Shown: piece after piece, positions 1-64,000 of the stretch | Position numbering within the stretch: position 1 is the first letter of the stretch | How the letters are laid out: each line of letters opens with the position of its first letter | From: Flavivirga algicola | GTDB lineage: Bacteria > Bacteroidota > Bacteroidia > Flavobacteriales > Flavobacteriaceae | Assembly (NCBI RefSeq): GCF_012910715.1 | Contig: NZ_JABBHF010000004.1 | Coordinates: 124,001 to 188,000, forward strand | Direction: 5' to 3' | DNA: 64,000 bases | The notes under the pieces: generated by a model | What the model was told of the DNA's origin: nothing | Database searches by the model: none | Seen by the model: the letters and a program-made list of their open reading frames with translations, nothing else | Made by a program: the position numbers and the translations under genes

Positions 1-947
1 AGCAGGATAAAATACGTCTTGTGCTAACCACGCCGCTAAATAGTAAATCACCTATAAACAATCACATTGTAAAGCATGGTGACGGTGTTAAAGTCATAGC
101 ACTATGGGTAGAAGATGCCAGAAAAGCGTATCAGGAAACCACCAGCCGTGGTGCAAAATCGTATATGGAACCAGTTGTAGAAAAAGATGAATACGGCGAA
201 GTTGTTAGGGCTGGGATTTACACATATGGAGAAACGGTACATATGTTTGTTGAACGCAAAAATTATAATGGCTCATTTTTGCCAGGTTTTGATGAGTGGA
301 AATCAGATTATAACCCAGAGCCAGTTGGGCTTAAGTATATTGATCATATGGTAGGAAATGTAGGTTGGGGTGAGATGAATACCTGGGTAAAATGGTATGA
401 AGATGTTATGGGTTTTGAAAATTTCTTATCCTTTGACGATAAACAAATTCATACCGAATATTCAGCTTTAATGAGTAAGGTAATGAGTAATGGAAATGGA
501 CGTATAAAATTTCCGATAAATGAGCCAGCAGAAGGCAAGAAAAAATCGCAAATAGAAGAATATCTAGATTTTTACGAAGGTCCAGGAGTCCAGCATATAG
601 CTGTTGCAACGGATGATATTATTACCACAGTTTCTAGTTTAAGAGCCAGAGGTATTGAGTTTTTATCAACACCGCCAGAGGCATATTATAAGGCAGTACC
701 AGAACGGTTAGAAGCACATGACCATGAACTAAGAGAAGATATTGAGACATTAAAAAGCTTAGGCATCATGATTGACGCTGATGAAGAAGGGTATTTACTG
801 CAAATTTTCACTAAACCAGTTGAAGATAGGCCAACATTATTTTTCGAAATTATTCAGCGTATGGGAGCTCGTGGTTTTGGGGCAGGAAACTTTAAAGCAC
901 TTTTCGAGTCTATTGAAAGAGAGCAAGCCAATAGAGGTACGTTATAG
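1..947 (+). CDS. hpd: 4-hydroxyphenylpyruvate dioxygenase (5' end outside window)
   Basis: Converts 4-hydroxyphenylpyruvate to homogentisate in tyrosine catabolism; cytosolic non-heme Fe(II) enzyme. The reading frame is open to the left edge (in-frame codons from base 3 read QDKIRLVLTTPL), so the N-terminus lies outside; a GTG at 21 is internal and not the true start. The C-terminal vicinal-oxygen-chelate domain holds the 2-His-1-Glu iron triad: His in DHMVGNV, His in GVQHIAVAT and Glu in LFFEIIQR (about residues 109, 192 and 276 counted from base 21). About 314 residues are visible of a family length near 385. It is followed by a 160-bp gap and genes on the same strand including kynA, so aromatic amino acid catabolism is grouped here. 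Identification is firm. Confidence 0.96.
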   Translation, partial: QDKIRLVLTTPLNSKSPINNHIVKHGDGVKVIALWVEDARKAYQETTSRGAKSYMEPVVEKDEYGEVVRAGIYTYGETVHMFVERKNYNGSFLPGFDEWKSDYNPEPVGLKYIDHMVGNVGWGEMNTWVKWYEDVMGFENFLSFDDKQIHTEYSALMSKVMSNGNGRIKFPINEPAEGKKKSQIEEYLDFYEGPGVQHIAVATDDIITTVSSLRARGIEFLSTPPEAYYKAVPERLEAHDHELREDIETLKSLGIMIDADEEGYLLQIFTKPVEDRPTLFFEIIQRMGARGFGAGNFKALFESIEREQANRGTL

Positions 948-1109
948 CTAGGCTAAAAAGTGGGTTTGTTGTAACAAATTAGTGTTAAGCTCTTCTAATA
1001 ACAAGAGGCGGTTTAAAGAATTTTTATATTTTTGGAACAGTAATTGTAATTTCAAAGATATAGCAATAAAATGTGCATTAAGAAGTTACATTATCAAGAC
1101 CCATAACAA

Positions 1110-1889
1110 ATGAAGAATACACTACTTATATTAACTGCAATATTAGCCGTACAAATGTCTTTTGCTCAGCAAGAACCTGCATTTGGAAATGGCGAATGGT
1201 TTAAATTTAAAATGAGCTATAGTGGCTTTTTAAAAGCTGGGAATGCCACGCTTACCGTTAAAGATACCAAATTAAATAATAAAGATGTTTATCATGTTGT
1301 AGGTAAAGGCTGGACTACAGGCATGATAAAATGGTTTTTTAAAGTAAAAGACAGGTATGAAAGTTACTTTGATAAATACACCATTATGCCTTATAAATTT
1401 GTTAGAAATATAGATGAAGGCGGTCATACAAAAGATATTGAAATAGATTTTGATCAAACAAACCATAAGGCTTACGTAAACAATAAAAAGCACAATAAGA
1501 AAACAGTTATTGATACGAAGCCTAATATTCAGGATATGGTATCAACGTTTTACTATTTGCGTAATAATTTGGATACTAGAAAGTTAAAACCAGGTGATGA
1601 GGTGAGAGTCGATATGTTTTTTGATGAAGAAAACTACGGATTCAAACTGCAATTTCTTGGAGAAGAAATTCTAGATACCGATTTTGGCGAAGTAGAATCT
1701 TTAAAATTTAGGCCGTATGTTATGGCTGGGCGTGTTTTTAAAGAAGAAGAAAGTTTAACGCTATGGGTGTCAAAAGACAAAAATAAAGTACCTTTGCGAA
1801 TTAAAGCTGATTTGGCAGTAGGATCTCTTAGAGCTGACCTTGAAGCTTTTAAAGGGCTGAAACATCCTTTTAAAATAGTTGTTAGATAA
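1110..1889 (+). CDS. DUF3108 exported protein
   Basis: 259-residue protein with a Sec signal peptide (hydrophobic segment ending SFA-QQE, cleavage near residue 19). The rest resembles the DUF3108 family of Bacteroidota: an all-beta periplasmic or envelope protein of unknown role, with the usual opening GEWFKFKMSYSG and later YYLRN and VWVSKD-like segments. The stop is 10 bp before the likely TTG start of kynA, so it heads a tight run DUF3108-kynA-M23-pgi. Nothing in the sequence gives a reaction. The family call is by recalled pattern, not a profile search. Confidence 0.8.
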   Translation: MKNTLLILTAILAVQMSFAQQEPAFGNGEWFKFKMSYSGFLKAGNATLTVKDTKLNNKDVYHVVGKGWTTGMIKWFFKVKDRYESYFDKYTIMPYKFVRNIDEGGHTKDIEIDFDQTNHKAYVNNKKHNKKTVIDTKPNIQDMVSTFYYLRNNLDTRKLKPGDEVRVDMFFDEENYGFKLQFLGEEILDTDFGEVESLKFRPYVMAGRVFKEEESLTLWVSKDKNKVPLRIKADLAVGSLRADLEAFKGLKHPFKIVVR

Positions 1890-1899
1890 TTAATAGATT

Positions 1900-2817
1900 T
1901 TGAATTCAAAAATAACCGACCAACTAAAAGAGAAATACGAGGCAATAGATCAGGATTATGAGACTTATTTAGAAGGGTTGCTACATAGTAAACCTATTAA
2001 TTATTGGGATTATATTCAGACAGATGCTTTATTGAATCTTCAAACGCAACGTACTGTTTTTCCAGATGAGATGGTATTCATCATGTACCATCAAATAAAC
2101 GAGCTTTTATTTAAAATGATACTTGGTGAGATAGACCAAGTAGCGAAAAGTAACGAAGTAGATACGATTATGTTTACTTCAAAACTAATGCGCATTAGTC
2201 GTTATTTTGATATGCTTACTTCATCTTTTAGCATTATGAAAGATGGTATGGATGTCGATCAATATAATAAATTCAGAACGACTTTAACACCAGCTAGCGG
2301 TTTTCAAAGTGCGCAGTATAGAAAAATTGAATTTGCTTCCACAGAACTTATAAACCTTATAGATAAAAGATTTAGAGATACCATAGATAGAAACTCGTCT
2401 TACGAGAATGCTTTCGAGCATTTGTATTGGCAAGCAGCAGGGAAAGATTATAAAACAGGCGAAAAAAGTTATCTTTTAAAAGTATTCGAAGAGAAATACA
2501 AAGACGAATTTATTAGGTTTACCAAGTTTTATTATGGTAATAATTTATGGTCGAAGTTTAAGGCATTGCCTAAAGAAGCCAGAGAAGATAAAGCATTAAT
2601 AAAAGCTATGCGCCATTATGATTATACAGTAAATATAAAATGGGTAATGGCACATTATAATACAGCAAATCATTATTTAAACATAGGAGGTAAAACCGCA
2701 GAAGCCACAGGAGGAAGTGAGTGGGTAAAGTATATGCATCCGAAATATCAAAAAAGAATATTTTTTCCAGAGTTATGGTCAGAAAAAGAAATACAAGATT
2801 GGGGAACAAGTATTTAG
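1900..2817 (+). CDS. kynA: Tryptophan 2,3-dioxygenase family protein
   Basis: Heme enzyme opening the indole ring of L-tryptophan to N-formylkynurenine, first step of the kynurenine pathway; all-helical, cytosolic. Visible features: MYHQINELLFK with the distal His (about 64), FRTTLTPASGFQS with the substrate-binding Arg (about 125), the likely heme-ligand His in WVMAHYN (about 252), and TGGSEW near the C-terminus. The length of 305 residues is normal. There is no ATG at the family's usual start: an in-frame stop at 1894 forces a TTG start at 1900 (or ATT at 1897), giving an N-terminus collinear with other flavobacterial members. The 3' end overlaps the next gene. Confidence 0.92.
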   Translation: MNSKITDQLKEKYEAIDQDYETYLEGLLHSKPINYWDYIQTDALLNLQTQRTVFPDEMVFIMYHQINELLFKMILGEIDQVAKSNEVDTIMFTSKLMRISRYFDMLTSSFSIMKDGMDVDQYNKFRTTLTPASGFQSAQYRKIEFASTELINLIDKRFRDTIDRNSSYENAFEHLYWQAAGKDYKTGEKSYLLKVFEEKYKDEFIRFTKFYYGNNLWSKFKALPKEAREDKALIKAMRHYDYTVNIKWVMAHYNTANHYLNIGGKTAEATGGSEWVKYMHPKYQKRIFFPELWSEKEIQDWGTSI

Positions 2818-4097
2818 TACTATTAATATTAGCAGTCTTTTTTATTGCCTGTAAAGATGATCCTAAGACGGAGTTTTTAGAAGAAGAATTAGCAATAATA
2901 GAAGAAGTTCCTGAAGAAACTTATGAATTTGGTTTTAATTTAGACAATTATGTTGTTAAGAGAGATACTATTAAAAAAGGAGATACCTTTGGTGTCATTT
3001 TAGAACGTAATCAAATAGGATATCCTAAAATATTCCATATTGCAGAAAAAGCAAAGGATTCATTCGATATAAGACGCCTTCAGGTAGGAAAACCATATAC
3101 GTTATTATGCTCTAAAGATTCATTGGAGTTGCCAAAATGTTTTATTTATCAACCAAATCAGGAAGAGTATGTTGTCATAAATTTTCATGATTCCATCTAT
3201 GCATATAATAGTAGAAAGCCTATTAAATATGTTGAGAAAGTAGCTACCGGGGTTATTACCAATAATATCTCTGAGACTTTAGAAGAACAAGGTTTAAGCC
3301 CTAGGTTAGCATATAAAATGGCAGATGAGATTTATGCCTGGACTATAGATTTTAGACGCCTTCAAAAAGGGGACCGGTTTAAAGTAATTTATACAGATAA
3401 ATATATAGATGATACTATTTACACAGGAGTTCACAATATAAAAGCGGCACTTTTTGAACATAATAAAGAGCCTTTCTACGCTTTTGAGTTTGAAACAGAT
3501 TCTGTAAAAGGGATCATCGATTACTTTAGCGAAGAAGCTAAAAATTTAAGACGTGCTTTTTTAAAAGCACCAGTTAAGTTTAGCAGAGTGTCTTCGCGCT
3601 ATAACTTAAAACGACGCATTGCAGTATATGGTTATAGAATACGACCACACAAAGGAACTGATTTTGCAGCGCCAATAGGAACGCCCATCATGGCAACAGC
3701 AAACGGAACGGTTACTGAATCTAAGCGTCGGGGAGGCAATGGGAATTATGTTAAAATTCGACATAATGCCACTTACGAAACACAATACCTCCATATGAGT
3801 AGGCGAAATGCAAAAGTTGGGCAATTTGTTAAGCAGGGTGATGTAATAGGTTGGGTTGGTATGACAGGAAATACTGGAGGCCCTCATGTGTGTTACCGTT
3901 TTTGGAAAAATGGTAGACAGGTAGATCCATTTAAGCAAAAATTACCAGAAGCAAAACCAATCTCGGACTCGTTAAAAGTTAAATATTTAGACTTTATAGC
4001 TCCAATAAAAGCACAATTGGATAGTATCTCTTTTAGAGAAGAGATTTTAGAAGAAACATTAGAAAATAAAAATAATCTCATTTCATTTAAAAATTAA
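2775..4097 (+). CDS. M23-family peptidoglycan metallopeptidase, lipoprotein
   Basis: Predicted envelope-anchored cell-wall endopeptidase. A hydrophobic stretch ends in a lipobox (FIAC), followed by an acidic linker, a LysM-like/opacity-type region and a C-terminal LytM/M23 domain. Numbered from this start, zinc motif HKGTD gives His292 and Asp296, with His340 in YLHMS and His371 in GGPHVCYRF. The canonical HxH is HxC here (Cys373), so one zinc ligand is substituted (see findings). Start choice is open: ATG 2775 overlaps kynA by 43 bp; TTG 2799 gives a shorter, cleaner lipoprotein signal; GTG 2721 is less likely. Its stop overlaps the pgi start by one base (taATG), indicating translational coupling. 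Confidence 0.88.
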
Positions 4098-5716
4098 TGG
4101 CCTTACCAAATATAAACCCTACAGCTACAGACTCGTGGAAACGATTAGGAGAACATTTTAAAACCGTAAAAAATGTCCATATGAAAGATCTATTTGCTCA
4201 AGACAAAGAGCGAGCAGATAAGTTCACTATTAAATGGGACGATTTTTACGTAGATTTTTCAAAGAATAGAATAACAGAAGAAACTTTTAACTATTTGTTA
4301 GAATTAGCTAACGAGCTTAAATTAAAAGATGCTATTAAAAGCCAGTTTTCTGGAGAAACGATTAATCAAACAGAAGGAAGGGCTGTTTTGCATACGGCAT
4401 TGCGTGCCCCAAAAACTTCAGAATGCTATGTTGATGGCACTAATGTCATACCTGAAGTCTCTCAGGTAAAACAAAAAATAGAACAATTTACAAATGAAGT
4501 CGTAAATGGTGAGAGAAAAGGTTTTACAGAAAAAGTATTTACAGATATCGTAAACATAGGTATTGGAGGATCCGATTTAGGGCCAGCTATGGTTGTAGAT
4601 GCTTTACAATACTATAAAAACCATTTAACCACACATTTTGTAAGCAATGTAGATGGAGATCATGTTAATGAAGTTATTAAAAAACTAAATCCAGAAACAA
4701 CACTCTTTGTTGTCGTTTCAAAAACATTTACCACCCAAGAAACTCTATCTAATGCCAATACCATTAAAGAGTGGTTTTTAAAATCAGCTAGCGAAGAAGC
4801 TATCGCCAAACATTTTGTGGCAGTATCAACAAATATTCAAAGTGTTAAGTCATTTGGGATAGATGAAAATAATATTTTCCCTATGTGGGATTGGGTTGGT
4901 GGCCGTTTCTCATTATGGAGTGCTGTTGGCTTGACCATAAGTTTAGCTATTGGGTTTAACAATTTTGAAAGTTTGCTTAATGGTGCTAACAAAATGGATG
5001 AGCATTTTAAAAGCGAAGATTTTAAAACAAATATTCCCGTTGTATTAGCTCTAATAAGCATTTGGTATAACAACTTTTTTAAAGCAGAAAGTGAAGCAGT
5101 GATAGCTTATTCACAGTATTTAAATCAATTTGCCACGTATTTACAGCAAGGCATTATGGAAAGTAATGGAAAAAGCGTAGATAGAAATGGAAATCCTATT
5201 GATTATGAAACAGGTACTTTAATATGGGGGGAGCCAGGAACGAATTCACAGCATGCCTTTTTTCAGTTAATACACCAAGGGACTAAATTAATCCCAGCAG
5301 ATTTTATTGGTTTTACCAAGTCCTTACATAGTAATCAAGACCATCAAGATAAACTTATTTCTAATTTCTTAGCACAAACGGAGGCGCTTTTAAATGGAAA
5401 AACAGAGCAAGAGGTTATAGATGAAGGTACACGTTCTGATATTATTCCTTTTAAAGTTTTTAAAGGGAATAAGCCAACCAATACTATTTTTATAAACAAA
5501 TTGACACCAGAGAGTTTAGGAAAACTTATTGCCATGTACGAGCATAAAATATTTGTCCAAGGCATTATTTGGAATATTTTTAGTTACGACCAATTTGGAG
5601 TCGAATTGGGGAAACAATTAGCAACAAAAATTTTGAAAGAGTTTAATGATAGTGCTGCTAGTGACCATGATTCCTCTACTAATAATTTGCTGAATTATTA
5701 TAAAAATTTAAAATAA
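4097..5716 (+). CDS. pgi: Glucose-6-phosphate isomerase
   Basis: Interconverts glucose-6-phosphate and fructose-6-phosphate in glycolysis and gluconeogenesis; cytosolic. The 539-residue length matches the eukaryote/proteobacteria-type PGI. Both family signatures are visible: [13 protein letters not shown] (the DxTPKTFTTxET-like sugar-phosphate loop) and [18 protein letters not shown], with GIGGSDLGP upstream and [14 protein letters not shown] (signature 1) in the middle. The catalytic Glu is in ESNGK and the catalytic His in the QHAFFQ motif. The ATG overlaps the preceding stop by one base. Transcription ends at a strong hairpin 30 bp past the stop. Confidence 0.97.
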
Positions 5717-5745
5717 AGAAAACAAAGATTCTCTACGTAGTAAAT

Positions 5746-5780
5746 AAAAGGCGTTGATATTCAAAATATCAACGCCTTTT
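5746..5780 (+). terminator. Intrinsic terminator after pgi
   Basis: A perfect 16-bp stem (5746-5761 with 5765-5780), with A-tract and T-tract at the outer ends and core GGCGTTGATAT. It lies between pgi and the next TonB receptor gene and ends the catabolic/pgi operon. Confidence 0.85.
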
Positions 5781-5839
5781 ATGTATTATAAATGTTAATA
5801 AAATTCATACAGATATATTAATAGGCTCTTAATAATGAG

Positions 5840-5847
5840 TATTTTTG
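5840..5847 (+). promoter_or_regulatory. Candidate -7 element TATTTTTG
   Basis: Matches the Bacteroidota primary-sigma -7 box TAnnTTTG and lies 40 bp before the start of the TonB receptor gene. No clear TTTG -33 box is seen at the expected spacing, so this is tentative. Confidence 0.35.
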
Positions 5848-5886
5848 CAGTGACTAATTTTCAAATAATTAATTCTTTTTTAAATC

Positions 5887-8442
5887 ATGAAAAAAACTAT
5901 TCATTTTTTATTGATGGCTGTGGCGTTTCTATTTACTACGGTTATTATGGCACAAAGTACTATTAAGGGTACTGTAATCGATGCTGAACTTAATTCCCCA
6001 CTTCCTGGTGCGAATATTGTTGAAAAAGGAACAACAAATGGTGTTTCTTCAGATTTTAACGGTGACTTTACCTTAACTACAGAAGCTTCTTCGGGTGAGA
6101 TCGTAATTTCTTATGTAGGCTACAATTCTATTACAGTAGCATTTAATGGAAGTGCTAATTTAGGAGAGCTTAAGTTAACACCAGATAATTCGCTTGAGGA
6201 AATTGTTATTACGGGTTCTGGGGTTATCGATTTGGCAGAGAATAGAAAAACACCAATTGCAGTATCTACCATTAAAGCTAATGAGATTAGAGAAAGAGCA
6301 GGAAACTGGGATTTACCAGAAGTATTAAAATCAACGCCTTCGGTTCAAAATATTAAAGGCGGTGGATTTGGTGATGGCCAAATGTTTTTACGTGGTTTTG
6401 ATCAAACGAATACAGCGTTTATGTTAAACGGACAACCGATTAATAGTCCTGAAGACGGAAGAATGTTCTGGTCTAACTGGTCGGGAGTATTAGATGTTGC
6501 TAATGCGGTTCAGGTTCAGCGAGGTTTAGGGTCGTCAAAATTAGCGATTTCATCAGTTGGGGGTACGGTAAATATTGTAACAAAAACAGTCGATAGACGT
6601 GAGGGCGGTTTTTTCCAACAAATGGTTGCCAACGATAATTATACAAAAACGACTGCCTATTATTCTACAGGTTTGATGGAAAATGGCTGGGCTTTTTCGG
6701 GTATGTTAGGCCACTGGCAAGGTGAAGGCTATGTTGATGATACTGATGGCCAGGGGCAAACCTATTTCCTGTCGTTCGGTTACAAACCCAATGACAATAA
6801 TTTGTTTAACTTTTTAATTACAGGAGCACCTCAATGGCATGCCGCTGCTGGTAGTGGGAGAATAAGTGAGTTTTTAGAAAACGGTAGAAAATTTAATTCT
6901 TGGAACTTTTCAGGTGTAAGCAGTCCTAATCTATTACAAAGTGGAAAATATCCTGGAGGTAGAAATGTTTACCATAAACCAGTTGCTAACCTGAGTTGGG
7001 ATTTAACGATTAATGAAAATTCATCATTGTCAACTATTTTATATGGTTCTTTAGGTCGAGGGACGTTCGCAGCTACAAGAACGTCGGGAGACGGTACTCC
7101 AACTTATGCAAGAGGATCTAATAATAACCACAATTGGTACGGGTTGGTTACTAACTACAACAACCAACTAAATGAGAATTTAAACTTAAATTTTGGTGCC
7201 GACGTACGTTTGTATAACGGAATACACTTTAGAAGTGTTAACGAGTTTTTAACTGTAAGTAGGGTAAGCGCATTTAGCGATTTCAATGGTGGGAGCTATA
7301 ATTTAACTAAAACCTTTGGAGGGATTAACCCGTGGAATGTAACTTTTAACACAAATGATGAACACGATCAGCGTTTTGGTTACGATTACGAAGAGCAAAT
7401 CAACTATGTAGGTGTTTTTGGTCAGTTAGAATACGCAAAAGATAATTTTACAGCATTTTTCCAAGGTTCTGCATCAACACAATCTCATGTTAGAACCGAG
7501 TATTTAAATGCAGCAAATGAAGGTCAGCCAGAAGAATCGGAAAAAGTAAATAATCCCGGCTTTAATGTTAAAGCAGGTGGGGCTTACACTATAAATAATA
7601 ACAATAAAGTGTTTTTAAATGTAGGCTATTATTCGCGTCAACCATTTCATAGTGACTTATTTATAAGTGATAGAAATGGAAACGAATTGATTATGCCAGA
7701 GGTAGAGAACCAAAATATAACAGGCTTAGAAGCTGGTTATCAATTTGGTGGCGAAAAAATTTCTGCAAACTTGAATTTATATTACACCATTTGGGATAAC
7801 AGAACATTGTTAGGTGACAATGGCGAAGATCAAGGAGATCCGGCTTTTAGGTTATTTCAAACACAAGGAGTAAAACAAGTCCATACAGGTGTCGAGTTAG
7901 AAGTGTTTACACGCCCAGCAGATAACCTTAGAGTCAATGGGTTTCTTGCTATAGGTGATTGGAAATTTGATGGAAATGGTATGCAAAGAACATTCGATGA
8001 AACGGGTACAGTTACCGATCCAGACACTGTTGTTGATCTTGATGGTGTTAAAGTAGGTGGAGCAGCACAGTTTACTGCGGGTGTTTTTGCTTCTTATGAG
8101 ATTTTACCAAGATTAAATGTTGATGGTACCTGGAATCTCTATAACGATTTATATTCTCAAGGACAAACAACAGCTAGTAGTCCTCCAATTGAACTACCGA
8201 GTTATGATACCGTAGATGCTGGGTTATCGTATAAATGGTATGTAGGAAAAAGAGATGAGAAATCCTTACAATTTAGAGTAAATATCAATAATGTTTTTGA
8301 TGAGGTTTATTTAGAATCTGTAAGTGGTAATACAGTCGCTTCAAATGACCCTTCCGAAAATTATAAGGGTGTTAATACGTCTAATAGAGGTCGATTTGGT
8401 TATGGTAGAACATGGAATTTTAGTGTGCGCTACAATTTCTAA
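5887..8442 (+). CDS. TonB-dependent outer-membrane receptor, paralog 1
   Basis: 851-residue outer-membrane transporter. Layout: signal peptide (cleavage after VIMA), CarboxypepD_reg-like beta domain (residues about 24-105, with PLPGANIVEKGTTNG), plug domain (FLRGFDQTNTAFMLNGQPIN, then VQRGLGSSKLAISSVGGTVNIVTKT) and a 22-strand barrel ending in the aromatic NFSVRYNF. The substrate is not readable from sequence; no SusD partner is adjacent, so a siderophore, metal or small organic ligand is more likely than a glycan. It is followed by a similar receptor gene of the same architecture. Bounded by terminators on both sides, so probably monocistronic. Confidence 0.93.
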   Translation: MKKTIHFLLMAVAFLFTTVIMAQSTIKGTVIDAELNSPLPGANIVEKGTTNGVSSDFNGDFTLTTEASSGEIVISYVGYNSITVAFNGSANLGELKLTPDNSLEEIVITGSGVIDLAENRKTPIAVSTIKANEIRERAGNWDLPEVLKSTPSVQNIKGGGFGDGQMFLRGFDQTNTAFMLNGQPINSPEDGRMFWSNWSGVLDVANAVQVQRGLGSSKLAISSVGGTVNIVTKTVDRREGGFFQQMVANDNYTKTTAYYSTGLMENGWAFSGMLGHWQGEGYVDDTDGQGQTYFLSFGYKPNDNNLFNFLITGAPQWHAAAGSGRISEFLENGRKFNSWNFSGVSSPNLLQSGKYPGGRNVYHKPVANLSWDLTINENSSLSTILYGSLGRGTFAATRTSGDGTPTYARGSNNNHNWYGLVTNYNNQLNENLNLNFGADVRLYNGIHFRSVNEFLTVSRVSAFSDFNGGSYNLTKTFGGINPWNVTFNTNDEHDQRFGYDYEEQINYVGVFGQLEYAKDNFTAFFQGSASTQSHVRTEYLNAANEGQPEESEKVNNPGFNVKAGGAYTINNNNKVFLNVGYYSRQPFHSDLFISDRNGNELIMPEVENQNITGLEAGYQFGGEKISANLNLYYTIWDNRTLLGDNGEDQGDPAFRLFQTQGVKQVHTGVELEVFTRPADNLRVNGFLAIGDWKFDGNGMQRTFDETGTVTDPDTVVDLDGVKVGGAAQFTAGVFASYEILPRLNVDGTWNLYNDLYSQGQTTASSPPIELPSYDTVDAGLSYKWYVGKRDEKSLQFRVNINNVFDEVYLESVSGNTVASNDPSENYKGVNTSNRGRFGYGRTWNFSVRYNF

Positions 8443-8461
8443 GGTCGTTAAAAATATAGTT

Positions 8462-8491
8462 AAAAAGCCGCTTCTTTTAGAGCGGCTTTTT
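8462..8491 (+). terminator. Intrinsic terminator after first TonB receptor
   Basis: An 11-bp stem AAAAAGCCGCT / AGCGGCTTTTT with an 8-nt loop followed by a T-run; 20 bp after the stop codon. Confidence 0.85.
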
Positions 8492-8771
8492 TATTTTCTA
8501 TACTCAAGCTTTTGAATGTACACAAGATAAATAGAACGTGATATTAATTTCATTATAGTTTAACAATGGCGTAATAAAATAAATATGATCTGTCTGTTTT
8601 TACTTCTTGTAATTTGCTGTAATATAAAGTGTTTAGGGAGTTCTTGTTTGTGTTTCAAGAATTTTAGGAACTACTAATTTCATAAATATTTGTTAAAGGT
8701 TAATTAATAAAAAGCATGAATATCTTCAATTAATTTGTATGACTAATTCAATTAATCTATCGTATAAAATT
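8492..8771. other. Intergenic region between tandem TonB receptor genes
   Basis: About 280 bp after the terminator without a convincing gene. It is AT-rich and must contain the promoter of the second receptor gene, but I see no clear TTTG / TAnnTTTG pair and no long inverted repeat. Confidence 0.5.
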
Positions 8772-11459
8772 ATGAAGAAAATTACTAAACTTTTATTAAT
8801 AACCGTGGTCTTTTTATTTGCCACAAAAGCAATAGCTCAAAGTACCATAACAGGTACAATATTAGATGCCGAACTTAAAACACCTTTGCCAGGCGCAAAC
8901 GTGGTTGAAAAAGGAACGACCCATGGAGTTTCTTCAAATTTCAATGGTGAATTTTCATTAGAAACCCAAGTTTCATCGGGAGAAGTTGTTATCTCATTTG
9001 TGGGATATAGTTCCATAACCTTATCGTTTAATGGTACTACTAACTTAGGTGTTATCCAATTATTTCCAGATAATTCACTTGAGGAAATCGTGATCGTAGG
9101 AACTGGAGTCATCGATTTAGCAGAAGATAGAAAAACACCAGTAGCAGTATCAACTATTAAAGCGTCTCAGATTCAAAACAAAATAGGGACACAGGATATT
9201 ACCATGACACTTGTTAACACGCCTTCAATATATGTAGCAGGACAATCTGGAGGTTTTGGGGATTCAAGAATAAATGTTCGTGGGTTTGATCAAACTAACG
9301 TTGGATATTTATTAAATGGACAACCAATTAATGGTATGGAAGATGGTAAGATGTATTGGTCTAACTGGTCTGGAGTTAATGATATAGCAAGTGTCGTTCA
9401 GATACAAAGAGGTTTAGGAGCTTCGAAATTGGCTATTTCATCTGTAGGTGGTACGGTAAACTTTGTGACTAAAACGACCGACAAAAGAGAAGGAGGGTAT
9501 TTGTATACTGGGATTGCAAATAACAATTATATTAAAAATACGCTTCAATATAGCACTGGTAGGTCTGAAAAAGGATGGGGTGCTAGTTTTATGCTGTCTC
9601 ACTGGCAAGGTGATGGCTATAACGAAGGAAACTTTGGCGCTGGCGAAACCTACTTTTTATCTGTAGGATATACGCCAAATGATAGACATAATTTTAACTT
9701 CTTAATAACTGGTGCTCCACAGTACCATGACCAAAACTTTACTAAAAGTATTTCAGATTATTTAGAATATGGAAGAAAGTATAATAATAACTGGGGTACA
9801 CTAGGAGGGCAATATTTAACAGAAAGAAGAAATTTCTATCATAAACCAGTAGCTAATTTAAACTGGGATTTCAATATTAGTGATCGTACCAATTTATCTA
9901 CAGTATTATATGCTTCATGGGGACGTGGCGGTGGAACTGGAAACAGAGGAAATCGTATAAGAACAGCTGAAGGACGGATAGATTATGATGCTATTTATGC
10001 ATTTAACAGGAGTGTGTTAAATGGAGCTGGAGGCTATTTTACAGCTGGCGGGGGTTATGTAACAAGGTCTTCAATGAATTTACATAGTTGGTATGGTATG
10101 GTTTCTAATTTAGAAATGCAATTAGGAGATAACATATCATTAAATCTTGGAGTCGACTTAAGAACTTATTATGGTGAACATTTTAGAATTGTAGAAAATT
10201 TTCATGATCTAACCTCATGGCAAGAAAATATACGTTTAAGAGATCAGAATAATAGTCATCAAACTTATGGGTCTTTTGGAACTTATAAAAATGTTATTAC
10301 TTCTGAAGATTTATCTGCTAACCCATGGGCAGTATTATTCCATGATTTTAAAGAAGAAGACAAAATCGCATATAGTAACGATGAACGTATCACTTATGGC
10401 GGTGTTTTTGGACAAATTGAGTATGCAGGAGATAAATTTTCTGCGTTTTTTCAAGGGGCTGCATCAAACCAATACCATCAGAGATTTGATCATTACCAAT
10501 ATGCAGACCAATCTCTTATAAACGGAACATCTCCTCAATGGACGGGGACAGCCTTGCCAGCAGGAATAACAGATGGTGTAGACTCTGAAAAAATAGATAA
10601 TTTTGGATTTAATGTAAAAGCTGGAGTAAACTATATTATTAACGATCAACACAATGTGTTTTTCAATACAGGTTATTATTCTCGTCAGCCATTTCACGAT
10701 ACTATTTACCTAAACTTTACAAACCAAGTAAACCCGTTAACGCAAAATGAAACTATTTTTGGCTTAGAAGCTGGATATAGTTTCAAGAGCTCAAATTTTT
10801 CAGCCAATGTTAATGCCTATAGAACAACATGGACAGATAGGGTAGGAACATCATCTGATATCGTTAATGATGTTGTGCAATATGAGCAACAGGAAGGATT
10901 AGACCAAATTCATACTGGTGTGGAAGTAGATTTTATTGCTAAGTTAATGCCACAGTTAAAACTGAACGGATTTGTATCATTTGGTGATTGGGTTTACGAT
11001 GGCGAAGTGTTAACTAGAGTAACAGATGAAGATCAAAATATACTTAGTACAGAAACAGAAGATATAGATGGAGGTAAAGTAGGTGATGCGGCACAGTTTA
11101 CAGTTGGTTTTGGTATCGACTATCAAATTTTTGAAAGATTTTCTGTTGATGCAGATTGGAGAATGTATGATAATTTATATGCTAATGTTGGAGGTACAAA
11201 AGATAATTTAAAACTACCTTCGTACGATATTGTAGATATGGGGTTCTCTTATAAAATGTTATTAGGGAAAAATAAAGATAAATCTTTGAGTTTTAGGGCC
11301 AATGTTAACAATCTTTTCTACGAAGTTTATCTTTCAGAATTATCAACCAATATTGAAGCGGCTCCAGGTGACGAAACATTTAAAGGGATTAACGTGGATA
11401 ATAGAGGTTACTTTGGTTTAGGAAGAACATGGAACTTTAGTATGCGTTATAAGTTTTAA
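8772..11459 (+). CDS. TonB-dependent outer-membrane receptor, paralog 2
   Basis: 895 residues from the ATG at 8772 (ATGAAGAAAATT), preferred over an in-frame ATG at 8739 because it places a standard signal peptide (ending KAIAQ) at the N-terminus. Same architecture as the preceding gene: CarboxypepD_reg domain (PLPGANVVEKGTTHG), plug (NVRGFDQTNVGYLLNGQPING, IQRGLGASKLAISSVGGTVNF), barrel ending NFSMRYKF. The two proteins align end to end with long shared motifs, so they derive from a tandem duplication and later divergence. This copy is longer by roughly 45 residues, mostly in the middle of the barrel (extracellular loops). The ligand is unknown. Confidence 0.93.
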   Translation: MKKITKLLLITVVFLFATKAIAQSTITGTILDAELKTPLPGANVVEKGTTHGVSSNFNGEFSLETQVSSGEVVISFVGYSSITLSFNGTTNLGVIQLFPDNSLEEIVIVGTGVIDLAEDRKTPVAVSTIKASQIQNKIGTQDITMTLVNTPSIYVAGQSGGFGDSRINVRGFDQTNVGYLLNGQPINGMEDGKMYWSNWSGVNDIASVVQIQRGLGASKLAISSVGGTVNFVTKTTDKREGGYLYTGIANNNYIKNTLQYSTGRSEKGWGASFMLSHWQGDGYNEGNFGAGETYFLSVGYTPNDRHNFNFLITGAPQYHDQNFTKSISDYLEYGRKYNNNWGTLGGQYLTERRNFYHKPVANLNWDFNISDRTNLSTVLYASWGRGGGTGNRGNRIRTAEGRIDYDAIYAFNRSVLNGAGGYFTAGGGYVTRSSMNLHSWYGMVSNLEMQLGDNISLNLGVDLRTYYGEHFRIVENFHDLTSWQENIRLRDQNNSHQTYGSFGTYKNVITSEDLSANPWAVLFHDFKEEDKIAYSNDERITYGGVFGQIEYAGDKFSAFFQGAASNQYHQRFDHYQYADQSLINGTSPQWTGTALPAGITDGVDSEKIDNFGFNVKAGVNYIINDQHNVFFNTGYYSRQPFHDTIYLNFTNQVNPLTQNETIFGLEAGYSFKSSNFSANVNAYRTTWTDRVGTSSDIVNDVVQYEQQEGLDQIHTGVEVDFIAKLMPQLKLNGFVSFGDWVYDGEVLTRVTDEDQNILSTETEDIDGGKVGDAAQFTVGFGIDYQIFERFSVDADWRMYDNLYANVGGTKDNLKLPSYDIVDMGFSYKMLLGKNKDKSLSFRANVNNLFYEVYLSELSTNIEAAPGDETFKGINVDNRGYFGLGRTWNFSMRYKF

Positions 11460-11506
11460 TATGTATTCTAATTATACAATTTCAAGGGGCTAAAAAGTAA
11501 TAGTAC

Positions 11507-11580
11507 TGTCATATTGAGCTTGTCGAAATATTTTTAAATTACAGAAAATCAATATTAGTTTCGACAGGCTCAACCTGACA
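11507..11580. repeat. REP-like palindromic element
   Basis: Left arm 11507-11528 and right arm 11559-11580 are 22-nt inverted repeats with three mismatches, ending in TGTCA...TGACA and carrying GAGCTTGTCGAAA / TTTCGACAGGCTC. The arms surround a 30-bp AT-rich centre. Similar TGTCA-ending, TCGA-containing palindromes are common intergenic repeats in flavobacterial genomes; this is recalled knowledge. Confidence 0.6.
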
Positions 11581-11632
11581 AATCAAATTATTAAGACTTT
11601 TTAGATAACCTCTTTTTTATACTTTTAATTAG

Positions 11633-11640
11633 TACATTTG
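11633..11640 (+). promoter_or_regulatory. Candidate -7 element TACATTTG
   Basis: Exact match to TAnnTTTG, 27 bp before the start codon of the small membrane-protein gene. A -33 TTTG is not obvious. Confidence 0.4.
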
Positions 11641-11666
11641 TTATAATAAATTTAAATATTTAATAC

Positions 11667-12104
11667 ATGTACGATATTGTAAAGATGCTGCATTCATATT
11701 GGGCATATTTAGTGCTTTTGGTATTGATTATAGCAACGGTAAACGCATTAATAAAAACATTTGGAGAGAAAGAATACGAAGCTAAAGATTTTAGAAAATC
11801 ACTATTTACTTTGATCGTTTCACATATTCAATTGCTAATAGGGTTCATATTATATTTTGTATCACCCAGGTTTGAGTTATGGAGCGAATTAGGTGGCGGT
11901 GTAATGAGTAATGCTTTAGCAAGATTGTATCTTGTTGAGCACCCCTTTGTAAATATACTGGCAGTTGCCTTAATAACAGTAGGTTATTCTAAGCATAAAA
12001 AGAAGCTGACGTCTAAATCTAAATTAAAAACAATAGCTATTTTTTATACCATAGCTTTGGTTCTATTTTTATTGCGAATTCCTTGGAGTTCTTGGATAGG
12101 TTAA
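11667..12104 (+). CDS. Four-helix integral membrane protein
   Basis: 145 residues with four predicted membrane helices (about residues 12-30, 45-65, 93-108 and 121-139) and basic loops (KHKKKLTSKSK). A few histidines sit near helix ends (LHSYW, VSHIQ, VEHPF), a pattern that resembles small cytochrome-b-like proteins, but no heme-binding pair is proven. I recognise it only as a conserved flavobacterial membrane protein without assigned function. It has its own promoter-like box and is convergent with the Sel1-repeat gene downstream. Confidence 0.75.
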   Translation: MYDIVKMLHSYWAYLVLLVLIIATVNALIKTFGEKEYEAKDFRKSLFTLIVSHIQLLIGFILYFVSPRFELWSELGGGVMSNALARLYLVEHPFVNILAVALITVGYSKHKKKLTSKSKLKTIAIFYTIALVLFLLRIPWSSWIG

Positions 12105-12179
12105 AGGTAAGGTATATATAAGTTATTTGTTAAAGTTTCGGTTAATAGTTATCCTAATCATATTTTGATTATTCATAAT

Positions 12180-13376
12180 TTAGTTAATTAAATTGATGAT
12201 TTTTAATGTTTTTTGAGCTTCTTCATTGCCCTGTTCCGCAGCTTTTCGGAACCATTTCAATGCAATATCAAAATCTTGGTCAACACCTTCTCCGTTATAG
12301 TAAATCAGCCCTAAATTATACTCTGCGAATGGATTACCCTGTTCTGCTGCTTTTTGAAACCATTTGATAGCAAGGTCAAGATTCTCTTCAATAACTTCTC
12401 CCTTATAGTAAATCAAACCTAAATTAGATTGTGAATCATGATGTCCTTGTTCTGCAGCTTTTCTGTACCACTTTAAGGCGAGGTTTAAGTTGCGTGCTAC
12501 TCCCAATCCTTCATCGTACATCAGTCCTAAGTTATATTGCGCATCTGCATATCCTTGTTCAGAGGCCTTTTCTAATAATTTTACAGCATAATCAAAATTC
12601 TGATTCACCCCTTTTCCTTCGTAATACATCATCCCTAAATTAAATTGTGCGATTGCATACTTTTGTTCCGCTGCCTTTTTATACCATTTGAAAGCAAGAT
12701 CAAAATTTTGTTTTACACCTTTTCCTTCATAATATAAAACACCTAAATTGCACTGAGCGGCTGCATACCCTTGTTCAGCTGCCCTTTTATACCATAAGGA
12801 AGCGAGGTTGAAATTTTGTTTAACTCTTTCTCCATCATTATACATTACACCAAGGTTATATTGAGCGGGAGCATACCCTTGTTCCGCAGATTTTTGAAAC
12901 CATTTGAAAGCAAGATCTAAATTCTGTTTGATTCCTATATCGCTGATGTACATCACGCCTAAATTATATTGTGCAGCTTTATTACCTTGTTCTGCTGCTT
13001 TTTTGTAGTTTTCTTTAGCCTTGTAATAATCCCCTAAGATATAATGAGCATTTCCTTTATCAAAAAAGTCATCTGAATTCTCCATTACTACTATTATAGC
13101 TTCTTTGACATTGTCATCAATAGAGTTCTCGTGTCTTTCTAAACCTTCTTTTAATTTTGCGTTTTGCATTTTTAAACTAGATACAGAATCTAATAATTGC
13201 TCATATCTGTTTAGTAATACGTCTTCAACTTTTGAACTTCTGGCTGGGAAAAAGTTATATATAACGCTAAAAACCGTTAACCAAAAACCTATATATGACA
13301 ATTTACTCAGTATTGACCAATTATTAAATTGTTTTCGTTTGGGAATGAGGGTAATTCGCTTTTTTGATTCACTCAT
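12180..13376 (-). CDS. Sel1-like repeat protein with N-terminal membrane anchor
   Basis: 398 residues. A basic N-terminus is followed by one hydrophobic segment (about 28-44), a short coiled coil (about 55-85) and then seven Sel1 repeats of 36 residues. Each repeat has the core xAQYNLGxMYxxGxGVxQN and AxxWFxKAAEQG, and a partial TPR-like unit comes first. Sel1 repeats form helical solenoids that bind other proteins; in Bacteroidota such proteins are often envelope scaffolds of unknown partner. The near-identical repeats suggest recent internal expansion. It lies alone between convergent neighbours, so context gives no function. Confidence 0.9.
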   Translation of the reverse strand: MSESKKRITLIPKRKQFNNWSILSKLSYIGFWLTVFSVIYNFFPARSSKVEDVLLNRYEQLLDSVSSLKMQNAKLKEGLERHENSIDDNVKEAIIVVMENSDDFFDKGNAHYILGDYYKAKENYKKAAEQGNKAAQYNLGVMYISDIGIKQNLDLAFKWFQKSAEQGYAPAQYNLGVMYNDGERVKQNFNLASLWYKRAAEQGYAAAQCNLGVLYYEGKGVKQNFDLAFKWYKKAAEQKYAIAQFNLGMMYYEGKGVNQNFDYAVKLLEKASEQGYADAQYNLGLMYDEGLGVARNLNLALKWYRKAAEQGHHDSQSNLGLIYYKGEVIEENLDLAIKWFQKAAEQGNPFAEYNLGLIYYNGEGVDQDFDIALKWFRKAAEQGNEEAQKTLKIINLIN

Positions 13377-13548
13377 TTTATGAAAATAAATTTAGCAGCA
13401 AAATAAGATACTTTTGAAGATAAACAATTCAAAATATTACTATTTTTTATACTTAAGCTGATTTGTATCATTACATTAGATAAAGTTGTTCTTTTGATTT
13501 TTACATATTTTTCATATGAAAAAATTAGTAGAAATCAAATAATAATAG

Positions 13549-14601
13549 TTACTTCACTTCTTTTATAACATACACATAAACAGGTAGGTGGTCGCTAAAA
13601 CCATTCATAAAACGTCCATTAGAAAAACTTCTAAAAGGATAGCTTTTATAGCGACCATTTTTATGAAATAAGTAACGTTTATTAAAGATTCCTGGTTTAT
13701 AAAATCTAAAGGAAGTATACGCTTTTTCAAGTAAGGGTTTTGTTATTATAATTTGATCAAACAAACTCCAGTTATCGCGATAAGCTGTAGTACCCAATCC
13801 GTTTTTGAAATAACTTTCATAAGGATTATAAAGCCCCTTCAAGCCTACATTTTCTTTATCTTTTTTAGCCTTTAAAATAGCTTTGATGCTTTTATTTATA
13901 GGATTGTCGTTCAAGTCTCCCATAATAAAAATTTTTGCATATGGGTTTATTACTTGAAGTGAATCGATTAAGTGTTTATTTAATTTAGCGGCAGCAATAC
14001 GTTTTGGTCTGCTCCTTGCTTCACCCCCACGACGCGATGGCCAGTGATTGATAATGATATGAATCATTTCTTCTTCTAAATAACCACTTACTAATAACTG
14101 ATCTCTGGTGTAAATGCGTTTTCTGTTAGCATCATCATAAATTTTAAGCTCATGTTTGCTAGTATATATTGGAGTGAATAATTTTTTCTGATATAACATA
14201 CCCACATCAATACCTCGAGCATCTGGAGAATCAAAATGTACGATGTCATAATCCTTATCCCTTAGTACAGAATCGTTAACAAGGTCTTCCAGTACGTTTC
14301 TGTTTTCAATTTCACACACTCCAATAATAGCAGGTGCGTTATGTGTAACATCAGATCCAATATCTGCGATTACTTGGGCCATATTTTTTAACTTCTTTTT
14401 GTATACCTTGCTTCTATTGGTTTTTAAGTCCATTATAGGACTAAATTCATCTAATTTATAGGGGTCATTAATAGTATCGAATAAGTTTTCCAAATTATAA
14501 AAAGCTATGGTGTGGATTTTATAAAGTTTTTTTTCCTGTGTGTGAATGGTTTTAGCCCACAAAGTGCATAATACTATTAAATATATGTTTAAATACTTCA
14601 T
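13549..14601 (-). CDS. Exported endonuclease/exonuclease/phosphatase-family hydrolase
   Basis: 350 residues with an N-terminal signal sequence and an EEP (DNase I-like) fold. Motifs in order: FYNLENLFD (Asn37), GVCEIEN (metal-binding Glu97), INHWPSR (catalytic His), GDLNDNP (Asp/Asn pair), and SDHLPV near the C-terminus (catalytic Asp-His). The full catalytic set is present, so an active phosphodiesterase or phosphatase is expected, acting outside the cytoplasm. It is divergent from a TonB receptor and a DUF5689 lipoprotein, which suggests it feeds a released product to that receptor (inference). The substrate (nucleic acid, phospholipid or other phosphoester) cannot be told. Confidence 0.9.
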   Translation of the reverse strand: MKYLNIYLIVLCTLWAKTIHTQEKKLYKIHTIAFYNLENLFDTINDPYKLDEFSPIMDLKTNRSKVYKKKLKNMAQVIADIGSDVTHNAPAIIGVCEIENRNVLEDLVNDSVLRDKDYDIVHFDSPDARGIDVGMLYQKKLFTPIYTSKHELKIYDDANRKRIYTRDQLLVSGYLEEEMIHIIINHWPSRRGGEARSRPKRIAAAKLNKHLIDSLQVINPYAKIFIMGDLNDNPINKSIKAILKAKKDKENVGLKGLYNPYESYFKNGLGTTAYRDNWSLFDQIIITKPLLEKAYTSFRFYKPGIFNKRYLFHKNGRYKSYPFRSFSNGRFMNGFSDHLPVYVYVIKEVK

Positions 14602-14714
14602 TTATCTAGTTGTGATTTTGAAATAAAAGTAAATAAATACATCAAATAAAAAGAGTTTATTCCTACAAATATTTTATATTCGCAAACTAATTACATCAAA
14701 CTAACAACATTAGA

Positions 14715-17561
14715 GTGAAAATATTTTTAGAAGGAAAACACGTCGCTGTACTAAAAGGAGTTGGTATTATGTTAATTATATTTTTTTCAACGGGATCTAT
14801 ATTTTCTCAACAAACTCTAATAAAAGGTAGTGTAAAAGACGCGATGTCATATCAACCTTTAGAAGGCGTCGTTATTACCATAGAAGAGACTAAACAACAA
14901 ACCCAAACAGATGCTCATGGCGAATTTGTATTCTCTATAAATGTACCTTTAGGTGAACAGGTTTTAAACATTTCAAAAGTAGGATATGTAAGCAAAAGAT
15001 ATCCTGTAATTGTTTATGAACACCAAATAGTAGACATTACCGATATGACTTTAGAGTTAGAGAGTTCGTCATCTCAAGACTTATTTACAATCACCCTTTC
15101 TGATGATGAGCTTGATGACGATACTCAAGGTCTTGGGAATATTTCAGGATTGTTACAATCGTCTCCAGATATTTTTCAACGTACAGTAGCCTTTGAATTT
15201 AGTGCCTCGTTTTTTAAACTAAGAGGTTTAGATTCAGATCAGGGATCAGTTATGATTAACGGCATTGAGATGAATAAAATTTACAATGGGAGACCACAAT
15301 GGAGTAATTGGGGTGGTTTAAACGACGTTATGCGTAATCAGGAGTTTAGTATTGGTCTAGCACCCTCGAATTACAATTTTGGTGGGCTTTTAGGAACTAT
15401 TAATATGAATACCAGAGCATCTCAAATGCGGTCTGGGAAGCGAGTAACCTATTCATCCTCTAATAGAAGTTATACCAATAGATTAATGGCTACCTATACT
15501 TCAGGATTATTAAAGGATGGTTGGGGCTATACATTGTCTTTGGGCAGGCGTTGGGGCAACGAAGGGTACCAAGATGCGACTTTATATAGTTCTAATTCAA
15601 TCTTCATATCTGTAGAAAAAATAATTAATGATAAGCATAGCTTTAATTTTACAGGAATTTACTCGCCGAACAAAAGAGGTAAGGTGGCTCCAAATACCCA
15701 GGAAATTTATGATTTAAAAGGAATAAAATATAACGAATATTGGGGCTGGCAAGCAGGTAAAAAACGTAATTCACGTATTAAAGAAGTAAATGAACCAATT
15801 ATTATATTAAGCCATTATTGGGATATAAATAACAAAACAAAATTAAATACTAATATAGGGTATCAGTTTGGCAAACTAGGAAATAGTCGTCTGGCATATG
15901 GGGGAGCTAATAGTAATGTAAGTTCAGACGGAACTATCATTTTTGAGAACGGTGGGCGAAACCCAAGTCCAACATATTATCAAAAACTTCCAAGCTATTT
16001 TGAAAGAAACTTTCCAAATGATTTAGAGTTTGCTTATGGTGCTCAACAGGCATTTTTAAATTATGGACAAATTAATTGGGAACAGCTATATGACACCAAC
16101 TTAATTAGTGCTACTCAAGGGCGGAATGCAGCATACATGCTATATGAAGACAGGGTAGATGATACCCAATTAACTGTAAATACTATTTTAAACAGTGAGT
16201 TAAACGAGCATCTTTTGGTTCAAGCATCCATTAACTATAAAAGTCTGAAATCTAAAAATTATGCTGAGGTTTTAGATCTTCTAGGCGGTTCTGGCTTTTT
16301 AAATGTAGATAGTTTTGATGGTGTACAGTTCGATTTAAAAAATCCGAATACAATTGTTGGTGTTGGAGATACTTATGGCTACAACTATAATATGTTTGCC
16401 AATGTGATATCTGGGTACGCCCAAGCCCAATTTAAATATGATAAATGGGATTTTTTTATATCTGGAGGTATAACGAGTACGAAGTACCAAAGGGAAGGTT
16501 TATTTCAACATGAGGCCTTTGAAGGTAATTCCTTTGGTAAAGGAGAGATTTTGTCTTTTATGGGATTGGGTGTTAAAGCAGGCAGTACATATAAAATAAT
16601 GGGTAAGCATATTGTAGGTATAAATGCAGGATATATTGCAAAGGCGCCTTCTATTCGCAATAGTTATTCTAATTCTAGAGTAAATCACAATATCGTTCCG
16701 AATATTTCTGAAGAGAAAATCATGTCTTTAGATGCTAGTTATATTTTCAGATCGCCAATAGTTAAAGCGAAACTTACAGGGTTTTATACCAAACTTGAAA
16801 ATGCTAATGAGATATCATTCTTTTTTGCGGATGGTATAGGAAATGTGATCGCCGATTCTGGAACACAACAATCTGGAAGCGATGACAACGAGTTTGTTCA
16901 AGAGATTTTACAAGGCATAAATAAAAACTATTTAGGTGTAGAACTAGGCTTTGAAGCCCAAGTGACCCCGACCATTAAATTAAAAGGAGCAACTGCTTTA
17001 GGGCAATATAGCTATACCAATAATCCAGATTTGTATCTGTCTTCAGATAGGTTCGAAAATATTTATTTAGGCACTTCAAAACTCAAAGGTTATAAATTAG
17101 CTGTTGGTCCACATCGTGCCTATTCTATAGGGTTTGAATATCGAGATCCTGATTATTGGTGGTTTGGTGCCACCGCCAATTTTTTCGATGAAACTTATGT
17201 GGATATTAATCCATTAACCAGAACCAATAATTTTTTTACTGATGTTGATGGCTTACCATTTATTGATTATGATGAAGACCTTGCTAAAAAAATGTTGAAA
17301 CAAGAAACCTTTAATGATTATATGCTTGTAAATCTTGTAGGAGGGAAATCATGGCGCGTTAAAGGGTACTATATCGGTTTTTTTGCAAGTGTTAATAACG
17401 TTTTGGACGAAGTTTATAAAACTGGAGGTTTTGAACAAGGGCGACATGCTAATTATAGGCAGTTAAGAGATGATCAAGCATTAAACAAACCCGTTTTTGG
17501 ATCTAAATATTGGTACGGTAGAGGTGCCACGTATTTTTTAAATCTATATGTAAATTTTTAA
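14715..17561 (+). CDS. TonB-dependent receptor with carboxypeptidase-regulatory-like domain
   Basis: 948-residue outer-membrane transporter: signal peptide (ending IFSQ), CarboxypepD_reg domain (about 33-115), plug (FFKLRGLDSDQGSVMINGIEMN, then SNYNFGGLLGTINMNT) and a long barrel ending FLNLYVNF. It is distinct from the two receptors upstream; it lacks the VQRGLGxSKLAISSVGGTVN block and has LAPSNYNFGG instead. The downstream gene starts 9 bp later and encodes a DUF5689 surface lipoprotein, while an EEP hydrolase is divergent 113 bp upstream. The three probably form one uptake unit for a phosphoester-derived or nucleic-acid-derived nutrient (inference). Confidence 0.92.
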   Translation: MKIFLEGKHVAVLKGVGIMLIIFFSTGSIFSQQTLIKGSVKDAMSYQPLEGVVITIEETKQQTQTDAHGEFVFSINVPLGEQVLNISKVGYVSKRYPVIVYEHQIVDITDMTLELESSSSQDLFTITLSDDELDDDTQGLGNISGLLQSSPDIFQRTVAFEFSASFFKLRGLDSDQGSVMINGIEMNKIYNGRPQWSNWGGLNDVMRNQEFSIGLAPSNYNFGGLLGTINMNTRASQMRSGKRVTYSSSNRSYTNRLMATYTSGLLKDGWGYTLSLGRRWGNEGYQDATLYSSNSIFISVEKIINDKHSFNFTGIYSPNKRGKVAPNTQEIYDLKGIKYNEYWGWQAGKKRNSRIKEVNEPIIILSHYWDINNKTKLNTNIGYQFGKLGNSRLAYGGANSNVSSDGTIIFENGGRNPSPTYYQKLPSYFERNFPNDLEFAYGAQQAFLNYGQINWEQLYDTNLISATQGRNAAYMLYEDRVDDTQLTVNTILNSELNEHLLVQASINYKSLKSKNYAEVLDLLGGSGFLNVDSFDGVQFDLKNPNTIVGVGDTYGYNYNMFANVISGYAQAQFKYDKWDFFISGGITSTKYQREGLFQHEAFEGNSFGKGEILSFMGLGVKAGSTYKIMGKHIVGINAGYIAKAPSIRNSYSNSRVNHNIVPNISEEKIMSLDASYIFRSPIVKAKLTGFYTKLENANEISFFFADGIGNVIADSGTQQSGSDDNEFVQEILQGINKNYLGVELGFEAQVTPTIKLKGATALGQYSYTNNPDLYLSSDRFENIYLGTSKLKGYKLAVGPHRAYSIGFEYRDPDYWWFGATANFFDETYVDINPLTRTNNFFTDVDGLPFIDYDEDLAKKMLKQETFNDYMLVNLVGGKSWRVKGYYIGFFASVNNVLDEVYKTGGFEQGRHANYRQLRDDQALNKPVFGSKYWYGRGATYFLNLYVNF

Positions 17562-17570
17562 AGAGGTATA

Positions 17571-18998
17571 ATGAATTACATGAACAGACTATTACTTTTT
17601 AGCATGACAATACTATTTTTTTCTTGTATAGATGAAGATTATGGGGTTCCAAACCCTAATGATGCAGAAAATATAGAGGTTCCAGCGAATCAATTAACAA
17701 CGTTTAAAGCGCTTTATGAAAGATATAAACAAGCAGTAAATAATGGCAACCTTATAACAGTTATTGAAGAAGATTTATACATAGAAGGCTATGTTATTTC
17801 TAGCGATCAGGCTGGAAATTTCTTTGAAGAGCTCATTATTCAAAATAAGACAGATGCCAGTAATCCAGATAACGATCCGAGGCTTGGCATTAAATTGGAA
17901 ATTAACGTCGGAAGCTTATCTGATACTTATGAGTTTGGAAGAAAAATATATGTAAAGCTTAAAGGATTGACTATTGGAGAATCTAACGGCGTATTAGCAA
18001 TAGGCAAAGGGGAAGATTCTAAAATAGAGCAAATTCAAGAGTTTGAATATCGAAACATTGTTTTAAGAACTCCTGAAGTTGCTGAGGTCATCGCAAAAAC
18101 CAGCTCATTAACCGATTTAACAGAAGCTGATGAAAACACTTTAATTCAATTAGATAATATGCAAGTTAATAGGTTTGATCTGGCCTTAACCTATGCTGGA
18201 GAGTCTATTGATCAATTTGATGGCTTAAGAGTTTTAGAAAATTGTGAGTCAGGAGCCTCTATTTTATTACAGACAAGCACATTTTCAGATTTTAAATCAA
18301 TACCTGTACCTCAGTATAAAGGAAGTATTCAAGGAATACTTAGTAGAGATTTTAAAGACCATTTTAATGTGTTAATTGTCAATAATACATCCGATATTGT
18401 TTTTGACACTAATGAACGTTGTGACCCTATGGAATTAGATTGCGGATTAGCAGCCTCATTTGGTACAGCAAATTTGTTTTATGAAAATTTTGAATCGCAA
18501 AAGAATAATAAATTAATAGCAGGAAATGGTTGGACAAACTACATAGAGGCAGGCAATGAAGGTTGGGAAGCTTATTCCTCAACATCGACCAACGCTTCTT
18601 TAGGTAGGTCTGCAAGATTTAAATCTGCAAGTTCTGGCGATATTAGTAATATAGGATGGTTAATAACGCCAGCCATTAATTTGGATGCTCAAGAAGGGGA
18701 GACTTTACGTTTTAAAACCTCTAATAGTTTAGCAGATAGTAGTTATTTAGAAGTATTGTATTCCTTAGATTGGGATGGGTCCGAAGCCACTATAACTTCT
18801 ACTACCTGGGGAGTATTATCTGTGGCATATGTGGTAAAAGATACCGATTCTTTTGTGCCCTGGTTTAATTCTGGAAATGTCGATTTATCCTGTGCATCTG
18901 GGATTATACATGTTGCTTTCAAGTATACAGGAAGTGGGCAAGATACTTTTGATGGTGTTTATGAGTTGGATGAAGTAAGTATTGATTGTTTGCCTTAG
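17571..18998 (+). CDS. DUF5689 surface lipoprotein
   Basis: 475 residues. It has a lipoprotein signal (lipobox FFSC, Cys near residue 19) followed by DED, a Bacteroidota surface-export-like acidic context. The N-terminal half is DUF5689 (NLITVIEEDLYIEGYVISSDQAGNF-type opening, an OB-like domain). The C-terminal half (FYENFES...GWEAY...ARFKSA...WLITPAINL) is a choice-of-anchor/jelly-roll-type beta domain. It starts 9 bp after the TonB receptor stop and is certainly co-transcribed. It is probably the surface ligand-binding partner of that receptor, playing a SusD-like part without SusD homology (inference). Confidence 0.85.
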   Translation: MNYMNRLLLFSMTILFFSCIDEDYGVPNPNDAENIEVPANQLTTFKALYERYKQAVNNGNLITVIEEDLYIEGYVISSDQAGNFFEELIIQNKTDASNPDNDPRLGIKLEINVGSLSDTYEFGRKIYVKLKGLTIGESNGVLAIGKGEDSKIEQIQEFEYRNIVLRTPEVAEVIAKTSSLTDLTEADENTLIQLDNMQVNRFDLALTYAGESIDQFDGLRVLENCESGASILLQTSTFSDFKSIPVPQYKGSIQGILSRDFKDHFNVLIVNNTSDIVFDTNERCDPMELDCGLAASFGTANLFYENFESQKNNKLIAGNGWTNYIEAGNEGWEAYSSTSTNASLGRSARFKSASSGDISNIGWLITPAINLDAQEGETLRFKTSNSLADSSYLEVLYSLDWDGSEATITSTTWGVLSVAYVVKDTDSFVPWFNSGNVDLSCASGIIHVAFKYTGSGQDTFDGVYELDEVSIDCLP

Positions 18999-19016
18999 GA
19001 AATAATTAAATATTTT

Positions 19017-19060
19017 AAATAGGATAAATTTGTCCTATTTAAAAATATAACTTATTTTTG
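19017..19060 (+). promoter_or_regulatory. Rrf2 autoregulatory operator and promoter
   Basis: A 24-bp dyad (19017-19040) with core GGATAA-N2-TTGTCC and arms AAATA...TATTT is symmetric except for one pair. It overlaps a TTTG -33 box (19029-19032), which is followed after 20 bp by a perfect -7 box TATTTTTG (19053-19060) and, 18 bp later, the ATG of the Rrf2 gene. A repressor bound at the dyad would block the promoter. The same core recurs before ric. Confidence 0.7.
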
Positions 19061-19078
19061 TATCAAATTGTAATCTAT

Positions 19079-19513
19079 ATGTTTTCCAAAGCTTGCGAAT
19101 ATGGTATCAAAGCGTCAATTTTTATCGCGCTTAGTTCGTATAAAGGTGTTCGCGTTAGCTTAAAAGCTATTGCCAAAGAGATCAATTCCCCCGAGGCATT
19201 CACTGCTAAAATCCTTCAGGATTTAGTAAGACATGACGTTATAAATTCGATGAAAGGAGCCTATGGCGGTTTCGAAATTGATAAAAGTTTAATTTCCTCT
19301 ATAAAACTATCGGATATAGTCAATGCTATAGATGGAGATGCTATTTATAGTGGTTGTGGCTTAGGGTTGGATACCTGTGATGAAGATCATCCATGTCCTG
19401 TTCACCATAAATTTAAATCAGTTAGAGAAGAGTTGAGATTTATGTTAGAAAATACAAACCTTGAAGAATTAGCCCTTAATATTAAGTCTGGAGCCTCATT
19501 TTTAAAAGTGTAA
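19079..19513 (+). CDS. Rrf2-family transcriptional regulator (NsrR/IscR-like)
   Basis: 144-residue winged-helix regulator. ATG 19079 gives the standard N-terminus MFSKACEYGI; a TTG at 19058 is inside the promoter. The HTH region (VSLKAIAKEINSPEAFTAKIL) and the wing are typical. Cys93, Cys100 and Cys106 sit in the C-x6-C-x5-C spacing used by Rrf2 proteins to hold an Fe-S cluster. Its own promoter and the next gene (ric) carry the same dyad, so it most likely senses NO or Fe-S damage and derepresses the repair protein, as NsrR does with its targets. The functional assignment is inference from context. Confidence 0.88.
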   Translation: MFSKACEYGIKASIFIALSSYKGVRVSLKAIAKEINSPEAFTAKILQDLVRHDVINSMKGAYGGFEIDKSLISSIKLSDIVNAIDGDAIYSGCGLGLDTCDEDHPCPVHHKFKSVREELRFMLENTNLEELALNIKSGASFLKV

Positions 19514-19528
19514 AAAAATTTAAATTAA

Positions 19529-19551
19529 AATAGGATAAAATTATCCGAATT
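19529..19551 (+). promoter_or_regulatory. Second Rrf2-type operator, upstream of ric
   Basis: The inverted repeat GGATAA-N2-TTATCC (19533-19546) with flanking AATA/GAATT matches the core of the operator before the Rrf2 gene. It lies in the 50-bp gap between the Rrf2 stop and the ric start. No separate TAnnTTTG box is clear, so it may modulate read-through or a weak promoter. Confidence 0.6.
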
Positions 19552-19563
19552 AAAATAATTATT

Positions 19564-20295
19564 ATGGAAACAATACTTAAAGACTCGCAAAAACAGATCG
19601 GACAATTTGTTGCCGAAGATTTTAGAACCGCAGCTGTTTTTAGTAACTACGGCATAGATTTTTGTTGTCGTGGTAACAGAACAGTAGAGGAGGTATGTAG
19701 TAAGAATGGCATAGAGACAACCGAGCTGTTGGATAAACTTCACAGTGTTTTAAGTGCTACTGGAGGTGAGAATATAGATTATAAATCATGGCCGTTAGAT
19801 TTACTGGTAGATTATATTGAAAAAAAGCATCATCGTTATGTAGAAGAAAAAGTACCTGTATTACTTCAATTTTTAAACAAGCTTTGTAGAGTGCATGGTG
19901 AAAGACATCCCGAGTTATTAAAAATCAATGAGCATTTTAAGGCGTCTGCGGGTGAGCTAGCAGCTCATATGAAAAAGGAAGAACTCATTCTATTTCCATT
20001 TGTTAAAAAAATGATTCATGCAACAATAGCTCAATCAGGAATACAAACACCACATTTTGGGACTGTTGAAAACCCAATAGCTATGATGAAGGATGAACAT
20101 GATAATGAGGGTGTCCGTTTTAGAGAAATTGCAAAATTAACAAACAATTATACGCCTCCTGAAGATGCATGCAACACTTTTAGAGTGACTTATGCCATGT
20201 TAGAAGAATTTGAAAAAGATTTGCATTTACATATTCATTTGGAGAATAATATTTTATTTCCTGAGGCCATTAAATTAGAACAACAATTTGATTGA
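19564..20295 (+). CDS. ric: Iron-sulfur cluster repair di-iron protein (Ric/ScdA/YtfE family)
   Basis: 243 residues in two domains: an N-terminal ScdA_N/DUF542 domain with the signature IDFCCRG (Cys34-Cys35), and a hemerythrin-like four-helix domain. The latter's ligands appear in HHRYVEEK, HGERHPEL, HMKKEELILFPF, DEHDNEG and HIHLENNILFPE. The family restores Fe-S and di-iron centres damaged by nitric oxide or peroxide. It sits just after an Rrf2 regulator sharing its operator, and next to the nos cluster, which fits NO stress during denitrification. All key residues are present and length is normal. Confidence 0.95.
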   Translation: METILKDSQKQIGQFVAEDFRTAAVFSNYGIDFCCRGNRTVEEVCSKNGIETTELLDKLHSVLSATGGENIDYKSWPLDLLVDYIEKKHHRYVEEKVPVLLQFLNKLCRVHGERHPELLKINEHFKASAGELAAHMKKEELILFPFVKKMIHATIAQSGIQTPHFGTVENPIAMMKDEHDNEGVRFREIAKLTNNYTPPEDACNTFRVTYAMLEEFEKDLHLHIHLENNILFPEAIKLEQQFD

Positions 20296-20319
20296 TAGCA
20301 AGGTTGTATTAATAACCCG

Positions 20320-20358
20320 AAAATTCCAGAAAGACATTTTATTTCTTTCTGGAATTTT
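20320..20358 (+). terminator. Terminator after ric
   Basis: A 14-bp perfect stem (20320-20333 with 20345-20358), arms AAAATTCCAGAAAG / CTTTCTGGAATTTT, 11-nt loop; 25 bp after the ric stop. Confidence 0.75.
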
Positions 20359-20482
20359 AATTTTAGGGCATGTTATGTCCATTCAGAGCGTATTTAATAA
20401 CCTTTCCTATTGTTTGGTTATAGGTTAATGAAAGCTATTCAAATTCTTAGGCTCTACCTCTCTCTGAAAGACAAATAACTTT

Positions 20483-20490
20483 TACCTTTA
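20483..20490 (+). promoter_or_regulatory. Candidate -7 element TACCTTTA
   Basis: Seven of eight match to TAnnTTTG, 20 bp before the start codon of the His-rich membrane protein. Worth noting because the same TACCTTTA box appears in both candidate small-RNA promoters near 38 kb. Confidence 0.35.
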
Positions 20491-20510
20491 AACAGAGAAA
20501 TTAGATTGCT

Positions 20511-21710
20511 ATGTTAAAAAAAAGTGTCATTGTATGTTTAATTAATTTTCTAATAGCAGCTTTAATGGGTTTAATATTGCGATATACACCTATTAATTCA
20601 ATACATTTAAATTATAGATTTTTAATACATGCACACTCGCATGTGGCCATGTTGGGATGGGTCTATTTAATGCTGTTCACACTCATCGTGCATTATTTTG
20701 TTCCCGAAAAAAAATCTATATATAATCGTTTATTTTGGCTTACAGAATTTGCAGTTGTTGGTATGATGCTTAGTTTTCCTGTGCAAGGATATGCTTCAGT
20801 TTCCATATCGTTTTCTACTTTGCACATATTATGTAGTTATTACTTTGTTTATCTTATCTGGAAACATCAAAAAACAGAGTCCTTAGTAACTCGCTATTTG
20901 TTAAAAGCCTCGTTGTTTTTCATGCTCTTATCTACAATAGGTGTTTGGTGTCTAGGACCAGCAGTATCCATGTTGGGACAGGCTTCTGCGTTTTATCAAA
21001 TCGCAATCCAATTCTTTTTGCATTTTCAATTTAATGGCTGGTTTTTAATTGCTGTTTTTGCTATATTTTTTCATGTATTAAAGATTAAACACTCTAAGGA
21101 ATTTAAACGCTTTTTTAGGCTTTTAACGTTATCAACTGTTTTAACTTTAGCCTTGCCAGTACAATGGTTTGTTGATTATAATACTGCTTTACTATGCATT
21201 AATATGATTGGAGTTAGTCTTCAATTAGTAATGTTATTTTTCTTTTTAAAACTAGTAGTTCCGAAATTAAAAATCCTTTTTAAGAAGCAATCAAAACTTA
21301 TAAAGTTAGTATTTGTTTTTGCGATGTGTTGTTTAACCTTAAAAACGGTTTTAAACTTAGTAACATTAATTCCTGAATTTTCGATTGTGGTTTATGAGCA
21401 TCGTAATTTTATTATCGGATTTATCCATTTAGTTATGCTAGGCATTATTTCTGGGTTTTTAGTGGCATTCATTTTGCAAAGCCCATTGGTCACATTTAAG
21501 AAAACCTTAAATATTGGAATTGCCACTTTTATTTTGGGCTTTATTTTTACCGAATTAATATTGGGTATTCAAGGGTGCATGTTTTACTTTGGAAGTGAGA
21601 TATTACCAAATTATTATCAATTATTATTTCTGGCAAGTTTATTAATACCTCTTGGAATTATTTTTATTATTGTTAATGTTATAAGAACAAAACGGGTTGT
21701 TATTGATTAG
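20511..21710 (+). CDS. Multi-span membrane protein with histidine clusters, heme-copper-oxidase-like
   Basis: 399 residues with about 11-12 membrane helices and short loops. Histidines cluster inside helices: HAHSH near residue 40-44, LHFQFNGWF mid-protein, and a pair eight residues apart in EHRNFIIGFIHLVMLG near the C-terminus. This layout recalls the heme-ligand pattern of heme-copper oxidase or NorB/NnrS-type proteins, but no exact signature of any of these is present, so the family call stays open. It lies right after ric, on the same strand, in a nitrogen-oxide neighbourhood. It could be an NO-linked heme protein or a membrane sensor (inference). Confidence 0.7.
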   Translation: MLKKSVIVCLINFLIAALMGLILRYTPINSIHLNYRFLIHAHSHVAMLGWVYLMLFTLIVHYFVPEKKSIYNRLFWLTEFAVVGMMLSFPVQGYASVSISFSTLHILCSYYFVYLIWKHQKTESLVTRYLLKASLFFMLLSTIGVWCLGPAVSMLGQASAFYQIAIQFFLHFQFNGWFLIAVFAIFFHVLKIKHSKEFKRFFRLLTLSTVLTLALPVQWFVDYNTALLCINMIGVSLQLVMLFFFLKLVVPKLKILFKKQSKLIKLVFVFAMCCLTLKTVLNLVTLIPEFSIVVYEHRNFIIGFIHLVMLGIISGFLVAFILQSPLVTFKKTLNIGIATFILGFIFTELILGIQGCMFYFGSEILPNYYQLLFLASLLIPLGIIFIIVNVIRTKRVVID

Positions 21711-21717
21711 GCATTAT

Positions 21718-23718
21718 TTAAAAAATTATATAAGACATATTTAAATAAAAATTTCGTCCTTGTCTAGAAATGTTATTCCAATCTGCATAGGTTGAATAAT
21801 TGGCATCTAAAATATTTTCAATACCGTATTTAAAGACTAACCTGTTATTTCTTAAATGGAATATGTTACCCATATTGAGGTTTAAAATAGCATAGGCAGG
21901 TGTTTCATCTTCACCATAAAAGCTACTGTACTCACTTTGATTGCCATTGCCTTCTAATTGTAAAGCGGCATTAAATTTTTGAGTGCTATAATTTATTTCA
22001 GCCAGATATGAAAGCGGTCTGATTAAAGACAAGTTTGTGTTATTGCTTCCTACACCATAATTGTACCCTATAGAACTATTAAATGATATTTTTTTCGAAA
22101 TGTCATAACTTGTATTAAGGTAAGTATTAAAAATGGAAGCATGCTTTAAAGCTTCATATATTCTTACCCCGTTAGCACCAATGGTCATTGGATTTACGGT
22201 ATCATCGATTTCTCCAATAATATAATTTGATACATGAAAGAAAGAGGACACGATACCTAATTTTAAGGCTTTGAATTTAAAGTTGATCTTGGAATTAAAT
22301 TCTAAAGCCTTTTCATTTTTTAAATTTGGGTTGCCTATATAATCATAATTATCAAAACTATTAAATAAGAAAAAACCATAACCTTCACTAACGGAAGGAG
22401 CTCTTTCTCCATAGCCAATACCCAAGGTGGCATCAAATTTGTCCTTTTTAATAGTATATTCTCCAGAAAGGCTTAGTAGAAAACGGTTTTTAGAATCGCT
22501 AATATCTGGATGAAATATTTGTAGACTTTCTACACCAACTTTTTTTGCGATTTTATTTTGATGAAAACCAAGCCTTAATGATGTAGAAATTGATTCTTTG
22601 GCGTTTAAAGCAATGTTGTCATTGATAAATAAACCAGTATAAAGCGTTCTAATATCTGGCCAGGTATACATAAACATATCTGGTTGGTTAGGATCGTTTG
22701 GATACATGGTCATTTCTGCCAACGACTTGTTGTAAAATCCATTAAGGTTGACAAGCAGATTGTGTTTTTTTTCTTTTAGAGTCACTTTACTATAAAACCC
22801 ATAGGTATCACTCCATCCAGGCATATCCATTCGTATAGGTACTTCTGGACGATTACTATCGTCCATAATATGCGTTATGGTGTTAAAGTACAGTTTAGAT
22901 TCTAATGATTTTACCCTAGTAACATCGTTTTTATACCTATGGGTTACAGATGTTATTAAAGCTTCAGCTAAAGAAACATCCATTGGTAAGGCTGGGTAAC
23001 CAACATCTGTGGCTTTATCGTATATAATGTTTGATTCTAATGTGTGATTATTAGCTAGTTTATAGCCACTTAGAAGTGATATGTTGTACTTCTGAAATTG
23101 AGAATATAATATTTCTTCTTTATCTCCAGCTTTATAATTATCCGATTTACGAAATATAGCATCTGTGTTTAAGTAAAATTTATTACTGGAATATTCTAAG
23201 TCTAAACCAGTAGTTTTATAATCACCATTGGTTTCGTAACCTAAATCAATATTAGTTTTTAAACCAGAATTATAAAATTTAGAAGGCGCAATTTGTAGGT
23301 CTATGCCACCACCAACACAATGACCGTTTTCGGCACCTTCTTGTCCAGAATTGATACTTACCTGTTCTAGATTAGATACGTCTACATAAGATGTAATAGG
23401 ATCCATTTTATCGGTACAGGCACCAAAAATTTGCATCCCGTCTATGGTTACATTTAATCTATCGCTCATCATGTTATTTATAGAAGGCTCCCAGGCATAA
23501 TTACCTCGTTTTATCATGGTTACCTTGTTTGCTTTTTCTAAATAAGCATCTATACTTGACAAGGTTTTTTCCTGACGGTAGTTACTTAATTTACGTTGTG
23601 CAATAACAATAGTTTCTTGCAATAATGTGGTATCTTTTTTCGTTTCAGATTGGGTTTCCTGCGAAAAAACGAGGTTGCAGCAAAGTGTGCACATACTTAT
23701 TATGAAGAATCTTTTCAT
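21718..23718 (-). CDS. OprC/NosA-like TonB-dependent copper receptor
   Basis: 666 residues from the ATG at 23718, which gives a clean signal peptide (ending LVFSQ); an upstream in-frame ATG at 23760 would put a needless 14-residue extension in front. The plug has MIKRGNYAWEPSINNMMSDRLNVTIDGM, then GACTDKMDPITSY: Cys101-x3-Met105 is the CxxxM copper motif known from Pseudomonas OprC, and MDP follows as in NosA. GHCVGGGIDL comes next. The barrel is short and ends NLNMSYIIF. It is the last gene of the copper/nos run and should supply copper for NosZ CuA and CuZ. No CarboxypepD_reg domain, unlike the other receptors here. Confidence 0.88.
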   Translation of the reverse strand: MKRFFIISMCTLCCNLVFSQETQSETKKDTTLLQETIVIAQRKLSNYRQEKTLSSIDAYLEKANKVTMIKRGNYAWEPSINNMMSDRLNVTIDGMQIFGACTDKMDPITSYVDVSNLEQVSINSGQEGAENGHCVGGGIDLQIAPSKFYNSGLKTNIDLGYETNGDYKTTGLDLEYSSNKFYLNTDAIFRKSDNYKAGDKEEILYSQFQKYNISLLSGYKLANNHTLESNIIYDKATDVGYPALPMDVSLAEALITSVTHRYKNDVTRVKSLESKLYFNTITHIMDDSNRPEVPIRMDMPGWSDTYGFYSKVTLKEKKHNLLVNLNGFYNKSLAEMTMYPNDPNQPDMFMYTWPDIRTLYTGLFINDNIALNAKESISTSLRLGFHQNKIAKKVGVESLQIFHPDISDSKNRFLLSLSGEYTIKKDKFDATLGIGYGERAPSVSEGYGFFLFNSFDNYDYIGNPNLKNEKALEFNSKINFKFKALKLGIVSSFFHVSNYIIGEIDDTVNPMTIGANGVRIYEALKHASIFNTYLNTSYDISKKISFNSSIGYNYGVGSNNTNLSLIRPLSYLAEINYSTQKFNAALQLEGNGNQSEYSSFYGEDETPAYAILNLNMGNIFHLRNNRLVFKYGIENILDANYSTYADWNNISRQGRNFYLNMSYIIF

Positions 23719-23940
23719 GATGAAAGGAATTATCAAGTTAAAAATGTCCAAAAATGTCATTCAGATTGACTTGTACTAAGTGTAGCTTAAGTAAGCAAAG
23801 TATTTCATTTTCTTCAAGTTAAGTGAAAATGGAGATTTCATATTGCTATCACATTTATCGAATTGTCAAATAGAACTGAAAAAATAATATAGATTCTTTA
23901 GCTGTTCTTCTTTCTGAATGACACTTTTTTGACTAAGTCA

Positions 23941-24786
23941 TTAAAATTCTAACTCTAAGTAAAGTGAGCTTTTTTCGTTAGATTCTGTAATATCTTCACC
24001 CTTTAAAACAGTACCCTCACCGTTCTTCAGTTTTAAGTTTAACACCCAGTAACCGGTCATTGTTAACGATAAATTGCCATGATACATATTGTCTGTTGAG
24101 TTATAACTTAAATCGGTATTGTTAGGCGAACTGTGATTCCCCATCCCTGGCATTCTAGGGTCTAACATGATCGTATAATCTTGCACAACAGGGAAAGACA
24201 CCATACTTTCCATTTTATATAATCCAACCATAAGATCGTTAATACCGATAATAGGGTCTTTAGGGTCGATAAGTGCTACGATATAACTTTTACCATCACT
24301 TCCTATAAAATTTGTTACATTTTGCTTTTCAGATTGTGTTACAGAAATAGTATCGGTGGCCGTATAATCTTCACCATTTATGTTGTAATTAAATGTTAAT
24401 GACCACCCAGAACCATCGGTATTAGTCATTTGGTATATTACGATCCCCTGATAGAGCGTTTTCTTATCTGCTATTTTTGTAATGGTTGATTTTGGGCAAG
24501 AGTGTTGCATGGATGGCATTTGCATCATTGGAGTCCATGAGATGTTTGCATTTTCCAAATAAGAATTGTCGGTATGGTCTTTAATTCTTATGGTAACATT
24601 GTTATAACCTGTATTAAACTTTCCAGCTTTGTTATATAATTCAATAGAGTGATCGTTGTTTGTAATCTCTTGAATTTTAACAAGACCTTCAACTTCATTT
24701 ATTACTGGAGTCTCATCGTCATTGTTAGAACACGCTGTTGTGAAAAGAGTTATAAATAAGATTGGTAATATATACTTTAGTTTCAT
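23941..24786 (-). CDS. Met/His-rich copper-binding lipoprotein
   Basis: 281 residues from ATG 24786 (MKLKYILPILFITLFTTAC, lipobox TTAC, Cys19); an upstream ATG at 24858 adds an unlikely 24-residue leader. Two Met/His-rich clusters are the striking part: PMMQMPSMQHSC at 86-97 and DPRMPGMGNHSSPN at 209-222, each inside an Ig-like/FixH-YtkA-like beta domain (NTGYNNVTIRIKD, LENANISWTP). Such M/H clusters bind Cu(I)/Cu(II) in periplasmic copper carriers. It is between the copper receptor and the CxGKC protein, so it is probably a copper relay or store on the periplasmic side (inference). Confidence 0.8.
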   Translation of the reverse strand: MKLKYILPILFITLFTTACSNNDDETPVINEVEGLVKIQEITNNDHSIELYNKAGKFNTGYNNVTIRIKDHTDNSYLENANISWTPMMQMPSMQHSCPKSTITKIADKKTLYQGIVIYQMTNTDGSGWSLTFNYNINGEDYTATDTISVTQSEKQNVTNFIGSDGKSYIVALIDPKDPIIGINDLMVGLYKMESMVSFPVVQDYTIMLDPRMPGMGNHSSPNNTDLSYNSTDNMYHGNLSLTMTGYWVLNLKLKNGEGTVLKGEDITESNEKSSLYLELEF

Positions 24787-24890
24787 TTTTAATGTTTTAA
24801 TTTTTTTTGAAAAATATGTAGATACTCTGTCTGGCTCATTTATACGAACCAGAAGCATAGATAAAAACCGTAAGGTTTTTGTAAAAAAAC

Positions 24891-25286
24891 TTAACTAAGT
24901 ATTGGAGGAGGTGTTTCTACCTCTAGAAGTGTTTTTACGATTTTGGATACGTTATATGATAAGTTAACTCGAGGTAATATGAATTTATTAGGATAATTGT
25001 CTAATATATCTGAAGTAAAAATACAGTAAGCATCCAGTGCGACTCTTTTGTTTTCTTGAGCTGGAATTTTGTTATTGGAATCGGGGTTGTTTTTTGCCAG
25101 CTGCTTTTTTAAATGACATTTACCGTTACAACCTTGTTGATTTTCTTTTTGAATACATAATGTTTTGGCAATAAAGTCTTGATTAATAATAAAATCACCA
25201 ATAATGGTCAAGGTATTAATGTTATGTGCAAATAACATAATTACCAAAACGAATGCTATGATTTTATATATTAAAACTTTAATCAT
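24891..25286 (-). CDS. Small membrane-anchored protein with CxGKC motif
   Basis: 131 residues: an N-terminal signal/anchor (residues 5-22) and a conserved-looking motif LCIQKENQQGCNGKCHLKK, with Cys44, Cys53, Cys57 and His58. The rest is variable, ending PPPILS. I recall similar small proteins with CxxK...CNGKCxLxK placed before TonB copper receptors in Bacteroidota, with no proven function. The thiol/His cluster and position suggest metal (copper) handling. An FNR-type box lies 36-47 bp upstream of the start codon, so it is likely the first gene of a copper sub-operon running to the receptor. Confidence 0.75.
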   Translation of the reverse strand: MIKVLIYKIIAFVLVIMLFAHNINTLTIIGDFIINQDFIAKTLCIQKENQQGCNGKCHLKKQLAKNNPDSNNKIPAQENKRVALDAYCIFTSDILDNYPNKFILPRVNLSYNVSKIVKTLLEVETPPPILS

Positions 25287-25321
25287 GCCGCAAATTTAAA
25301 ATATTATTATGTGTAAAAATA

Positions 25322-25333
25322 TGATTCATATCA
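25322..25333 (-). promoter_or_regulatory. FNR/DNR-type box TGAT-TCAT-ATCA
   Basis: Perfect TGAT-N4-ATCA half-sites, overlapping the stop codon of the upstream lipoprotein gene and centred about 41 bp before the start codon of the CxGKC gene. Crp/Fnr-family regulators of denitrification use TTGAT-N4-ATCAA. A second box of this kind precedes the cytochrome c gene. Confidence 0.6.
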
Positions 25334-25756
25334 TTCAATTGCGAAGTGTTTAAAATACGTATCTATATAAATTTGTAACTTTAAAAGAGCCATTTTTTTT
25401 ATAGTATTGTCCTTGCCTTCTTTAAGAACAGAGATTTCATTCAGTATAGGGACTAAAACAATATGTAGTTGATCATGGGACTTCCCTGTCATAGAGCAAT
25501 TTTTAATGATATAGCTGGTTTGTTTTGATAGTAATTCGCCTAAGTTTGAGTAGTTCTTATCCTTCGATTTATTAAAATTCTTAATCAAAACGTCCATCTT
25601 GGTAACGCCTATGTGTGTTTCGTTGTTGACAAACCATGGTTTTCCTTCATTAAATATTAATTCTTCAAGAGCAGGGTCTGTTTCGATATTAGGCTTATTA
25701 TTTTTACAACTATAAGTGGTGGCAATAATTAATAGTATTAATATCAAGTTTTTCAT
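25331..25756 (-). CDS. Small lipoprotein of the nos cluster
   Basis: 141 residues; lipoprotein signal with lipobox TYSC (Cys17). The mature part is predicted helical, with KNCSMTGKSHDQLHIVL carrying Cys, Met and two His, and a C-terminal amphipathic helix (LLKLQIYIDTYFKHFAIE). There is no CxxCH, so it is not a c-type cytochrome. I do not recognise a named family. It starts 12 bp after nosY, in the nos operon, and the C/M/H motif could bind copper or heme; that is inference only. Confidence 0.75.
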   Translation of the reverse strand: MKNLILILLIIATTYSCKNNKPNIETDPALEELIFNEGKPWFVNNETHIGVTKMDVLIKNFNKSKDKNYSNLGELLSKQTSYIIKNCSMTGKSHDQLHIVLVPILNEISVLKEGKDNTIKKMALLKLQIYIDTYFKHFAIE

Positions 25757-25768
25757 AGGTCTTAACAG

Positions 25769-26551
25769 TTAAAAGTCTTTCTTTTTTGACTTTATTACAA
25801 TTAGCAATACAGGTAAAATAACCCAAATAGTTAGCATTATAAAAGATATAGTGAGCCCAAAACCAGTTCCAAAAAACTTTTTAAATACCGCACCTGTATA
25901 TCCTAATAATGCCGAAATATCCAGTTTTAATAAAATAAGTGTTCGGGATAAATCTATAGGGTTTAACATGGTACCTACTAAAGATAGTTTGTCTAGTGGG
26001 TAATCTTCAAATAGTATGAGGGACATTAAAAATAAACCATCGTAAATAATGGCAAGAAAGAGCCAAAGTAAAATGGCGTATCCAAAACCTTTAATCTTGT
26101 TTTCATTTATTAGTGCAATATTAAAAGCTAATGCCGTAAAAATTAGTGTTAAAAATGTCCCTGTAATAAGCAGTAAGGAGAAATCCCAAATAGCATTCGA
26201 TTTGAATAATCCATAGAAAATAAATGGTATACCTAAACCTAAAATTAAGCTCATAGATAGTGAAATAGCGACACCTAAATATTGTCCCAAAAAAATAGAT
26301 GAACGCTTTAAAGGTTGTGCTAACAATAGCTCTGTAAATTCTTTGGAATTATAATAGTACATGACACCAAAAATAGTGCCTATTAGTGGGACTAGTACGA
26401 TAATAACATTCATTAGAGTAATGACAGCTTTCGATAAATCATTATTAAGAAATAATAAAACAATGCTAAGTAACAGATAAAAAGCAAAATATACATAACT
26501 CCAACGGCTGCGCATCAAATCGAAAAAACTGTATTTTAGTATTTTAAGCAT
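25769..26551 (-). CDS. nosY: NosY, ABC transporter permease for NosZ maturation
   Basis: 260 residues with six membrane helices and a short basic C-terminus (KSKKKDF). It is an ABC-2-type permease: N-terminal helix, then YYNSKEFTELLLAQPLKRSSIFLGQYLG, the cytoplasmic coupling-helix region typical of NosY/ABC-2. With NosF and NosD it forms the complex that helps assemble the Cu-S centre CuZ in NosZ. The start overlaps the nosF stop by 8 bp, so translation is coupled. Confidence 0.92.
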   Translation of the reverse strand: MLKILKYSFFDLMRSRWSYVYFAFYLLLSIVLLFLNNDLSKAVITLMNVIIVLVPLIGTIFGVMYYYNSKEFTELLLAQPLKRSSIFLGQYLGVAISLSMSLILGLGIPFIFYGLFKSNAIWDFSLLLITGTFLTLIFTALAFNIALINENKIKGFGYAILLWLFLAIIYDGLFLMSLILFEDYPLDKLSLVGTMLNPIDLSRTLILLKLDISALLGYTGAVFKKFFGTGFGLTISFIMLTIWVILPVLLIVIKSKKKDF

Positions 26552-27251
26552 AATTCTCTGTTAAAATGGATGCGATGGCATGTTCAAAATCTGGCTGCTT
26601 TGTTTTGTTCTTTAATTTTGAAATAGATCCTCTAAAGTGGATCTGTCCTTCTAAAAGAAATACGATTTCATCTGAAACCTCTTCAACAAAACTCATAATA
26701 TGTGAGGTAATTAAGATGGTTTTTCCTTTTGCTTTTTCTTTCTGAATTAAATCCTTTAATCGGATGAGCGAAATAGGGTCTAAACCTGTAGTTGGCTCAT
26801 CCATAATGATTAAAGGGCTATCAAACATAAAGGTTAAAACTAGATTTACTTTTTGTTTGGTGCCGCCAGAAAGGGTTCCTAATTTTTTGTCTAAAAAAGG
26901 CTCCAATGTAAAAAGTTCGATTAAATGCCGGTCCTCATTGGTGTCTCCACGTAAGTCTTTTATCATTTTAATAAGCTCTTTAACTTTTAAGTTGTTAGGG
27001 AAATTGGCAATTTGTGGTAAATAGTCTATTTTATGTCTGTAACCAGAGTTGTTTTTAATGTTTTCTCCAAGTACACTAATGCTTCCTTTATTTGGAATAA
27101 CCATGCCTAAAATAGACTTAACAAGCGTAGTTTTTCCAGAGCCATTTGGCCCAAGGATGGTAACAATCCCGCCTTCTGTTATGTTTAAGTTAACACCACT
27201 TAAGACACTATTCTTATTGAATTTTTTATGTAAATTTTCAATGCTTACCAT
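26544..27251 (-). CDS. nosF: NosF, ABC transporter ATPase for NosZ maturation
   Basis: 235 residues. Walker A GPNGSGKTT (residues 34-42), Q-loop YLPQIANFP, signature LSGGTKQK, Walker B PLIIMDEPTTGLD, and the switch His in TSHIMS. All catalytic residues are intact. It powers NosY and couples to NosD in copper-centre assembly of N2O reductase. It overlaps nosD by 7 bp and nosY by 8 bp. Confidence 0.95.
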   Translation of the reverse strand: MVSIENLHKKFNKNSVLSGVNLNITEGGIVTILGPNGSGKTTLVKSILGMVIPNKGSISVLGENIKNNSGYRHKIDYLPQIANFPNNLKVKELIKMIKDLRGDTNEDRHLIELFTLEPFLDKKLGTLSGGTKQKVNLVLTFMFDSPLIIMDEPTTGLDPISLIRLKDLIQKEKAKGKTILITSHIMSFVEEVSDEIVFLLEGQIHFRGSISKLKNKTKQPDFEHAIASILTENYA

Positions 27252-28480
27252 GTTGCCTTTTTTATTAATGGGTTGTTGTCTAATAAATTGTCGGGCGTAA
27301 AAACTGGCGAGACTTTTTCAGAAAAGTCAATAATATCAATAAATAGGCTGCGTAGTAGGATAATTGTTTCTGGAGTTCTATTTACAATGTAGGAGAATAG
27401 TTTTACAGGTCTATATGGCACATCACCAATACCATCTTTATCTAAATCGTAACCTGTATAACTGGTCCAATAATTTTTATCAAATACATTGTCATTTACC
27501 TTGCTATTATATGAGATATCGAAAGAATTGTATAGGAAGTTGTTTTCTATGAAACTGTTTGTATAACAAGCACCACGAACTTTAATTGCCCATCCGTTAT
27601 TAATAAAATTATTGTTTTTGTAAACAATACGGTTTGAGCCTTCAATGTTAATACCGATAGTGTTTTCTTCAAAAGTATTTCCCGTAATTTCTGCATCATT
27701 TATTTCTTTTAAAAGCATACCATAGGATGCTGTTCCCCAGTTTTCTTTAAAAATATTATCTAACATTTTTATTTTTTTTGAAAACATCACTGCGACGCCT
27801 GCACCATTTTTTTCAAAGGTATTATCTTGGTATATGTCGTTATTAGAAAACATAAAATGTAAACCGTATCGTAGGTTTTCTGTGCTCACATTATTTTTAA
27901 TCAAACAATCATCGGAGAATTCTAAATAAATACCATCACGAACGTGTTGTACAAAATTATGTTCAATTTCGATATTATGACTGTACCATAGTTGAATGCC
28001 GTTTCCAGAATTATATTCTTCAATGGCATCTCCTATAATCTTGTTGTGAAGCACTTTTCCGTCACGCGATTTTTCCAGATAAATTCCAAAAAAGAGTTTT
28101 TCCAAAACTAAATTTTGAATCACAAAGTTTTTGCTTCTTTTTACTCGAATAGCAGCATAATCCTCAGTATAACTAGTTCCCACATTTATAATGAATAAAC
28201 CATCAATAGTCACATTATCTGCAGTAACAGTTATAATTTCACCTTTTAATTCACCATCGATTACAGGATAGTTTTTACCAATAATGGTTAATGGTTTGTC
28301 AACCACAATATTGTACTCTTTATAAGTGCCTTTCTTAATCAAAATGGTGTCAAAATCTTTTGCTGTAGAAATGGCTTTTTTTAAGGTGGAAATAGCGCAT
28401 GTGTTACAAATCTCAATATTTTGAGCATATGTAGGGTAGGCCATTAAAATGGCAATAAAAAAAAGCCATAAGTTTTTCAT
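27245..28480 (-). CDS. nosD: NosD, periplasmic copper-processing beta-helix protein
   Basis: 411 residues; signal peptide ending TYAQ, then right-handed parallel beta-helix repeats (many NNxF/NxxxxN turns such as NTFEKNGAGVAVMFS and ENTIGINIEGSNRIVYKNN). The C-terminus has NYWTSYTGYDLDKDGIGDVPYRPV, a hallmark of NosD/carbohydrate-binding-like (CASH) proteins. NosD sits on NosFY and transfers copper/sulfide to apo-NosZ. It follows nosL by 4 bp. Confidence 0.94.
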   Translation of the reverse strand: MKNLWLFFIAILMAYPTYAQNIEICNTCAISTLKKAISTAKDFDTILIKKGTYKEYNIVVDKPLTIIGKNYPVIDGELKGEIITVTADNVTIDGLFIINVGTSYTEDYAAIRVKRSKNFVIQNLVLEKLFFGIYLEKSRDGKVLHNKIIGDAIEEYNSGNGIQLWYSHNIEIEHNFVQHVRDGIYLEFSDDCLIKNNVSTENLRYGLHFMFSNNDIYQDNTFEKNGAGVAVMFSKKIKMLDNIFKENWGTASYGMLLKEINDAEITGNTFEENTIGINIEGSNRIVYKNNNFINNGWAIKVRGACYTNSFIENNFLYNSFDISYNSKVNDNVFDKNYWTSYTGYDLDKDGIGDVPYRPVKLFSYIVNRTPETIILLRSLFIDIIDFSEKVSPVFTPDNLLDNNPLIKKATW

Positions 28481-28484
28481 AATA

Positions 28485-28925
28485 TTAGCCTTTAAAGTGT
28501 GCTAATAATTCGTTCCAATTGTATAGTGTTCCACCTTTTTCTTCCTGGATTTTTTTGGCGTCTTCTTCTGTTTTAAAAGCAGATAAGAATGCACCCATCG
28601 GACTAGGGATATTTTCGCTTATTAAGAATGTGGCTTGTGTAGCATCTATTAAAGCTTCTGGTGTTTTATAATCATTTGATAAATAGAGTTGTATCTTAGA
28701 TGAGTCAAACTCTTTCATAAAATTGATCATGCATTCTGTAGCATCGAATTTATACACCTTGCCTTTTTTTGTAACAATTTCGGCAGCGTGAACTTTGTCT
28801 ACAATTGTCATTTTGCAAAAATGGCAACCATCACTTCCATAATCGATGGCCTGTGGTTTTACATTACAGCTAAAGCAAAACAGCAGCAATAATATTATTG
28901 TTGAATAGTATTTTAGTGTTTTCAT
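28485..28925 (-). CDS. nosL: NosL, copper chaperone lipoprotein
   Basis: 146 residues; lipobox CFSC with Cys20, then GSDGCHFCKMTI (Cys34, Cys37, Met39), the NosL copper-binding motif, and FDATECMINF. NosL delivers Cu(I) to the NosDFY-NosZ assembly machine at the membrane. The length is slightly short but normal for Bacteroidota. It lies 30 bp after the membrane accessory gene and 4 bp before nosD. Confidence 0.93.
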   Translation of the reverse strand: MKTLKYYSTIILLLLFCFSCNVKPQAIDYGSDGCHFCKMTIVDKVHAAEIVTKKGKVYKFDATECMINFMKEFDSSKIQLYLSNDYKTPEALIDATQATFLISENIPSPMGAFLSAFKTEEDAKKIQEEKGGTLYNWNELLAHFKG

Positions 28926-28955
28926 GTTTTAGTGTTTTTAGTTTTTGAGTATGTC

Positions 28956-29555
28956 TTACATAGTCACTGGTTTTTTATTGTTTTTCTTTCCAGTTAAGTA
29001 GGCTGTAAAAGAAGCAATGATTCCAAGCCCTAAGAAAAGTGCTCCTAATCTTGGGTAAGAATGTGCTCTAAAATTTAAAATGTCTTTACTCCCAAATAAA
29101 GGAGGTTGGAAACCCATAACACTACCATCCGGATTAGTAAATTTCATAATGGCCTTGGGGTCTAAATCATGACCATAGTCGTGTTCCCATAGATAGAAAT
29201 CATAAAGCCCAGCACTACTTAAAACAATCATTAAAACAAACCAAAATAAGAACCATTTGTGGTTCCCTTTAAAGGCAATAATTAAACCTATAAGCGTTGT
29301 AATAATAATTCCTATAGGAAATATTTTAAACTCAGGAATAGCTTCTGGAATGTATTTCATGCCTACATAATGGTTCATTAAATTGATGTTTTTAATATCG
29401 TGCGGGTGTACATCAGAAAAATCATTAATATGAATATACATGCCCAGTGGAATAGGGTATTGTGGTGCTTCCAGCGTTATTTTCCAAAGCGGGAAAAAGA
29501 ATAGTCCCAATGGCAATAATGAAGCAATAAGCATAATGACATTTGATCTTTTCAT
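28956..29555 (-). CDS. Nos-cluster membrane protein of unknown function
   Basis: 199 residues from ATG 29555 (MKRSNVIMLIAS); an upstream in-frame ATG at 29573 is possible. About four membrane helices: residues 5-25, 86-101, 108-126 and 175-192. A large non-cytoplasmic loop between helices 1 and 2 has HINDFSDVHPHDIKNINLMNHYVGM (His/Met rich), and another has LWEHDYGHDLDPKAIMKF. Proteins like this recur between nosZ and nosL in clade II clusters of Bacteroidota (recalled). The His/Met-rich loops point to copper, but no function is proven. Confidence 0.8.
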   Translation of the reverse strand: MKRSNVIMLIASLLPLGLFFFPLWKITLEAPQYPIPLGMYIHINDFSDVHPHDIKNINLMNHYVGMKYIPEAIPEFKIFPIGIIITTLIGLIIAFKGNHKWFLFWFVLMIVLSSAGLYDFYLWEHDYGHDLDPKAIMKFTNPDGSVMGFQPPLFGSKDILNFRAHSYPRLGALFLGLGIIASFTAYLTGKKNNKKPVTM

Positions 29556-29597
29556 CTGTAGAACATTTAGCAATTGATATCGTAGTGTTTAAAAAGA

Positions 29598-29629
29598 AAG
29601 GCGAGAGCGAAATGATTAACCCTCGCCTT
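29598..29629 (-). terminator. Hairpin between nosZ and the downstream nos genes
   Basis: An 8-bp stem AAGGCGAG / CTCGCCTT with a 16-nt loop, followed on the minus strand by a T-rich run. It lies about 45 bp after the nosZ stop and could be a partial terminator that makes nosZ mRNA more abundant than nosLDFY mRNA. Confidence 0.55.
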
Positions 29630-29672
29630 AAATAGGGAAATAAACACTAAAACAAAATTCCCCTAATTCCAA

Positions 29673-31640
29673 TTATTCTATATCCTCTCCAAGTGACCAT
29701 TTTAATGGGGTATTGGAATTTGCTGGAGATACGCGAACGTATCCTTGCATTTCTTGGTGTAATGCCGAACAGAAGTCTGTACAATAAAAAGGCCATACGC
29801 CTATTTGTTTAGGTTCCCATAAGAAAGTCTCGGTCTGTCCTGGCATGATTAGTAATTCTGAGGTATTGGCTCCAATCATACTTACTCCATGAGGAACATC
29901 GTAATCTTGTTCTAAATTTGTTATATGGAAATATACTTTGTCACCTACTTTGATACCTTCAATATTGTCTGGTGCAAAGTGACTACGTATCGTGGTCATG
30001 TAAACATGAACCGTTTTGCCATCTCTTACAACTTTCGCATCTGCTTCGTTTAAAGTAGCATAAGGATGTTTGTTATCTTCTAATTTGAAGAGTTTTTTAG
30101 AACGTGGTTTTACTAGATCAGCAGGACAACCAGCAGCATAATGAGGTTCGCCAACAGTTGGAAAATCTAATAACAGTTCCATTTTCTCTCCAGAGATATC
30201 GTAGAGTTGAGCCGATTGTGTCACTTCTGGTCCAGTGGGTAAATAACGGTCTTTGGTAATTTTATTCATAGCCACTACATATTTACCAAACGGCTTTTGA
30301 GAATTTCCTCCAGGAATCATTAAGTGACCAACGGAGTAGTAGCAAGGTTGTCTGTCTACAACTTCCCAGGTCCCTAATTTCCATTTTACAACTTCAGAAG
30401 AAATAAAGAAAGTTGTATAGGCATTCCCTTTGCCATCAAATTCGGTATGTAAAGGTCCTAAACCTGGTTGCTCTACAACCCCAGCTAATACATCTTCAAA
30501 ATTTAAAATAGGAATACCATAAGCATCACCAGCCACTTTATTATTTTCGATAGCATTCAACATTTTGGTAAAAGAATGTACGGTTAAATTGGCAGATAAT
30601 TTTCCGTTCCCTACTATGTATTCTCCTGTTGGATCTACATCACAGCCATGTGGTGATTTTGGTGTTGGTAAAAAATAAACGGCTCCAGGGACATCTAAAG
30701 GGTTTACAATACGTACTTCTTTTTTCATAGTTGAAGTAGCAGAATGTGTTGCTTCATCATACACATTATGTGCATAATTTGCTGGCATCATGGTACCGCC
30801 ACCATTATTTACATATTCTTCAATTTTTTTCCAGTTAACAGCGGCGATAAAATCTTTGTCATTTTGAGACGCATTTACTTCCATAAGCGTACTTGCTTCT
30901 TCTGTGTTATAGGTAGTAAAGAAGAACCAACCATGAGATTTTCCACGGCCAGGGTGAGATAAATCATAGTCAAAACCAGGCATTATTAATTGAAATTTAA
31001 TATCCATATGCCCATGTTCGGGGTCTATAGATATAAAAGAGAGTGATCCTTTAAAGTTACCTTTATAGTCTTTTATAGGCATGTCTTTTTGAGGGATTGG
31101 TACAGAGAATCGTGTTCCAGCAACAACATATTCTGAATTTTCAGTTACAAAAGAAGAACTATGGTTACCAGCGCTGTTGGGGACCTCAATAATTTCTGTA
31201 GTTTCAAAAGTAGACAAGTCTATTTTTGCAATACGAGGGGTGTTATTTCCATTAATAAACACCCAACGCCCGTCTACAACACCATTTGTTTGGGAAATAT
31301 CTGGGTGGTGAGCATCATCCCATGGTACAAAACCATGTGATGTATTTAGCATAGGCTTAGTTTCTTCATTGTATCCATAGGCCTTCTCGGCATCTTGAGA
31401 GAATACGGGAATGACTTTAAATAAACGCCCAGAAGGCAAACCATAAACAGAAAGTTGTCCACTAAAACCACCAGATATAAAGGCGTAGAATTCGTCATGT
31501 TCTCCAGGAGCAACATAAACTTTTTCTGCTGCACTACTCGAAAGTGCTCCAGAATTAGATTTTGATGATGCATTATCACAGCTTGTAAATGCTACAAGAA
31601 CACTTAATAATACAAGAGTTGATTTTAAAATATTCTTCAT
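29673..31640 (-). CDS. nosZ: Nitrous-oxide reductase, clade II, lipoprotein form
   Basis: 655 residues; reduces N2O to N2 as the last step of denitrification. The N-terminal seven-blade propeller carries CuZ histidines (DDAHHPD, GNHSS, SHGW, SPHGCDV, PLHTEF, EPHYAAG-type motifs). The C-terminal cupredoxin domain holds the CuA site: His in DVPHGVSM, then Cys620-x3-Cys624-x3-His628-x2-Met631. There is no twin-arginine motif; instead a Sec lipoprotein signal with lipobox FTSC (Cys21). Absence of Tat, nosR and nosX marks clade II (atypical) NosZ. Electron donor is probably the cytochrome c encoded two genes upstream. Confidence 0.97.
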   Translation of the reverse strand: MKNILKSTLVLLSVLVAFTSCDNASSKSNSGALSSSAAEKVYVAPGEHDEFYAFISGGFSGQLSVYGLPSGRLFKVIPVFSQDAEKAYGYNEETKPMLNTSHGFVPWDDAHHPDISQTNGVVDGRWVFINGNNTPRIAKIDLSTFETTEIIEVPNSAGNHSSSFVTENSEYVVAGTRFSVPIPQKDMPIKDYKGNFKGSLSFISIDPEHGHMDIKFQLIMPGFDYDLSHPGRGKSHGWFFFTTYNTEEASTLMEVNASQNDKDFIAAVNWKKIEEYVNNGGGTMMPANYAHNVYDEATHSATSTMKKEVRIVNPLDVPGAVYFLPTPKSPHGCDVDPTGEYIVGNGKLSANLTVHSFTKMLNAIENNKVAGDAYGIPILNFEDVLAGVVEQPGLGPLHTEFDGKGNAYTTFFISSEVVKWKLGTWEVVDRQPCYYSVGHLMIPGGNSQKPFGKYVVAMNKITKDRYLPTGPEVTQSAQLYDISGEKMELLLDFPTVGEPHYAAGCPADLVKPRSKKLFKLEDNKHPYATLNEADAKVVRDGKTVHVYMTTIRSHFAPDNIEGIKVGDKVYFHITNLEQDYDVPHGVSMIGANTSELLIMPGQTETFLWEPKQIGVWPFYCTDFCSALHQEMQGYVRVSPANSNTPLKWSLGEDIE

Positions 31641-31698
31641 TGTCTTATAAATTTAGTTAGCGTTTTTTAATTGAAAAGGGTTCTGGAAATCCTTTTAT

Positions 31699-32271
31699 TT
31701 ATTCCGCAGGAGGTAATAATACTTTATCAATAACATGTACAATACCATTACCTGCTGGTACACTTGCGATAATTTTTGCGCCACCTATTAGTGGTTCTCC
31801 ATCTACAACTTCTACTTTAACATAACCGTTGTTAGCTTGTCCTAATTTCTTGAATTTTTTGAGAAAATCTTTTGAATAGTTTCCTGGTGTTACGTGGTAT
31901 TTTAAAATATTGGCTAAAGCGTCTTTGTTTTCTGGCTTCAACAAATTTTCTACTGTGCCTTCAGGTAAGGCGTCGAACGCCTCGTTTGTTGGAGCAAATA
32001 CCATTAATGGCCCAGCGTTTACTAAAGCATTTTCCAATTCTGCTGCCTGAACAGCTGCGACTAAAGTTGTATGGTCTTTAGAGCCAATGGCTATGTGCAA
32101 AACTGTAGGTTTTCCTTCATCATCCTTAATAAACGCTTGCCCAGATTTTTTTTCTGGAGATGTTACCTCTTCAGGTTTTGTACTTGTTGGAACTTCTTTG
32201 TTTTCGTTTTTACAAGCTGTGAATGTTACAACGCACAGCAACATGAGAATAATCTGCTTTAATGTTTTCAT
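31699..32271 (-). CDS. Fasciclin-domain lipoprotein
   Basis: 190 residues from ATG 32271, giving a lipoprotein signal (lipobox FTAC, Cys about 20); an upstream ATG at 32307 would mask it. A Thr/Pro/Lys/Glu-rich linker leads to one FAS1 domain with TLVAAVQAAELENAL, LMVFAPTNEAFDALPEGTV (H1 motif) and NGIVHVIDKVLLPP (H2 motif). FAS1 domains mediate adhesion or protein contacts. It lies between the cytochrome c gene and nosZ, on the same strand, so a role in holding the electron-transfer partners at the envelope is possible (inference). Confidence 0.88.
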   Translation of the reverse strand: MKTLKQIILMLLCVVTFTACKNENKEVPTSTKPEEVTSPEKKSGQAFIKDDEGKPTVLHIAIGSKDHTTLVAAVQAAELENALVNAGPLMVFAPTNEAFDALPEGTVENLLKPENKDALANILKYHVTPGNYSKDFLKKFKKLGQANNGYVKVEVVDGEPLIGGAKIIASVPAGNGIVHVIDKVLLPPAE

Positions 32272-32389
32272 CGGTTTGTATTTAGTGTTAGTTAGTAACC
32301 AAATCAACCTGCTGGTTGGCAGGTATAATTCGTATACAAAATATTTCAGGATATGCCGAAATTTTCAATGATGCTTATTTCATTACAAT

Positions 32390-32893
32390 TTATTTTAATG
32401 TTCTAAAATATTCTAATACTGCTCTGGCATCTTCTTCAGATAAATTTTGATTTGCCATAGGAGAACCATTAAATTCAATAAGCAATGCTTTTGCTAATGG
32501 ATCTTTTTGTACCATTTCATCTGGATTCAAGATCATATTCATGACCCATTCAGGGGAACGTCTAGTCAAAATATTTTTTGGTGATGGTCCAATGAATTTT
32601 TTATCTGTTCTGTGACAAGCCGTACACATTTTCTTGAATACATCGGCTCCTTGAGTTGCCATAGTTTGATCGACTTCGGAAGGCAGGCTGATAGACGAGA
32701 TAGGACCAATGCCTTTATTCTCTAAATCTACTTTTTTTGAAGCCGGTACAGTCGATTCAACTTTTTTTGCTTTTTGTTCTGTAGGTGCCTTTTTTTCATA
32801 AGAGAAACCTGCTTTCTTTTTTTCTTCCTTGCCTCCACAACTTATTAGAAGAGGTACAAGTAATACTATGGCTATGTTTAGTGCTTTTTTCAT
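32390..32893 (-). CDS. c-type cytochrome lipoprotein, likely NosZ electron donor
   Basis: 167 residues; lipobox LISC (Cys19), a Lys/Glu-rich linker (21-60), then a mono-heme cytochrome c domain: CTACH (Cys90-His94) and axial Met146 in GSPMANQNLS. Its C-terminal helix EEDARAVLEYFRTL is typical. The lipid anchor would keep it near lipoprotein NosZ. It is the first gene of the nos run, behind an FNR/DNR-like box 54 bp upstream. Donor function is inferred from position. Confidence 0.9.
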   Translation of the reverse strand: MKKALNIAIVLLVPLLISCGGKEEKKKAGFSYEKKAPTEQKAKKVESTVPASKKVDLENKGIGPISSISLPSEVDQTMATQGADVFKKMCTACHRTDKKFIGPSPKNILTRRSPEWVMNMILNPDEMVQKDPLAKALLIEFNGSPMANQNLSEEDARAVLEYFRTLK

Positions 32894-32942
32894 AATTGAT
32901 TTTGGTTTAACATCACAAATTTAATACCCTGCACATCAATAA

Positions 32943-32962
32943 AATATGATAAAAATCATATT
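32943..32962. promoter_or_regulatory. FNR/DNR-type box in nos/Rrf2 divergent promoter region
   Basis: The dyad AATATGAT-AAAA-ATCATATT contains TGAT-N4-ATCA (32947-32958). It lies between the divergent cytochrome c gene (start 32893) and the Rrf2 gene (start 33015), so it may control both. Same half-sites as the box at 25322. Confidence 0.65.
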
Positions 32963-33014
32963 CAAGACAAAAACATCCTTTTTATATTTGTTCTAGATTT
33001 ACTATATTTTAAAA

Positions 33015-33446
33015 ATGTTATCGAACTCATCAAAATATGCCATTAAGGCGGTATTATTTTTAGCTTTAAATAGCAACGAAAAAAATAAGGTTATGGTTAA
33101 GGATATTTCTCAACCTATAAATGTACCCCAAGCTTATATTGCCAAATTGTTGCAAGCACTGGTTAAGGAAAAAATAATATCCTCTACTAGAGGACCAAAG
33201 GGAGGTTTTTATTTGGATGAAATAAATTTAAACCATTCTATAATGAATATTGTAAATGTTATAGACGGTGAAAAAAAATTAAATTCTTGTATGATGAGTT
33301 TGAAAAAATGTAATGAAGAAAAACCTTGTCCATTACATAACATATTAAGCCCATCAAGGAGTAACATATTAAATAATTTAAAGTCTAAAACCATTAAAGA
33401 TGTAATTAAGGAAGTTAAATTAGGAAATGCTTTTCTTCCACTTTGA
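33015..33446 (+). CDS. Rrf2-family transcriptional regulator next to nos cluster
   Basis: 143 residues. Winged helix with MVKDISQPINVPQAYIAKLLQ and STRGPKGGFYL; the Fe-S type cysteines are Cys92, Cys99 and Cys105 (C-x6-C-x5-CP), same spacing as the other Rrf2 protein here. It is divergent from the nos run and shares the promoter region holding an FNR-type dyad. It probably senses NO or Fe-S status and tunes nos expression (inference). The two Rrf2 proteins are clearly different in sequence, so they are not a recent duplication. Confidence 0.9.
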   Translation: MLSNSSKYAIKAVLFLALNSNEKNKVMVKDISQPINVPQAYIAKLLQALVKEKIISSTRGPKGGFYLDEINLNHSIMNIVNVIDGEKKLNSCMMSLKKCNEEKPCPLHNILSPSRSNILNNLKSKTIKDVIKEVKLGNAFLPL

Positions 33447-33693
33447 AGTTACAGCATAATCTATCACAAAAGGGATCCCAAGGGACTATATAAATACTTT
33501 TGCTTATCTCAAAAGTAATGTTTCCATTTCTGTAATTGGATTTAAGAAATAAAGCTGGAGATGGAGACCAATAATTGTCGTCAGGAACATTCAGGTTAGT
33601 ATTATAGAGCCTATCAACATTAAGTTGTTCGAAATTCGGCCGACAATTGTAATTCATTAATAACGATGAGTAATCTACCTCTAAAACTGACAT
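33415..33693 (-). CDS. Doubtful small ORF, unknown
   Basis: A 92-residue open frame that overlaps the 3' end of the Rrf2 gene by 32 bp. Part of it reads like a real beta-rich protein (NYWSPSPALFLKSNYRNG, FEISKSIYIVPWDPF), but there is no recognisable family and no signal peptide. It may be a remnant of a larger gene. Alternative: chance frame. Confidence 0.3.
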   Translation of the reverse strand: MSVLEVDYSSLLMNYNCRPNFEQLNVDRLYNTNLNVPDDNYWSPSPALFLKSNYRNGNITFEISKSIYIVPWDPFCDRLCCNFKVEEKHFLI

Positions 33694-33959
33694 AACTCCA
33701 AAAAAATAGTTAGCTCTTGCTTACACCAATAAATAATTTAAACCAAAAACAATAAGGATCATTAAAGTTATTTTTTTATTAATGCTGAGAAATGTCTTCA
33801 TTAAAATTAGAAATCATTAAAAAATTAACAGGTTATAATAATATATTCATTAAAAGCATGCTGTGCACTTATAAATGTAGTCAAAGAAACATCTAATTTT
33901 GGCAAAAGTTGTATTTTTGGTGAATATTTTGACTAACCTACACGGGATTAAAAATAACA
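33447..33959. other. Intergenic region before sucA
   Basis: About 510 bp. Apart from the doubtful minus-strand ORF ending at 33693, I see only AT-rich DNA and, near its end, a TATTTTTG promoter box for sucA. It may be a site of gene loss. Confidence 0.5.
33912..33919 (+). promoter_or_regulatory. Candidate sucA -7 element TATTTTTG
   Basis: Exact TAnnTTTG match 40 bp before the sucA start codon; upstream TTTG-like sequence is present but spacing is not ideal. Confidence 0.45.
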
Positions 33960-36698
33960 ATGGATAAATTTTCATTTTTAAACGCAGCACACACAGCATA
34001 TTTTGCTGATTTATACGATCAATATTTACAAAATCCAGACTCAGTAGAGCCTAGCTGGAGAGCCTTTTTTCAAGGTTACGATTTTGGTAGCGAGAACTAT
34101 GGGTTAAGTGGTGAGATTATAGAAGGTGTTTCTACTCAAATACCAGAACATGTTCAGAAAGAATTCAACGTAGTTAGGCTTATTGATGGTTATAGAATGC
34201 GAGGCCATTTGTTTACCAAAACAAATCCTGTAAGAGAGCGTAGAAGTTATTCACCTACCTTAGATATAGAAAATTTTGACCTTTTAGAAAGCGATTTAGA
34301 TACTGTTTTTAATGCAGGTGAAATCTTAGGTATTGGCGCTAAAACATTACGTGAAATAATTATTCACTTAGAGAAGATTTATTGCAGCTCTATAGGTGTT
34401 GAGTACATGTATTTGCGAAATCCAGAGGTTATTAAATGGTGGCAGGAACAGCTTAATAAAAATAATAACCATCCTGATTATTCAGCTGAAACTAAAAAAT
34501 ATATTCTTTCTAAATTAAACCAGGCCGTTACATTCGAAAACTTTTTGCAAACCAAATACGTAGGGCAAAAACGTTTTTCTTTAGAAGGAGGGGAATCTTT
34601 AATACCAGCTATCAGTAATGTACTTTTTTATTCTGTTGAAAAATATGGTGTAAAAGAATGTGTTTTAGGAATGGCACATCGAGGTCGTTTAAGTACTTTG
34701 GTTAATATTTTTAGAAAACCGCTGAATGAACTTTTTAGCGAGTTTGATGGCAAAGATTTTGAAGATGAAAATATAGATGGAGATGTAAAATACCATTTAG
34801 GTTTAACTTTAGATAAGACCTACCAAAATGGGAAAAATATTAAGATGAATTTGGTTCCAAATCCATCACATTTAGAGACTGTTGCACCAGTTGCCGAGGG
34901 GATTACACGTGCCAAGATAGATGCCGATTATAATGGTGATAATTCGAAGATAGTTCCAATTATAGTACATGGAGATGCCGCTATTGCTGGTCAAGGAGTG
35001 GCTTATGAAGTAAGTCAGATGAGTCAGTTAAATGGTTATAAGACTGGAGGGACTATTCATATTGTAGTGAATAATCAAATTGGTTTTACCACAAATTATC
35101 TAGATGCACGATCTAGTACTTATTGTACAGATGTCGCTAAAGTGACCTTATCGCCAGTTTTACATGTTAATGCAGATGATGCAGAAGCTGTGGTACATGC
35201 TGTTGAAATGGCTTTAGAGTATAGAATGCGCTATAAAAAAGATGTCTATATAGATTTATTAGGATACCGTAAATATGGTCATAACGAAGGAGATGAACCT
35301 CGTTTTACACAGCCTAAGCTTTATAAAAATATAGCAAAACATTCCAATCCGTTTAAAATCTATTCAGATAGGCTTATAGCTGAAAAAACAATAGATAAAG
35401 CTTATGTAGATAAGATTGTTGCAGATTTTAAAGAGACCCTAGAAAAGGAATATGCGAAATCTAAAGAGGCAGATTCTTCAAAAGTTAGGGAGTTTATGCA
35501 AGAGCGTTGGACAGCATTTGAACGTAAAGGTATCGATGCCATGTTTGAAACTATAGAAACAACGTATCCTAAAAATAAACTGGAAGGTATTTCGAAAATA
35601 GTTTCGACCGTTCCGGAAGGGGTTAAATTTTTACGAAAAGCAGAACGAATTCTTGATGGACGTAAAAAAATGGTTTTCGAAACCGATTTGCTTGATTGGG
35701 GAATGGCAGAAACTTTAGCCTATGGTAGTTTGATGGAAGAAGGTTTCAATGTGCGTATTTCAGGTCAAGATGTAGAACGCGGAACGTTTAGTCACCGCCA
35801 TGCCATTTTGCGCGATGAAATATCTGAAGAACGTATTAACTTACTAAATACAAACCCAGAGAATAAAGGGAATATGGATATTTATAATTCCTTTTTATCC
35901 GAGTATGGTGTGCTGGGTTTTGATTATGGTTATGCCATGGCCAATCCAAATACGCTAACTATCTGGGAAGCACAGTTTGGAGATTTTAGTAATGGAGCGC
36001 AGATTATATTTGATCAATATTTATCGGCAGCTGAAGATAAATGGAAAGCCCAAAATGGTATTGTGGTTTTATTGCCTCATGGGTATGAAGGACAAGGGTC
36101 TGAGCATTCATCAGCGAGAATTGAACGGTATTTACAATTGTGTGGGCAAGACAATATGATTGTTGCAGATTGTACTACACCAGCAAACTTTTTTCACTTA
36201 TTGCGTCGTCAAATGAAACGTGATTTTAGAAAGCCATTAATCGTATTTACACCTAAAAGTTTATTGCGTCATCCAAAAGCTGTATCGTCAATAAACGAAT
36301 TGGCACATGGTAAATTTGAAGAGGTTATCGATGATACAATAGTGCCTGAGCAGGTGAAAAAATTGGTTTTTTGTACGGGTAAATTCTACTACGAATTATT
36401 AGCAGAAAGAGAAGTATTAGAAAGAGATGATGTTGCACTGGTGAGAATAGAGCAGTTGTTCCCATTACACCTAGAAAGTATACAAGCCATTATAAATAAA
36501 TATTCGAATGTGGAAAAATATGTTTGGGCTCAGGAAGAACCTAAAAATATGGGAGCATGGAGTTTTATGGCACAACGTATGGATTTGGTTAAGTTAGAGG
36601 TAGCTTCAAGGCCATATAGCTCGGTACCAGCACCAGGATCCAGTACGCGAGACAAAAGAAGGCAACGTGTTGTCATTGATGCTGTGTTCAATAACTAA
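33960..36698 (+). CDS. sucA: 2-oxoglutarate dehydrogenase E1 component
   Basis: 912 residues; thiamine-diphosphate-dependent decarboxylase of the TCA cycle. Motifs: N-terminal YFADLYDQYLQNPDSVEPSWRAFF (E2-contact helix), GMAHRGRLSTLVN, HGDAAIAGQGVAYE with the ThDP-binding GDG-like segment, NNQIGFTT, DVYIDLLGYRKYGHNEGDEP, and SGQDVERGTFSHRHAIL in the pyrimidine-binding domain. C-terminal KSLLRHPKAVS. Length is normal. sucB follows after 47 bp and is co-transcribed. Confidence 0.97.
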   Translation: MDKFSFLNAAHTAYFADLYDQYLQNPDSVEPSWRAFFQGYDFGSENYGLSGEIIEGVSTQIPEHVQKEFNVVRLIDGYRMRGHLFTKTNPVRERRSYSPTLDIENFDLLESDLDTVFNAGEILGIGAKTLREIIIHLEKIYCSSIGVEYMYLRNPEVIKWWQEQLNKNNNHPDYSAETKKYILSKLNQAVTFENFLQTKYVGQKRFSLEGGESLIPAISNVLFYSVEKYGVKECVLGMAHRGRLSTLVNIFRKPLNELFSEFDGKDFEDENIDGDVKYHLGLTLDKTYQNGKNIKMNLVPNPSHLETVAPVAEGITRAKIDADYNGDNSKIVPIIVHGDAAIAGQGVAYEVSQMSQLNGYKTGGTIHIVVNNQIGFTTNYLDARSSTYCTDVAKVTLSPVLHVNADDAEAVVHAVEMALEYRMRYKKDVYIDLLGYRKYGHNEGDEPRFTQPKLYKNIAKHSNPFKIYSDRLIAEKTIDKAYVDKIVADFKETLEKEYAKSKEADSSKVREFMQERWTAFERKGIDAMFETIETTYPKNKLEGISKIVSTVPEGVKFLRKAERILDGRKKMVFETDLLDWGMAETLAYGSLMEEGFNVRISGQDVERGTFSHRHAILRDEISEERINLLNTNPENKGNMDIYNSFLSEYGVLGFDYGYAMANPNTLTIWEAQFGDFSNGAQIIFDQYLSAAEDKWKAQNGIVVLLPHGYEGQGSEHSSARIERYLQLCGQDNMIVADCTTPANFFHLLRRQMKRDFRKPLIVFTPKSLLRHPKAVSSINELAHGKFEEVIDDTIVPEQVKKLVFCTGKFYYELLAEREVLERDDVALVRIEQLFPLHLESIQAIINKYSNVEKYVWAQEEPKNMGAWSFMAQRMDLVKLEVASRPYSSVPAPGSSTRDKRRQRVVIDAVFNN

Positions 36699-36745
36699 GT
36701 TTATATTAAAAAGAAATAATTCATATACAATTAAAATTATAAAGA

Positions 36746-37957
36746 ATGATTTTAGAAATGAAAGTACCTTCGCCAGGGGAATCCATTACAGAAGTGGAAA
36801 TAGCAACTTGGTTAGTGGAAGATGGAGATTATGTTGAGAAAGATCAGGCTATAGCTGAGGTAGATAGTGATAAAGCAACATTAGAACTGCCAGCAGAAGT
36901 TAGTGGAACCATTACGCTTAAAGCGGAAGAAGGTGATGCCGTTGCCGTTGGAGCAGTTGTCTGCTTAATTGATACAAGTGCAGCAAAGCCCGAAGGTGAT
37001 GATGCTCCTCAAACAGAGAAAAAAGAAGAAACACCAAAAGCTGAAACGCCAAAAGTAGCAACTCCTGAAGCAAAAACATATGCAACAGGATCTGCTAGCC
37101 CTGCAGCTAAAAAGATTTTAGCAGAAAAAGGTATGGATGCAGCTTCTATTTCTGGTACAGGAAAAGATGGAAGAGTTACTAAAGAAGATGCTATAAAAGC
37201 AGTGCCTTCTATGGGTACACCAACAGGAGGTAACCGAGGAACGTCCCGAAGCAAAATGTCCATGTTACGTCGTAAGGTGGCAGAACGTTTGGTTGAGGCC
37301 AAAAATACAACAGCCATGTTGACAACCTTTAATGAGGTTGATATGTCTCCAATTTTTGCATTACGTTCGGAGTATAAAGAAACGTTTAAAACAAAACATG
37401 GTGTTGGCTTAGGCTTTATGAGTTTCTTTACATTAGCGGTTGTTAGAGCCTTAAAAATGTATCCTGCAGTTAATTCAATGATAGATGGAAAAGAAATGAT
37501 AAGCTACGACTTTTGTGATATTAGTATAGCAGTTTCTGGACCAAAAGGGCTAATGGTTCCTGTAATGAGAAACGTTGAGAATTTAAGTTTTAGAGGTGTT
37601 GAAGCCGAAGTAAAACGTCTAGCAATTCGTGCCCGCGACGGACAAATTACAGTTGACGAAATGACAGGGGGAACTTTTACAATATCTAATGGTGGCGTGT
37701 TTGGTAGTATGTTGTCTACACCAATTATTAATCCACCGCAAAGCGGTATTTTAGGAATGCACAATATTGTAGAGCGTCCAGTAGCAATTAATGGAAAAGT
37801 AGAGATACGTCCAATTATGTATGTTGCCCTTTCTTATGACCATAGAATTATTGATGGTAAGGAAAGTGTTGGGTTTTTAGTTGCTGTAAAAGAGGCTTTA
37901 GAAAATCCAGTAGAATTATTAATGAACAATGATATCAAGAAGGCTTTAGAGCTTTAA
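36746..37957 (+). CDS. sucB: Dihydrolipoyl succinyltransferase E2 component
   Basis: 403 residues. One lipoyl domain (residues 1-77, lipoyl Lys43 in [10 protein letters not shown]), an Ala/Pro/Glu/Lys-rich linker, a peripheral-subunit-binding domain ([22 protein letters not shown]) and a catalytic acetyltransferase-like domain with the active-site [11 protein letters not shown]. Transfers the succinyl group to CoA in the 2-oxoglutarate dehydrogenase complex. Ends at a strong terminator 20 bp downstream. Confidence 0.97.
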
Positions 37958-37975
37958 CTAGAATCCCATCAAAAT

Positions 37976-38014
37976 AAAAAAGGAGCTATCAATTATACTT
38001 GGTAGCTCCTTTTT
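37976..38014 (+). terminator. Intrinsic terminator after sucB
   Basis: Stem AAGGAGCTA / TAGCTCCTT (with one wobble pair extending it), 12-14 nt loop, A-tract before and T-run after. Confidence 0.85.
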
Positions 38015-38033
38015 CTTTAACTGAATATAATAA

Positions 38034-38135
38034 CTAACTAAAACACATTATAAGGTTTATCGAAATAACAATAATTACTAAAACAGCTAATCCTATCATA
38101 CAGTATTTATCAATAACATTGTTATCTTTTTCCAT
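38034..38135 (-). CDS. Candidate 33-residue single-span membrane protein
   Basis: An ATG-to-TAG frame of 33 residues: charged N-terminus MEKDNNVIDKY and one hydrophobic helix (about 13-31). It lies about 40 bp downstream of the terminator of the candidate small RNA A, same strand, in a gene-free stretch. A protein this short can arise by chance; the topology (short polar tail plus one helix) is typical of real small membrane proteins. A second frame of exactly 33 residues lies at 44345. Confidence 0.35.
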   Translation of the reverse strand: MEKDNNVIDKYCMIGLAVLVIIVISINLIMCFS

Positions 38136-38177
38136 TCTTATTTTACTTTAAATTTATTGTTTACCCTCAAAGTTTGT

Positions 38178-38249
38178 ATTAAAAACTCTGCGCTTATGCA
38201 ACACAGAGTTTTGTGAAAATTCTCTCTCTCTAAAGAATTAATTAATAGC
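38178..38249 (-). ncRNA. Candidate small RNA A (twin of B)
   Basis: Predicted transcript of about 70 nt. It starts just after the promoter-like TACCTTTAC (38253-38261), begins GCTATTAATTAATTC, has a purine run AGAGAGAGAGAA, and ends in an intrinsic terminator: 9-bp stem 38182-38190 / 38204-38212 followed by TTTTTAA. Upstream is a 16-bp 7-2-7 dyad (38285-38300). There is no ORF inside. The promoter, spacing and 5' segment are repeated in module B, 279 bp away. The 5' segment is complementary over 12 nt to the leader of the response-regulator mRNA (39238-39249). Ends are inferred, not measured. Confidence 0.55.
38182..38212 (-). terminator. Intrinsic terminator of candidate small RNA A
   Basis: On the minus strand AAAACTCTG, 13-nt loop, CAGAGTTTTT; the sequence differs from the terminator of module B although the position in the module is the same. 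Confidence 0.65.
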
Positions 38250-38252
38250 AGC

Positions 38253-38300
38253 GTAAAGGTATGTTGCATGTATGAAAAAAAAAATACGCAGTTCTACGTA
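38253..38300 (-). promoter_or_regulatory. Activator site and promoter of small RNA A
   Basis: Minus-strand order: dyad TACGTAGAACTGCGTA (38285-38300), 20 bp, then ACATACCTTTAC with TACCTTTA as the -7-like box. There is no TTTG at -33, as expected for an activator-dependent promoter. The dyad is TACGTAG-N2-CTGCGTA, i.e. two inverted heptamers 7-2-7, the geometry bound by NarL-type response regulators. The dyad centre is about 43 bp before the inferred start. Confidence 0.55.
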
Positions 38301-38458
38301 TTTTTAATTGAAAAAAAATCCTTGACGCTCTGTATCTGGGTTTTATCTTAAATTTTCTGCGTGACTTGTATTAAATTTGTTGAAGCATACCTCCTCAAGG
38401 TTGTGTCCCGAAATAAGTTTGTTTCAAAAAGAAAGTGTATTTAAAAGATGAGTTTATT

Positions 38459-38528
38459 AAAAAGCGAAAGCTCTAAATCATAACAATTTAGAGCCTTCTA
38501 TAATTCTCCCTAAGAACTAATTAATAGC
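38459..38528 (-). ncRNA. Candidate small RNA B (twin of A)
   Basis: Predicted transcript of about 70 nt starting after TACCTTTAC (38532-38540): GGGCTATTAATTAGTTC, then AGGGAGAATT, then an intrinsic terminator with 9-bp stem 38470-38478 / 38486-38494 and TTTCGCTTTTT. The first 12-13 nt and the GAGAA segment match small RNA A; the terminator stem does not. It lies directly behind the response-regulator gene, whose stop is only 7 bp from the dyad of this module. No ORF inside. Ends are inferred. Confidence 0.55.
38470..38494 (-). terminator. Intrinsic terminator of candidate small RNA B
   Basis: Minus strand GCTCTAAAT, 7-nt loop TGTTATG, ATTTAGAGC, then TTTCGCTTTTT. Confidence 0.65.
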
Positions 38529-38531
38529 CCT

Positions 38532-38579
38532 GTAAAGGTATGTCCTGAAAACGAGAAAAAAAATACGCAGTTCTACGTA
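38532..38579 (-). promoter_or_regulatory. Activator site and promoter of small RNA B
   Basis: Dyad TACGTAGAACTGCGTA (38564-38579) identical to that of module A, 20 bp of different sequence, then ACATACCTTTAC identical to module A. On RNA the dyad with its A/T flanks can also fold as an intrinsic terminator for the response-regulator gene, so it may do both. Confidence 0.55.
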
Positions 38580-38585
38580 TTTTTT

Positions 38586-39218
38586 CTAAAAATGAACTTT
38601 ATTTAAGTTAGCCCAAATTGAAAGCGAAGTAGGCCTATTGTCTAAGCCTAGTTTGGCAACTATATTACTTCTATGTTTGTCTACAGTACGGACAGAGATA
38701 GATAACTCTTGGGCTATATCTTGACTTGTTTTATTTTCGGAAATAAGCTTTACTATTTTTAGCTCAGATTTCGTTAACAGATTTAATGTGTCTGGTTTTT
38801 GTTCTAAACTACTTGCGTTTAAATAGGATGCAATTTCTTCACTAAAATATGGTGTGCCATTTACAACATGTTTGATACAAGTTTCAATTTCTTCGATGGC
38901 AAATTCTTTTAAGATATATCCAAAAACGTTAAACTCTTTGGCCTTGTCATAAAGCTCTTCCTCTTTATCAAAAGTGATAAGAATAACTTTAGTATTCAAA
39001 TGGTTTTTTTTGCAAGCTTCGGCTATTTCCAAACCTGTTTTATGTGGCATTCTTATATCCAGAATGGCCAATTCCGGTTTTAGTTTTACAATAAGGTTAT
39101 AGGCGGTATTTCCATCTTGAGCACTTCCTATAATGTTAAATCCTTTTGAAGTTAAAAAATCGGATAGACCTCTTAACATCAATGGATGATCGTCAGCAAT
39201 CACTATTGAGGTGTTCAT
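38586..39218 (-). CDS. NarL/LuxR-family response regulator
   Basis: 210 residues. Receiver domain with acidic pair Asp9-Asp10, phospho-acceptor Asp54 in LAILDIRMP, Thr in ILITF, and Lys104 in YILKEF. C-terminal LuxR-type HTH (TKSELKIVKLISENKTSQDIAQELSISVRTVDKHRSNI). All key residues are intact. No histidine kinase is adjacent, so it is an orphan here. Directly downstream lie two copies of a NarL-type dyad driving candidate small RNAs, and the gene's own leader is complementary to them, so it probably activates the RNAs and may be fed back on by them (inference). Confidence 0.93.
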   Translation of the reverse strand: MNTSIVIADDHPLMLRGLSDFLTSKGFNIIGSAQDGNTAYNLIVKLKPELAILDIRMPHKTGLEIAEACKKNHLNTKVILITFDKEEELYDKAKEFNVFGYILKEFAIEEIETCIKHVVNGTPYFSEEIASYLNASSLEQKPDTLNLLTKSELKIVKLISENKTSQDIAQELSISVRTVDKHRSNIVAKLGLDNRPTSLSIWANLNKVHF

Positions 39219-39289
39219 TACTTGAGGAGAGTTAAATGCTATTAATTAAAAATGTAAGATTATGTTTATATATATCCCTAAATATGTGT

Positions 39290-39733
39290 TTATAATTTTA
39301 AATATAGATATTTCTTTTCATAATCTATAATAGCTTTGGCTTTTTTTAAAATATCTGCTCCTATAATCCCGTCGACAGGCTTAGAATTATGATTTATTAA
39401 AGCAGTATTTACATGGGTGAGGTTAAATAAAACCAAAACGACTTTGTTATGTTTCCATTTACCAATTTTTAATTTATTTTTTTTGGACATTTTGGTGTCC
39501 ATATCTATAGCACCAGCACCAGCAGCTTTAATAACAGAATCTTGAGTTTTTAGATTAAAGGTTTCAATGGCTTCAAATCCTACGCAAGAATTTGAGGCGC
39601 CAGTATCTAAAATAAATAAGCCTTTACGGCCATTTATGGTTGCTTTTATTTCAAAATGATTCGTTTTAGTAAGGTGTAACTTTACTTTAACATACTCTCT
39701 TTCATGGAGAAATTCCTGTAGTGTCTTTTCCAT
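39290..39733 (-). CDS. Retropepsin-like aspartic protease
   Basis: 147 residues, one pepsin-like lobe: catalytic DTGAS at 43-47 (ILDTGASNSC), psi-loop hydrophobics (GIIGADIL near 125) and a C-terminal strand YLYLKL. Single-lobe proteins of this kind act as dimers. No signal peptide is seen, though the gene overlaps the end of the CHAT gene by 32 bp, so the two are translationally coupled. Substrate unknown; being coupled to another protease suggests a proteolytic cascade (inference). Confidence 0.88.
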   Translation of the reverse strand: MEKTLQEFLHEREYVKVKLHLTKTNHFEIKATINGRKGLFILDTGASNSCVGFEAIETFNLKTQDSVIKAAGAGAIDMDTKMSKKNKLKIGKWKHNKVVLVLFNLTHVNTALINHNSKPVDGIIGADILKKAKAIIDYEKKYLYLKL

Positions 39734-42293
39734 TAGGTTTTTTAATTCTCGACAGTAAAAGTAATATAATCAATAGGATAAACAGACTAATGAAGACATA
39801 AATTAATTTATTATCATTGACTGGTTCTGTTAGTTCACCATAGTAAACAAAGGCGCCCCAATAATAAGGCGATTTTTTTATATTACTAATGGTGTCATCT
39901 TTCAGGTAATCTAATTTTGATTGATGGTTGGAAATATTAGCAGATTTATTGTTGCTATAATTTTTATAAAAGGATTTCATGATTTTAGAAGTGGACAAAT
40001 CATTTATCTGCCATAAAGAAAACAATAGGTTTTGCGCCCCAGCGTATTGAAATCCCCGAGCTATACTCATAGGGCCTTCACCTTTGTACAATTTCCCAAT
40101 ACCTGTTTCGCAAGCACTTAAAACGACAAGATCTGTGTTTAAATGGAGACTGTATAACTCATTTAGAAACATAGTTTCTTCGGCAAACTCAATATTTGCC
40201 GTAATAGAAAAATCACCACTACTAGCATGCGTAGATAAATGTATGATGTTGTAATTCGAACTGTTTTTAATAAAGGTCTTTTTTGTTGCCTGGTCCTTTA
40301 AAAAAAGAGTAGCATCCATTTCTTCCTTTATAACCTTTGCTTCATCAATAGAATAGATTAAGCTATTTTTTGTTTTTTCAAATACAGGAAAGATACCGAG
40401 AAGGTTATTTGCATTATTTTTTTTCTCCTTTTTTAAATAAAACACCGTGCTTGTATTATAAGCGATACTTTGTTTTTGCATGACAAAAGGCATTTTTGAA
40501 AAGTTTGTAGTATTTGTTTTAGATGTTAGTAATGCTTCAAATGGAATAAAATTTAATAGGCCGTCTGGGATAATGATAACATTTTCGAAACGTGATATTT
40601 TTGAAAGGTTTAAGGCATTATAAAGCTTGAAGGCAGAGTTAGTAAATTTGCTGATATCATTATTTATTGTAGAAGCATTATCAAATAAATGAATAAAATC
40701 TGCGATAGACTTTTTGGTAGCTTCATCCAAGCTAATTTTATTAAGCTCAATACCATCACTAGAAATTATAAATTGATAGATATTTTTTTTGCCATAAAAA
40801 TATTCAACCAGAACAGCTTTATCTTTTAGTAACTGGATCTGGATATCATCAATCAGAAAATTAGGATCTTTTAAATTAGAGTATTTCTTATTTATAGCTT
40901 CTTTAAGTGTTTTTAATTTGGTGCTTATAGTATTTAGATTAGAGCTTAAAGTCGTTATTACAGATGCTTGAGATTTGCCTAATTGCTCATTGATTAGGAG
41001 ATGCGTGATTTCTTCTTGTTCCTTAAATAAATGAGCTTCTTGAAGCAGTAAACTATCATTAGGATGCTGCTGTAAAAGCATTTTTTTTAGGGAGCGTTCC
41101 TTTAGTATTCCCGATTTATTTAATTCTGCATATTGAAAAGCAGAAAATAAAAGCGCATTATTTTTTGTGTTTTGATATTCGTTGAAAATAATGTCGATGC
41201 ATTTTTCACTACGAATTCTATTTGCTGCTTGATTCGATATTTTGTTTTCCTGAGAAGTCCAATTGTCTTCTAATAACTGGGACACATAAAAACTTAAGTC
41301 GTAATAACTAAGTGTTAGTTTATGGTCTTCTTGAAGCGTAGCGTATAAATCAAAAATATCTATAAATGTATTTTCGGCATATAAGCTGTTCTTATTAAGC
41401 TGTTCAATATATTTTATATTAGGCAGCAAAGTTTGTAATGCTAAATTCAAACATTTCTTACCTTCACTTAATTTGTTTAATAGTTTGCAAAGTTGAGCTT
41501 CTTCTAAATAAAACTTAGCGAGTTTTCTTCTGGATAAGCTGTCTTTAGAAAGCTGTGTTTTTACCTTGTTGAAAGCCTTTAATGCTTCTACATAGTTGCC
41601 TTTTTGTAATTGAATTTGATAGTTGTTTCGATGCTGATTATAAGTGTTTTTATGAATTGTTTTAGGAATATCTGCAACGCTGCTTATTAGGTTTAATGCA
41701 ATTTGACTATCAATATGTAATTGGATGATTTTTTGCTTTTGATACTTGTTTAGATTTTGTTTATTAAGGTAACTAGAAGTTAATTTTAATGCTGTTTCGT
41801 GTTTTCCGATGGTTTGATATAAGATGGATAGATTGATAGCACCACTCACTTGATGCTTGAGACGATTGCTTTTTTTGGCTAAGAAGATGTATTGCTTTAT
41901 TATATTTTCGGCATTCGTATAATCCCCTGTTTTAGTGTATAAGTTTCCTAATGGGATTAGACAGCTTTCTAAAATATCGAAATCAGAAAATTCTGAAAGT
42001 TCGTTTGTTTTAAAACGGTTTAAAGCGTCCTCAAAAGTGATGATGGCTTCTTTTAATTGTGTATTTTGCTCTAAATAAAACCCTTTATGGCTTTGTAAAA
42101 AAACTAGGGCTAATTGCTCACCTTTACTTTTAACCTGTTTTTTAAATGCAGATTCTTGTTGGCTTAAAAGGTTTAGTGACGTATTATTTGGATTCTCAAT
42201 AAATGTTTCGGCAGCAACATAAATACGCTCTTCTAAATTCTGAGAAAGTGCAGTGCCATAAATCAAAAAGAAAATGAAACTTAGTTTTTTCAT
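39702..42293 (-). CDS. Periplasmic TPR-CHAT caspase-like protease with C-terminal anchor
   Basis: 863 residues: signal peptide (cleavage near ALSQ), long helical TPR array (about 25-430), coiled linker (about 430-470), and a CHAT domain. The CHAT dyad is present: His689 in LSTHASSG and Cys728 in LSACETGIG, with GEGPMSIARGFQYAGA and SLWQINDLST as usual. A single membrane helix (about 829-849) and a basic tail follow, so the protease domain faces the periplasm and is tethered at its C-terminus. It lies between a PKD/barrel outer-membrane protein gene and a retropepsin gene. TPR-CHAT proteins are proteases triggered by a partner; the partner here may be the PKD/barrel protein (inference). Confidence 0.9.
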   Translation of the reverse strand: MKKLSFIFFLIYGTALSQNLEERIYVAAETFIENPNNTSLNLLSQQESAFKKQVKSKGEQLALVFLQSHKGFYLEQNTQLKEAIITFEDALNRFKTNELSEFSDFDILESCLIPLGNLYTKTGDYTNAENIIKQYIFLAKKSNRLKHQVSGAINLSILYQTIGKHETALKLTSSYLNKQNLNKYQKQKIIQLHIDSQIALNLISSVADIPKTIHKNTYNQHRNNYQIQLQKGNYVEALKAFNKVKTQLSKDSLSRRKLAKFYLEEAQLCKLLNKLSEGKKCLNLALQTLLPNIKYIEQLNKNSLYAENTFIDIFDLYATLQEDHKLTLSYYDLSFYVSQLLEDNWTSQENKISNQAANRIRSEKCIDIIFNEYQNTKNNALLFSAFQYAELNKSGILKERSLKKMLLQQHPNDSLLLQEAHLFKEQEEITHLLINEQLGKSQASVITTLSSNLNTISTKLKTLKEAINKKYSNLKDPNFLIDDIQIQLLKDKAVLVEYFYGKKNIYQFIISSDGIELNKISLDEATKKSIADFIHLFDNASTINNDISKFTNSAFKLYNALNLSKISRFENVIIIPDGLLNFIPFEALLTSKTNTTNFSKMPFVMQKQSIAYNTSTVFYLKKEKKNNANNLLGIFPVFEKTKNSLIYSIDEAKVIKEEMDATLFLKDQATKKTFIKNSSNYNIIHLSTHASSGDFSITANIEFAEETMFLNELYSLHLNTDLVVLSACETGIGKLYKGEGPMSIARGFQYAGAQNLLFSLWQINDLSTSKIMKSFYKNYSNNKSANISNHQSKLDYLKDDTISNIKKSPYYWGAFVYYGELTEPVNDNKLIYVFISLFILLIILLLLSRIKKPNGKDTTGISP

Positions 42294-42319
42294 AATAGTG
42301 AGCTGCTAATCACCCTAGT

Positions 42320-44275
42320 TTAGAATTTCCAAATGGCATAAAACTGCCAATAATTAAAACTGTCTTCAAAATTCATAACATAACGGGCACCTAAACTTGG
42401 ACCAATTCTAGCGAAACCAGCTGTAGCCTCAAATAACAAGCCTGTTCTTAAATTGCTAAAAGAATTCGTAGTGCTAAACATGTCTTCCTCGGCATCCATA
42501 ATTGGAAAGTCTGGAGAATCACCTTCAAACTGTTCTATTAAAATATGGCGCTCTTTTTTTTCATTTAAAGAGATGGTATTTTGTAAACCGGCACCCAAAC
42601 CAAAATAATTATTGATATTATATCTGATTAAAACAGGGATATCCCAGTCGATATTCTCATACGATGCATTGGTCGTTGTCCGTTGAAAAAAACGAAAACC
42701 CTGAGGACCATCTTGAATAAATTCTTCAACAACATTGGTTTCGGCATCATAGTTATGCAAATTATTCATAAGCTCTATTTGCCAATACCACCTATAGGAC
42801 TTATAAGGAGATAAGGTGGCGCCAAAAAAGTAACTTTCAGAATTTTTTAAGTCGCTAAAAGAATTAAAACCAACCTTGGCACCAATGGATATACCAGGTA
42901 GAAAACGAGTGGTTGCGTAGTTAGTGATAATTGGGTCGTTTTTATCAAAAATAATAGCAGTTCTACTTTTGGTCTTCTTCTTATGAAAATCTTTGGCAAA
43001 CTTAATCTTGTATTTTACAAATCCTTTTGTAGAATCGTATTCTTTTACATTTTTTTGTTCGCTTCCAGGGAGATAAATATTTTTAAAAGTAAAAATAGCT
43101 TGAGTATCTGTAAATGTGGTATCCAAGCAACTATAAAGGACTTCCTGTTTGGGGCATATATCACATTTAGGATACATATCTACAACTTTTAAAGTCGATT
43201 TGTCCAGCATTTCAGGAATATCGGTTTCCAATCGTATAGTTCTTGCTGGTCCTTCTCCATTATTCTGAAATTTGATTTTATATTTTAAGGTTTTAAAACG
43301 CACCAATCTATAATTCATAAAGGTGCCATTTGATGACATTTTGTTAGGATCGTGTGAAGTGACAATTTCCATTTCCATGTCTTTCACTTTGTGATTGTCG
43401 TAATTGTCATCAGGAATATAAATACCACGAACCGATATAATGGCACTGGTATCTTTAACCATCTCAGGTGTCGTTTTTAAACTGAAAAAGATATGACGCT
43501 CTTCATCAGGTTGCATATTATCGAATTCCAACAGACTCCAATCTTTGTAATATGCTTTAGATTCTGAAATAGTTAGTGGCAAATTGGTCTTTTCTGTCGA
43601 ATCTTGTAATGTCATACTTGATTTAATAATATCCTTATTTAAGGAAGCTAAGTAAGAGTCATCATCAATATTATTAGTATATGCAAAGCCATCATCTAAA
43701 ATGCTTCTCTCATTATGATGGGTTCTGGTTTCTAACAATTCAAAATTATTGGCTTTGTACTTAAGCTCATTATAGAAGAGGTATATTTTTCCGTTAGTTA
43801 CATAGTCCTTATTGTTTTTATAGCTCATTATGGCGACTATTTCTTCTTCAGGAATGGGTTCACGGTTGCGTTTTAATGCAAAGTCCACATCCATGATTGC
43901 CAGATCTTGATAGTCGGTTGTAATAGTATTAACAACTATTTTTTTAGGTCTTGATTTAGGCGGTTTACCTGTATCGTAATTATTAGTGGCCCATAACTTT
44001 ACTTCATATTCACCTTTGTTTTTATAAACATGTTTTGGTTTTTCCTCGGTACTATAATGCCCGTCACCAAATTCCCAGTAATGCGTGTAAAATGTTTTTG
44101 GCGCACCAGCAATTTGATTTAGGGCTGGTGTTTCTGGAATGAAAAATGTTTCGTTACCATTTGTCACGCTCTTAATAGTTGCCGTTCTTGTAAGGGTATC
44201 GTTTACAAGCAATCTTTGGGAGTAACTATATGCACATAAAAAAGAAAAGCAAATAAAAAGGAATCGTTTATCCAT
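42320..44275 (-). CDS. PKD-domain protein with C-terminal outer-membrane barrel
   Basis: 651 residues from ATG 44275 (signal peptide ending SYSQ); an upstream ATG at 44338 adds an unlikely extension. The PKD domain is near residues 55-115 (YWEFGDG, HVYKNKGEYEVKLWATN). The middle has a conserved-type beta region with TSHDPNKMSSNG and KFQNNGEGPARTIRLETDIP (DUF11/adhesin-like), plus four cysteines in CDICPKQ...LYSC. The last about 180 residues are a beta barrel (PGISIGAKVGF ... YWQFYAIWKF). First gene of an operon with the CHAT protease and the retropepsin. Function unknown; possibly an outer-membrane sensor or substrate. Confidence 0.8.
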   Translation of the reverse strand: MDKRFLFICFSFLCAYSYSQRLLVNDTLTRTATIKSVTNGNETFFIPETPALNQIAGAPKTFYTHYWEFGDGHYSTEEKPKHVYKNKGEYEVKLWATNNYDTGKPPKSRPKKIVVNTITTDYQDLAIMDVDFALKRNREPIPEEEIVAIMSYKNNKDYVTNGKIYLFYNELKYKANNFELLETRTHHNERSILDDGFAYTNNIDDDSYLASLNKDIIKSSMTLQDSTEKTNLPLTISESKAYYKDWSLLEFDNMQPDEERHIFFSLKTTPEMVKDTSAIISVRGIYIPDDNYDNHKVKDMEMEIVTSHDPNKMSSNGTFMNYRLVRFKTLKYKIKFQNNGEGPARTIRLETDIPEMLDKSTLKVVDMYPKCDICPKQEVLYSCLDTTFTDTQAIFTFKNIYLPGSEQKNVKEYDSTKGFVKYKIKFAKDFHKKKTKSRTAIIFDKNDPIITNYATTRFLPGISIGAKVGFNSFSDLKNSESYFFGATLSPYKSYRWYWQIELMNNLHNYDAETNVVEEFIQDGPQGFRFFQRTTTNASYENIDWDIPVLIRYNINNYFGLGAGLQNTISLNEKKERHILIEQFEGDSPDFPIMDAEEDMFSTTNSFSNLRTGLLFEATAGFARIGPSLGARYVMNFEDSFNYWQFYAIWKF

Positions 44276-44344
44276 GGAAATAAGGTTAATAGATTTTAAA
44301 TATACAAAAAGTGTCATTTTAAAGCCGTTTCGTATCATTATAAC

Positions 44345-44446
44345 TCATGATGAAAAACAAAGATGAGATATAATCATTAAAATATTGGCGAGTAATACCG
44401 ATATAATAATAGCGATTATAGTAGATATTGCATTTGTTTTTTTCAT
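44345..44446 (-). CDS. Candidate 33-residue single-span membrane protein
   Basis: An ATG-to-TGA frame of 33 residues: MKKTNAIST followed by one hydrophobic helix (about 10-27) and a short tail ending SHLCFSS. It sits just upstream of the PKD/CHAT operon on the same strand, 70 bp before that start. Same size and topology as the frame at 38034, but no sequence similarity. It may be a real small protein or a chance frame. Confidence 0.35.
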   Translation of the reverse strand: MKKTNAISTIIAIIISVLLANILMIISHLCFSS

Positions 44447-44708
44447 GATGCTATTTATAATGATATACAGAGCCTCTACATTTTGTTACCTCTTTTAATT
44501 AAAAAAATAGAATAATTGTTTGCCTTGTTATATGTTTTTTTGATAATTATAATATACGTCTGTAATCTGTTTTGTTATATTTGAGTACATATTAATAAGA
44601 ATGATTCTTTGTTTTTAAACATTGTATCATTTAAAAAATAACATAACCAGAACTCAATCTAATATGTTTTAAGCGGTGTATTATACCCAATTAAAACTAT
44701 TTCTATTA

Positions 44709-44914
44709 ATGAAATATATAACTGTATTTTTTGCGTTTACATTAGTAATTTCACCTCAAATCCACACTGTCTGAACCAAATAATTGAAGATGGAATTGAG
44801 TTGGGGGAACACCTTTAATGGAAAACTATTCTAATTAAAAGATAAAACTGTTTACAACTAAAAAGAGGGTGAAAAATACTAAAAACCTACTTTGAAGAAC
44901 TTAAAAATAAGGCT
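44709..44914 (+). pseudogene. Decayed 5' part of a gene (signal peptide and in-frame traces)
   Basis: ATG 44709 opens a 21-residue frame that is a good signal peptide (MKYITVFFAFTLVISPQIHT) and ends at TGA 44772. One base back, the frame of the downstream gene reads LNQIIEDGIELGEHL before a stop. After two more stops it runs KILKTYFEELKNKAM straight into the start at 44915. This looks like a secreted-protein gene broken by a frameshift and stops. Weak evidence; short segments only. Confidence 0.3.
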
Positions 44915-45331
44915 ATGAGCATGTTGAAGCATTTGCAATCAATGAAATTATATGAAATCGAATCGTTACCAGAAAGAATAGAAAATTTCCACCTTTCTGA
45001 GGTAAATAATTATGATGAATATATACTAGAAGAACCTCCGCGTTTTTTTTCTGAAGATGAGCAGGCATGGATAGATTTTTCAGTCAAAGAAGTGAAATAT
45101 CTAATAAATGCTCATGAGGATATGATTATTAGTGAATCAAAAAAAGATAATAAAAAATATATGCCAATTGCTGGAATACAAGATCTCATAGATTTTTTTG
45201 CCATTGATGTTAGTGATGATAAGTGCCCTGTTTATTATGGAGATATTGAAGATGGTGAATTTAGAAGGGAGTCTAGCTCTTTGGATGATTTTTTAAGATA
45301 TTATATAAGAAAGGGAGATCCTGAAATATAA
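44915..45331 (+). CDS. Hypothetical protein, possibly SUKH/SMI1-KNR4-like
   Basis: 138 residues, acidic, no signal peptide. The C-terminal part CPVYYGDIEDGEFRRESSSLDDFLRYYI recalls the end of SUKH (SMI1/KNR4) domains, where a PVYY..D..G segment precedes a sFeeFL helix; the N-terminal half does not show the family's GLP motif, so the call is tentative. Coding-like sequence extends upstream in frame without a start codon, so the gene may be the 3' remnant of a longer one. A terminator follows. If SUKH, it could be an immunity-type protein, but no toxin gene is near. Confidence 0.55.
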   Translation: MSMLKHLQSMKLYEIESLPERIENFHLSEVNNYDEYILEEPPRFFSEDEQAWIDFSVKEVKYLINAHEDMIISESKKDNKKYMPIAGIQDLIDFFAIDVSDDKCPVYYGDIEDGEFRRESSSLDDFLRYYIRKGDPEI

Positions 45332-45359
45332 TTTTGAAACACAAAAAATAAGATATAAA

Positions 45360-45390
45360 AAACCAGAAACTATAAATAAGTTTCTGGTTT
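45360..45390. terminator. Terminator between convergent genes
   Basis: Perfect 11-bp stem AAACCAGAAAC / GTTTCTGGTTT with a 9-nt loop, A-rich and T-rich ends; works for the plus-strand gene and possibly for the minus-strand lipoprotein gene as well. Confidence 0.75.
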
Positions 45391-45455
45391 AATACCCAAG
45401 ATTAACAATTAAAGTTAACCCTTTATAAGTAGGAAATCAAAAAAAAAGCAGATGT

Positions 45456-46487
45456 TTATGGTAAACCATTAATAATGGTTGTTAATTGTGCTTCTGTAGC
45501 TATTGATGTGTCGCCCTCTGTAAACGTTACAACACCATTTTCAGTAATCGTTACCGCTTTTATAGCATATTTCCAGTTCTCACCATCTTCAGTTGCAAAA
45601 ATAATGTGACACTCTAATCCAATTGGGATAAGACCATAATGCTCGCTAAATAAACCTGTTTCAGAATCGTAAGTGTCTAAATTTGCTAAGCCAGCATCTT
45701 CCCCATCATATGAGATATAAACAGCGCTATTTGTATTGTCATATCCTTCAGGTACAGCTACTAAGATGGTTGTTTTTGGACGTGGGTCATTATAAAAACG
45801 GTCTACGTTAGACCACCCAAACGATTGGAAAAAACCATAATATTGATTGCCTTCACCAAATACGCCACCTTCACCTTGAGCTCCGTCGCGTTCTACTTCA
45901 TCCCAGGCGAGGTTGCCGTCTTGGTCTATAACGCCTTCCCAAAGTGTCATATCATTATCTACACCTCCAGTTAAATCTGCTGGAATTTGCATTTGAAACC
46001 CACAAGTCGTTTCTAAAGAAACACCATTTTGAGTCGCATCTACAAAAAATTCGCCTCCAGAAATAAGCAGTCCTTTGTCTCCATTTGGCAGCATTCCCAT
46101 AGTAGGTTTGTTTGTTGTAAGCATACTACCTTTGTCAAAGAGCTCAACGAATTCTACGTCTACTGTTCCTGTAACAGCCTCTCCGTTTAAGGTCAAACAA
46201 GAGCTGCTAATAAAAATTTGTACACCCTTTTCAGATGTAAGCATGATGTTTCCGTCGTCAGTATTAAACTGAAATGTTTGTGTTAAGTTTTCTAAAGCGG
46301 CTTCTTTTATTTTGTTAAAATCTTCAGCAGTTGGACGGATTAGAATATCACCGTCATTGTCGTCGTTTTTTGTACAGCTTGTCAATAACAAAGCTGATAT
46401 TAAAACGATTCCAAAAATGTTTTTAAAATGTTTACTCACAATATTAATATTGTTTAAGTGTTCGCGAAATTGTTTTGAAATTTTCAT
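45456..46487 (-). CDS. Lipoprotein of unknown function with duplicated leader
   Basis: 343 residues. An unusual 18-residue leader (MKISKQFREHLNNINIVS) precedes a lipoprotein signal (LLLTSC, Cys38). The mature part is all-beta: GNIMLTSEKGVQIFISSSCLTLNGEAVTG...VEFVELFDKGSMLTTNKPTMG, then QMQIPADLTG and WEGVIDQDGNLAWDE, a layout seen in other Bacteroidota lipoproteins of unknown function. The next gene upstream (46569-47063) begins with nearly the same leader. A terminator lies between the two, so it probably has its own promoter. Confidence 0.8.
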   Translation of the reverse strand: MKISKQFREHLNNINIVSKHFKNIFGIVLISALLLTSCTKNDDNDGDILIRPTAEDFNKIKEAALENLTQTFQFNTDDGNIMLTSEKGVQIFISSSCLTLNGEAVTGTVDVEFVELFDKGSMLTTNKPTMGMLPNGDKGLLISGGEFFVDATQNGVSLETTCGFQMQIPADLTGGVDNDMTLWEGVIDQDGNLAWDEVERDGAQGEGGVFGEGNQYYGFFQSFGWSNVDRFYNDPRPKTTILVAVPEGYDNTNSAVYISYDGEDAGLANLDTYDSETGLFSEHYGLIPIGLECHIIFATEDGENWKYAIKAVTITENGVVTFTEGDTSIATEAQLTTIINGLP

Positions 46488-46525
46488 GATTAATTGGGTT
46501 TAAAATTTATTATTCAAGTTTAAAT

Positions 46526-46555
46526 AAACAGGGCAACTGTTTTGTTACCCTGTTT
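46526..46555 (-). terminator. Terminator between the two leader-sharing genes
   Basis: 12-bp stem on the minus strand, AAACAGGGTAAC / GTTGCCCTGTTT with one wobble pair, 6-nt loop; 14 bp after the stop of the upstream gene. Confidence 0.75.
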
Positions 46556-46568
46556 CGACAATTATTTT

Positions 46569-47063
46569 TTATTGTTGAGGTTGACTGATTATTTTTTTGG
46601 ACACAATAACATCGCCAGAAGATACTAGTTGCATCATTTTATATGCGTATGCTTCTGTTGAAGAATATCCTTTAGCAAACCCTGTTGCAGTTTCAACTTC
46701 CCAGAAATAATTTCTTTTAGAGTTGTTTTTTGCTTCTATCTTCAAAACAAAGAAGCTTTCAATTTTTGAGGCTCTTATAATTTCTCCAGAGCTTGTTAAA
46801 AAAATCATTCGCTTTGCATCTTCTATAGAAAATGAAGTTCCAGAATAAACACCTTTATCGGTTTCTACTTTCCAATCATAAACTTTAACTAAGTTTTCAT
46901 TTGTAATGTTTGTACTATGAGCTGTTGTGCTAAGGTGAGATGTTGAAGTTGTGGCATGAACGTTTAGTATTGATAAAACTACAGTACCTATAATTAAAAA
47001 GGATTTTTTGCTCACGTTATTAAGATTGCTTAAGTATTCGTGAAATTGTTTTGAAATTTTCAT
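46569..47063 (-). CDS. Exported protein with two 40-residue repeats
   Basis: 164 residues. Leader MKISKQFHEYLSNLNNVSK is shared with the downstream lipoprotein, then comes a signal peptide (ending NVHAT). The mature part has two repeats of about 40 residues: YDWKVETDKGVYSGTSFS..DAKRM and YFWEVETATGFAKGYSSTEAYAYKM, each ending SSGxxIxxSKI. The repeats look like a small beta-alpha unit (W-V-E-T-G-x-a-x-G...A...M). Function unknown. It is divergent from an ECF sigma gene and may be one of its targets (inference). Confidence 0.8.
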   Translation of the reverse strand: MKISKQFHEYLSNLNNVSKKSFLIIGTVVLSILNVHATTSTSHLSTTAHSTNITNENLVKVYDWKVETDKGVYSGTSFSIEDAKRMIFLTSSGEIIRASKIESFFVLKIEAKNNSKRNYFWEVETATGFAKGYSSTEAYAYKMMQLVSSGDVIVSKKIISQPQQ

Positions 47064-47193
47064 GATTTCTAATTTTTATGGATTAATTAAAATGTTTCAG
47101 TATTTTACTGTGACACCCTTATATCAAATCCATTTAAAAATTGTTACCCTTTTATTTCAAAGTTTTTTACTTTAGTAGCAAATACAAGGGTTA

Positions 47194-47775
47194 ATGAGTG
47201 AAAAAAAAATACACGAAGACCAAAAATATATAGACGGATTACTTAAAAATAACTCGTTTATTATACAGGCTATCTATGATAAGTTTGTTCCTAAAGTAAT
47301 TAACTATATAAGGCAGAATAGTGGAGATAATGATAAGGCCCAAGATGTTATACAGGATACTTTAATAACAATTTATAATCAAGCAAGCCAAAAGAAATTA
47401 CAACTCACTTGTCCGTTTGATGCCTATTTCTTTTTGTTATGCAAAAGGAAGTGGTTGAATGAATTAAAAAAATCTTCTAATAAAGAGGTAACAATTAATG
47501 AAGACGTTTTATCTAAAGGTGACGACGCTCAAGAACTTGCTTTTGAAACATCTGTATTTGGTGAGAAACAAGCTTTATTTACAGAAATGTTTCAAAAACT
47601 TGGAACTGCTTGTAAAGATTTATTAACGGCTACTTTTAAAATAAAATCAATGGAGGAGGTAGCAAAAAGTTTAGGTGTAACATATGCCTATGCTAGAAAA
47701 AAGAAATCTTTATGTATTGGTAAATTAACAGAGCTGGTTCGAGAGTCACCAAAATTTAACCAACTTAATAATTAA
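47194..47775 (+). CDS. ECF-type sigma-70 family sigma factor
   Basis: 193 residues. Region 2 has IYDKFVPKVINYIRQNSGDNDKAQDVIQDTLITIYNQ and CPFDAYFFLLCKRKWLNELKK; region 4 has LTATFKIKSMEEVAKSLGVTYAYARKKKSLCIGKL, an HTH variant. No anti-sigma of the FecR type follows; instead, 5 bp later, a single-span TPR protein gene starts. The divergent exported-protein genes upstream may be its regulon. Normal length. Confidence 0.9.
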   Translation: MSEKKIHEDQKYIDGLLKNNSFIIQAIYDKFVPKVINYIRQNSGDNDKAQDVIQDTLITIYNQASQKKLQLTCPFDAYFFLLCKRKWLNELKKSSNKEVTINEDVLSKGDDAQELAFETSVFGEKQALFTEMFQKLGTACKDLLTATFKIKSMEEVAKSLGVTYAYARKKKSLCIGKLTELVRESPKFNQLNN

Positions 47776-47780
47776 TAGCC

Positions 47781-48518
47781 ATGGAAGAAGATCAGAATTA
47801 CATATTATTTGAACCCTACTTATCTAAAGAATTATCTCAAGATGACATAACAGCTTTTGAGTCACGATTAAAAAATGAATCGGATTTTAATCAAGCATTT
47901 AATACATATAAAGAACTGTCTTCTTTTTTAGAACATAAATTTGAAGAAGAAGCTGCCTCAAATGCATTTCAGAATAATTTAAAAAACATTTCTAATAGGT
48001 ATTTTGAAAAGCAAAAAACGTCTAAAAAAACAGAGCGCTTTAAACTCTGGCAACTTGCCATAGCCGCAAGTGTTGTTTTATTAATAGGAATCTTTACGTT
48101 CAACAATTTCTCTAGTCCGACTTTTAGTGATTATAATAATTATGAAACCATTAGTTTGACCGTAAGAGGTAAACAAGAAACACTTTTAAAAACCGCCGAG
48201 AACGCTTTTAATAATAGAAATTTTGCTGAGGCAGAAACTGCTTTTAGTCAGTTATTAGCCAAAGACGATTCAAATAAAGAATTACAATTATATAAAGGGA
48301 TTACATTATTAGAGTTAGATAAATTTGCTGAAGCCGATAATCTATTCGGTAAACTTTCTAATAGCCCATCGGTTTATAAAAACAAAGCCACCTGGTATTT
48401 GGCTTTAAGTAAATTGAAGCAGAAAGATTATGATGCCTGTTTAGAAATATTGAAAACCGTACCTGAAGATGCAGATGATTATTTACAAGCACAACAGCTT
48501 ATTAATGAATTGGATTAA
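47781..48518 (+). CDS. Single-span membrane protein with periplasmic TPRs, putative anti-sigma partner
   Basis: 245 residues: acidic cytoplasmic N-terminal half (ESRLKNESDFNQAFNTYKEL), one membrane helix (about 90-108), then TPR-like helices (NAFNNRNFAEAETAFSQLLAKDDSNKELQLYKGITLLELDKFAEADNLF ... KQKDYDACLEILK). Starting 5 bp after the sigma gene, it is placed where an anti-sigma factor usually is; the N-terminal part resembles zinc-less anti-sigma cytoplasmic domains only loosely. Anti-sigma role is inference. Confidence 0.8.
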   Translation: MEEDQNYILFEPYLSKELSQDDITAFESRLKNESDFNQAFNTYKELSSFLEHKFEEEAASNAFQNNLKNISNRYFEKQKTSKKTERFKLWQLAIAASVVLLIGIFTFNNFSSPTFSDYNNYETISLTVRGKQETLLKTAENAFNNRNFAEAETAFSQLLAKDDSNKELQLYKGITLLELDKFAEADNLFGKLSNSPSVYKNKATWYLALSKLKQKDYDACLEILKTVPEDADDYLQAQQLINELD

Positions 48519-48648
48519 GGTTTGCATGGTCTCAGAAATCTTGTTGGTTTTATTTTAAAATAAAGATGTTTCAAGTCTATCAGTTTTTTCATTGGTGAAA
48601 GTTTGTGAAATTGGTACCAAACTTTAAATACTTCATTATTTTTGTCAA

Positions 48649-49416
48649 ATGATTATCACAGATACGCACACCCATTTATATAGCGAAGCATTTGATGAAG
48701 ATAGAAACGAGATGATAGATCGTGCTATAACGCAAGGAGTTTCCAGGTTTTTTATCCCAGCCATAGATTCTGGGTACACAGAAGCGATGCTTCAGCTTGA
48801 AGAAGACTATCCTAATAATATGTTTTTAATGATGGGGTTGCACCCTACACATGTAAAAGACAATTATAAAGAAGAGTTAAAACATGTCGAAGACATGCTC
48901 GCAAAACGACATTTTTATGCGGTGGGCGAAATAGGTATTGATTTATATTGGGATACATCAACATTAGGAATTCAACAAGAAGCATTCAAACATCAAATTA
49001 AGCTTGCGAAACAATATAAACTACCAATAGTTATACATTGTAGGGAAGCATTTGATGAAATATTTGAAGTTTTGGAAGCAGAAAAAAGTGATGACTTATT
49101 CGGTATTTTTCACTGTTTTACAGGAACACTAGAGCAGGCACATCAAGCTATTTCTTATAATATGAAATTAGGTATAGGAGGTGTCGTGACTTTTAAGAAC
49201 GGAAAGATCGATACCTTTTTAAGCCAAATAGACATAAAACATCTTGTTTTAGAGACAGATGCTCCTTATCTGGCACCTGTACCATATAGGGGAAAGCGAA
49301 ATGAAAGTACTTATGTTATAAAGGTATTGGAAAAACTAGCAGATATATATGATGTATCTTTAGAAGAGATAGCGGCAATAACGACCCAGAATTCTAAAGA
49401 TGTTTTTAAGGTATAA
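48649..49416 (+). CDS. tatD: TatD-family metal-dependent hydrolase
   Basis: 255 residues, TIM-barrel amidohydrolase. Metal ligands: DTHTHLY (His-x-His), GEIGIDLYWD (Glu), VIHCREAF (His), IFHCFTG (His) and LETDAPYLAP (Asp). TatD proteins are 3'-5' DNases or related quality-control enzymes. ansA starts 3 bp after its stop. All ligands present. Confidence 0.94.
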   Translation: MIITDTHTHLYSEAFDEDRNEMIDRAITQGVSRFFIPAIDSGYTEAMLQLEEDYPNNMFLMMGLHPTHVKDNYKEELKHVEDMLAKRHFYAVGEIGIDLYWDTSTLGIQQEAFKHQIKLAKQYKLPIVIHCREAFDEIFEVLEAEKSDDLFGIFHCFTGTLEQAHQAISYNMKLGIGGVVTFKNGKIDTFLSQIDIKHLVLETDAPYLAPVPYRGKRNESTYVIKVLEKLADIYDVSLEEIAAITTQNSKDVFKV

Positions 49417-49419
49417 CAT

Positions 49420-50451
49420 ATGGGCAATATAAAACCAAAAATATTACTAATATATACGGGTGGTACCATTGGTATGGTTAAAGATTTTAAAACAGGGGCA
49501 CTACGTGCATTCGATTTTAAAACGCTTTTAGAAAAAATTCCTGAATTACAGCTTTTAGATTGTAATATAGATACAACATCATTTAAAGAACCTATAGACT
49601 CAAGTAATATGAATCCAAAATATTGGGTTCAAATTGCAGAGTTAATAGAAACTAATTATAATGATTTTGATGGTTTTGTGGTTTTACACGGTAGCGATAC
49701 CATGAGCTATACTGCCTCGGCTTTGAGTTTTATGTTAGAAAATTTAGCCAAGCCAGTTATATTTACTGGAGCCCAATTACCAATAGGTTATTTAAGAACC
49801 GATGCCAAGGAAAACCTAATTACATCTATACATGTTGCTTCATTGCAAAGCAAGCGAAAGCCATTAATTAGGGAAGTATGTTTGTATTTTGAATATAAGC
49901 TATATAGGGCAAATAGAACTACAAAAATAAATGCCGAACATTTTGAGGCTTTTGCATCTTTAAACTATCCCGATTTGGCAGAGTCTGGTGTTCATTTAAA
50001 AGTTAATGAAGAATATTTATTTAAACCCGATTTAAATAAAGCTTTAAAGGTTCACAAACAATTAGACAGTAATATAGCATTAATAAAACTCTTTCCAGGC
50101 ATTACAGAAAATGTATTACAAAGTATTTTCGATACTTCGGGTTTGAAAGCTATTATCATTGAAACCTACGGCGCTGGAAATTGTACAACCGAGAAGTGGT
50201 TTCTTAATATATTAAAAGAAAGTATTTTAAGAGGAATGTATATAATAAATGTTACTCAATGCTCAGGCGGAAGCGTCATGATGGGGCGTTATGAAACGAG
50301 TAATGAACTAAAAAAGATAGGCGTTATTTCTGGAAAAGATATCACAACAGAGGCTGCAATAAGTAAATTAATGTATTTATTAGGACAAAATATTACAGGT
50401 AACAACCTCAAAACCATCTATGAATCCCCCCTAAGAGGGGAAATGTCTTAA
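49420..50451 (+). CDS. ansA: Type I asparaginase
   Basis: 343 residues, cytosolic L-asparaginase (asparagine to aspartate and ammonia). Both catalytic threonine motifs are present: YTGGTIGMV (residues near 15-20) and VVLHGSDTMSYTASALSFML, plus KPVIFTGAQLPIG. C-terminal QCSGGSVMMGRYE. No signal peptide, as expected for type I. It follows tatD with a 3-bp gap. Confidence 0.94.
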   Translation: MGNIKPKILLIYTGGTIGMVKDFKTGALRAFDFKTLLEKIPELQLLDCNIDTTSFKEPIDSSNMNPKYWVQIAELIETNYNDFDGFVVLHGSDTMSYTASALSFMLENLAKPVIFTGAQLPIGYLRTDAKENLITSIHVASLQSKRKPLIREVCLYFEYKLYRANRTTKINAEHFEAFASLNYPDLAESGVHLKVNEEYLFKPDLNKALKVHKQLDSNIALIKLFPGITENVLQSIFDTSGLKAIIIETYGAGNCTTEKWFLNILKESILRGMYIINVTQCSGGSVMMGRYETSNELKKIGVISGKDITTEAAISKLMYLLGQNITGNNLKTIYESPLRGEMS

Positions 50452-50528
50452 AATTAACTCTCAAAATTTTAACGTTCGAAGATTTTTTTGTTATTTGAGC
50501 CCCTGTAATTAGAATGTAACAAAATTAC

Positions 50529-50616
50529 AGAGAGGTGGCCGAGTGGTCGAAGGCGCACGCCTGGAAAGTGTGTATACGTCAAAAGCGTATCGAGGGTTCG
50601 AATCCCTTCCTCTCTG
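50529..50616 (+). tRNA. tRNA-Ser (GGA)
   Basis: 88-nt type II tRNA: acceptor stem AGAGAGG / CCTCTCT, D-arm GGCCGAGTGGTCGAAGGC, anticodon loop CTGGAAA with anticodon GGA at 50563-50565, long variable arm (ATACGTCAAAAGCGTAT), T-loop GGTTCGAATCC, discriminator G. CCA is not encoded. The long variable arm and GGA fix the identity as serine. Confidence 0.95.
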
Positions 50617-50689
50617 CTGTTATTTTATTCTTAATTGCTTTTTTTTTAATATCTTTAACACTTTAACTAATATTTTTAAGATCTAGAAC

Positions 50690-51475
50690 ATGAAAAGATT
50701 ATTTTCTATCCTTGCCATAACAGGAATGGTGGCATTTGGAACTACTAACGCAACAACAATTGCAAACACAAATACAGCTGTAACGACAACTACTGTTAGT
50801 ACTATTCAAGAAGAAACTGAGGCTGCGGCGACAGCTGACGAACCTCTTGGATTTCATCAAGAATTGAAAAAACGTTTTATTGAAGGTGGAGCTGGCTTTA
50901 TGGGGATTGTATTATTATGTTTAATTCTTGGATTAGCAATTGCTATAGAAAGAATTATCTTTTTAAACCTTTCAACTACAAACACAAAAAAATTAACACA
51001 AAATGTGGAGGATGCTTTATCTTCTGGAGGTGTTGAAGCTGCAAAAGAAGTATGTAGAAATACAAAAGGACCTATCGCATCTATTTACTATCAAGGATTA
51101 GATAGAACAGATGAAGGTATCGAAGCTGCAGAAAAAGCTGTTGTGGCCTATGGAGGTGTTCAAATGGGTCAATTAGAGAAAAATGTATCTTGGATTTCAT
51201 TATTTATCGCTTTGGCACCAATGCTTGGTTTCATGGGAACGGTAATAGGTATGATTCAAGCATTCGATAAAATTGAAGCTGCTGGAGATATGCAACCATC
51301 TCTTGTTGCTGGTGGTATTAAAGTGGCACTTTTAACAACTGTATTTGGTTTGATAGTGGCTATTATACTTCAAATTTTTTACAATTATATTATTGCTAAA
51401 ATTGATAGTATTGTTAACGATATGGAAGATGCTTCTATTACGTTAATGGATCTATTAATTAGAAATAAAAAGTAA
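50690..51475 (+). CDS. exbB: ExbB/TolQ-type proton channel
   Basis: 261 residues. It has a Thr-rich N-terminal extension with a signal-like segment, then three membrane helices (about 68-90, 159-182, 205-226) and the conserved LAPMLGFMGTVIGMIQAF and ALLTTVFGLIVAII. With two ExbD proteins encoded downstream it forms the proton-motive-force engine for TonB receptors, of which there are several in this window. A TATCTTTA promoter-like box lies about 40 bp upstream of the start. Confidence 0.93.
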   Translation: MKRLFSILAITGMVAFGTTNATTIANTNTAVTTTTVSTIQEETEAAATADEPLGFHQELKKRFIEGGAGFMGIVLLCLILGLAIAIERIIFLNLSTTNTKKLTQNVEDALSSGGVEAAKEVCRNTKGPIASIYYQGLDRTDEGIEAAEKAVVAYGGVQMGQLEKNVSWISLFIALAPMLGFMGTVIGMIQAFDKIEAAGDMQPSLVAGGIKVALLTTVFGLIVAIILQIFYNYIIAKIDSIVNDMEDASITLMDLLIRNKK

Positions 51476-51494
51476 TAATTAAATATAAAAAATT

Positions 51495-51926
51495 ATGAAA
51501 TCACATAAAATTTTAAAAATAATAGCTTTCGCACTTGCTATTATTGGCGCGATTTTTGCGCTAATGATTATAGCAGGAGATGAAGAAAGAGCTCTGAGTA
51601 TGAGTGGTAATATGCTATACATCGCATATATTGTACTTGGGATCATATTAGTAATGGTTTTATTATTTGTTTTAAAAGGACTATTTGCAGGAAATATTAA
51701 AAAGACTTTAATGACCGTTGGTGCTTTTTTAGCCATTATTCTTATATCTTATTCTATATCTTCAGGTACAGATTTAGACCTAAAACCTTTTACAGATAAA
51801 GGGTTAGATGTTACTGAATCGACATCTAAAAAAGTAGGTGCTGGATTATATGCATTTTATGTATTGGCTTTTTTAGCTATTGCATCAATGGCATACTCTG
51901 GAGTAAAAAAATTATTTAATAAATAA
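51495..51926 (+). CDS. Four-helix membrane protein of the exb operon
   Basis: 143 residues with four predicted helices (about 5-25, 38-60, 69-87, 113-131). No known family beyond its constant place between exbB and exbD in flavobacteria (recalled). The helix 2-3 loop is short; the loop between helices 3 and 4 has an acidic periplasmic segment SSGTDLDLKPFTDKG. It starts 19 bp after exbB and ends 8 bp before exbD. Confidence 0.8.
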   Translation: MKSHKILKIIAFALAIIGAIFALMIIAGDEERALSMSGNMLYIAYIVLGIILVMVLLFVLKGLFAGNIKKTLMTVGAFLAIILISYSISSGTDLDLKPFTDKGLDVTESTSKKVGAGLYAFYVLAFLAIASMAYSGVKKLFNK

Positions 51927-51934
51927 AATAAATT

Positions 51935-52522
51935 ATGGCAAAAAGAGCAGCACCAGAAGTAAATGCAGGCTCCATGGCCGATATCGCATTCTTACTATTA
52001 ATATTTTTCTTAGTAACGACTACTATTGAGACCGATTCGGGAATTAATAGAAAGCTTCCGCCTATGGAAGAATCTGATGAAGACGTTGTTATCAAACAAA
52101 GAAATATTTTTACCGTATTATTAAATGGTAGAGATCAATTACTTGTAGAAGATGAGTTAATGGAGCTTAAGGATTTAAGAGCAGCGGCAGTTGAATTTTT
52201 AGATAACGGAGGCGATGGGTCTTGTGATTACTGTCAAGGAAAGAAAGATAAGTCATCTTCTGATAATCCAGATAAAGCAATTATATCTTTAAAGAATGAG
52301 CGTGAAACAACCTATAAAACTTATATAGCTGTCCAAAATGAATTGGTAGCGGCTTATAATGAATTAAGGGATACCAGAGCTCAAGCATTATATGGAAAGT
52401 CTTTTGCAGAAATGCAAGCAGATTACAAAGATGTAAATTGGCCAGGGAATAAGGAAAACTTAAAAGCTAAGATAGATCAAATAAAAGTTGATTATCCGCA
52501 AAAGCTTTCAGAAGTACAATAA
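51935..52522 (+). CDS. exbD: ExbD biopolymer transport protein, with Cys insert
   Basis: 195 residues, longer than usual (about 140). N-terminal GSMADIAFLLLIFFLVTTTI holds the membrane helix with the essential Asp; periplasmic domain follows (NIFTVLLNGRDQLLVEDE). An insert near 95-110 has DGSCDYCQGKKDKSSSD with a CxxC. The C-terminal extension is helical. It pairs with ExbB and the second ExbD. Confidence 0.9.
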   Translation: MAKRAAPEVNAGSMADIAFLLLIFFLVTTTIETDSGINRKLPPMEESDEDVVIKQRNIFTVLLNGRDQLLVEDELMELKDLRAAAVEFLDNGGDGSCDYCQGKKDKSSSDNPDKAIISLKNERETTYKTYIAVQNELVAAYNELRDTRAQALYGKSFAEMQADYKDVNWPGNKENLKAKIDQIKVDYPQKLSEVQ

Positions 52523-52539
52523 TTTAACATTCTATAAAT

Positions 52540-53016
52540 ATGTCTAAATTTAAAAAGAAAAAAAGCGGTGATATGCCAGCGGTTAATACAGCATCTTTAC
52601 CAGATATTGTATTTATGTTATTATTCTTCTTTATGGTGGCTACAGTAATGAGGCAAAACACCTTGAAAATTGAGAATAATTTACCGTTTGCAGATCAAGT
52701 GGAGAAACTAGATAAAAAAGATTTAGTTATGTATATTTATGCTGGTAAACCAAGTGCTAATTATACGCAGTATGGTAAAGAGGCTAGAATACAACTTAAT
52801 GACGATTTTGCTAGTGTAAAAGATGTAGCTGCTTTTATAGCTGCAGAGAGAGCCTCAAAGCGTGAAGAGTTAATACCATTTTTAACGACGGCTTTAAAAG
52901 TAGATAGTGATGCTAATATGGGCCTAATTGGTGATATTAAGCAAGAGTTAAGAAAAGTAAATGCGCTTAAAATTAACTACACGACTAAAAAAGGTTCTGT
53001 ACTAGGAAGAGAATAG
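52540..53016 (+). CDS. exbD: ExbD biopolymer transport protein, second copy
   Basis: 158 residues. TASLPDIVFMLLFFFMVATVMR holds the membrane helix with Asp in LPDIVFM; a short periplasmic domain follows. Twin exbD genes with distinct periplasmic parts are usual in Bacteroidota. 17 bp after the first exbD; operon ends at the next terminator. Confidence 0.9.
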   Translation: MSKFKKKKSGDMPAVNTASLPDIVFMLLFFFMVATVMRQNTLKIENNLPFADQVEKLDKKDLVMYIYAGKPSANYTQYGKEARIQLNDDFASVKDVAAFIAAERASKREELIPFLTTALKVDSDANMGLIGDIKQELRKVNALKINYTTKKGSVLGRE

Positions 53017-53044
53017 TTTTTATACTCTTAAAATTTTATATGTT

Positions 53045-53075
53045 AAGGCGTTTTGATTTATCAAAACGCCTTTTA
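53045..53075 (+). terminator. Intrinsic terminator after exb operon
   Basis: Stem AAGGCGTTTTGAT / ATCAAAACGCCTT (13 bp), TT centre, followed by T-rich run. Confidence 0.85.
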
Positions 53076-53137
53076 ATTTTTTAAAACCTAGACAATTTTG
53101 GTTATCATTGTACCTAAATAGAATAACAACATTATTA

Positions 53138-53833
53138 ATGAAATATCTATTTATAGCCCTATTTTTTTTAACGAGTAGTTTTATATGCTGTTTTACCCAA
53201 GAGCTTAATGAACAAGTGATAGACTCGCTTTATAAGGAGGATCAATTTTATGCAGGTATAACTTATAATTTACTAGGTAAAAGGCCCACAGATGTTTCTC
53301 AAAGTGGTTTTTCTCTAGGATTTCATCTGGGATTTATAAAAGATATGCCTATTAATAAAAATAGAAATATAGCCATTGGTGTAGGGCTTGGGTATTCTGC
53401 CAATTCATATAATCAAAACCTACTTATAAATAAAGACGCCATAGGTAATACAACTTATACTATTTTGGATAATAGTAGTACTTATGCTAAAAATAAGTTT
53501 TCTAGTCATTTAATTGAGCTTCCCATTGAGTTTAGATGGCGCACATCTACAGCAGCAGATTATAATTTTTGGCGTATTTATGCTGGTTTTAAGCTAGGTT
53601 ATGTGTTAGCTCATACAGCCAAGTACAGAGGCGATTTAGGAAAGCTAAGACATACCAATATTAAAGATTTTAATGACTTTCAATATGGTTTAACACTTAG
53701 TGCAGGTTATAATACATGGAATTTATTTTTGTATTACGCTTTAAATCCTGTTTTTTCTGGTGATGCCCGTTTAAATGGAGATCAAATGGATATGAATGCT
53801 ATAAAAATTGGCTTGATGTTTTATATATTATAG
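53138..53833 (+). CDS. Outer-membrane beta-barrel protein, PorT-like
   Basis: 231 residues from ATG 53138, which begins the signal peptide (MKYLFIALFFLTSSF); a start at 53108 would precede it. The mature part has alternating beta strands with glycine turns (AGITYNLL, IAIGVGLGYSAN, FWRIYAGFKLGYVLAH, GLTLSAGYNTWNLFLYYALNP) and ends KIGLMFYIL, typical of 8-10-strand barrels of the PorT family. Function unknown. The gene follows the exb operon but behind a terminator. Confidence 0.85.
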   Translation: MKYLFIALFFLTSSFICCFTQELNEQVIDSLYKEDQFYAGITYNLLGKRPTDVSQSGFSLGFHLGFIKDMPINKNRNIAIGVGLGYSANSYNQNLLINKDAIGNTTYTILDNSSTYAKNKFSSHLIELPIEFRWRTSTAADYNFWRIYAGFKLGYVLAHTAKYRGDLGKLRHTNIKDFNDFQYGLTLSAGYNTWNLFLYYALNPVFSGDARLNGDQMDMNAIKIGLMFYIL

Positions 53834-53886
53834 TTACCATGCATTAAAGAAAAGGTATTCTGGAATTGAGATAATCGAAGAAACTT

Positions 53887-54516
53887 ATGACTGTATTAAG
53901 CCAACTTTCATCATCCTTAGGACAAAAAGGAAATGGCGCAAATATTGCTTTAGCTAAAGGAATTGCAGAAGCCGAAAATAATAATGCAATTCAGGAACTT
54001 ATTAAGAATTTGAAAAACAAGGATAAAAAAATTCAAGCTGATTGCATAAAAACTCTTTACGAAACTGCCTATATAAAACCTGACTTGATTGCTAATTATT
54101 ATGTAGAATTTCTGGAATTACTATCGAGTAAAAACAATAGGTTGGTTTGGGGAGGAATGATAGCTCTAGCAACAATTTCGGATTTAAAAAGTAAGGAGTT
54201 ATTTGAATCAATAGAGCTGATTTCTAATACTGTAAATAAAGGTTCTGTAATAACGGTTGATGCAGGAGTTGAAATATATACAAACCTCAATAAATATTCG
54301 GAGTTTCAAGGCAAAGTTGAGAACTTGTTGATTGACCAACTGTGGAAATGTCCAATTAAACAATTACCTAAATACATGGAAAAATCAACTATATTGATAA
54401 ATGAGAAGAATAAAGAAATTTATCAAAAAATAATAAATGAACGAAAGGCAGAATGTGAAAAAGAGTCACAGGTAAAACGACTTGATAAAGTATTGAAACT
54501 GATTGAAAAATTATAA
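53887..54516 (+). CDS. HEAT/ARM-like repeat protein
   Basis: 209 residues, all-helical, no signal peptide. Repeats such as NNAIQELIKNLKNKDKKIQADCIKTLYETAY and NNRLVWGGMIALATISDLKSKELFE have the helix-helix spacing of HEAT repeats. No catalytic motif. It lies alone on the plus strand between a barrel-protein gene and a hairpin element. Its neighbourhood looks like a gene cassette, so recent gain is possible (inference). Confidence 0.7.
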   Translation: MTVLSQLSSSLGQKGNGANIALAKGIAEAENNNAIQELIKNLKNKDKKIQADCIKTLYETAYIKPDLIANYYVEFLELLSSKNNRLVWGGMIALATISDLKSKELFESIELISNTVNKGSVITVDAGVEIYTNLNKYSEFQGKVENLLIDQLWKCPIKQLPKYMEKSTILINEKNKEIYQKIINERKAECEKESQVKRLDKVLKLIEKL

Positions 54517-54521
54517 AAACG

Positions 54522-54665
54522 CATAGTAACAATGGTTATAAGTAATTACTCGTTCTCGCCTACTACTTCTGAAAATCCTCACGGATTTTCAGTTTGGTGT
54601 GTATTTGCAAAGTTTAGTGTAAACCCTAATCTTTAACTTGTGTAAACTATGTCTCTTAACGAACA
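54522..54665. repeat. Hairpin-bearing repeat-like element downstream of HEAT gene
   Basis: Contains a perfect 10-bp hairpin (54569-54578 / 54583-54592, CTGAAAATCC / GGATTTTCAG, loop TCAC) inside flanking sequence with weak dyad ends, CATAGT near 54524 and ACTATG near 54645. Layout resembles intergenic elements I recall downstream of accessory genes in Flavobacteriaceae, and also an attC-like fold. No integrase nearby. Confidence 0.45.
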
Positions 54666-54685
54666 TTCCATGAAGATGGGATCTA

Positions 54686-55291
54686 TTATAACCAGTAAGG
54701 TACTAAAATCAACTGCGGAAGCATTCCAATAAAAACCCCCATAATAAGTTCTTTATAAGTATGCGCATTTAAGTGTAGTCTGGATGTAGCGATGGCACCC
54801 ATTATAATGACTACTAAAGCCAGTGTATTATTAATATTTATACTAAAATGGATGCTTAGGGTAACAAAAAACATAAATAACCCAGAAATAGCAATCATAT
54901 GTATGCTTGCTTTAAATTTAAGAATGGCTAACATTAAACAAGCCATGGTAGAGATTAATATACCAACAAAGAAGAAATAAAGTTCTATAATTTGAGATGG
55001 TGTTATAATGCGTTGTAACACTATTATAACCACAAAGCAATTTAGTATTAACGGAATAATACGTTCTTTTGTGGTTTTCAGATAAATTGATTTTACCTTG
55101 CCTAATGTTTTTAATAAAAAATAAAGAAGGATGGGTAAAATTACGGTTAGTATAAAAAGAGAAACTAACTTTGCTTTTACTATTTCCTCGGGAATAAACC
55201 GGGGTGAGTTATCAAAATAGAAAAGGACACCCAATAAAGGCATAAATAATGGATGAAAAATATATGAGATACTTCTAAGTATTTTATCCAT
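54686..55291 (-). CDS. PAP2-like integral membrane phosphatase
   Basis: 201 residues with six membrane helices. Loose PAP2 signature: KTTKERIIPL (motif 1 region), KASIHMIAISGLF (SGH is SIH here), and SRLHLNAHTYKELIMG (SRxxxxxH with Glu/Tyr later). The conserved His and Arg survive, but the first His of the SGH motif is in a changed context, so activity is uncertain. Its start abuts rpoN (1-bp overlap), so both are coexpressed. Likely undecaprenyl-phosphate or phosphatidate phosphatase-like. Confidence 0.7.
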   Translation of the reverse strand: MDKILRSISYIFHPLFMPLLGVLFYFDNSPRFIPEEIVKAKLVSLFILTVILPILLYFLLKTLGKVKSIYLKTTKERIIPLILNCFVVIIVLQRIITPSQIIELYFFFVGILISTMACLMLAILKFKASIHMIAISGLFMFFVTLSIHFSININNTLALVVIIMGAIATSRLHLNAHTYKELIMGVFIGMLPQLILVPYWL

Positions 55292-56748
55292 TATATTTTT
55301 TTACGTAATCGGGCAACAGGAATATCTAGTTGCTCTCTATATTTTGCAACGGTACGACGGGCAATTGGATAGCCTTTTTCTTTTAAAATAGTTGCTAAAG
55401 TTTCATCGGTGAGAGGTTTCTTTTTATTTTCTTCTTCTATGACTGTTTCTAATATTTTCTTTATTTCTCTGGTAGAGACATCTTCTCCCTGATCGTTTTT
55501 CATAGATTCAGAGAAGAACTCCTTAATTAGTTTTGTTCCGTAAGGCGTGTCTACATACTTGCTATTTGCTACCCTGGATACTGTTGAAACATCCATAGAA
55601 ATTTCGTCGGCGATATCTTTAAGAATCATAGGCTTTAAGTTACGTTCGTCGCCTGTTAAGAAATAATCCTTTTGATAATGCATAATAGCACTCATGGTAA
55701 CAAATAAGGTTTGCTGACGTTGTTTTATGGCCTCAATAAACCATTTTGCAGCATCTAGCTTTTGCTTGATGAAGATAACAGCATCTTTTTGTGACTTAGA
55801 TTTGTCTTTAGTGTCTTTATAACCTTTAAGCATATTATTATACTCTCTAGATACATGCAGCTCTGGTGCATTTCTTCCATTAAGTGTTAGCTCTAATTCT
55901 CCATCTACAATTTTAATAGCAAAATCTGGAACGACATGTTCAACAATTCTATTATTCCCAGCATAAGAGCCTCCAGGCTTTGGATTTAAATGTTCAATTT
56001 CTGAAATGGCTTCCTTTAATTGTGTTTCGGAGATATCAAATTTTTGAATTAATTTTTTATAATGCTTTTTTGTAAACTGATCGAAAGCATTATCAATAAT
56101 ATCAATTGCTAGTGCACAAGATTGTGTTTTCTCTTTTCTATGTAGCTGAATGCTTAAACATTCTTGCAAACTTCTGGCTCCAACTCCTGCAGGATCTAAT
56201 TGATGTACAATTTTTAGAACATCCTTAATCTTTTCTTCGGTAGTATAAACGTTTTGTGTAAAAGCCAAATCGTCCATAATATCACTTAATTCTCTTCGTA
56301 TATAGCCACTTTCGTCGACGCTACCTACTAAGAATTCTGCAATTTCACGCTCTTCATCATCAAGACGATAGGTGTTTAATTGATTGATTAAATGTTGTGT
56401 GAAAGAAGTTCCAGCAGCATATGGCATCGTTTTTTCATCATCATCGCTACTATAATTATTTGCTTGTGTACGGTAATCTGGAATTTCATCATCACTCAAA
56501 TATTCATCAACATTAATGTCATCGGCATTTATAGACTCACTATCATTGAAATCTTCAGCATTATCAAACTCAGAATCGTATTCATTATCATTATCGGCTT
56601 TCCCGCCTTCAAGAGCAGGGTTTTCCTCCAATTCTTGTTTTAAGCGTTGTTCGAAAGCTTGTGTAGGCAGTTGTATCAATTTCATTAATTGAATTTGCTG
56701 CGGGGATAATTTTTGGGATAATTTAAATTGTAAATACTGCTTAAGCAT
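55291..56748 (-). CDS. rpoN: RNA polymerase sigma-54 factor
   Basis: 485 residues. Region I is Gln/Leu-rich with QKLSPQQIQLMKLIQLPTQAFEQRLKQELEENPAL; region II is very acidic (about 45-115, many D/E/N). Region III includes the HTH DISMDVSTVSRVANSKYVDTPYG, and the C-terminal RpoN box ARRTVAKYRE is complete. Directs transcription from -24/-12 promoters with an enhancer-binding protein. Overlaps the PAP2-like gene start by 1 bp. Confidence 0.97.
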   Translation of the reverse strand: MLKQYLQFKLSQKLSPQQIQLMKLIQLPTQAFEQRLKQELEENPALEGGKADNDNEYDSEFDNAEDFNDSESINADDINVDEYLSDDEIPDYRTQANNYSSDDDEKTMPYAAGTSFTQHLINQLNTYRLDDEEREIAEFLVGSVDESGYIRRELSDIMDDLAFTQNVYTTEEKIKDVLKIVHQLDPAGVGARSLQECLSIQLHRKEKTQSCALAIDIIDNAFDQFTKKHYKKLIQKFDISETQLKEAISEIEHLNPKPGGSYAGNNRIVEHVVPDFAIKIVDGELELTLNGRNAPELHVSREYNNMLKGYKDTKDKSKSQKDAVIFIKQKLDAAKWFIEAIKQRQQTLFVTMSAIMHYQKDYFLTGDERNLKPMILKDIADEISMDVSTVSRVANSKYVDTPYGTKLIKEFFSESMKNDQGEDVSTREIKKILETVIEEENKKKPLTDETLATILKEKGYPIARRTVAKYREQLDIPVARLRKKI

Positions 56749-56817
56749 ATTCTGATTTGGTTTAAGATAAAAGTAAAAAAAAACTTTTACCTGTAAATAG
56801 CCAAAGAACTATTGTTT

Positions 56818-58251
56818 TTAAAATTCTGCATTTTGTGGTGTTCTTGGAAAAGGAATAACATCTCTAATGTTGCTCATCCCTGTAGCAAACATGACTAAAC
56901 GCTCAAAACCTAGTCCGAAACCAGAGTGAATTGCCGTACCATATTTTCTTAAATCCAGATACCACCAAAGGTCTTCTTCTGGAATGTTTATTGCTGCCAT
57001 TCTTTGTTTTAATATATCTAATCGTTCTTCACGTTGCGCACCACCAACAATTTCGCCTATACCTGGAAATAAAATATCCATAGCGCGTACCGTTTTTCCG
57101 TCGTCGTTTAAACGCATATAAAACGCTTTGATATTGGCTGGGTAATCAAATAATATCACAGGGCATTTAAAGTGTTTTTCTACAAGAAAACGCTCATGTT
57201 CACTCTGTAAATCCGTTCCCCATTCGTTAATTAAATATTTAAATTTCTTTTTCTTATTGGGTTTACTATTGCGTAAAATGTCAATGGCTTCTGTATAGCT
57301 AACACGTTTAAAATGATTATCTGTTACAAAGTTCAGTTTTTCAATTAAAGTCATTTCGTTTCTTTCGGCTTGAGGCTTTGTTTTATCCTCATCTTGCAGG
57401 CGTTTATCTAGAAACTCTAAATCCTCACGGTTATTATCTAAAATGTATTTTATAACAGATTTCATGAAATCTTCAGCCAAGTCCATATTACCAGCCAGAT
57501 CCATAAAAGCGACCTCGGGTTCAATCATCCAGAACTCTGCTAGATGGCGAGAGGTGTTCGAATTTTCTGCTCTAAAAGTAGGTCCAAATGTATATACTTT
57601 ACCTAAAGACATGGCATAGGTCTCTGCTTCAAGCTGACCAGAAACGGTTAAATTGGTTTCTTTTCCAAAGAAATCTTTCGAGTAATCCACATTTCCTTCA
57701 TCATCTAATGGTGGATTTTTAGTATCTAGATTCGAAACTTTAAACATTTCTCCTGCACCTTCGGCATCGCTTCCCGTTATAATAGGCGCATGCATATAGT
57801 AAAAACCATTTTCGTTAAAATATTTATGTATGGCAAACGATAATGCCGATCGTAAGCGCATAACAGCACTAAAGGTGTTTGTACGCGTACGTAAATGGGC
57901 ATTTTCTCTTAAAAACTCGAACGAATGTTTTTTGGGTTGAATAGGGTAGTTTTCGGGGTCTGAATCCCCTAAAACCTCTAATTGATTTACCTGTATTTCT
58001 ACTTTTTGTCCTTTTCCTTGGCTTTCAACTAGTTCCCCTTTAATATGTACAGCTGCTCCAGTAGTAATACGCTTTAAAAGTGCTTCATCAAATTTTTCAA
58101 AATCTACAACGCATTGAATATTACTCAATGTAGAGCCATCATTTAAAGCAATAAATCGGTTTGCTCTAAAAGTCCTAACCCAACCTTTAATGTCTACTTC
58201 TGGGAAAGTAATATCTTGAGATAATAATTCTGAAACAGTTCGTGATTTCAT
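56818..58251 (-). CDS. asnS: Asparaginyl-tRNA synthetase
   Basis: 477 residues; N-terminal OB-fold anticodon domain (VDIKGWVRTFRANRFIALNDGS), then class II catalytic domain with motif 2 TFRAENSNTSRHLAEFWMIEPE and motif 3 GFGLGFERLVMFATG. MHAPIITGSDAEGAGEMF is typical of AsnRS. It has an insertion around 265-330 (LDKRLQDEDKTKPQAERNE) common in Bacteroidota. Charges tRNA-Asn. Sits 69 bp upstream of rpoN on the same strand. Confidence 0.96.
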   Translation of the reverse strand: MKSRTVSELLSQDITFPEVDIKGWVRTFRANRFIALNDGSTLSNIQCVVDFEKFDEALLKRITTGAAVHIKGELVESQGKGQKVEIQVNQLEVLGDSDPENYPIQPKKHSFEFLRENAHLRTRTNTFSAVMRLRSALSFAIHKYFNENGFYYMHAPIITGSDAEGAGEMFKVSNLDTKNPPLDDEGNVDYSKDFFGKETNLTVSGQLEAETYAMSLGKVYTFGPTFRAENSNTSRHLAEFWMIEPEVAFMDLAGNMDLAEDFMKSVIKYILDNNREDLEFLDKRLQDEDKTKPQAERNEMTLIEKLNFVTDNHFKRVSYTEAIDILRNSKPNKKKKFKYLINEWGTDLQSEHERFLVEKHFKCPVILFDYPANIKAFYMRLNDDGKTVRAMDILFPGIGEIVGGAQREERLDILKQRMAAINIPEEDLWWYLDLRKYGTAIHSGFGLGFERLVMFATGMSNIRDVIPFPRTPQNAEF

Positions 58252-58339
58252 ATGTGCTAAAATTTAAAATGTAAAGATAAAAAAGCCAATTGGCTTTTAG
58301 GTATCAAATTTTAAAAAACGAAACGGGTTTTATTGGAAT

Positions 58340-60727
58340 TTATTCCTCTTCGTCTTCTTCTGGAATAATATTGATAGCAGGCTCTCTAAGCACCTCTTTA
58401 TTTGCAATGCTACGTTCTAATGATAACAATAAAGAGGGGAGTAAAAGTAAGTTTGAAAGCATAGCAAACAATAAAGTAGCAGATACTAAAGCTCCCAATG
58501 CTACGGTACCGCCAAAACTTGAAATGGTAAATACTGAAAACCCAAAGAACAACACGATAGACGTATAAAACATACTCACACCTGTTTCACGTAAAGCACC
58601 ATATACAGAAGTCTTGATTTTCCAATGGTTAGCCTGGAGCTCTTGTCGATACTTTGCTAAAAAATGGATGGTATCATCTACAGAAATACCAAAAGCAATG
58701 CTAAAAACCAATATGGTAGAAGGTTTTATGGGAACTCCTAAATACCCCATTAAACCAGCCGTTACTAATAACGGTAATAAGTTTGGAATTAGAGATACGA
58801 TAATCATTCTCCCAGACCTAAACATATAGGCCATGAATAACGAGATTAAAAAGATAGCAAGCGACAACGATATGGCTAAATTTTTAACAAGGTATTTGGT
58901 GCCTTTTTGAAAGACTAAGGCTTTGCCCGTCATGGTAACATCGTATTTTTCCTTTGGGAAAACTTTATCTATTTTGGTTTGAAGATTTTCTTCTATACGC
59001 TCCATCTTGTCGGTTCCAACATCTTTCATAAATGTGGTTATACGAGCATATTGCCCTGTAGAATCAACAAAATTTTTAAGTAAATCGACATCAGAAGTCG
59101 AATTTTTAGCATACGATAAAATAAAGCTGTTTTCCTGTGATGTTGGCAACTGGTAAAACTTCGTATTACCATTATAATAAGCTTGTTTAGAGTATTTAAC
59201 TAAGCCAACTACAGAAATTGGTTTGGACAACTCCGGGGTTTCAATAATTAGGTCCTCTAATTGATCCATGCGTTTTAAAGTAGCGAGTTTCATAACACCT
59301 TTTTTACGCCTGGTATCAATCATAATCTCTAAAGGCATAATGCCATTAAATTCTTCTTCAAAAAAACGAATGTCGCTAAAAAACTCTGTTTTTTTAGGCA
59401 TGTCCTCTATTAAACTACCAGAAATTTTTATTTGATTAATACCAATCATACTTATAATAAGCAGAACAACAGAAGACGCATAAATAGTGATACGTTTTTG
59501 TCGTACCATGTGTTCCATCCAATTTACAAAACCACCTATCCATCGTTTGTTCAGGTGTTCTAAGTGTCTTTCTTTCGGGTAAGGCAAAAATGTATAAATA
59601 ATTGGAATGATAAGCAGGCACAGAATAAAAATTGCCAGAATACTTAATGAGGCTACAATACCAAATTCTTTTAGTAGTTTGCTTTCTGTTAAAATAAAGG
59701 TGGCAAATCCAGAAGCGGTAGTAACATTGGTCATTAAAGTAGCATTACCAATTTTTGTAATGACTCTTTGCAGCGATTTTACTTTATTACCATGTAGTTT
59801 TACTTCGTGTTGGTATTTATTAATTAAAAAGATACAGTTAGGAATTCCAATAACAATAATTAATGGCGGGATAAGTGCCGTTAAAACAGTTATCTCATAG
59901 TTTAATAAGCCGAGAATACCCAAAGTCCACATAACTCCTACACATACCACAATAAGTGAAATTATAGTAGCTCTGAACGATCTGAAAAAGAAAAAGAAAA
60001 TAAGCGATGTTACTAATAATGCAGCACCTATAAAGAGACTAATTTCATCAACAATATTCTGCGAATTTAAAGTTCTAATATAGGGCATCCCCGATATTCT
60101 TACATCTAAATTATTCGATGCCTCGAAGCTGTCTATAAGGGGTATTAAAATGTCGACTACAAAATCTTTTCTGGCAGAAGTATTTACTATATCCTTTTTT
60201 AAATAAAGAGCTGTTCGAACTGTTTTGGTTTCATTATTGAATAAAAAGTTATCGTAAAAAGGGTATTTTTTAAAAAGTTCCTCTTGAAGTTTTTCAACTT
60301 GTGAGATAGAAGAAATAGAGTCTTTAATAAAAGGTTCTAAATTAAATTTTTCATTTTCAGTATCTTTTATAAGCTTTTGAAGGTCTTTAATAGAAACAAC
60401 AGTTTCGACTTCATTATATTTTTTAAAGTCCTCAGAAAGCCTATTCCAGGCATTTAACTTTTCAACCGTAAAAAATGTGCTGTCTTTGACCCCTAGTACG
60501 ATAAGATTACCTTCTTCGCCAAAGGTTTTTAAAAAGTTATTATAAGTTATGTTTACCTCATGTTCATCGGGCAATAAATTAGCTTCGGTATAAGTAAAAC
60601 GCATATTGTCCCACTTTGAACTAAAGAATAAAGTGACCAATATAATACCTATGAGTATAGAGATTTTATTGCGTAAAATCAATCTCGCAATAATGTCCCA
60701 AAAATCTTTGCTAAATAATTTAAACAT
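58340..60727 (-). CDS. RND/MMPL-family exporter
   Basis: 795 residues with 12 membrane helices in two repeats of 1+5, each preceded by a large periplasmic domain. Motifs include LTALIPPLIIVIGIPNCIFLINKYQ in repeat 1 and VFSIAFGISVDDTIHFLAKYRQE in repeat 2 (Asp pair in helix 4/10, proton relay). Homologous to HAE3-type RND proteins, which move lipids, hopanoids or other hydrophobic molecules. No fusion protein or TolC gene adjacent. The C-terminus is acidic (EEDEEE). Confidence 0.92.
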   Translation of the reverse strand: MFKLFSKDFWDIIARLILRNKISILIGIILVTLFFSSKWDNMRFTYTEANLLPDEHEVNITYNNFLKTFGEEGNLIVLGVKDSTFFTVEKLNAWNRLSEDFKKYNEVETVVSIKDLQKLIKDTENEKFNLEPFIKDSISSISQVEKLQEELFKKYPFYDNFLFNNETKTVRTALYLKKDIVNTSARKDFVVDILIPLIDSFEASNNLDVRISGMPYIRTLNSQNIVDEISLFIGAALLVTSLIFFFFFRSFRATIISLIVVCVGVMWTLGILGLLNYEITVLTALIPPLIIVIGIPNCIFLINKYQHEVKLHGNKVKSLQRVITKIGNATLMTNVTTASGFATFILTESKLLKEFGIVASLSILAIFILCLLIIPIIYTFLPYPKERHLEHLNKRWIGGFVNWMEHMVRQKRITIYASSVVLLIISMIGINQIKISGSLIEDMPKKTEFFSDIRFFEEEFNGIMPLEIMIDTRRKKGVMKLATLKRMDQLEDLIIETPELSKPISVVGLVKYSKQAYYNGNTKFYQLPTSQENSFILSYAKNSTSDVDLLKNFVDSTGQYARITTFMKDVGTDKMERIEENLQTKIDKVFPKEKYDVTMTGKALVFQKGTKYLVKNLAISLSLAIFLISLFMAYMFRSGRMIIVSLIPNLLPLLVTAGLMGYLGVPIKPSTILVFSIAFGISVDDTIHFLAKYRQELQANHWKIKTSVYGALRETGVSMFYTSIVLFFGFSVFTISSFGGTVALGALVSATLLFAMLSNLLLLPSLLLSLERSIANKEVLREPAINIIPEEDEEE

Positions 60728-60775
60728 ACTTCATGTAAAACGAAGCGCAAAGGTAGAAAAAAGGAGTGTAATACA

Positions 60776-62047
60776 TTATAAAGTGACGTTAAATGTAAAC
60801 TTTAAAGCAATATTATTGCTAAATTCTGGCAAGTGATAGGCGCCATAGCGATATGTAAAGCTCAAGCCAAAGCCAAAGAGCAGTTTATTAAGTTCAAATC
60901 CAGATTCTGTGTACCCTTTTTTTAAAGACCCAAAAGTGACATTTTGATGCAATTCGGGTTGTTTTATATCGCCCAGGGCATATCGGGTTATTAAAACAAT
61001 TTGAGGTTTATAATGTTCTGAGATATTAAAAGGTTTTAAATAATGTTTAAACTGTACTGTAGTGAATTTATCTGAAAAGAACTCATTAAAATACATCGTT
61101 TCAAAACTATTTAGCCCAGCCACTGAAAAACGCTGCATGATGGTTGACTTGTTTATATTGTTAGGGTAGGCGTGGTATAAATGTGTTAGTGGAGTATTCC
61201 CGTTTGTTATTCCAGAGACTAATGTTATTTCAGAAAGGCCATGATCTTCGCTCCCAATTTTATAAACAGTTCTAAAATCTAATTTTGAGAAGTTAAAATC
61301 ACTTTTAAAAACATCTTTAAAACTTTTAGTATATTGAAGTGTAAACTGTGGATAGCCTTTTTTGGTTTGCTTTAATGTATTCTCAGAGACTTCAAACTTA
61401 CTAAAAGGGTTCCATTGTAGAGATAGCTTGGCTGTACTTATATGAAATGAGTTAACAATCGTGTTGTCTAAAACGTACCCGTAGTTGTAGGTAGGGTTTA
61501 TATTGCTAACAGCGAATTCTGCTTCGGTAAATAGCTTAGGGTTTAACTGGTGTTCTAAATTTATAGATTTAGTTATGAGTTTGTGAAATAAATCGATGTT
61601 TAAAAGCCGGGGTTCAAAAAACTGAAAGAAACGGCCGTCTGTTAAAAATTTAGTGCTTCCCGTTTCTCGTAGATCATCTGTATATGATAAGTTTACCCAG
61701 GTGTTTGTTTTTTCGGCTAATCTAAAACCACCACCAATGCTGTACTTAAAAGTATGATCTCTAAAACCATATACACCATAACCAGTAATACGATATTTTT
61801 CTGAAAAATTTTGGTTAGTAACACCTCCTAACCCCGTTCTTACAGCTTCATACTGGTTGTATTTAATTAAATACCTTAAATCGAAATTAAAATATTTAGT
61901 GGGTAAATATCCGTTACCCAGATGTTTTATAAACGCCCTTTTTTTGATAGAATCTTGAGTAGGTTCTAGAATTGTTTCCGATGACTTTTGAGCATACGCA
62001 AATGTCGCACAAATAAAACAAAGTAAGAGGGAAGAGCGTTTTGTCAT
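60776..62047 (-). CDS. Outer-membrane barrel protein, DUF5686-like C-terminal part
   Basis: 423 residues with signal peptide (ending AYAQ). The sequence aligns in pattern with the barrel half of DUF5686 proteins (GYGVYGFRDHTFKYSIGGGFRL, KSFKDVFKSDFNFSKLDFRTVYKIG, SFETMYFNEFFSDKFTTVQFKHYLKPF), ending ALKFTFNVTL. The usual N-terminal CarboxypepD_reg region of about 400 residues is absent; the gene begins properly with its own signal, so it is a natural short form rather than a fragment. It follows frr after 77 bp. Confidence 0.8.
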   Translation of the reverse strand: MTKRSSLLLCFICATFAYAQKSSETILEPTQDSIKKRAFIKHLGNGYLPTKYFNFDLRYLIKYNQYEAVRTGLGGVTNQNFSEKYRITGYGVYGFRDHTFKYSIGGGFRLAEKTNTWVNLSYTDDLRETGSTKFLTDGRFFQFFEPRLLNIDLFHKLITKSINLEHQLNPKLFTEAEFAVSNINPTYNYGYVLDNTIVNSFHISTAKLSLQWNPFSKFEVSENTLKQTKKGYPQFTLQYTKSFKDVFKSDFNFSKLDFRTVYKIGSEDHGLSEITLVSGITNGNTPLTHLYHAYPNNINKSTIMQRFSVAGLNSFETMYFNEFFSDKFTTVQFKHYLKPFNISEHYKPQIVLITRYALGDIKQPELHQNVTFGSLKKGYTESGFELNKLLFGFGLSFTYRYGAYHLPEFSNNIALKFTFNVTL

Positions 62048-62076
62048 TTAAGGTTATGAGAGACTAGATTTACTAA

Positions 62077-62121
62077 AAAAGCGACTACTTAGGTTACGCT
62101 CAGTAACCATATGTCGCTTTT
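62077..62121 (-). terminator. Nested hairpin terminator after frr
   Basis: Outer stem AAAAGCGAC / GTCGCTTTT (62077-62085 / 62113-62121) enclosing an inner stem GGTTAC / GTAACC. It starts 3 bp after the frr stop on the minus strand, and T-run follows. Confidence 0.75.
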
Positions 62122-62124
62122 AGA

Positions 62125-62682
62125 TTATACGGTCATGATTTCCTTTTCTTTTATATCGAAAAGACCATCGACCTTTTTAACGTAGTCATCAGTCATTTGT
62201 TGTATATCAATTTCGGCGTTTTTAATTAAATCCTCCGATAAGTCGTCTAATTTTTTAATGTCGTTGTTAGCATCCTTACGCGCTGTTCTTATACTAACTT
62301 TAGCATCTTCGGCTTCAGCTTTGGCCTGTTTTGCTAAATTACGCCTGCGCTCTTCCGTTAGTGGAGGTACATTAATAATGATGGTCTCACCGTTGTTCAT
62401 TGGGTTAAAACCAAGGTTGGCGTATGCGATACCACGTTCTATTTCTTGTAGCATACTTTTTTCCCATGGTTGTACGGTAATGGTTCTTCCGTCGGGTGTG
62501 TTCACATTAGCAACTTGACTTAAGGGTGTTTGTGATCCGTAATAATCTACCATAACACTACCAAGCATCGCTGGACTTGCTTTCCCTGCTCTAATATTAA
62601 TAAATTGTTTCTCTAGATGCTTTATGGCATTATCCATAGCTTCTTTTGATGAATCTAGTATAAATTGTATGTCTTCGTTCAT
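62125..62682 (-). CDS. frr: Ribosome recycling factor
   Basis: 185 residues, three-helix bundle plus beta domain: ALEHLEKQFINIRAGKASPAMLGSV-type N-terminal helix, DGRTITVQPWEKSMLQEIERGIAYANLGFNPMNNGE, then LTEERRRNLAKQAKAEAEDAKVSIR. Splits post-termination ribosomes together with EF-G. Order tsf-pyrH-frr is the usual bacterial one. Confidence 0.97.
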   Translation of the reverse strand: MNEDIQFILDSSKEAMDNAIKHLEKQFINIRAGKASPAMLGSVMVDYYGSQTPLSQVANVNTPDGRTITVQPWEKSMLQEIERGIAYANLGFNPMNNGETIIINVPPLTEERRRNLAKQAKAEAEDAKVSIRTARKDANNDIKKLDDLSEDLIKNAEIDIQQMTDDYVKKVDGLFDIKEKEIMTV

Positions 62683-62964
62683 TATGTCAAACTTTTAGGT
62701 CAATATAAATAGTCACCTACAAATATCATAAAAATAACTTGTGCAGATGTCATTTGCATTTTAATGTATTGGTTCAAATACCAAATACGAATATACTTAT
62801 TTCAAATATTACGCCAAACTAACAATCTTGTTCTTTTATAATGTCCTGTTAGTTAGATTACCCTTTTTCATTTCGGCTTACTTTAACTTTAGTTTGTCTT
62901 GAGCAAATCCGAAAGGTTCAGCACAACAAGACACTTAGCGAGCATAAGGGAACGATAGCCGCAA

Positions 62965-63672
62965 TTATAAATTAACTTCTGTACCAATTTTTTCGCCAGA
63001 AACCACCTTTAATAAGTTCCCTTTTTTATTCATATCGAAAACAATAATAGGCAATTCGTTCTCTTGACTTAGCGTAAACGCTGTGGTGTCCATAACTTTT
63101 AGTCCCTTACTTAAAACATCATCAAAAGATATGAAATTAAATTTAATGGCATTATCATCTTTTTCAGGGTCTGTATTATAAATACCGTCAACGCGGGTAC
63201 CTTTTAGAATAACATCGGCTTCAATTTCTATGGCTCTTAAAACTGCAGCAGAATCTGTAGTAAAATAAGGATTTCCTGTGCCACCACCAAAAATAACAAC
63301 ACGGCCTTTTTCTAAATGGCGCATGGCTTTTCTTCTAATAAAAGGCTCTGCTACTTCGTTAATTTTTATAGCTGTTTGTAAACGTGTAGGTATGTCAGCA
63401 TCTTCTAATGCGCCTTGCAGAGCTAAACCATTTATAACGGTTGCTAACATACCCATATGGTCTCCTTGTACACGATCCATGCCTTTGCTGGCTCCAGCAA
63501 CGCCTCTAAAAATATTTCCGCCTCCAATAACTATGGCAACTTCTACACCTTTATCTGTAATGGTTTTTATATCTTTTGCATATTCTGCTAATCGTTCTGG
63601 GTCAATACCGTACTGGCGATCTCCCATTAATGCTTCTCCTGATAGTTTGAGGAGTATACGTTTGTATTTCAT
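62965..63672 (-). CDS. pyrH: UMP kinase
   Basis: 235 residues, amino-acid-kinase fold: [76 protein letters not shown]. Makes UDP from UMP, first step of pyrimidine nucleotide salvage/synthesis; hexameric, allosteric. The gap of 282 bp to frr holds no gene. Confidence 0.97.
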
Positions 63673-63841
63673 CTGTTAATTTCTATTGCTTTTTTACAGG
63701 TCAGATGTAACTCGTTATATAACATTTTCGAATCATATCGATTATGTGTTATAACTCATTTCATTTTACTTTTGAAAGTTTAGCAAATATAAACAATATC
63801 TTAATTTGCTGAAACGGATTTTTTAAATCACTTTTATAAAA

Positions 63842-63870
63842 AAACCACCAATTTATTAAATTGGTGGTTT
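63842..63870 (-). terminator. Terminator after tsf
   Basis: 13-bp stem AAACCACCAATTT / AAATTGGTGGTTT with ATT loop; 35 bp after the tsf stop. Confidence 0.85.
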
Positions 63871-63904
63871 GTATTATTAAGGCTTTTGCCTTTGTAGAAA
63901 TTAA

Positions 63905-64000
63905 TTAGCCTACAGAAGCACGTTTGAAACCTGTAATTTCAACATCGCCGTAAGATGCTACATATTTAGCAACATTTATTTTTTCGTCTTTAATGAAGTT
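63905..64000 (-). CDS. tsf: Elongation factor Ts (C-terminal end only)
   Basis: The last 31 codons reading KDEKINVAKYVASYGDVEITGF, then KRASVG and TAA at 63905-63907 match the conserved C-terminus of EF-Ts. The rest of the gene lies beyond the right edge. Neighbour pyrH on the same strand fits the rpsB-tsf-pyrH-frr order. EF-Ts recharges EF-Tu with GTP. Confidence 0.9.
   Translation of the reverse strand, partial: NFIKDEKINVAKYVASYGDVEITGFKRASVG

Follow-up and report, generated by a model that had tools for sequence, protein, structure and literature searches.

Circuits built on small RNAs (sRNAs) have been charted in depth for Enterobacterales and Vibrio but only slightly for Flavobacteriaceae, a family with a major part in breaking down the polysaccharides of marine algae. 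In Vibrio, the multicopy Qrr sRNAs are transcribed from sigma-54 promoters, depend on Hfq, are driven by one response regulator, LuxO, and feed back on LuxO. OmpR, a winged-helix regulator, is encoded elsewhere than the sRNAs OmrA and OmrB. As outlined for the EnvZ-OmpR system of Enterobacterales, OmrA and OmrB are adjacent sRNAs of 82 to 88 nt with near-identical 5' ends and shared 3' ends, activated by the response regulator whose mRNA they repress (PMC12692685). Within Bacteroidota, the FopS/GibS RNAs of Bacteroides are described as multicopy sRNAs with a single-stranded 5' stretch carrying a conserved seed, a Rho-independent terminator, and binding near start codons (PMC11697453). Rfp18 of Flavobacterium psychrophilum is a flavobacterial sRNA with strong predicted structure, whose third stem-loop is predicted to act on metalloprotease mRNAs (PMC9723704).

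The locus of Flavivirga algicola described here shares traits with each of these systems. Like OmrA and OmrB, its modules would give several sRNAs with the same 5' end, a likeness that owes part to how the modules were selected. Unlike the OmrA/OmrB arrangement, a NarL/LuxR-type regulator is encoded directly upstream of the sRNAs, and the terminators diverge; repression is predicted, and the resemblance is drawn without a claim of sequence homology. Nor is any sequence relation claimed to Qrr/LuxO. The multicopy nature, single-stranded 5' seed, terminator, and proposed binding near a start codon are as in FopS/GibS; however, FopS genes are reported to have canonical sigma promoters, whereas here a regulator gene precedes each RNA, which has its own dyad at about -41 to -43; the RNAs of classes 1 and 2 (defined below) carry an extra hairpin relative to the FopS account (PMC11697453). 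With two hairpins, the RNAs differ from Rfp18 as that RNA is described (PMC9723704), and a sequence relation between them is possible.

Locus organization

In the window, by which we mean the whole 64,000-nucleotide stretch of F. algicola DNA that was analysed, a response regulator of 210 aa is encoded at 38586..39218 on the minus strand. Pfam matches to Response_reg (1.3e-23) and GerE (1e-12) bear out its initial annotation as a NarL/LuxR-type protein, and its relatives likewise have modules downstream. We propose this regulator both as activator of the modules and as target of their RNAs. A retropepsin-like protease and a CHAT/TPR protein, encoded in the same orientation (39290-42293, minus strand), precede it, no kinase gene adjoins it, and a convergent 2-oxoacid dehydrogenase acyltransferase gene forms the far flank of the locus.

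Two tandem modules follow on the minus strand and share one layout. A 16-bp dyad (TACGTAGAACTGCGTA) is separated by 20 bp, dissimilar between the two, from ACATACCTTTAC; three bases that vary and GCTATTAATTA come next, and a terminator-like hairpin is reached within 70 to 80 nt. In module 1, the dyad (38564..38579) lies a few bases past the regulator stop codon, between A and T runs, and is followed by a -7 box TACCTTTA (38533..38540) and by candidate sRNA 1 (38459..38528), about 70 nt long, which would comprise the 5' end GCUAUUAAUUA, a hairpin with a UUAGGGA loop region, and a terminator hairpin (covariance model 89.2 bits). In module 2, the dyad occupies 38285..38300 and the -7 box TACCTTTA 38254..38261, and the candidate RNA, an sRNA or leader RNA (38170..38249), shares its 5' end with sRNA 1 and has a GAGAGAG-type loop and a second hairpin (62.4 bits over 38174-38249). 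The boxes TACCTTTAC-N3-GCTATTAATTA span 38540-38518 and 38261-38239, and the distance from dyad to box is 20 bp plus ACA, or 23 nt, in both modules. The coordinates and both gaps of the twin modules agree with the initial annotation. It stated that no ORF lies inside either module; on the minus strand, the one ORF of at least 20 aa that overlaps a module starts at 38269, upstream of the predicted RNA start at 38249, and on the plus strand an ORF of 27 aa (38268-38351) overlaps module 2. Shortly past module 2 there is also an ORF of 33 aa (38034..38135, minus strand) that the initial annotation passed over, which encodes a conserved single-span membrane protein (MEKDNNVIDKYCMIGLAVLVIIVISINLIMCFS).

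Dyad, promoter, and predicted start site

A search of the window with up to three mismatches gave two sites for the dyad; two or more sites were obtained in 2 of 100 shuffles. In the 5.02-Mb genome, searched at up to two mismatches, exact copies are found at these two sites only, along with two sites bearing two mismatches, and the box pattern (up to two mismatches) is found at these modules only. Across relatives the dyad core reads TACGTA-N4-TRCGTA with A/T-rich flanks, and 168 of the 184 module calls from 80 loci (five of the 184 being spurious minus-strand calls) have 23 nt between dyad end and -7 box; the spacing noted in the window is conserved. NarL sites consist of two inverted TACYYMT heptamers 2 bp apart. 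The dyad had been assigned to this type, and while its 7-2-7 spacing and TAC/GTA ends agree, the inner bases of its consensus do not.

Many activators act from a position near -43.5. In F. psychrophilum, the sigma-A box TAnnTTTG is placed at -12 to -5 in the account given in PMC9723704; applied here, that placement would make the G of GCTATTAATTA the first base of the RNA and would centre the dyad near -43.5, as the initial annotation had estimated (about 43 bp before the start). The position of the -7 box fits an RNA beginning with GCUAUU.

A further site in the genome that matches the dyad with one mismatch precedes a small ORF (locus L145).

RNA structure and family range

Both candidate RNAs fold better than 200 of 200 shuffles (z -3.4 and -4.0). 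In module 2, a large part of the U-tract is base-paired within the second hairpin, so read-through of this module is possible. An alignment of 82 modules displays an invariant GCTATTA at columns 1-7, partly a product of selection since the pattern used to pick modules included these bases. A short hairpin, TTCTTAGGGAGAA, comes next, and after it a terminator stem. Compensatory changes occur at all 14 pairs of that stem, the innermost of which is broken or gapped in up to 18 of the 82 sequences.

Of 299 genomes of the family, the covariance model built from these modules matched 118 at E 0.01, chance matches included, and 74 at 1e-6; the large searches used stricter filters, under which weak members can go undetected. 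Five of 295 genomes sampled across the class passed at 0.001, namely F. algicola itself, one of its family, and three outside the family, and all but F. algicola were judged chance terminators. Matches at L224 in the own genome, at L234, and at three loci outside the family (L232, L233, and L235) were rejected as members and read as chance terminators because neither the dyad nor the -7 box layout is present there. Comparison with Rfam at gathering score gave no match of the modules to any family, Flavo-1 included; it gave only a tRNA in the window and only tRNAs in eight related loci, and searches of the modules up to E 10 returned unrelated families with scores of about half their cut-off or less. 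Among the top-ranked papers of the literature searched, with most subscription journals outside its coverage, none describes this element. Very probably, both modules are genes for small RNAs, and their family, seen here only in Flavobacteriaceae, is a real and conserved one without an Rfam entry.

Linkage to the regulator

The best 80 of 252 loci recovered in a protein search with the regulator were kept. They span Flavobacteriaceae genera, including Flavivirga, Algibacter, Tamlana, and Lacinutrix, together with unplaced MAGs of Flavobacteriales or Bacteroidia. Modules lie downstream of the regulator in all 80, in one to six copies each, and every locus has at least one plus-strand module behind the regulator with a dyad-box gap of 22 to 25 nt; successive modules are 130 to 160 bp apart in 74 of 99 cases. 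The linkage suggested from the window alone is thereby upheld among these best 80 of 252, with many dispersed copies lying behind other regulators instead. The 30 best-scoring loci drawn with the RNA model contained the regulator in 28 and the window's dyad type with a box in 26, which is not an independent test of linkage, since the model derives from regulator-linked modules, the window is among the 30, and several records are shared with the 80. On linkage and dyad geometry, the sRNA family is very probably driven by the adjacent regulator.

Related RNAs behind other regulators

In the dispersed copies, the RNA body is the same or nearly so, and the dyad differs. We sorted 112 of 135 model matches, leaving out 23 partial or weak ones, into 98 distinct places. 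Class 1, with the dyad type of the window, accounts for 66 places; in 63 of these, the RNA begins exactly 35 nt past the dyad end, which puts the dyad centre at 43. Class 2, with the dyad TACTCAA(A/T)TTGAGTA, comprises 17 places, all with the dyad ending 35 nt before the RNA, and class 3, with TACGG-N4-CCGTA, comprises four, all with the dyad ending 34 nt before it. None of the three dyads was present at the other 11 places, four of which are chance terminator matches. Class 2 bodies retain GCTATTAATTAGTTCTTAGGGAGAATTA and lie behind a PAS-LuxR protein, while the more diverged class 3 bodies lie behind another receiver-domain protein that is preceded by a kinase-like gene (the kinase matches and one of two receiver matches fall under the Pfam cut-off). 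Of 149 genomes, 32 contained a match to the class 2 dyad, and among 30 loci chosen from these by the dyad alone, a PAS-LuxR gene was present in 25 and a GCTATTAAT-like start 34 to 36 nt downstream of the dyad in 21. This pairing of dyad and regulator fits autologous control. The class 2 dyad is absent from the F. algicola genome, where a class 3 copy is found at C32:374106 (38.3 bits).

Complementarity in the regulator leader

The leader of the regulator mRNA (39219..39249, minus strand) contains two segments complementary to the candidate RNAs. TTAATTAATAGC at 39249-39238 complements their 5' end, over 12 nt of RNA 2 and 11 nt of RNA 1, and CTCTCC at 39231-39226 complements the loop sequence GGAGA/GAGAG. 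Among the 80 loci, AATAGC, beginning at -37 to -21, is present in 51 leaders compared with 16 of 433 sequences upstream of other ORFs (at least 120 aa), and a CU stretch in 55, ending at -14 to -5 in 53 of these. The two in order, a motif set after the leaders had been inspected, were found in 40 of 80 leaders versus none of the 433 other upstream sequences, 22 of 7728 windows, and none of 80 antisense leaders. Complementarity scores of at least 16 were reached by 30 of 80 leaders versus 1 of 433, and the mean score of 14.84 exceeds that of 200 leader shuffles (11.48, sd 0.16, largest 11.93).

The 12-mer TTAATTAATAGC, with at most one mismatch, occurs in 22 of 80 leaders versus 12 of 3200 random windows. 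Its exact form has three sites in the F. algicola genome, which are the regulator leader, the sRNA 2 gene (other strand), and one place elsewhere; it is found at the regulator leader, judged by distance from modules, in 10 of 12 genus genomes. In these 12 genomes it gave 79 matches compared with 19 for a reversed control, those near modules being the ones placed. The degenerate pattern TAATAGC-N3-18-TCYCY gave 66 matches in the own genome against 29 reversed. The idea of a general mRNA signal was rejected: over 120 genomes of the family, TTAATAGC-N3-18-TCCCTA gave 79 matches and its reversed control 78, with no overall excess, although a few real further targets could hide among the 79.

Whole-duplex energy of RNA and leader separates leaders weakly and was set aside as a test, being too noisy in AT-rich sequence: 23 of 80 leaders fell below all 100 of their shuffles, 521 of 2981 random windows were as good, and the mean energy with the own leader (-15.9) was close to that with leaders of other loci (-15.0; median rank 29.5 of 80). 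Loop and leader types covary in a manner confounded by relatedness. Leaders of RNAs with a GAGAG loop carry CTCTC in 14 cases, TCCCT/CTCCC in 3, and neither in 15, and those of RNAs with other loops in 2, 29, and 17 cases, respectively. When leader type was defined in another way, the association was weaker (14, 13, 9, 25).

Translation initiation in F. johnsoniae is described as proceeding without a Shine-Dalgarno sequence and as tuned by structure near the start codon (PMC6847099); on that mode of initiation, pairing near the regulator ATG would plausibly repress. By analogy with OmrA/OmrB acting on OmpR, these observations suggest that leader complementarity is best read as negative feedback, and the sRNA family probably feeds back on its adjacent regulator.

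Proposed circuit and alternative explanations

We propose that each module is one small-RNA gene. The regulator encoded directly upstream would bind the TACGTA-N4-TRCGTA dyad centred at about -43 and activate a sigma-A promoter that lacks an evident -33 box; transcription would begin at GCUAUUAAUUA and end at the terminator hairpin about 70 nt on, and tandem copies, if expressed, would yield near-identical RNAs. Their single-stranded 5' end and loop (UUAGGGA or GAGAGAG) may then pair in vivo with the regulator mRNA, roughly between -37 and -5 of the start codon, blocking its translation, so that the regulator would limit itself by negative feedback. The last module would additionally express the small membrane protein. 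Taken whole, from regulator-activated modules to feedback and small protein, we regard this circuit as likely. It would offer a defined family of sRNAs for which activator, operator, start site, terminator, and an initial target can all be predicted.

A different reading of the feedback step is that the RNAs are trans-acting sRNAs under the regulator whose targets do not include its leader, the AATAGC and CU-rich stretches of the leader serving the mRNA start region or ribosome access. The complements are arranged in the leader with that of the tail before that of the loop, which is unlike one continuous antiparallel duplex, and pairing in the observed order would require either that a duplex with the tail be combined with a kissing contact at the loop or that two RNA molecules take part. 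Moreover, AATAGC is missing from 29 of 80 leaders (11 among the 40 nearest loci and 18 among the 40 farther ones), the duplex-energy test is weak, and a tree-based test of loop type against leader type left just one to three supported independent pairs for loop type. However, the leader motif is strand-specific and absent from the 433 other ORF upstream sequences, its pattern shows no genome-wide excess in the 120 family genomes, and it covers both conserved unpaired parts of the RNA. We consider this reading unlikely.

Somewhat less probable again is a duplicated cis-acting element, a 5' leader belonging to the gene of the small membrane protein, with upstream copies that have no independent role in trans. 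A small hydrophobic ORF of 28 to 55 aa, most commonly 33, does follow the last module in 76 of 80 loci, 59 to 399 nt from the box, and in Yeosuana (L064, L083) the sole module is such a leader, with no U-tract after the hairpin. Internal copies nonetheless keep the 5' end and loop, and their stems are followed by U-tracts; where copies lie behind PAS-LuxR regulators, they finish with a hairpin and T-run resembling a terminator.

In our main reading, the last module probably doubles as the leader of the small membrane-protein gene, and the regulated promoter pair described for the window, well supported in itself, belongs to a wider RNA family. Among 36 ungapped ORFs of 33 codons, close pairs differ by 232, 84, and 448 substitutions at the three codon positions, as expected for coding sequence; this conserved small membrane protein behind the last module is newly pointed out here.

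The initial annotation had also allowed that the dyads might occur only as terminators; here they would end, in both directions, the regulator gene and the module before. The A and T runs flanking the dyad a few bases past the regulator stop codon would suit this, but the spacing of 23 nt to the -7 box is fixed, dyads recur in internal modules behind another terminator, dyads without a T-run exist (TACGTAACGTTACGTATTG in L196 and L202), and classes 2 and 3 have unrelated dyads at nearly the same place, so that this explanation is largely refuted.

Beyond the feedback circuit, it is uncommon for closely related RNAs to be wired to several different regulator-operator pairs, and such pairs form a natural set from which the DNA code used by LuxR-type regulators could be read. 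In 12 genus genomes, 65 occurrences of the pattern TANNTTTRNNNNGCTATTAA compare with 6 for the reversed control (1 versus 2 in nine more distant genomes). Its seven places in the F. algicola genome are the two modules, the class 3 copy, two terminator-ended candidates, and two without an evident terminator. The terminator-ended candidates start GCTATTAATC after a -7 box, recur in the genus (C7:50446, plus strand, with L329:1947-2016; C37 near 41326, minus strand, with L328 near 1820), and have little in common beyond their first nine or so bases. From this excess and these candidates we tentatively draw a family-wide relay, possible though short of likely, of several regulators (NarL-type, PAS-LuxR, a further response regulator accompanied by a kinase-like gene, and perhaps others). 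Each would have, directly behind its gene and under its own palindromic operator at about -41 to -43, an sRNA with the common 5' seed GCUAUUAAU, their different signals converging on one set of targets that includes the mRNA of the NarL-type regulator.

Two minor observations concern the PAS-LuxR loci. By eye, CTCTC is close to the start codon in 5 of 14 PAS-LuxR leaders (L205-L220), possibly a target of the loop only. At L281:1501, a class 2 dyad without a regulator precedes an apparent mRNA starting GCTATTAAC, possibly another target gene of PAS-LuxR.
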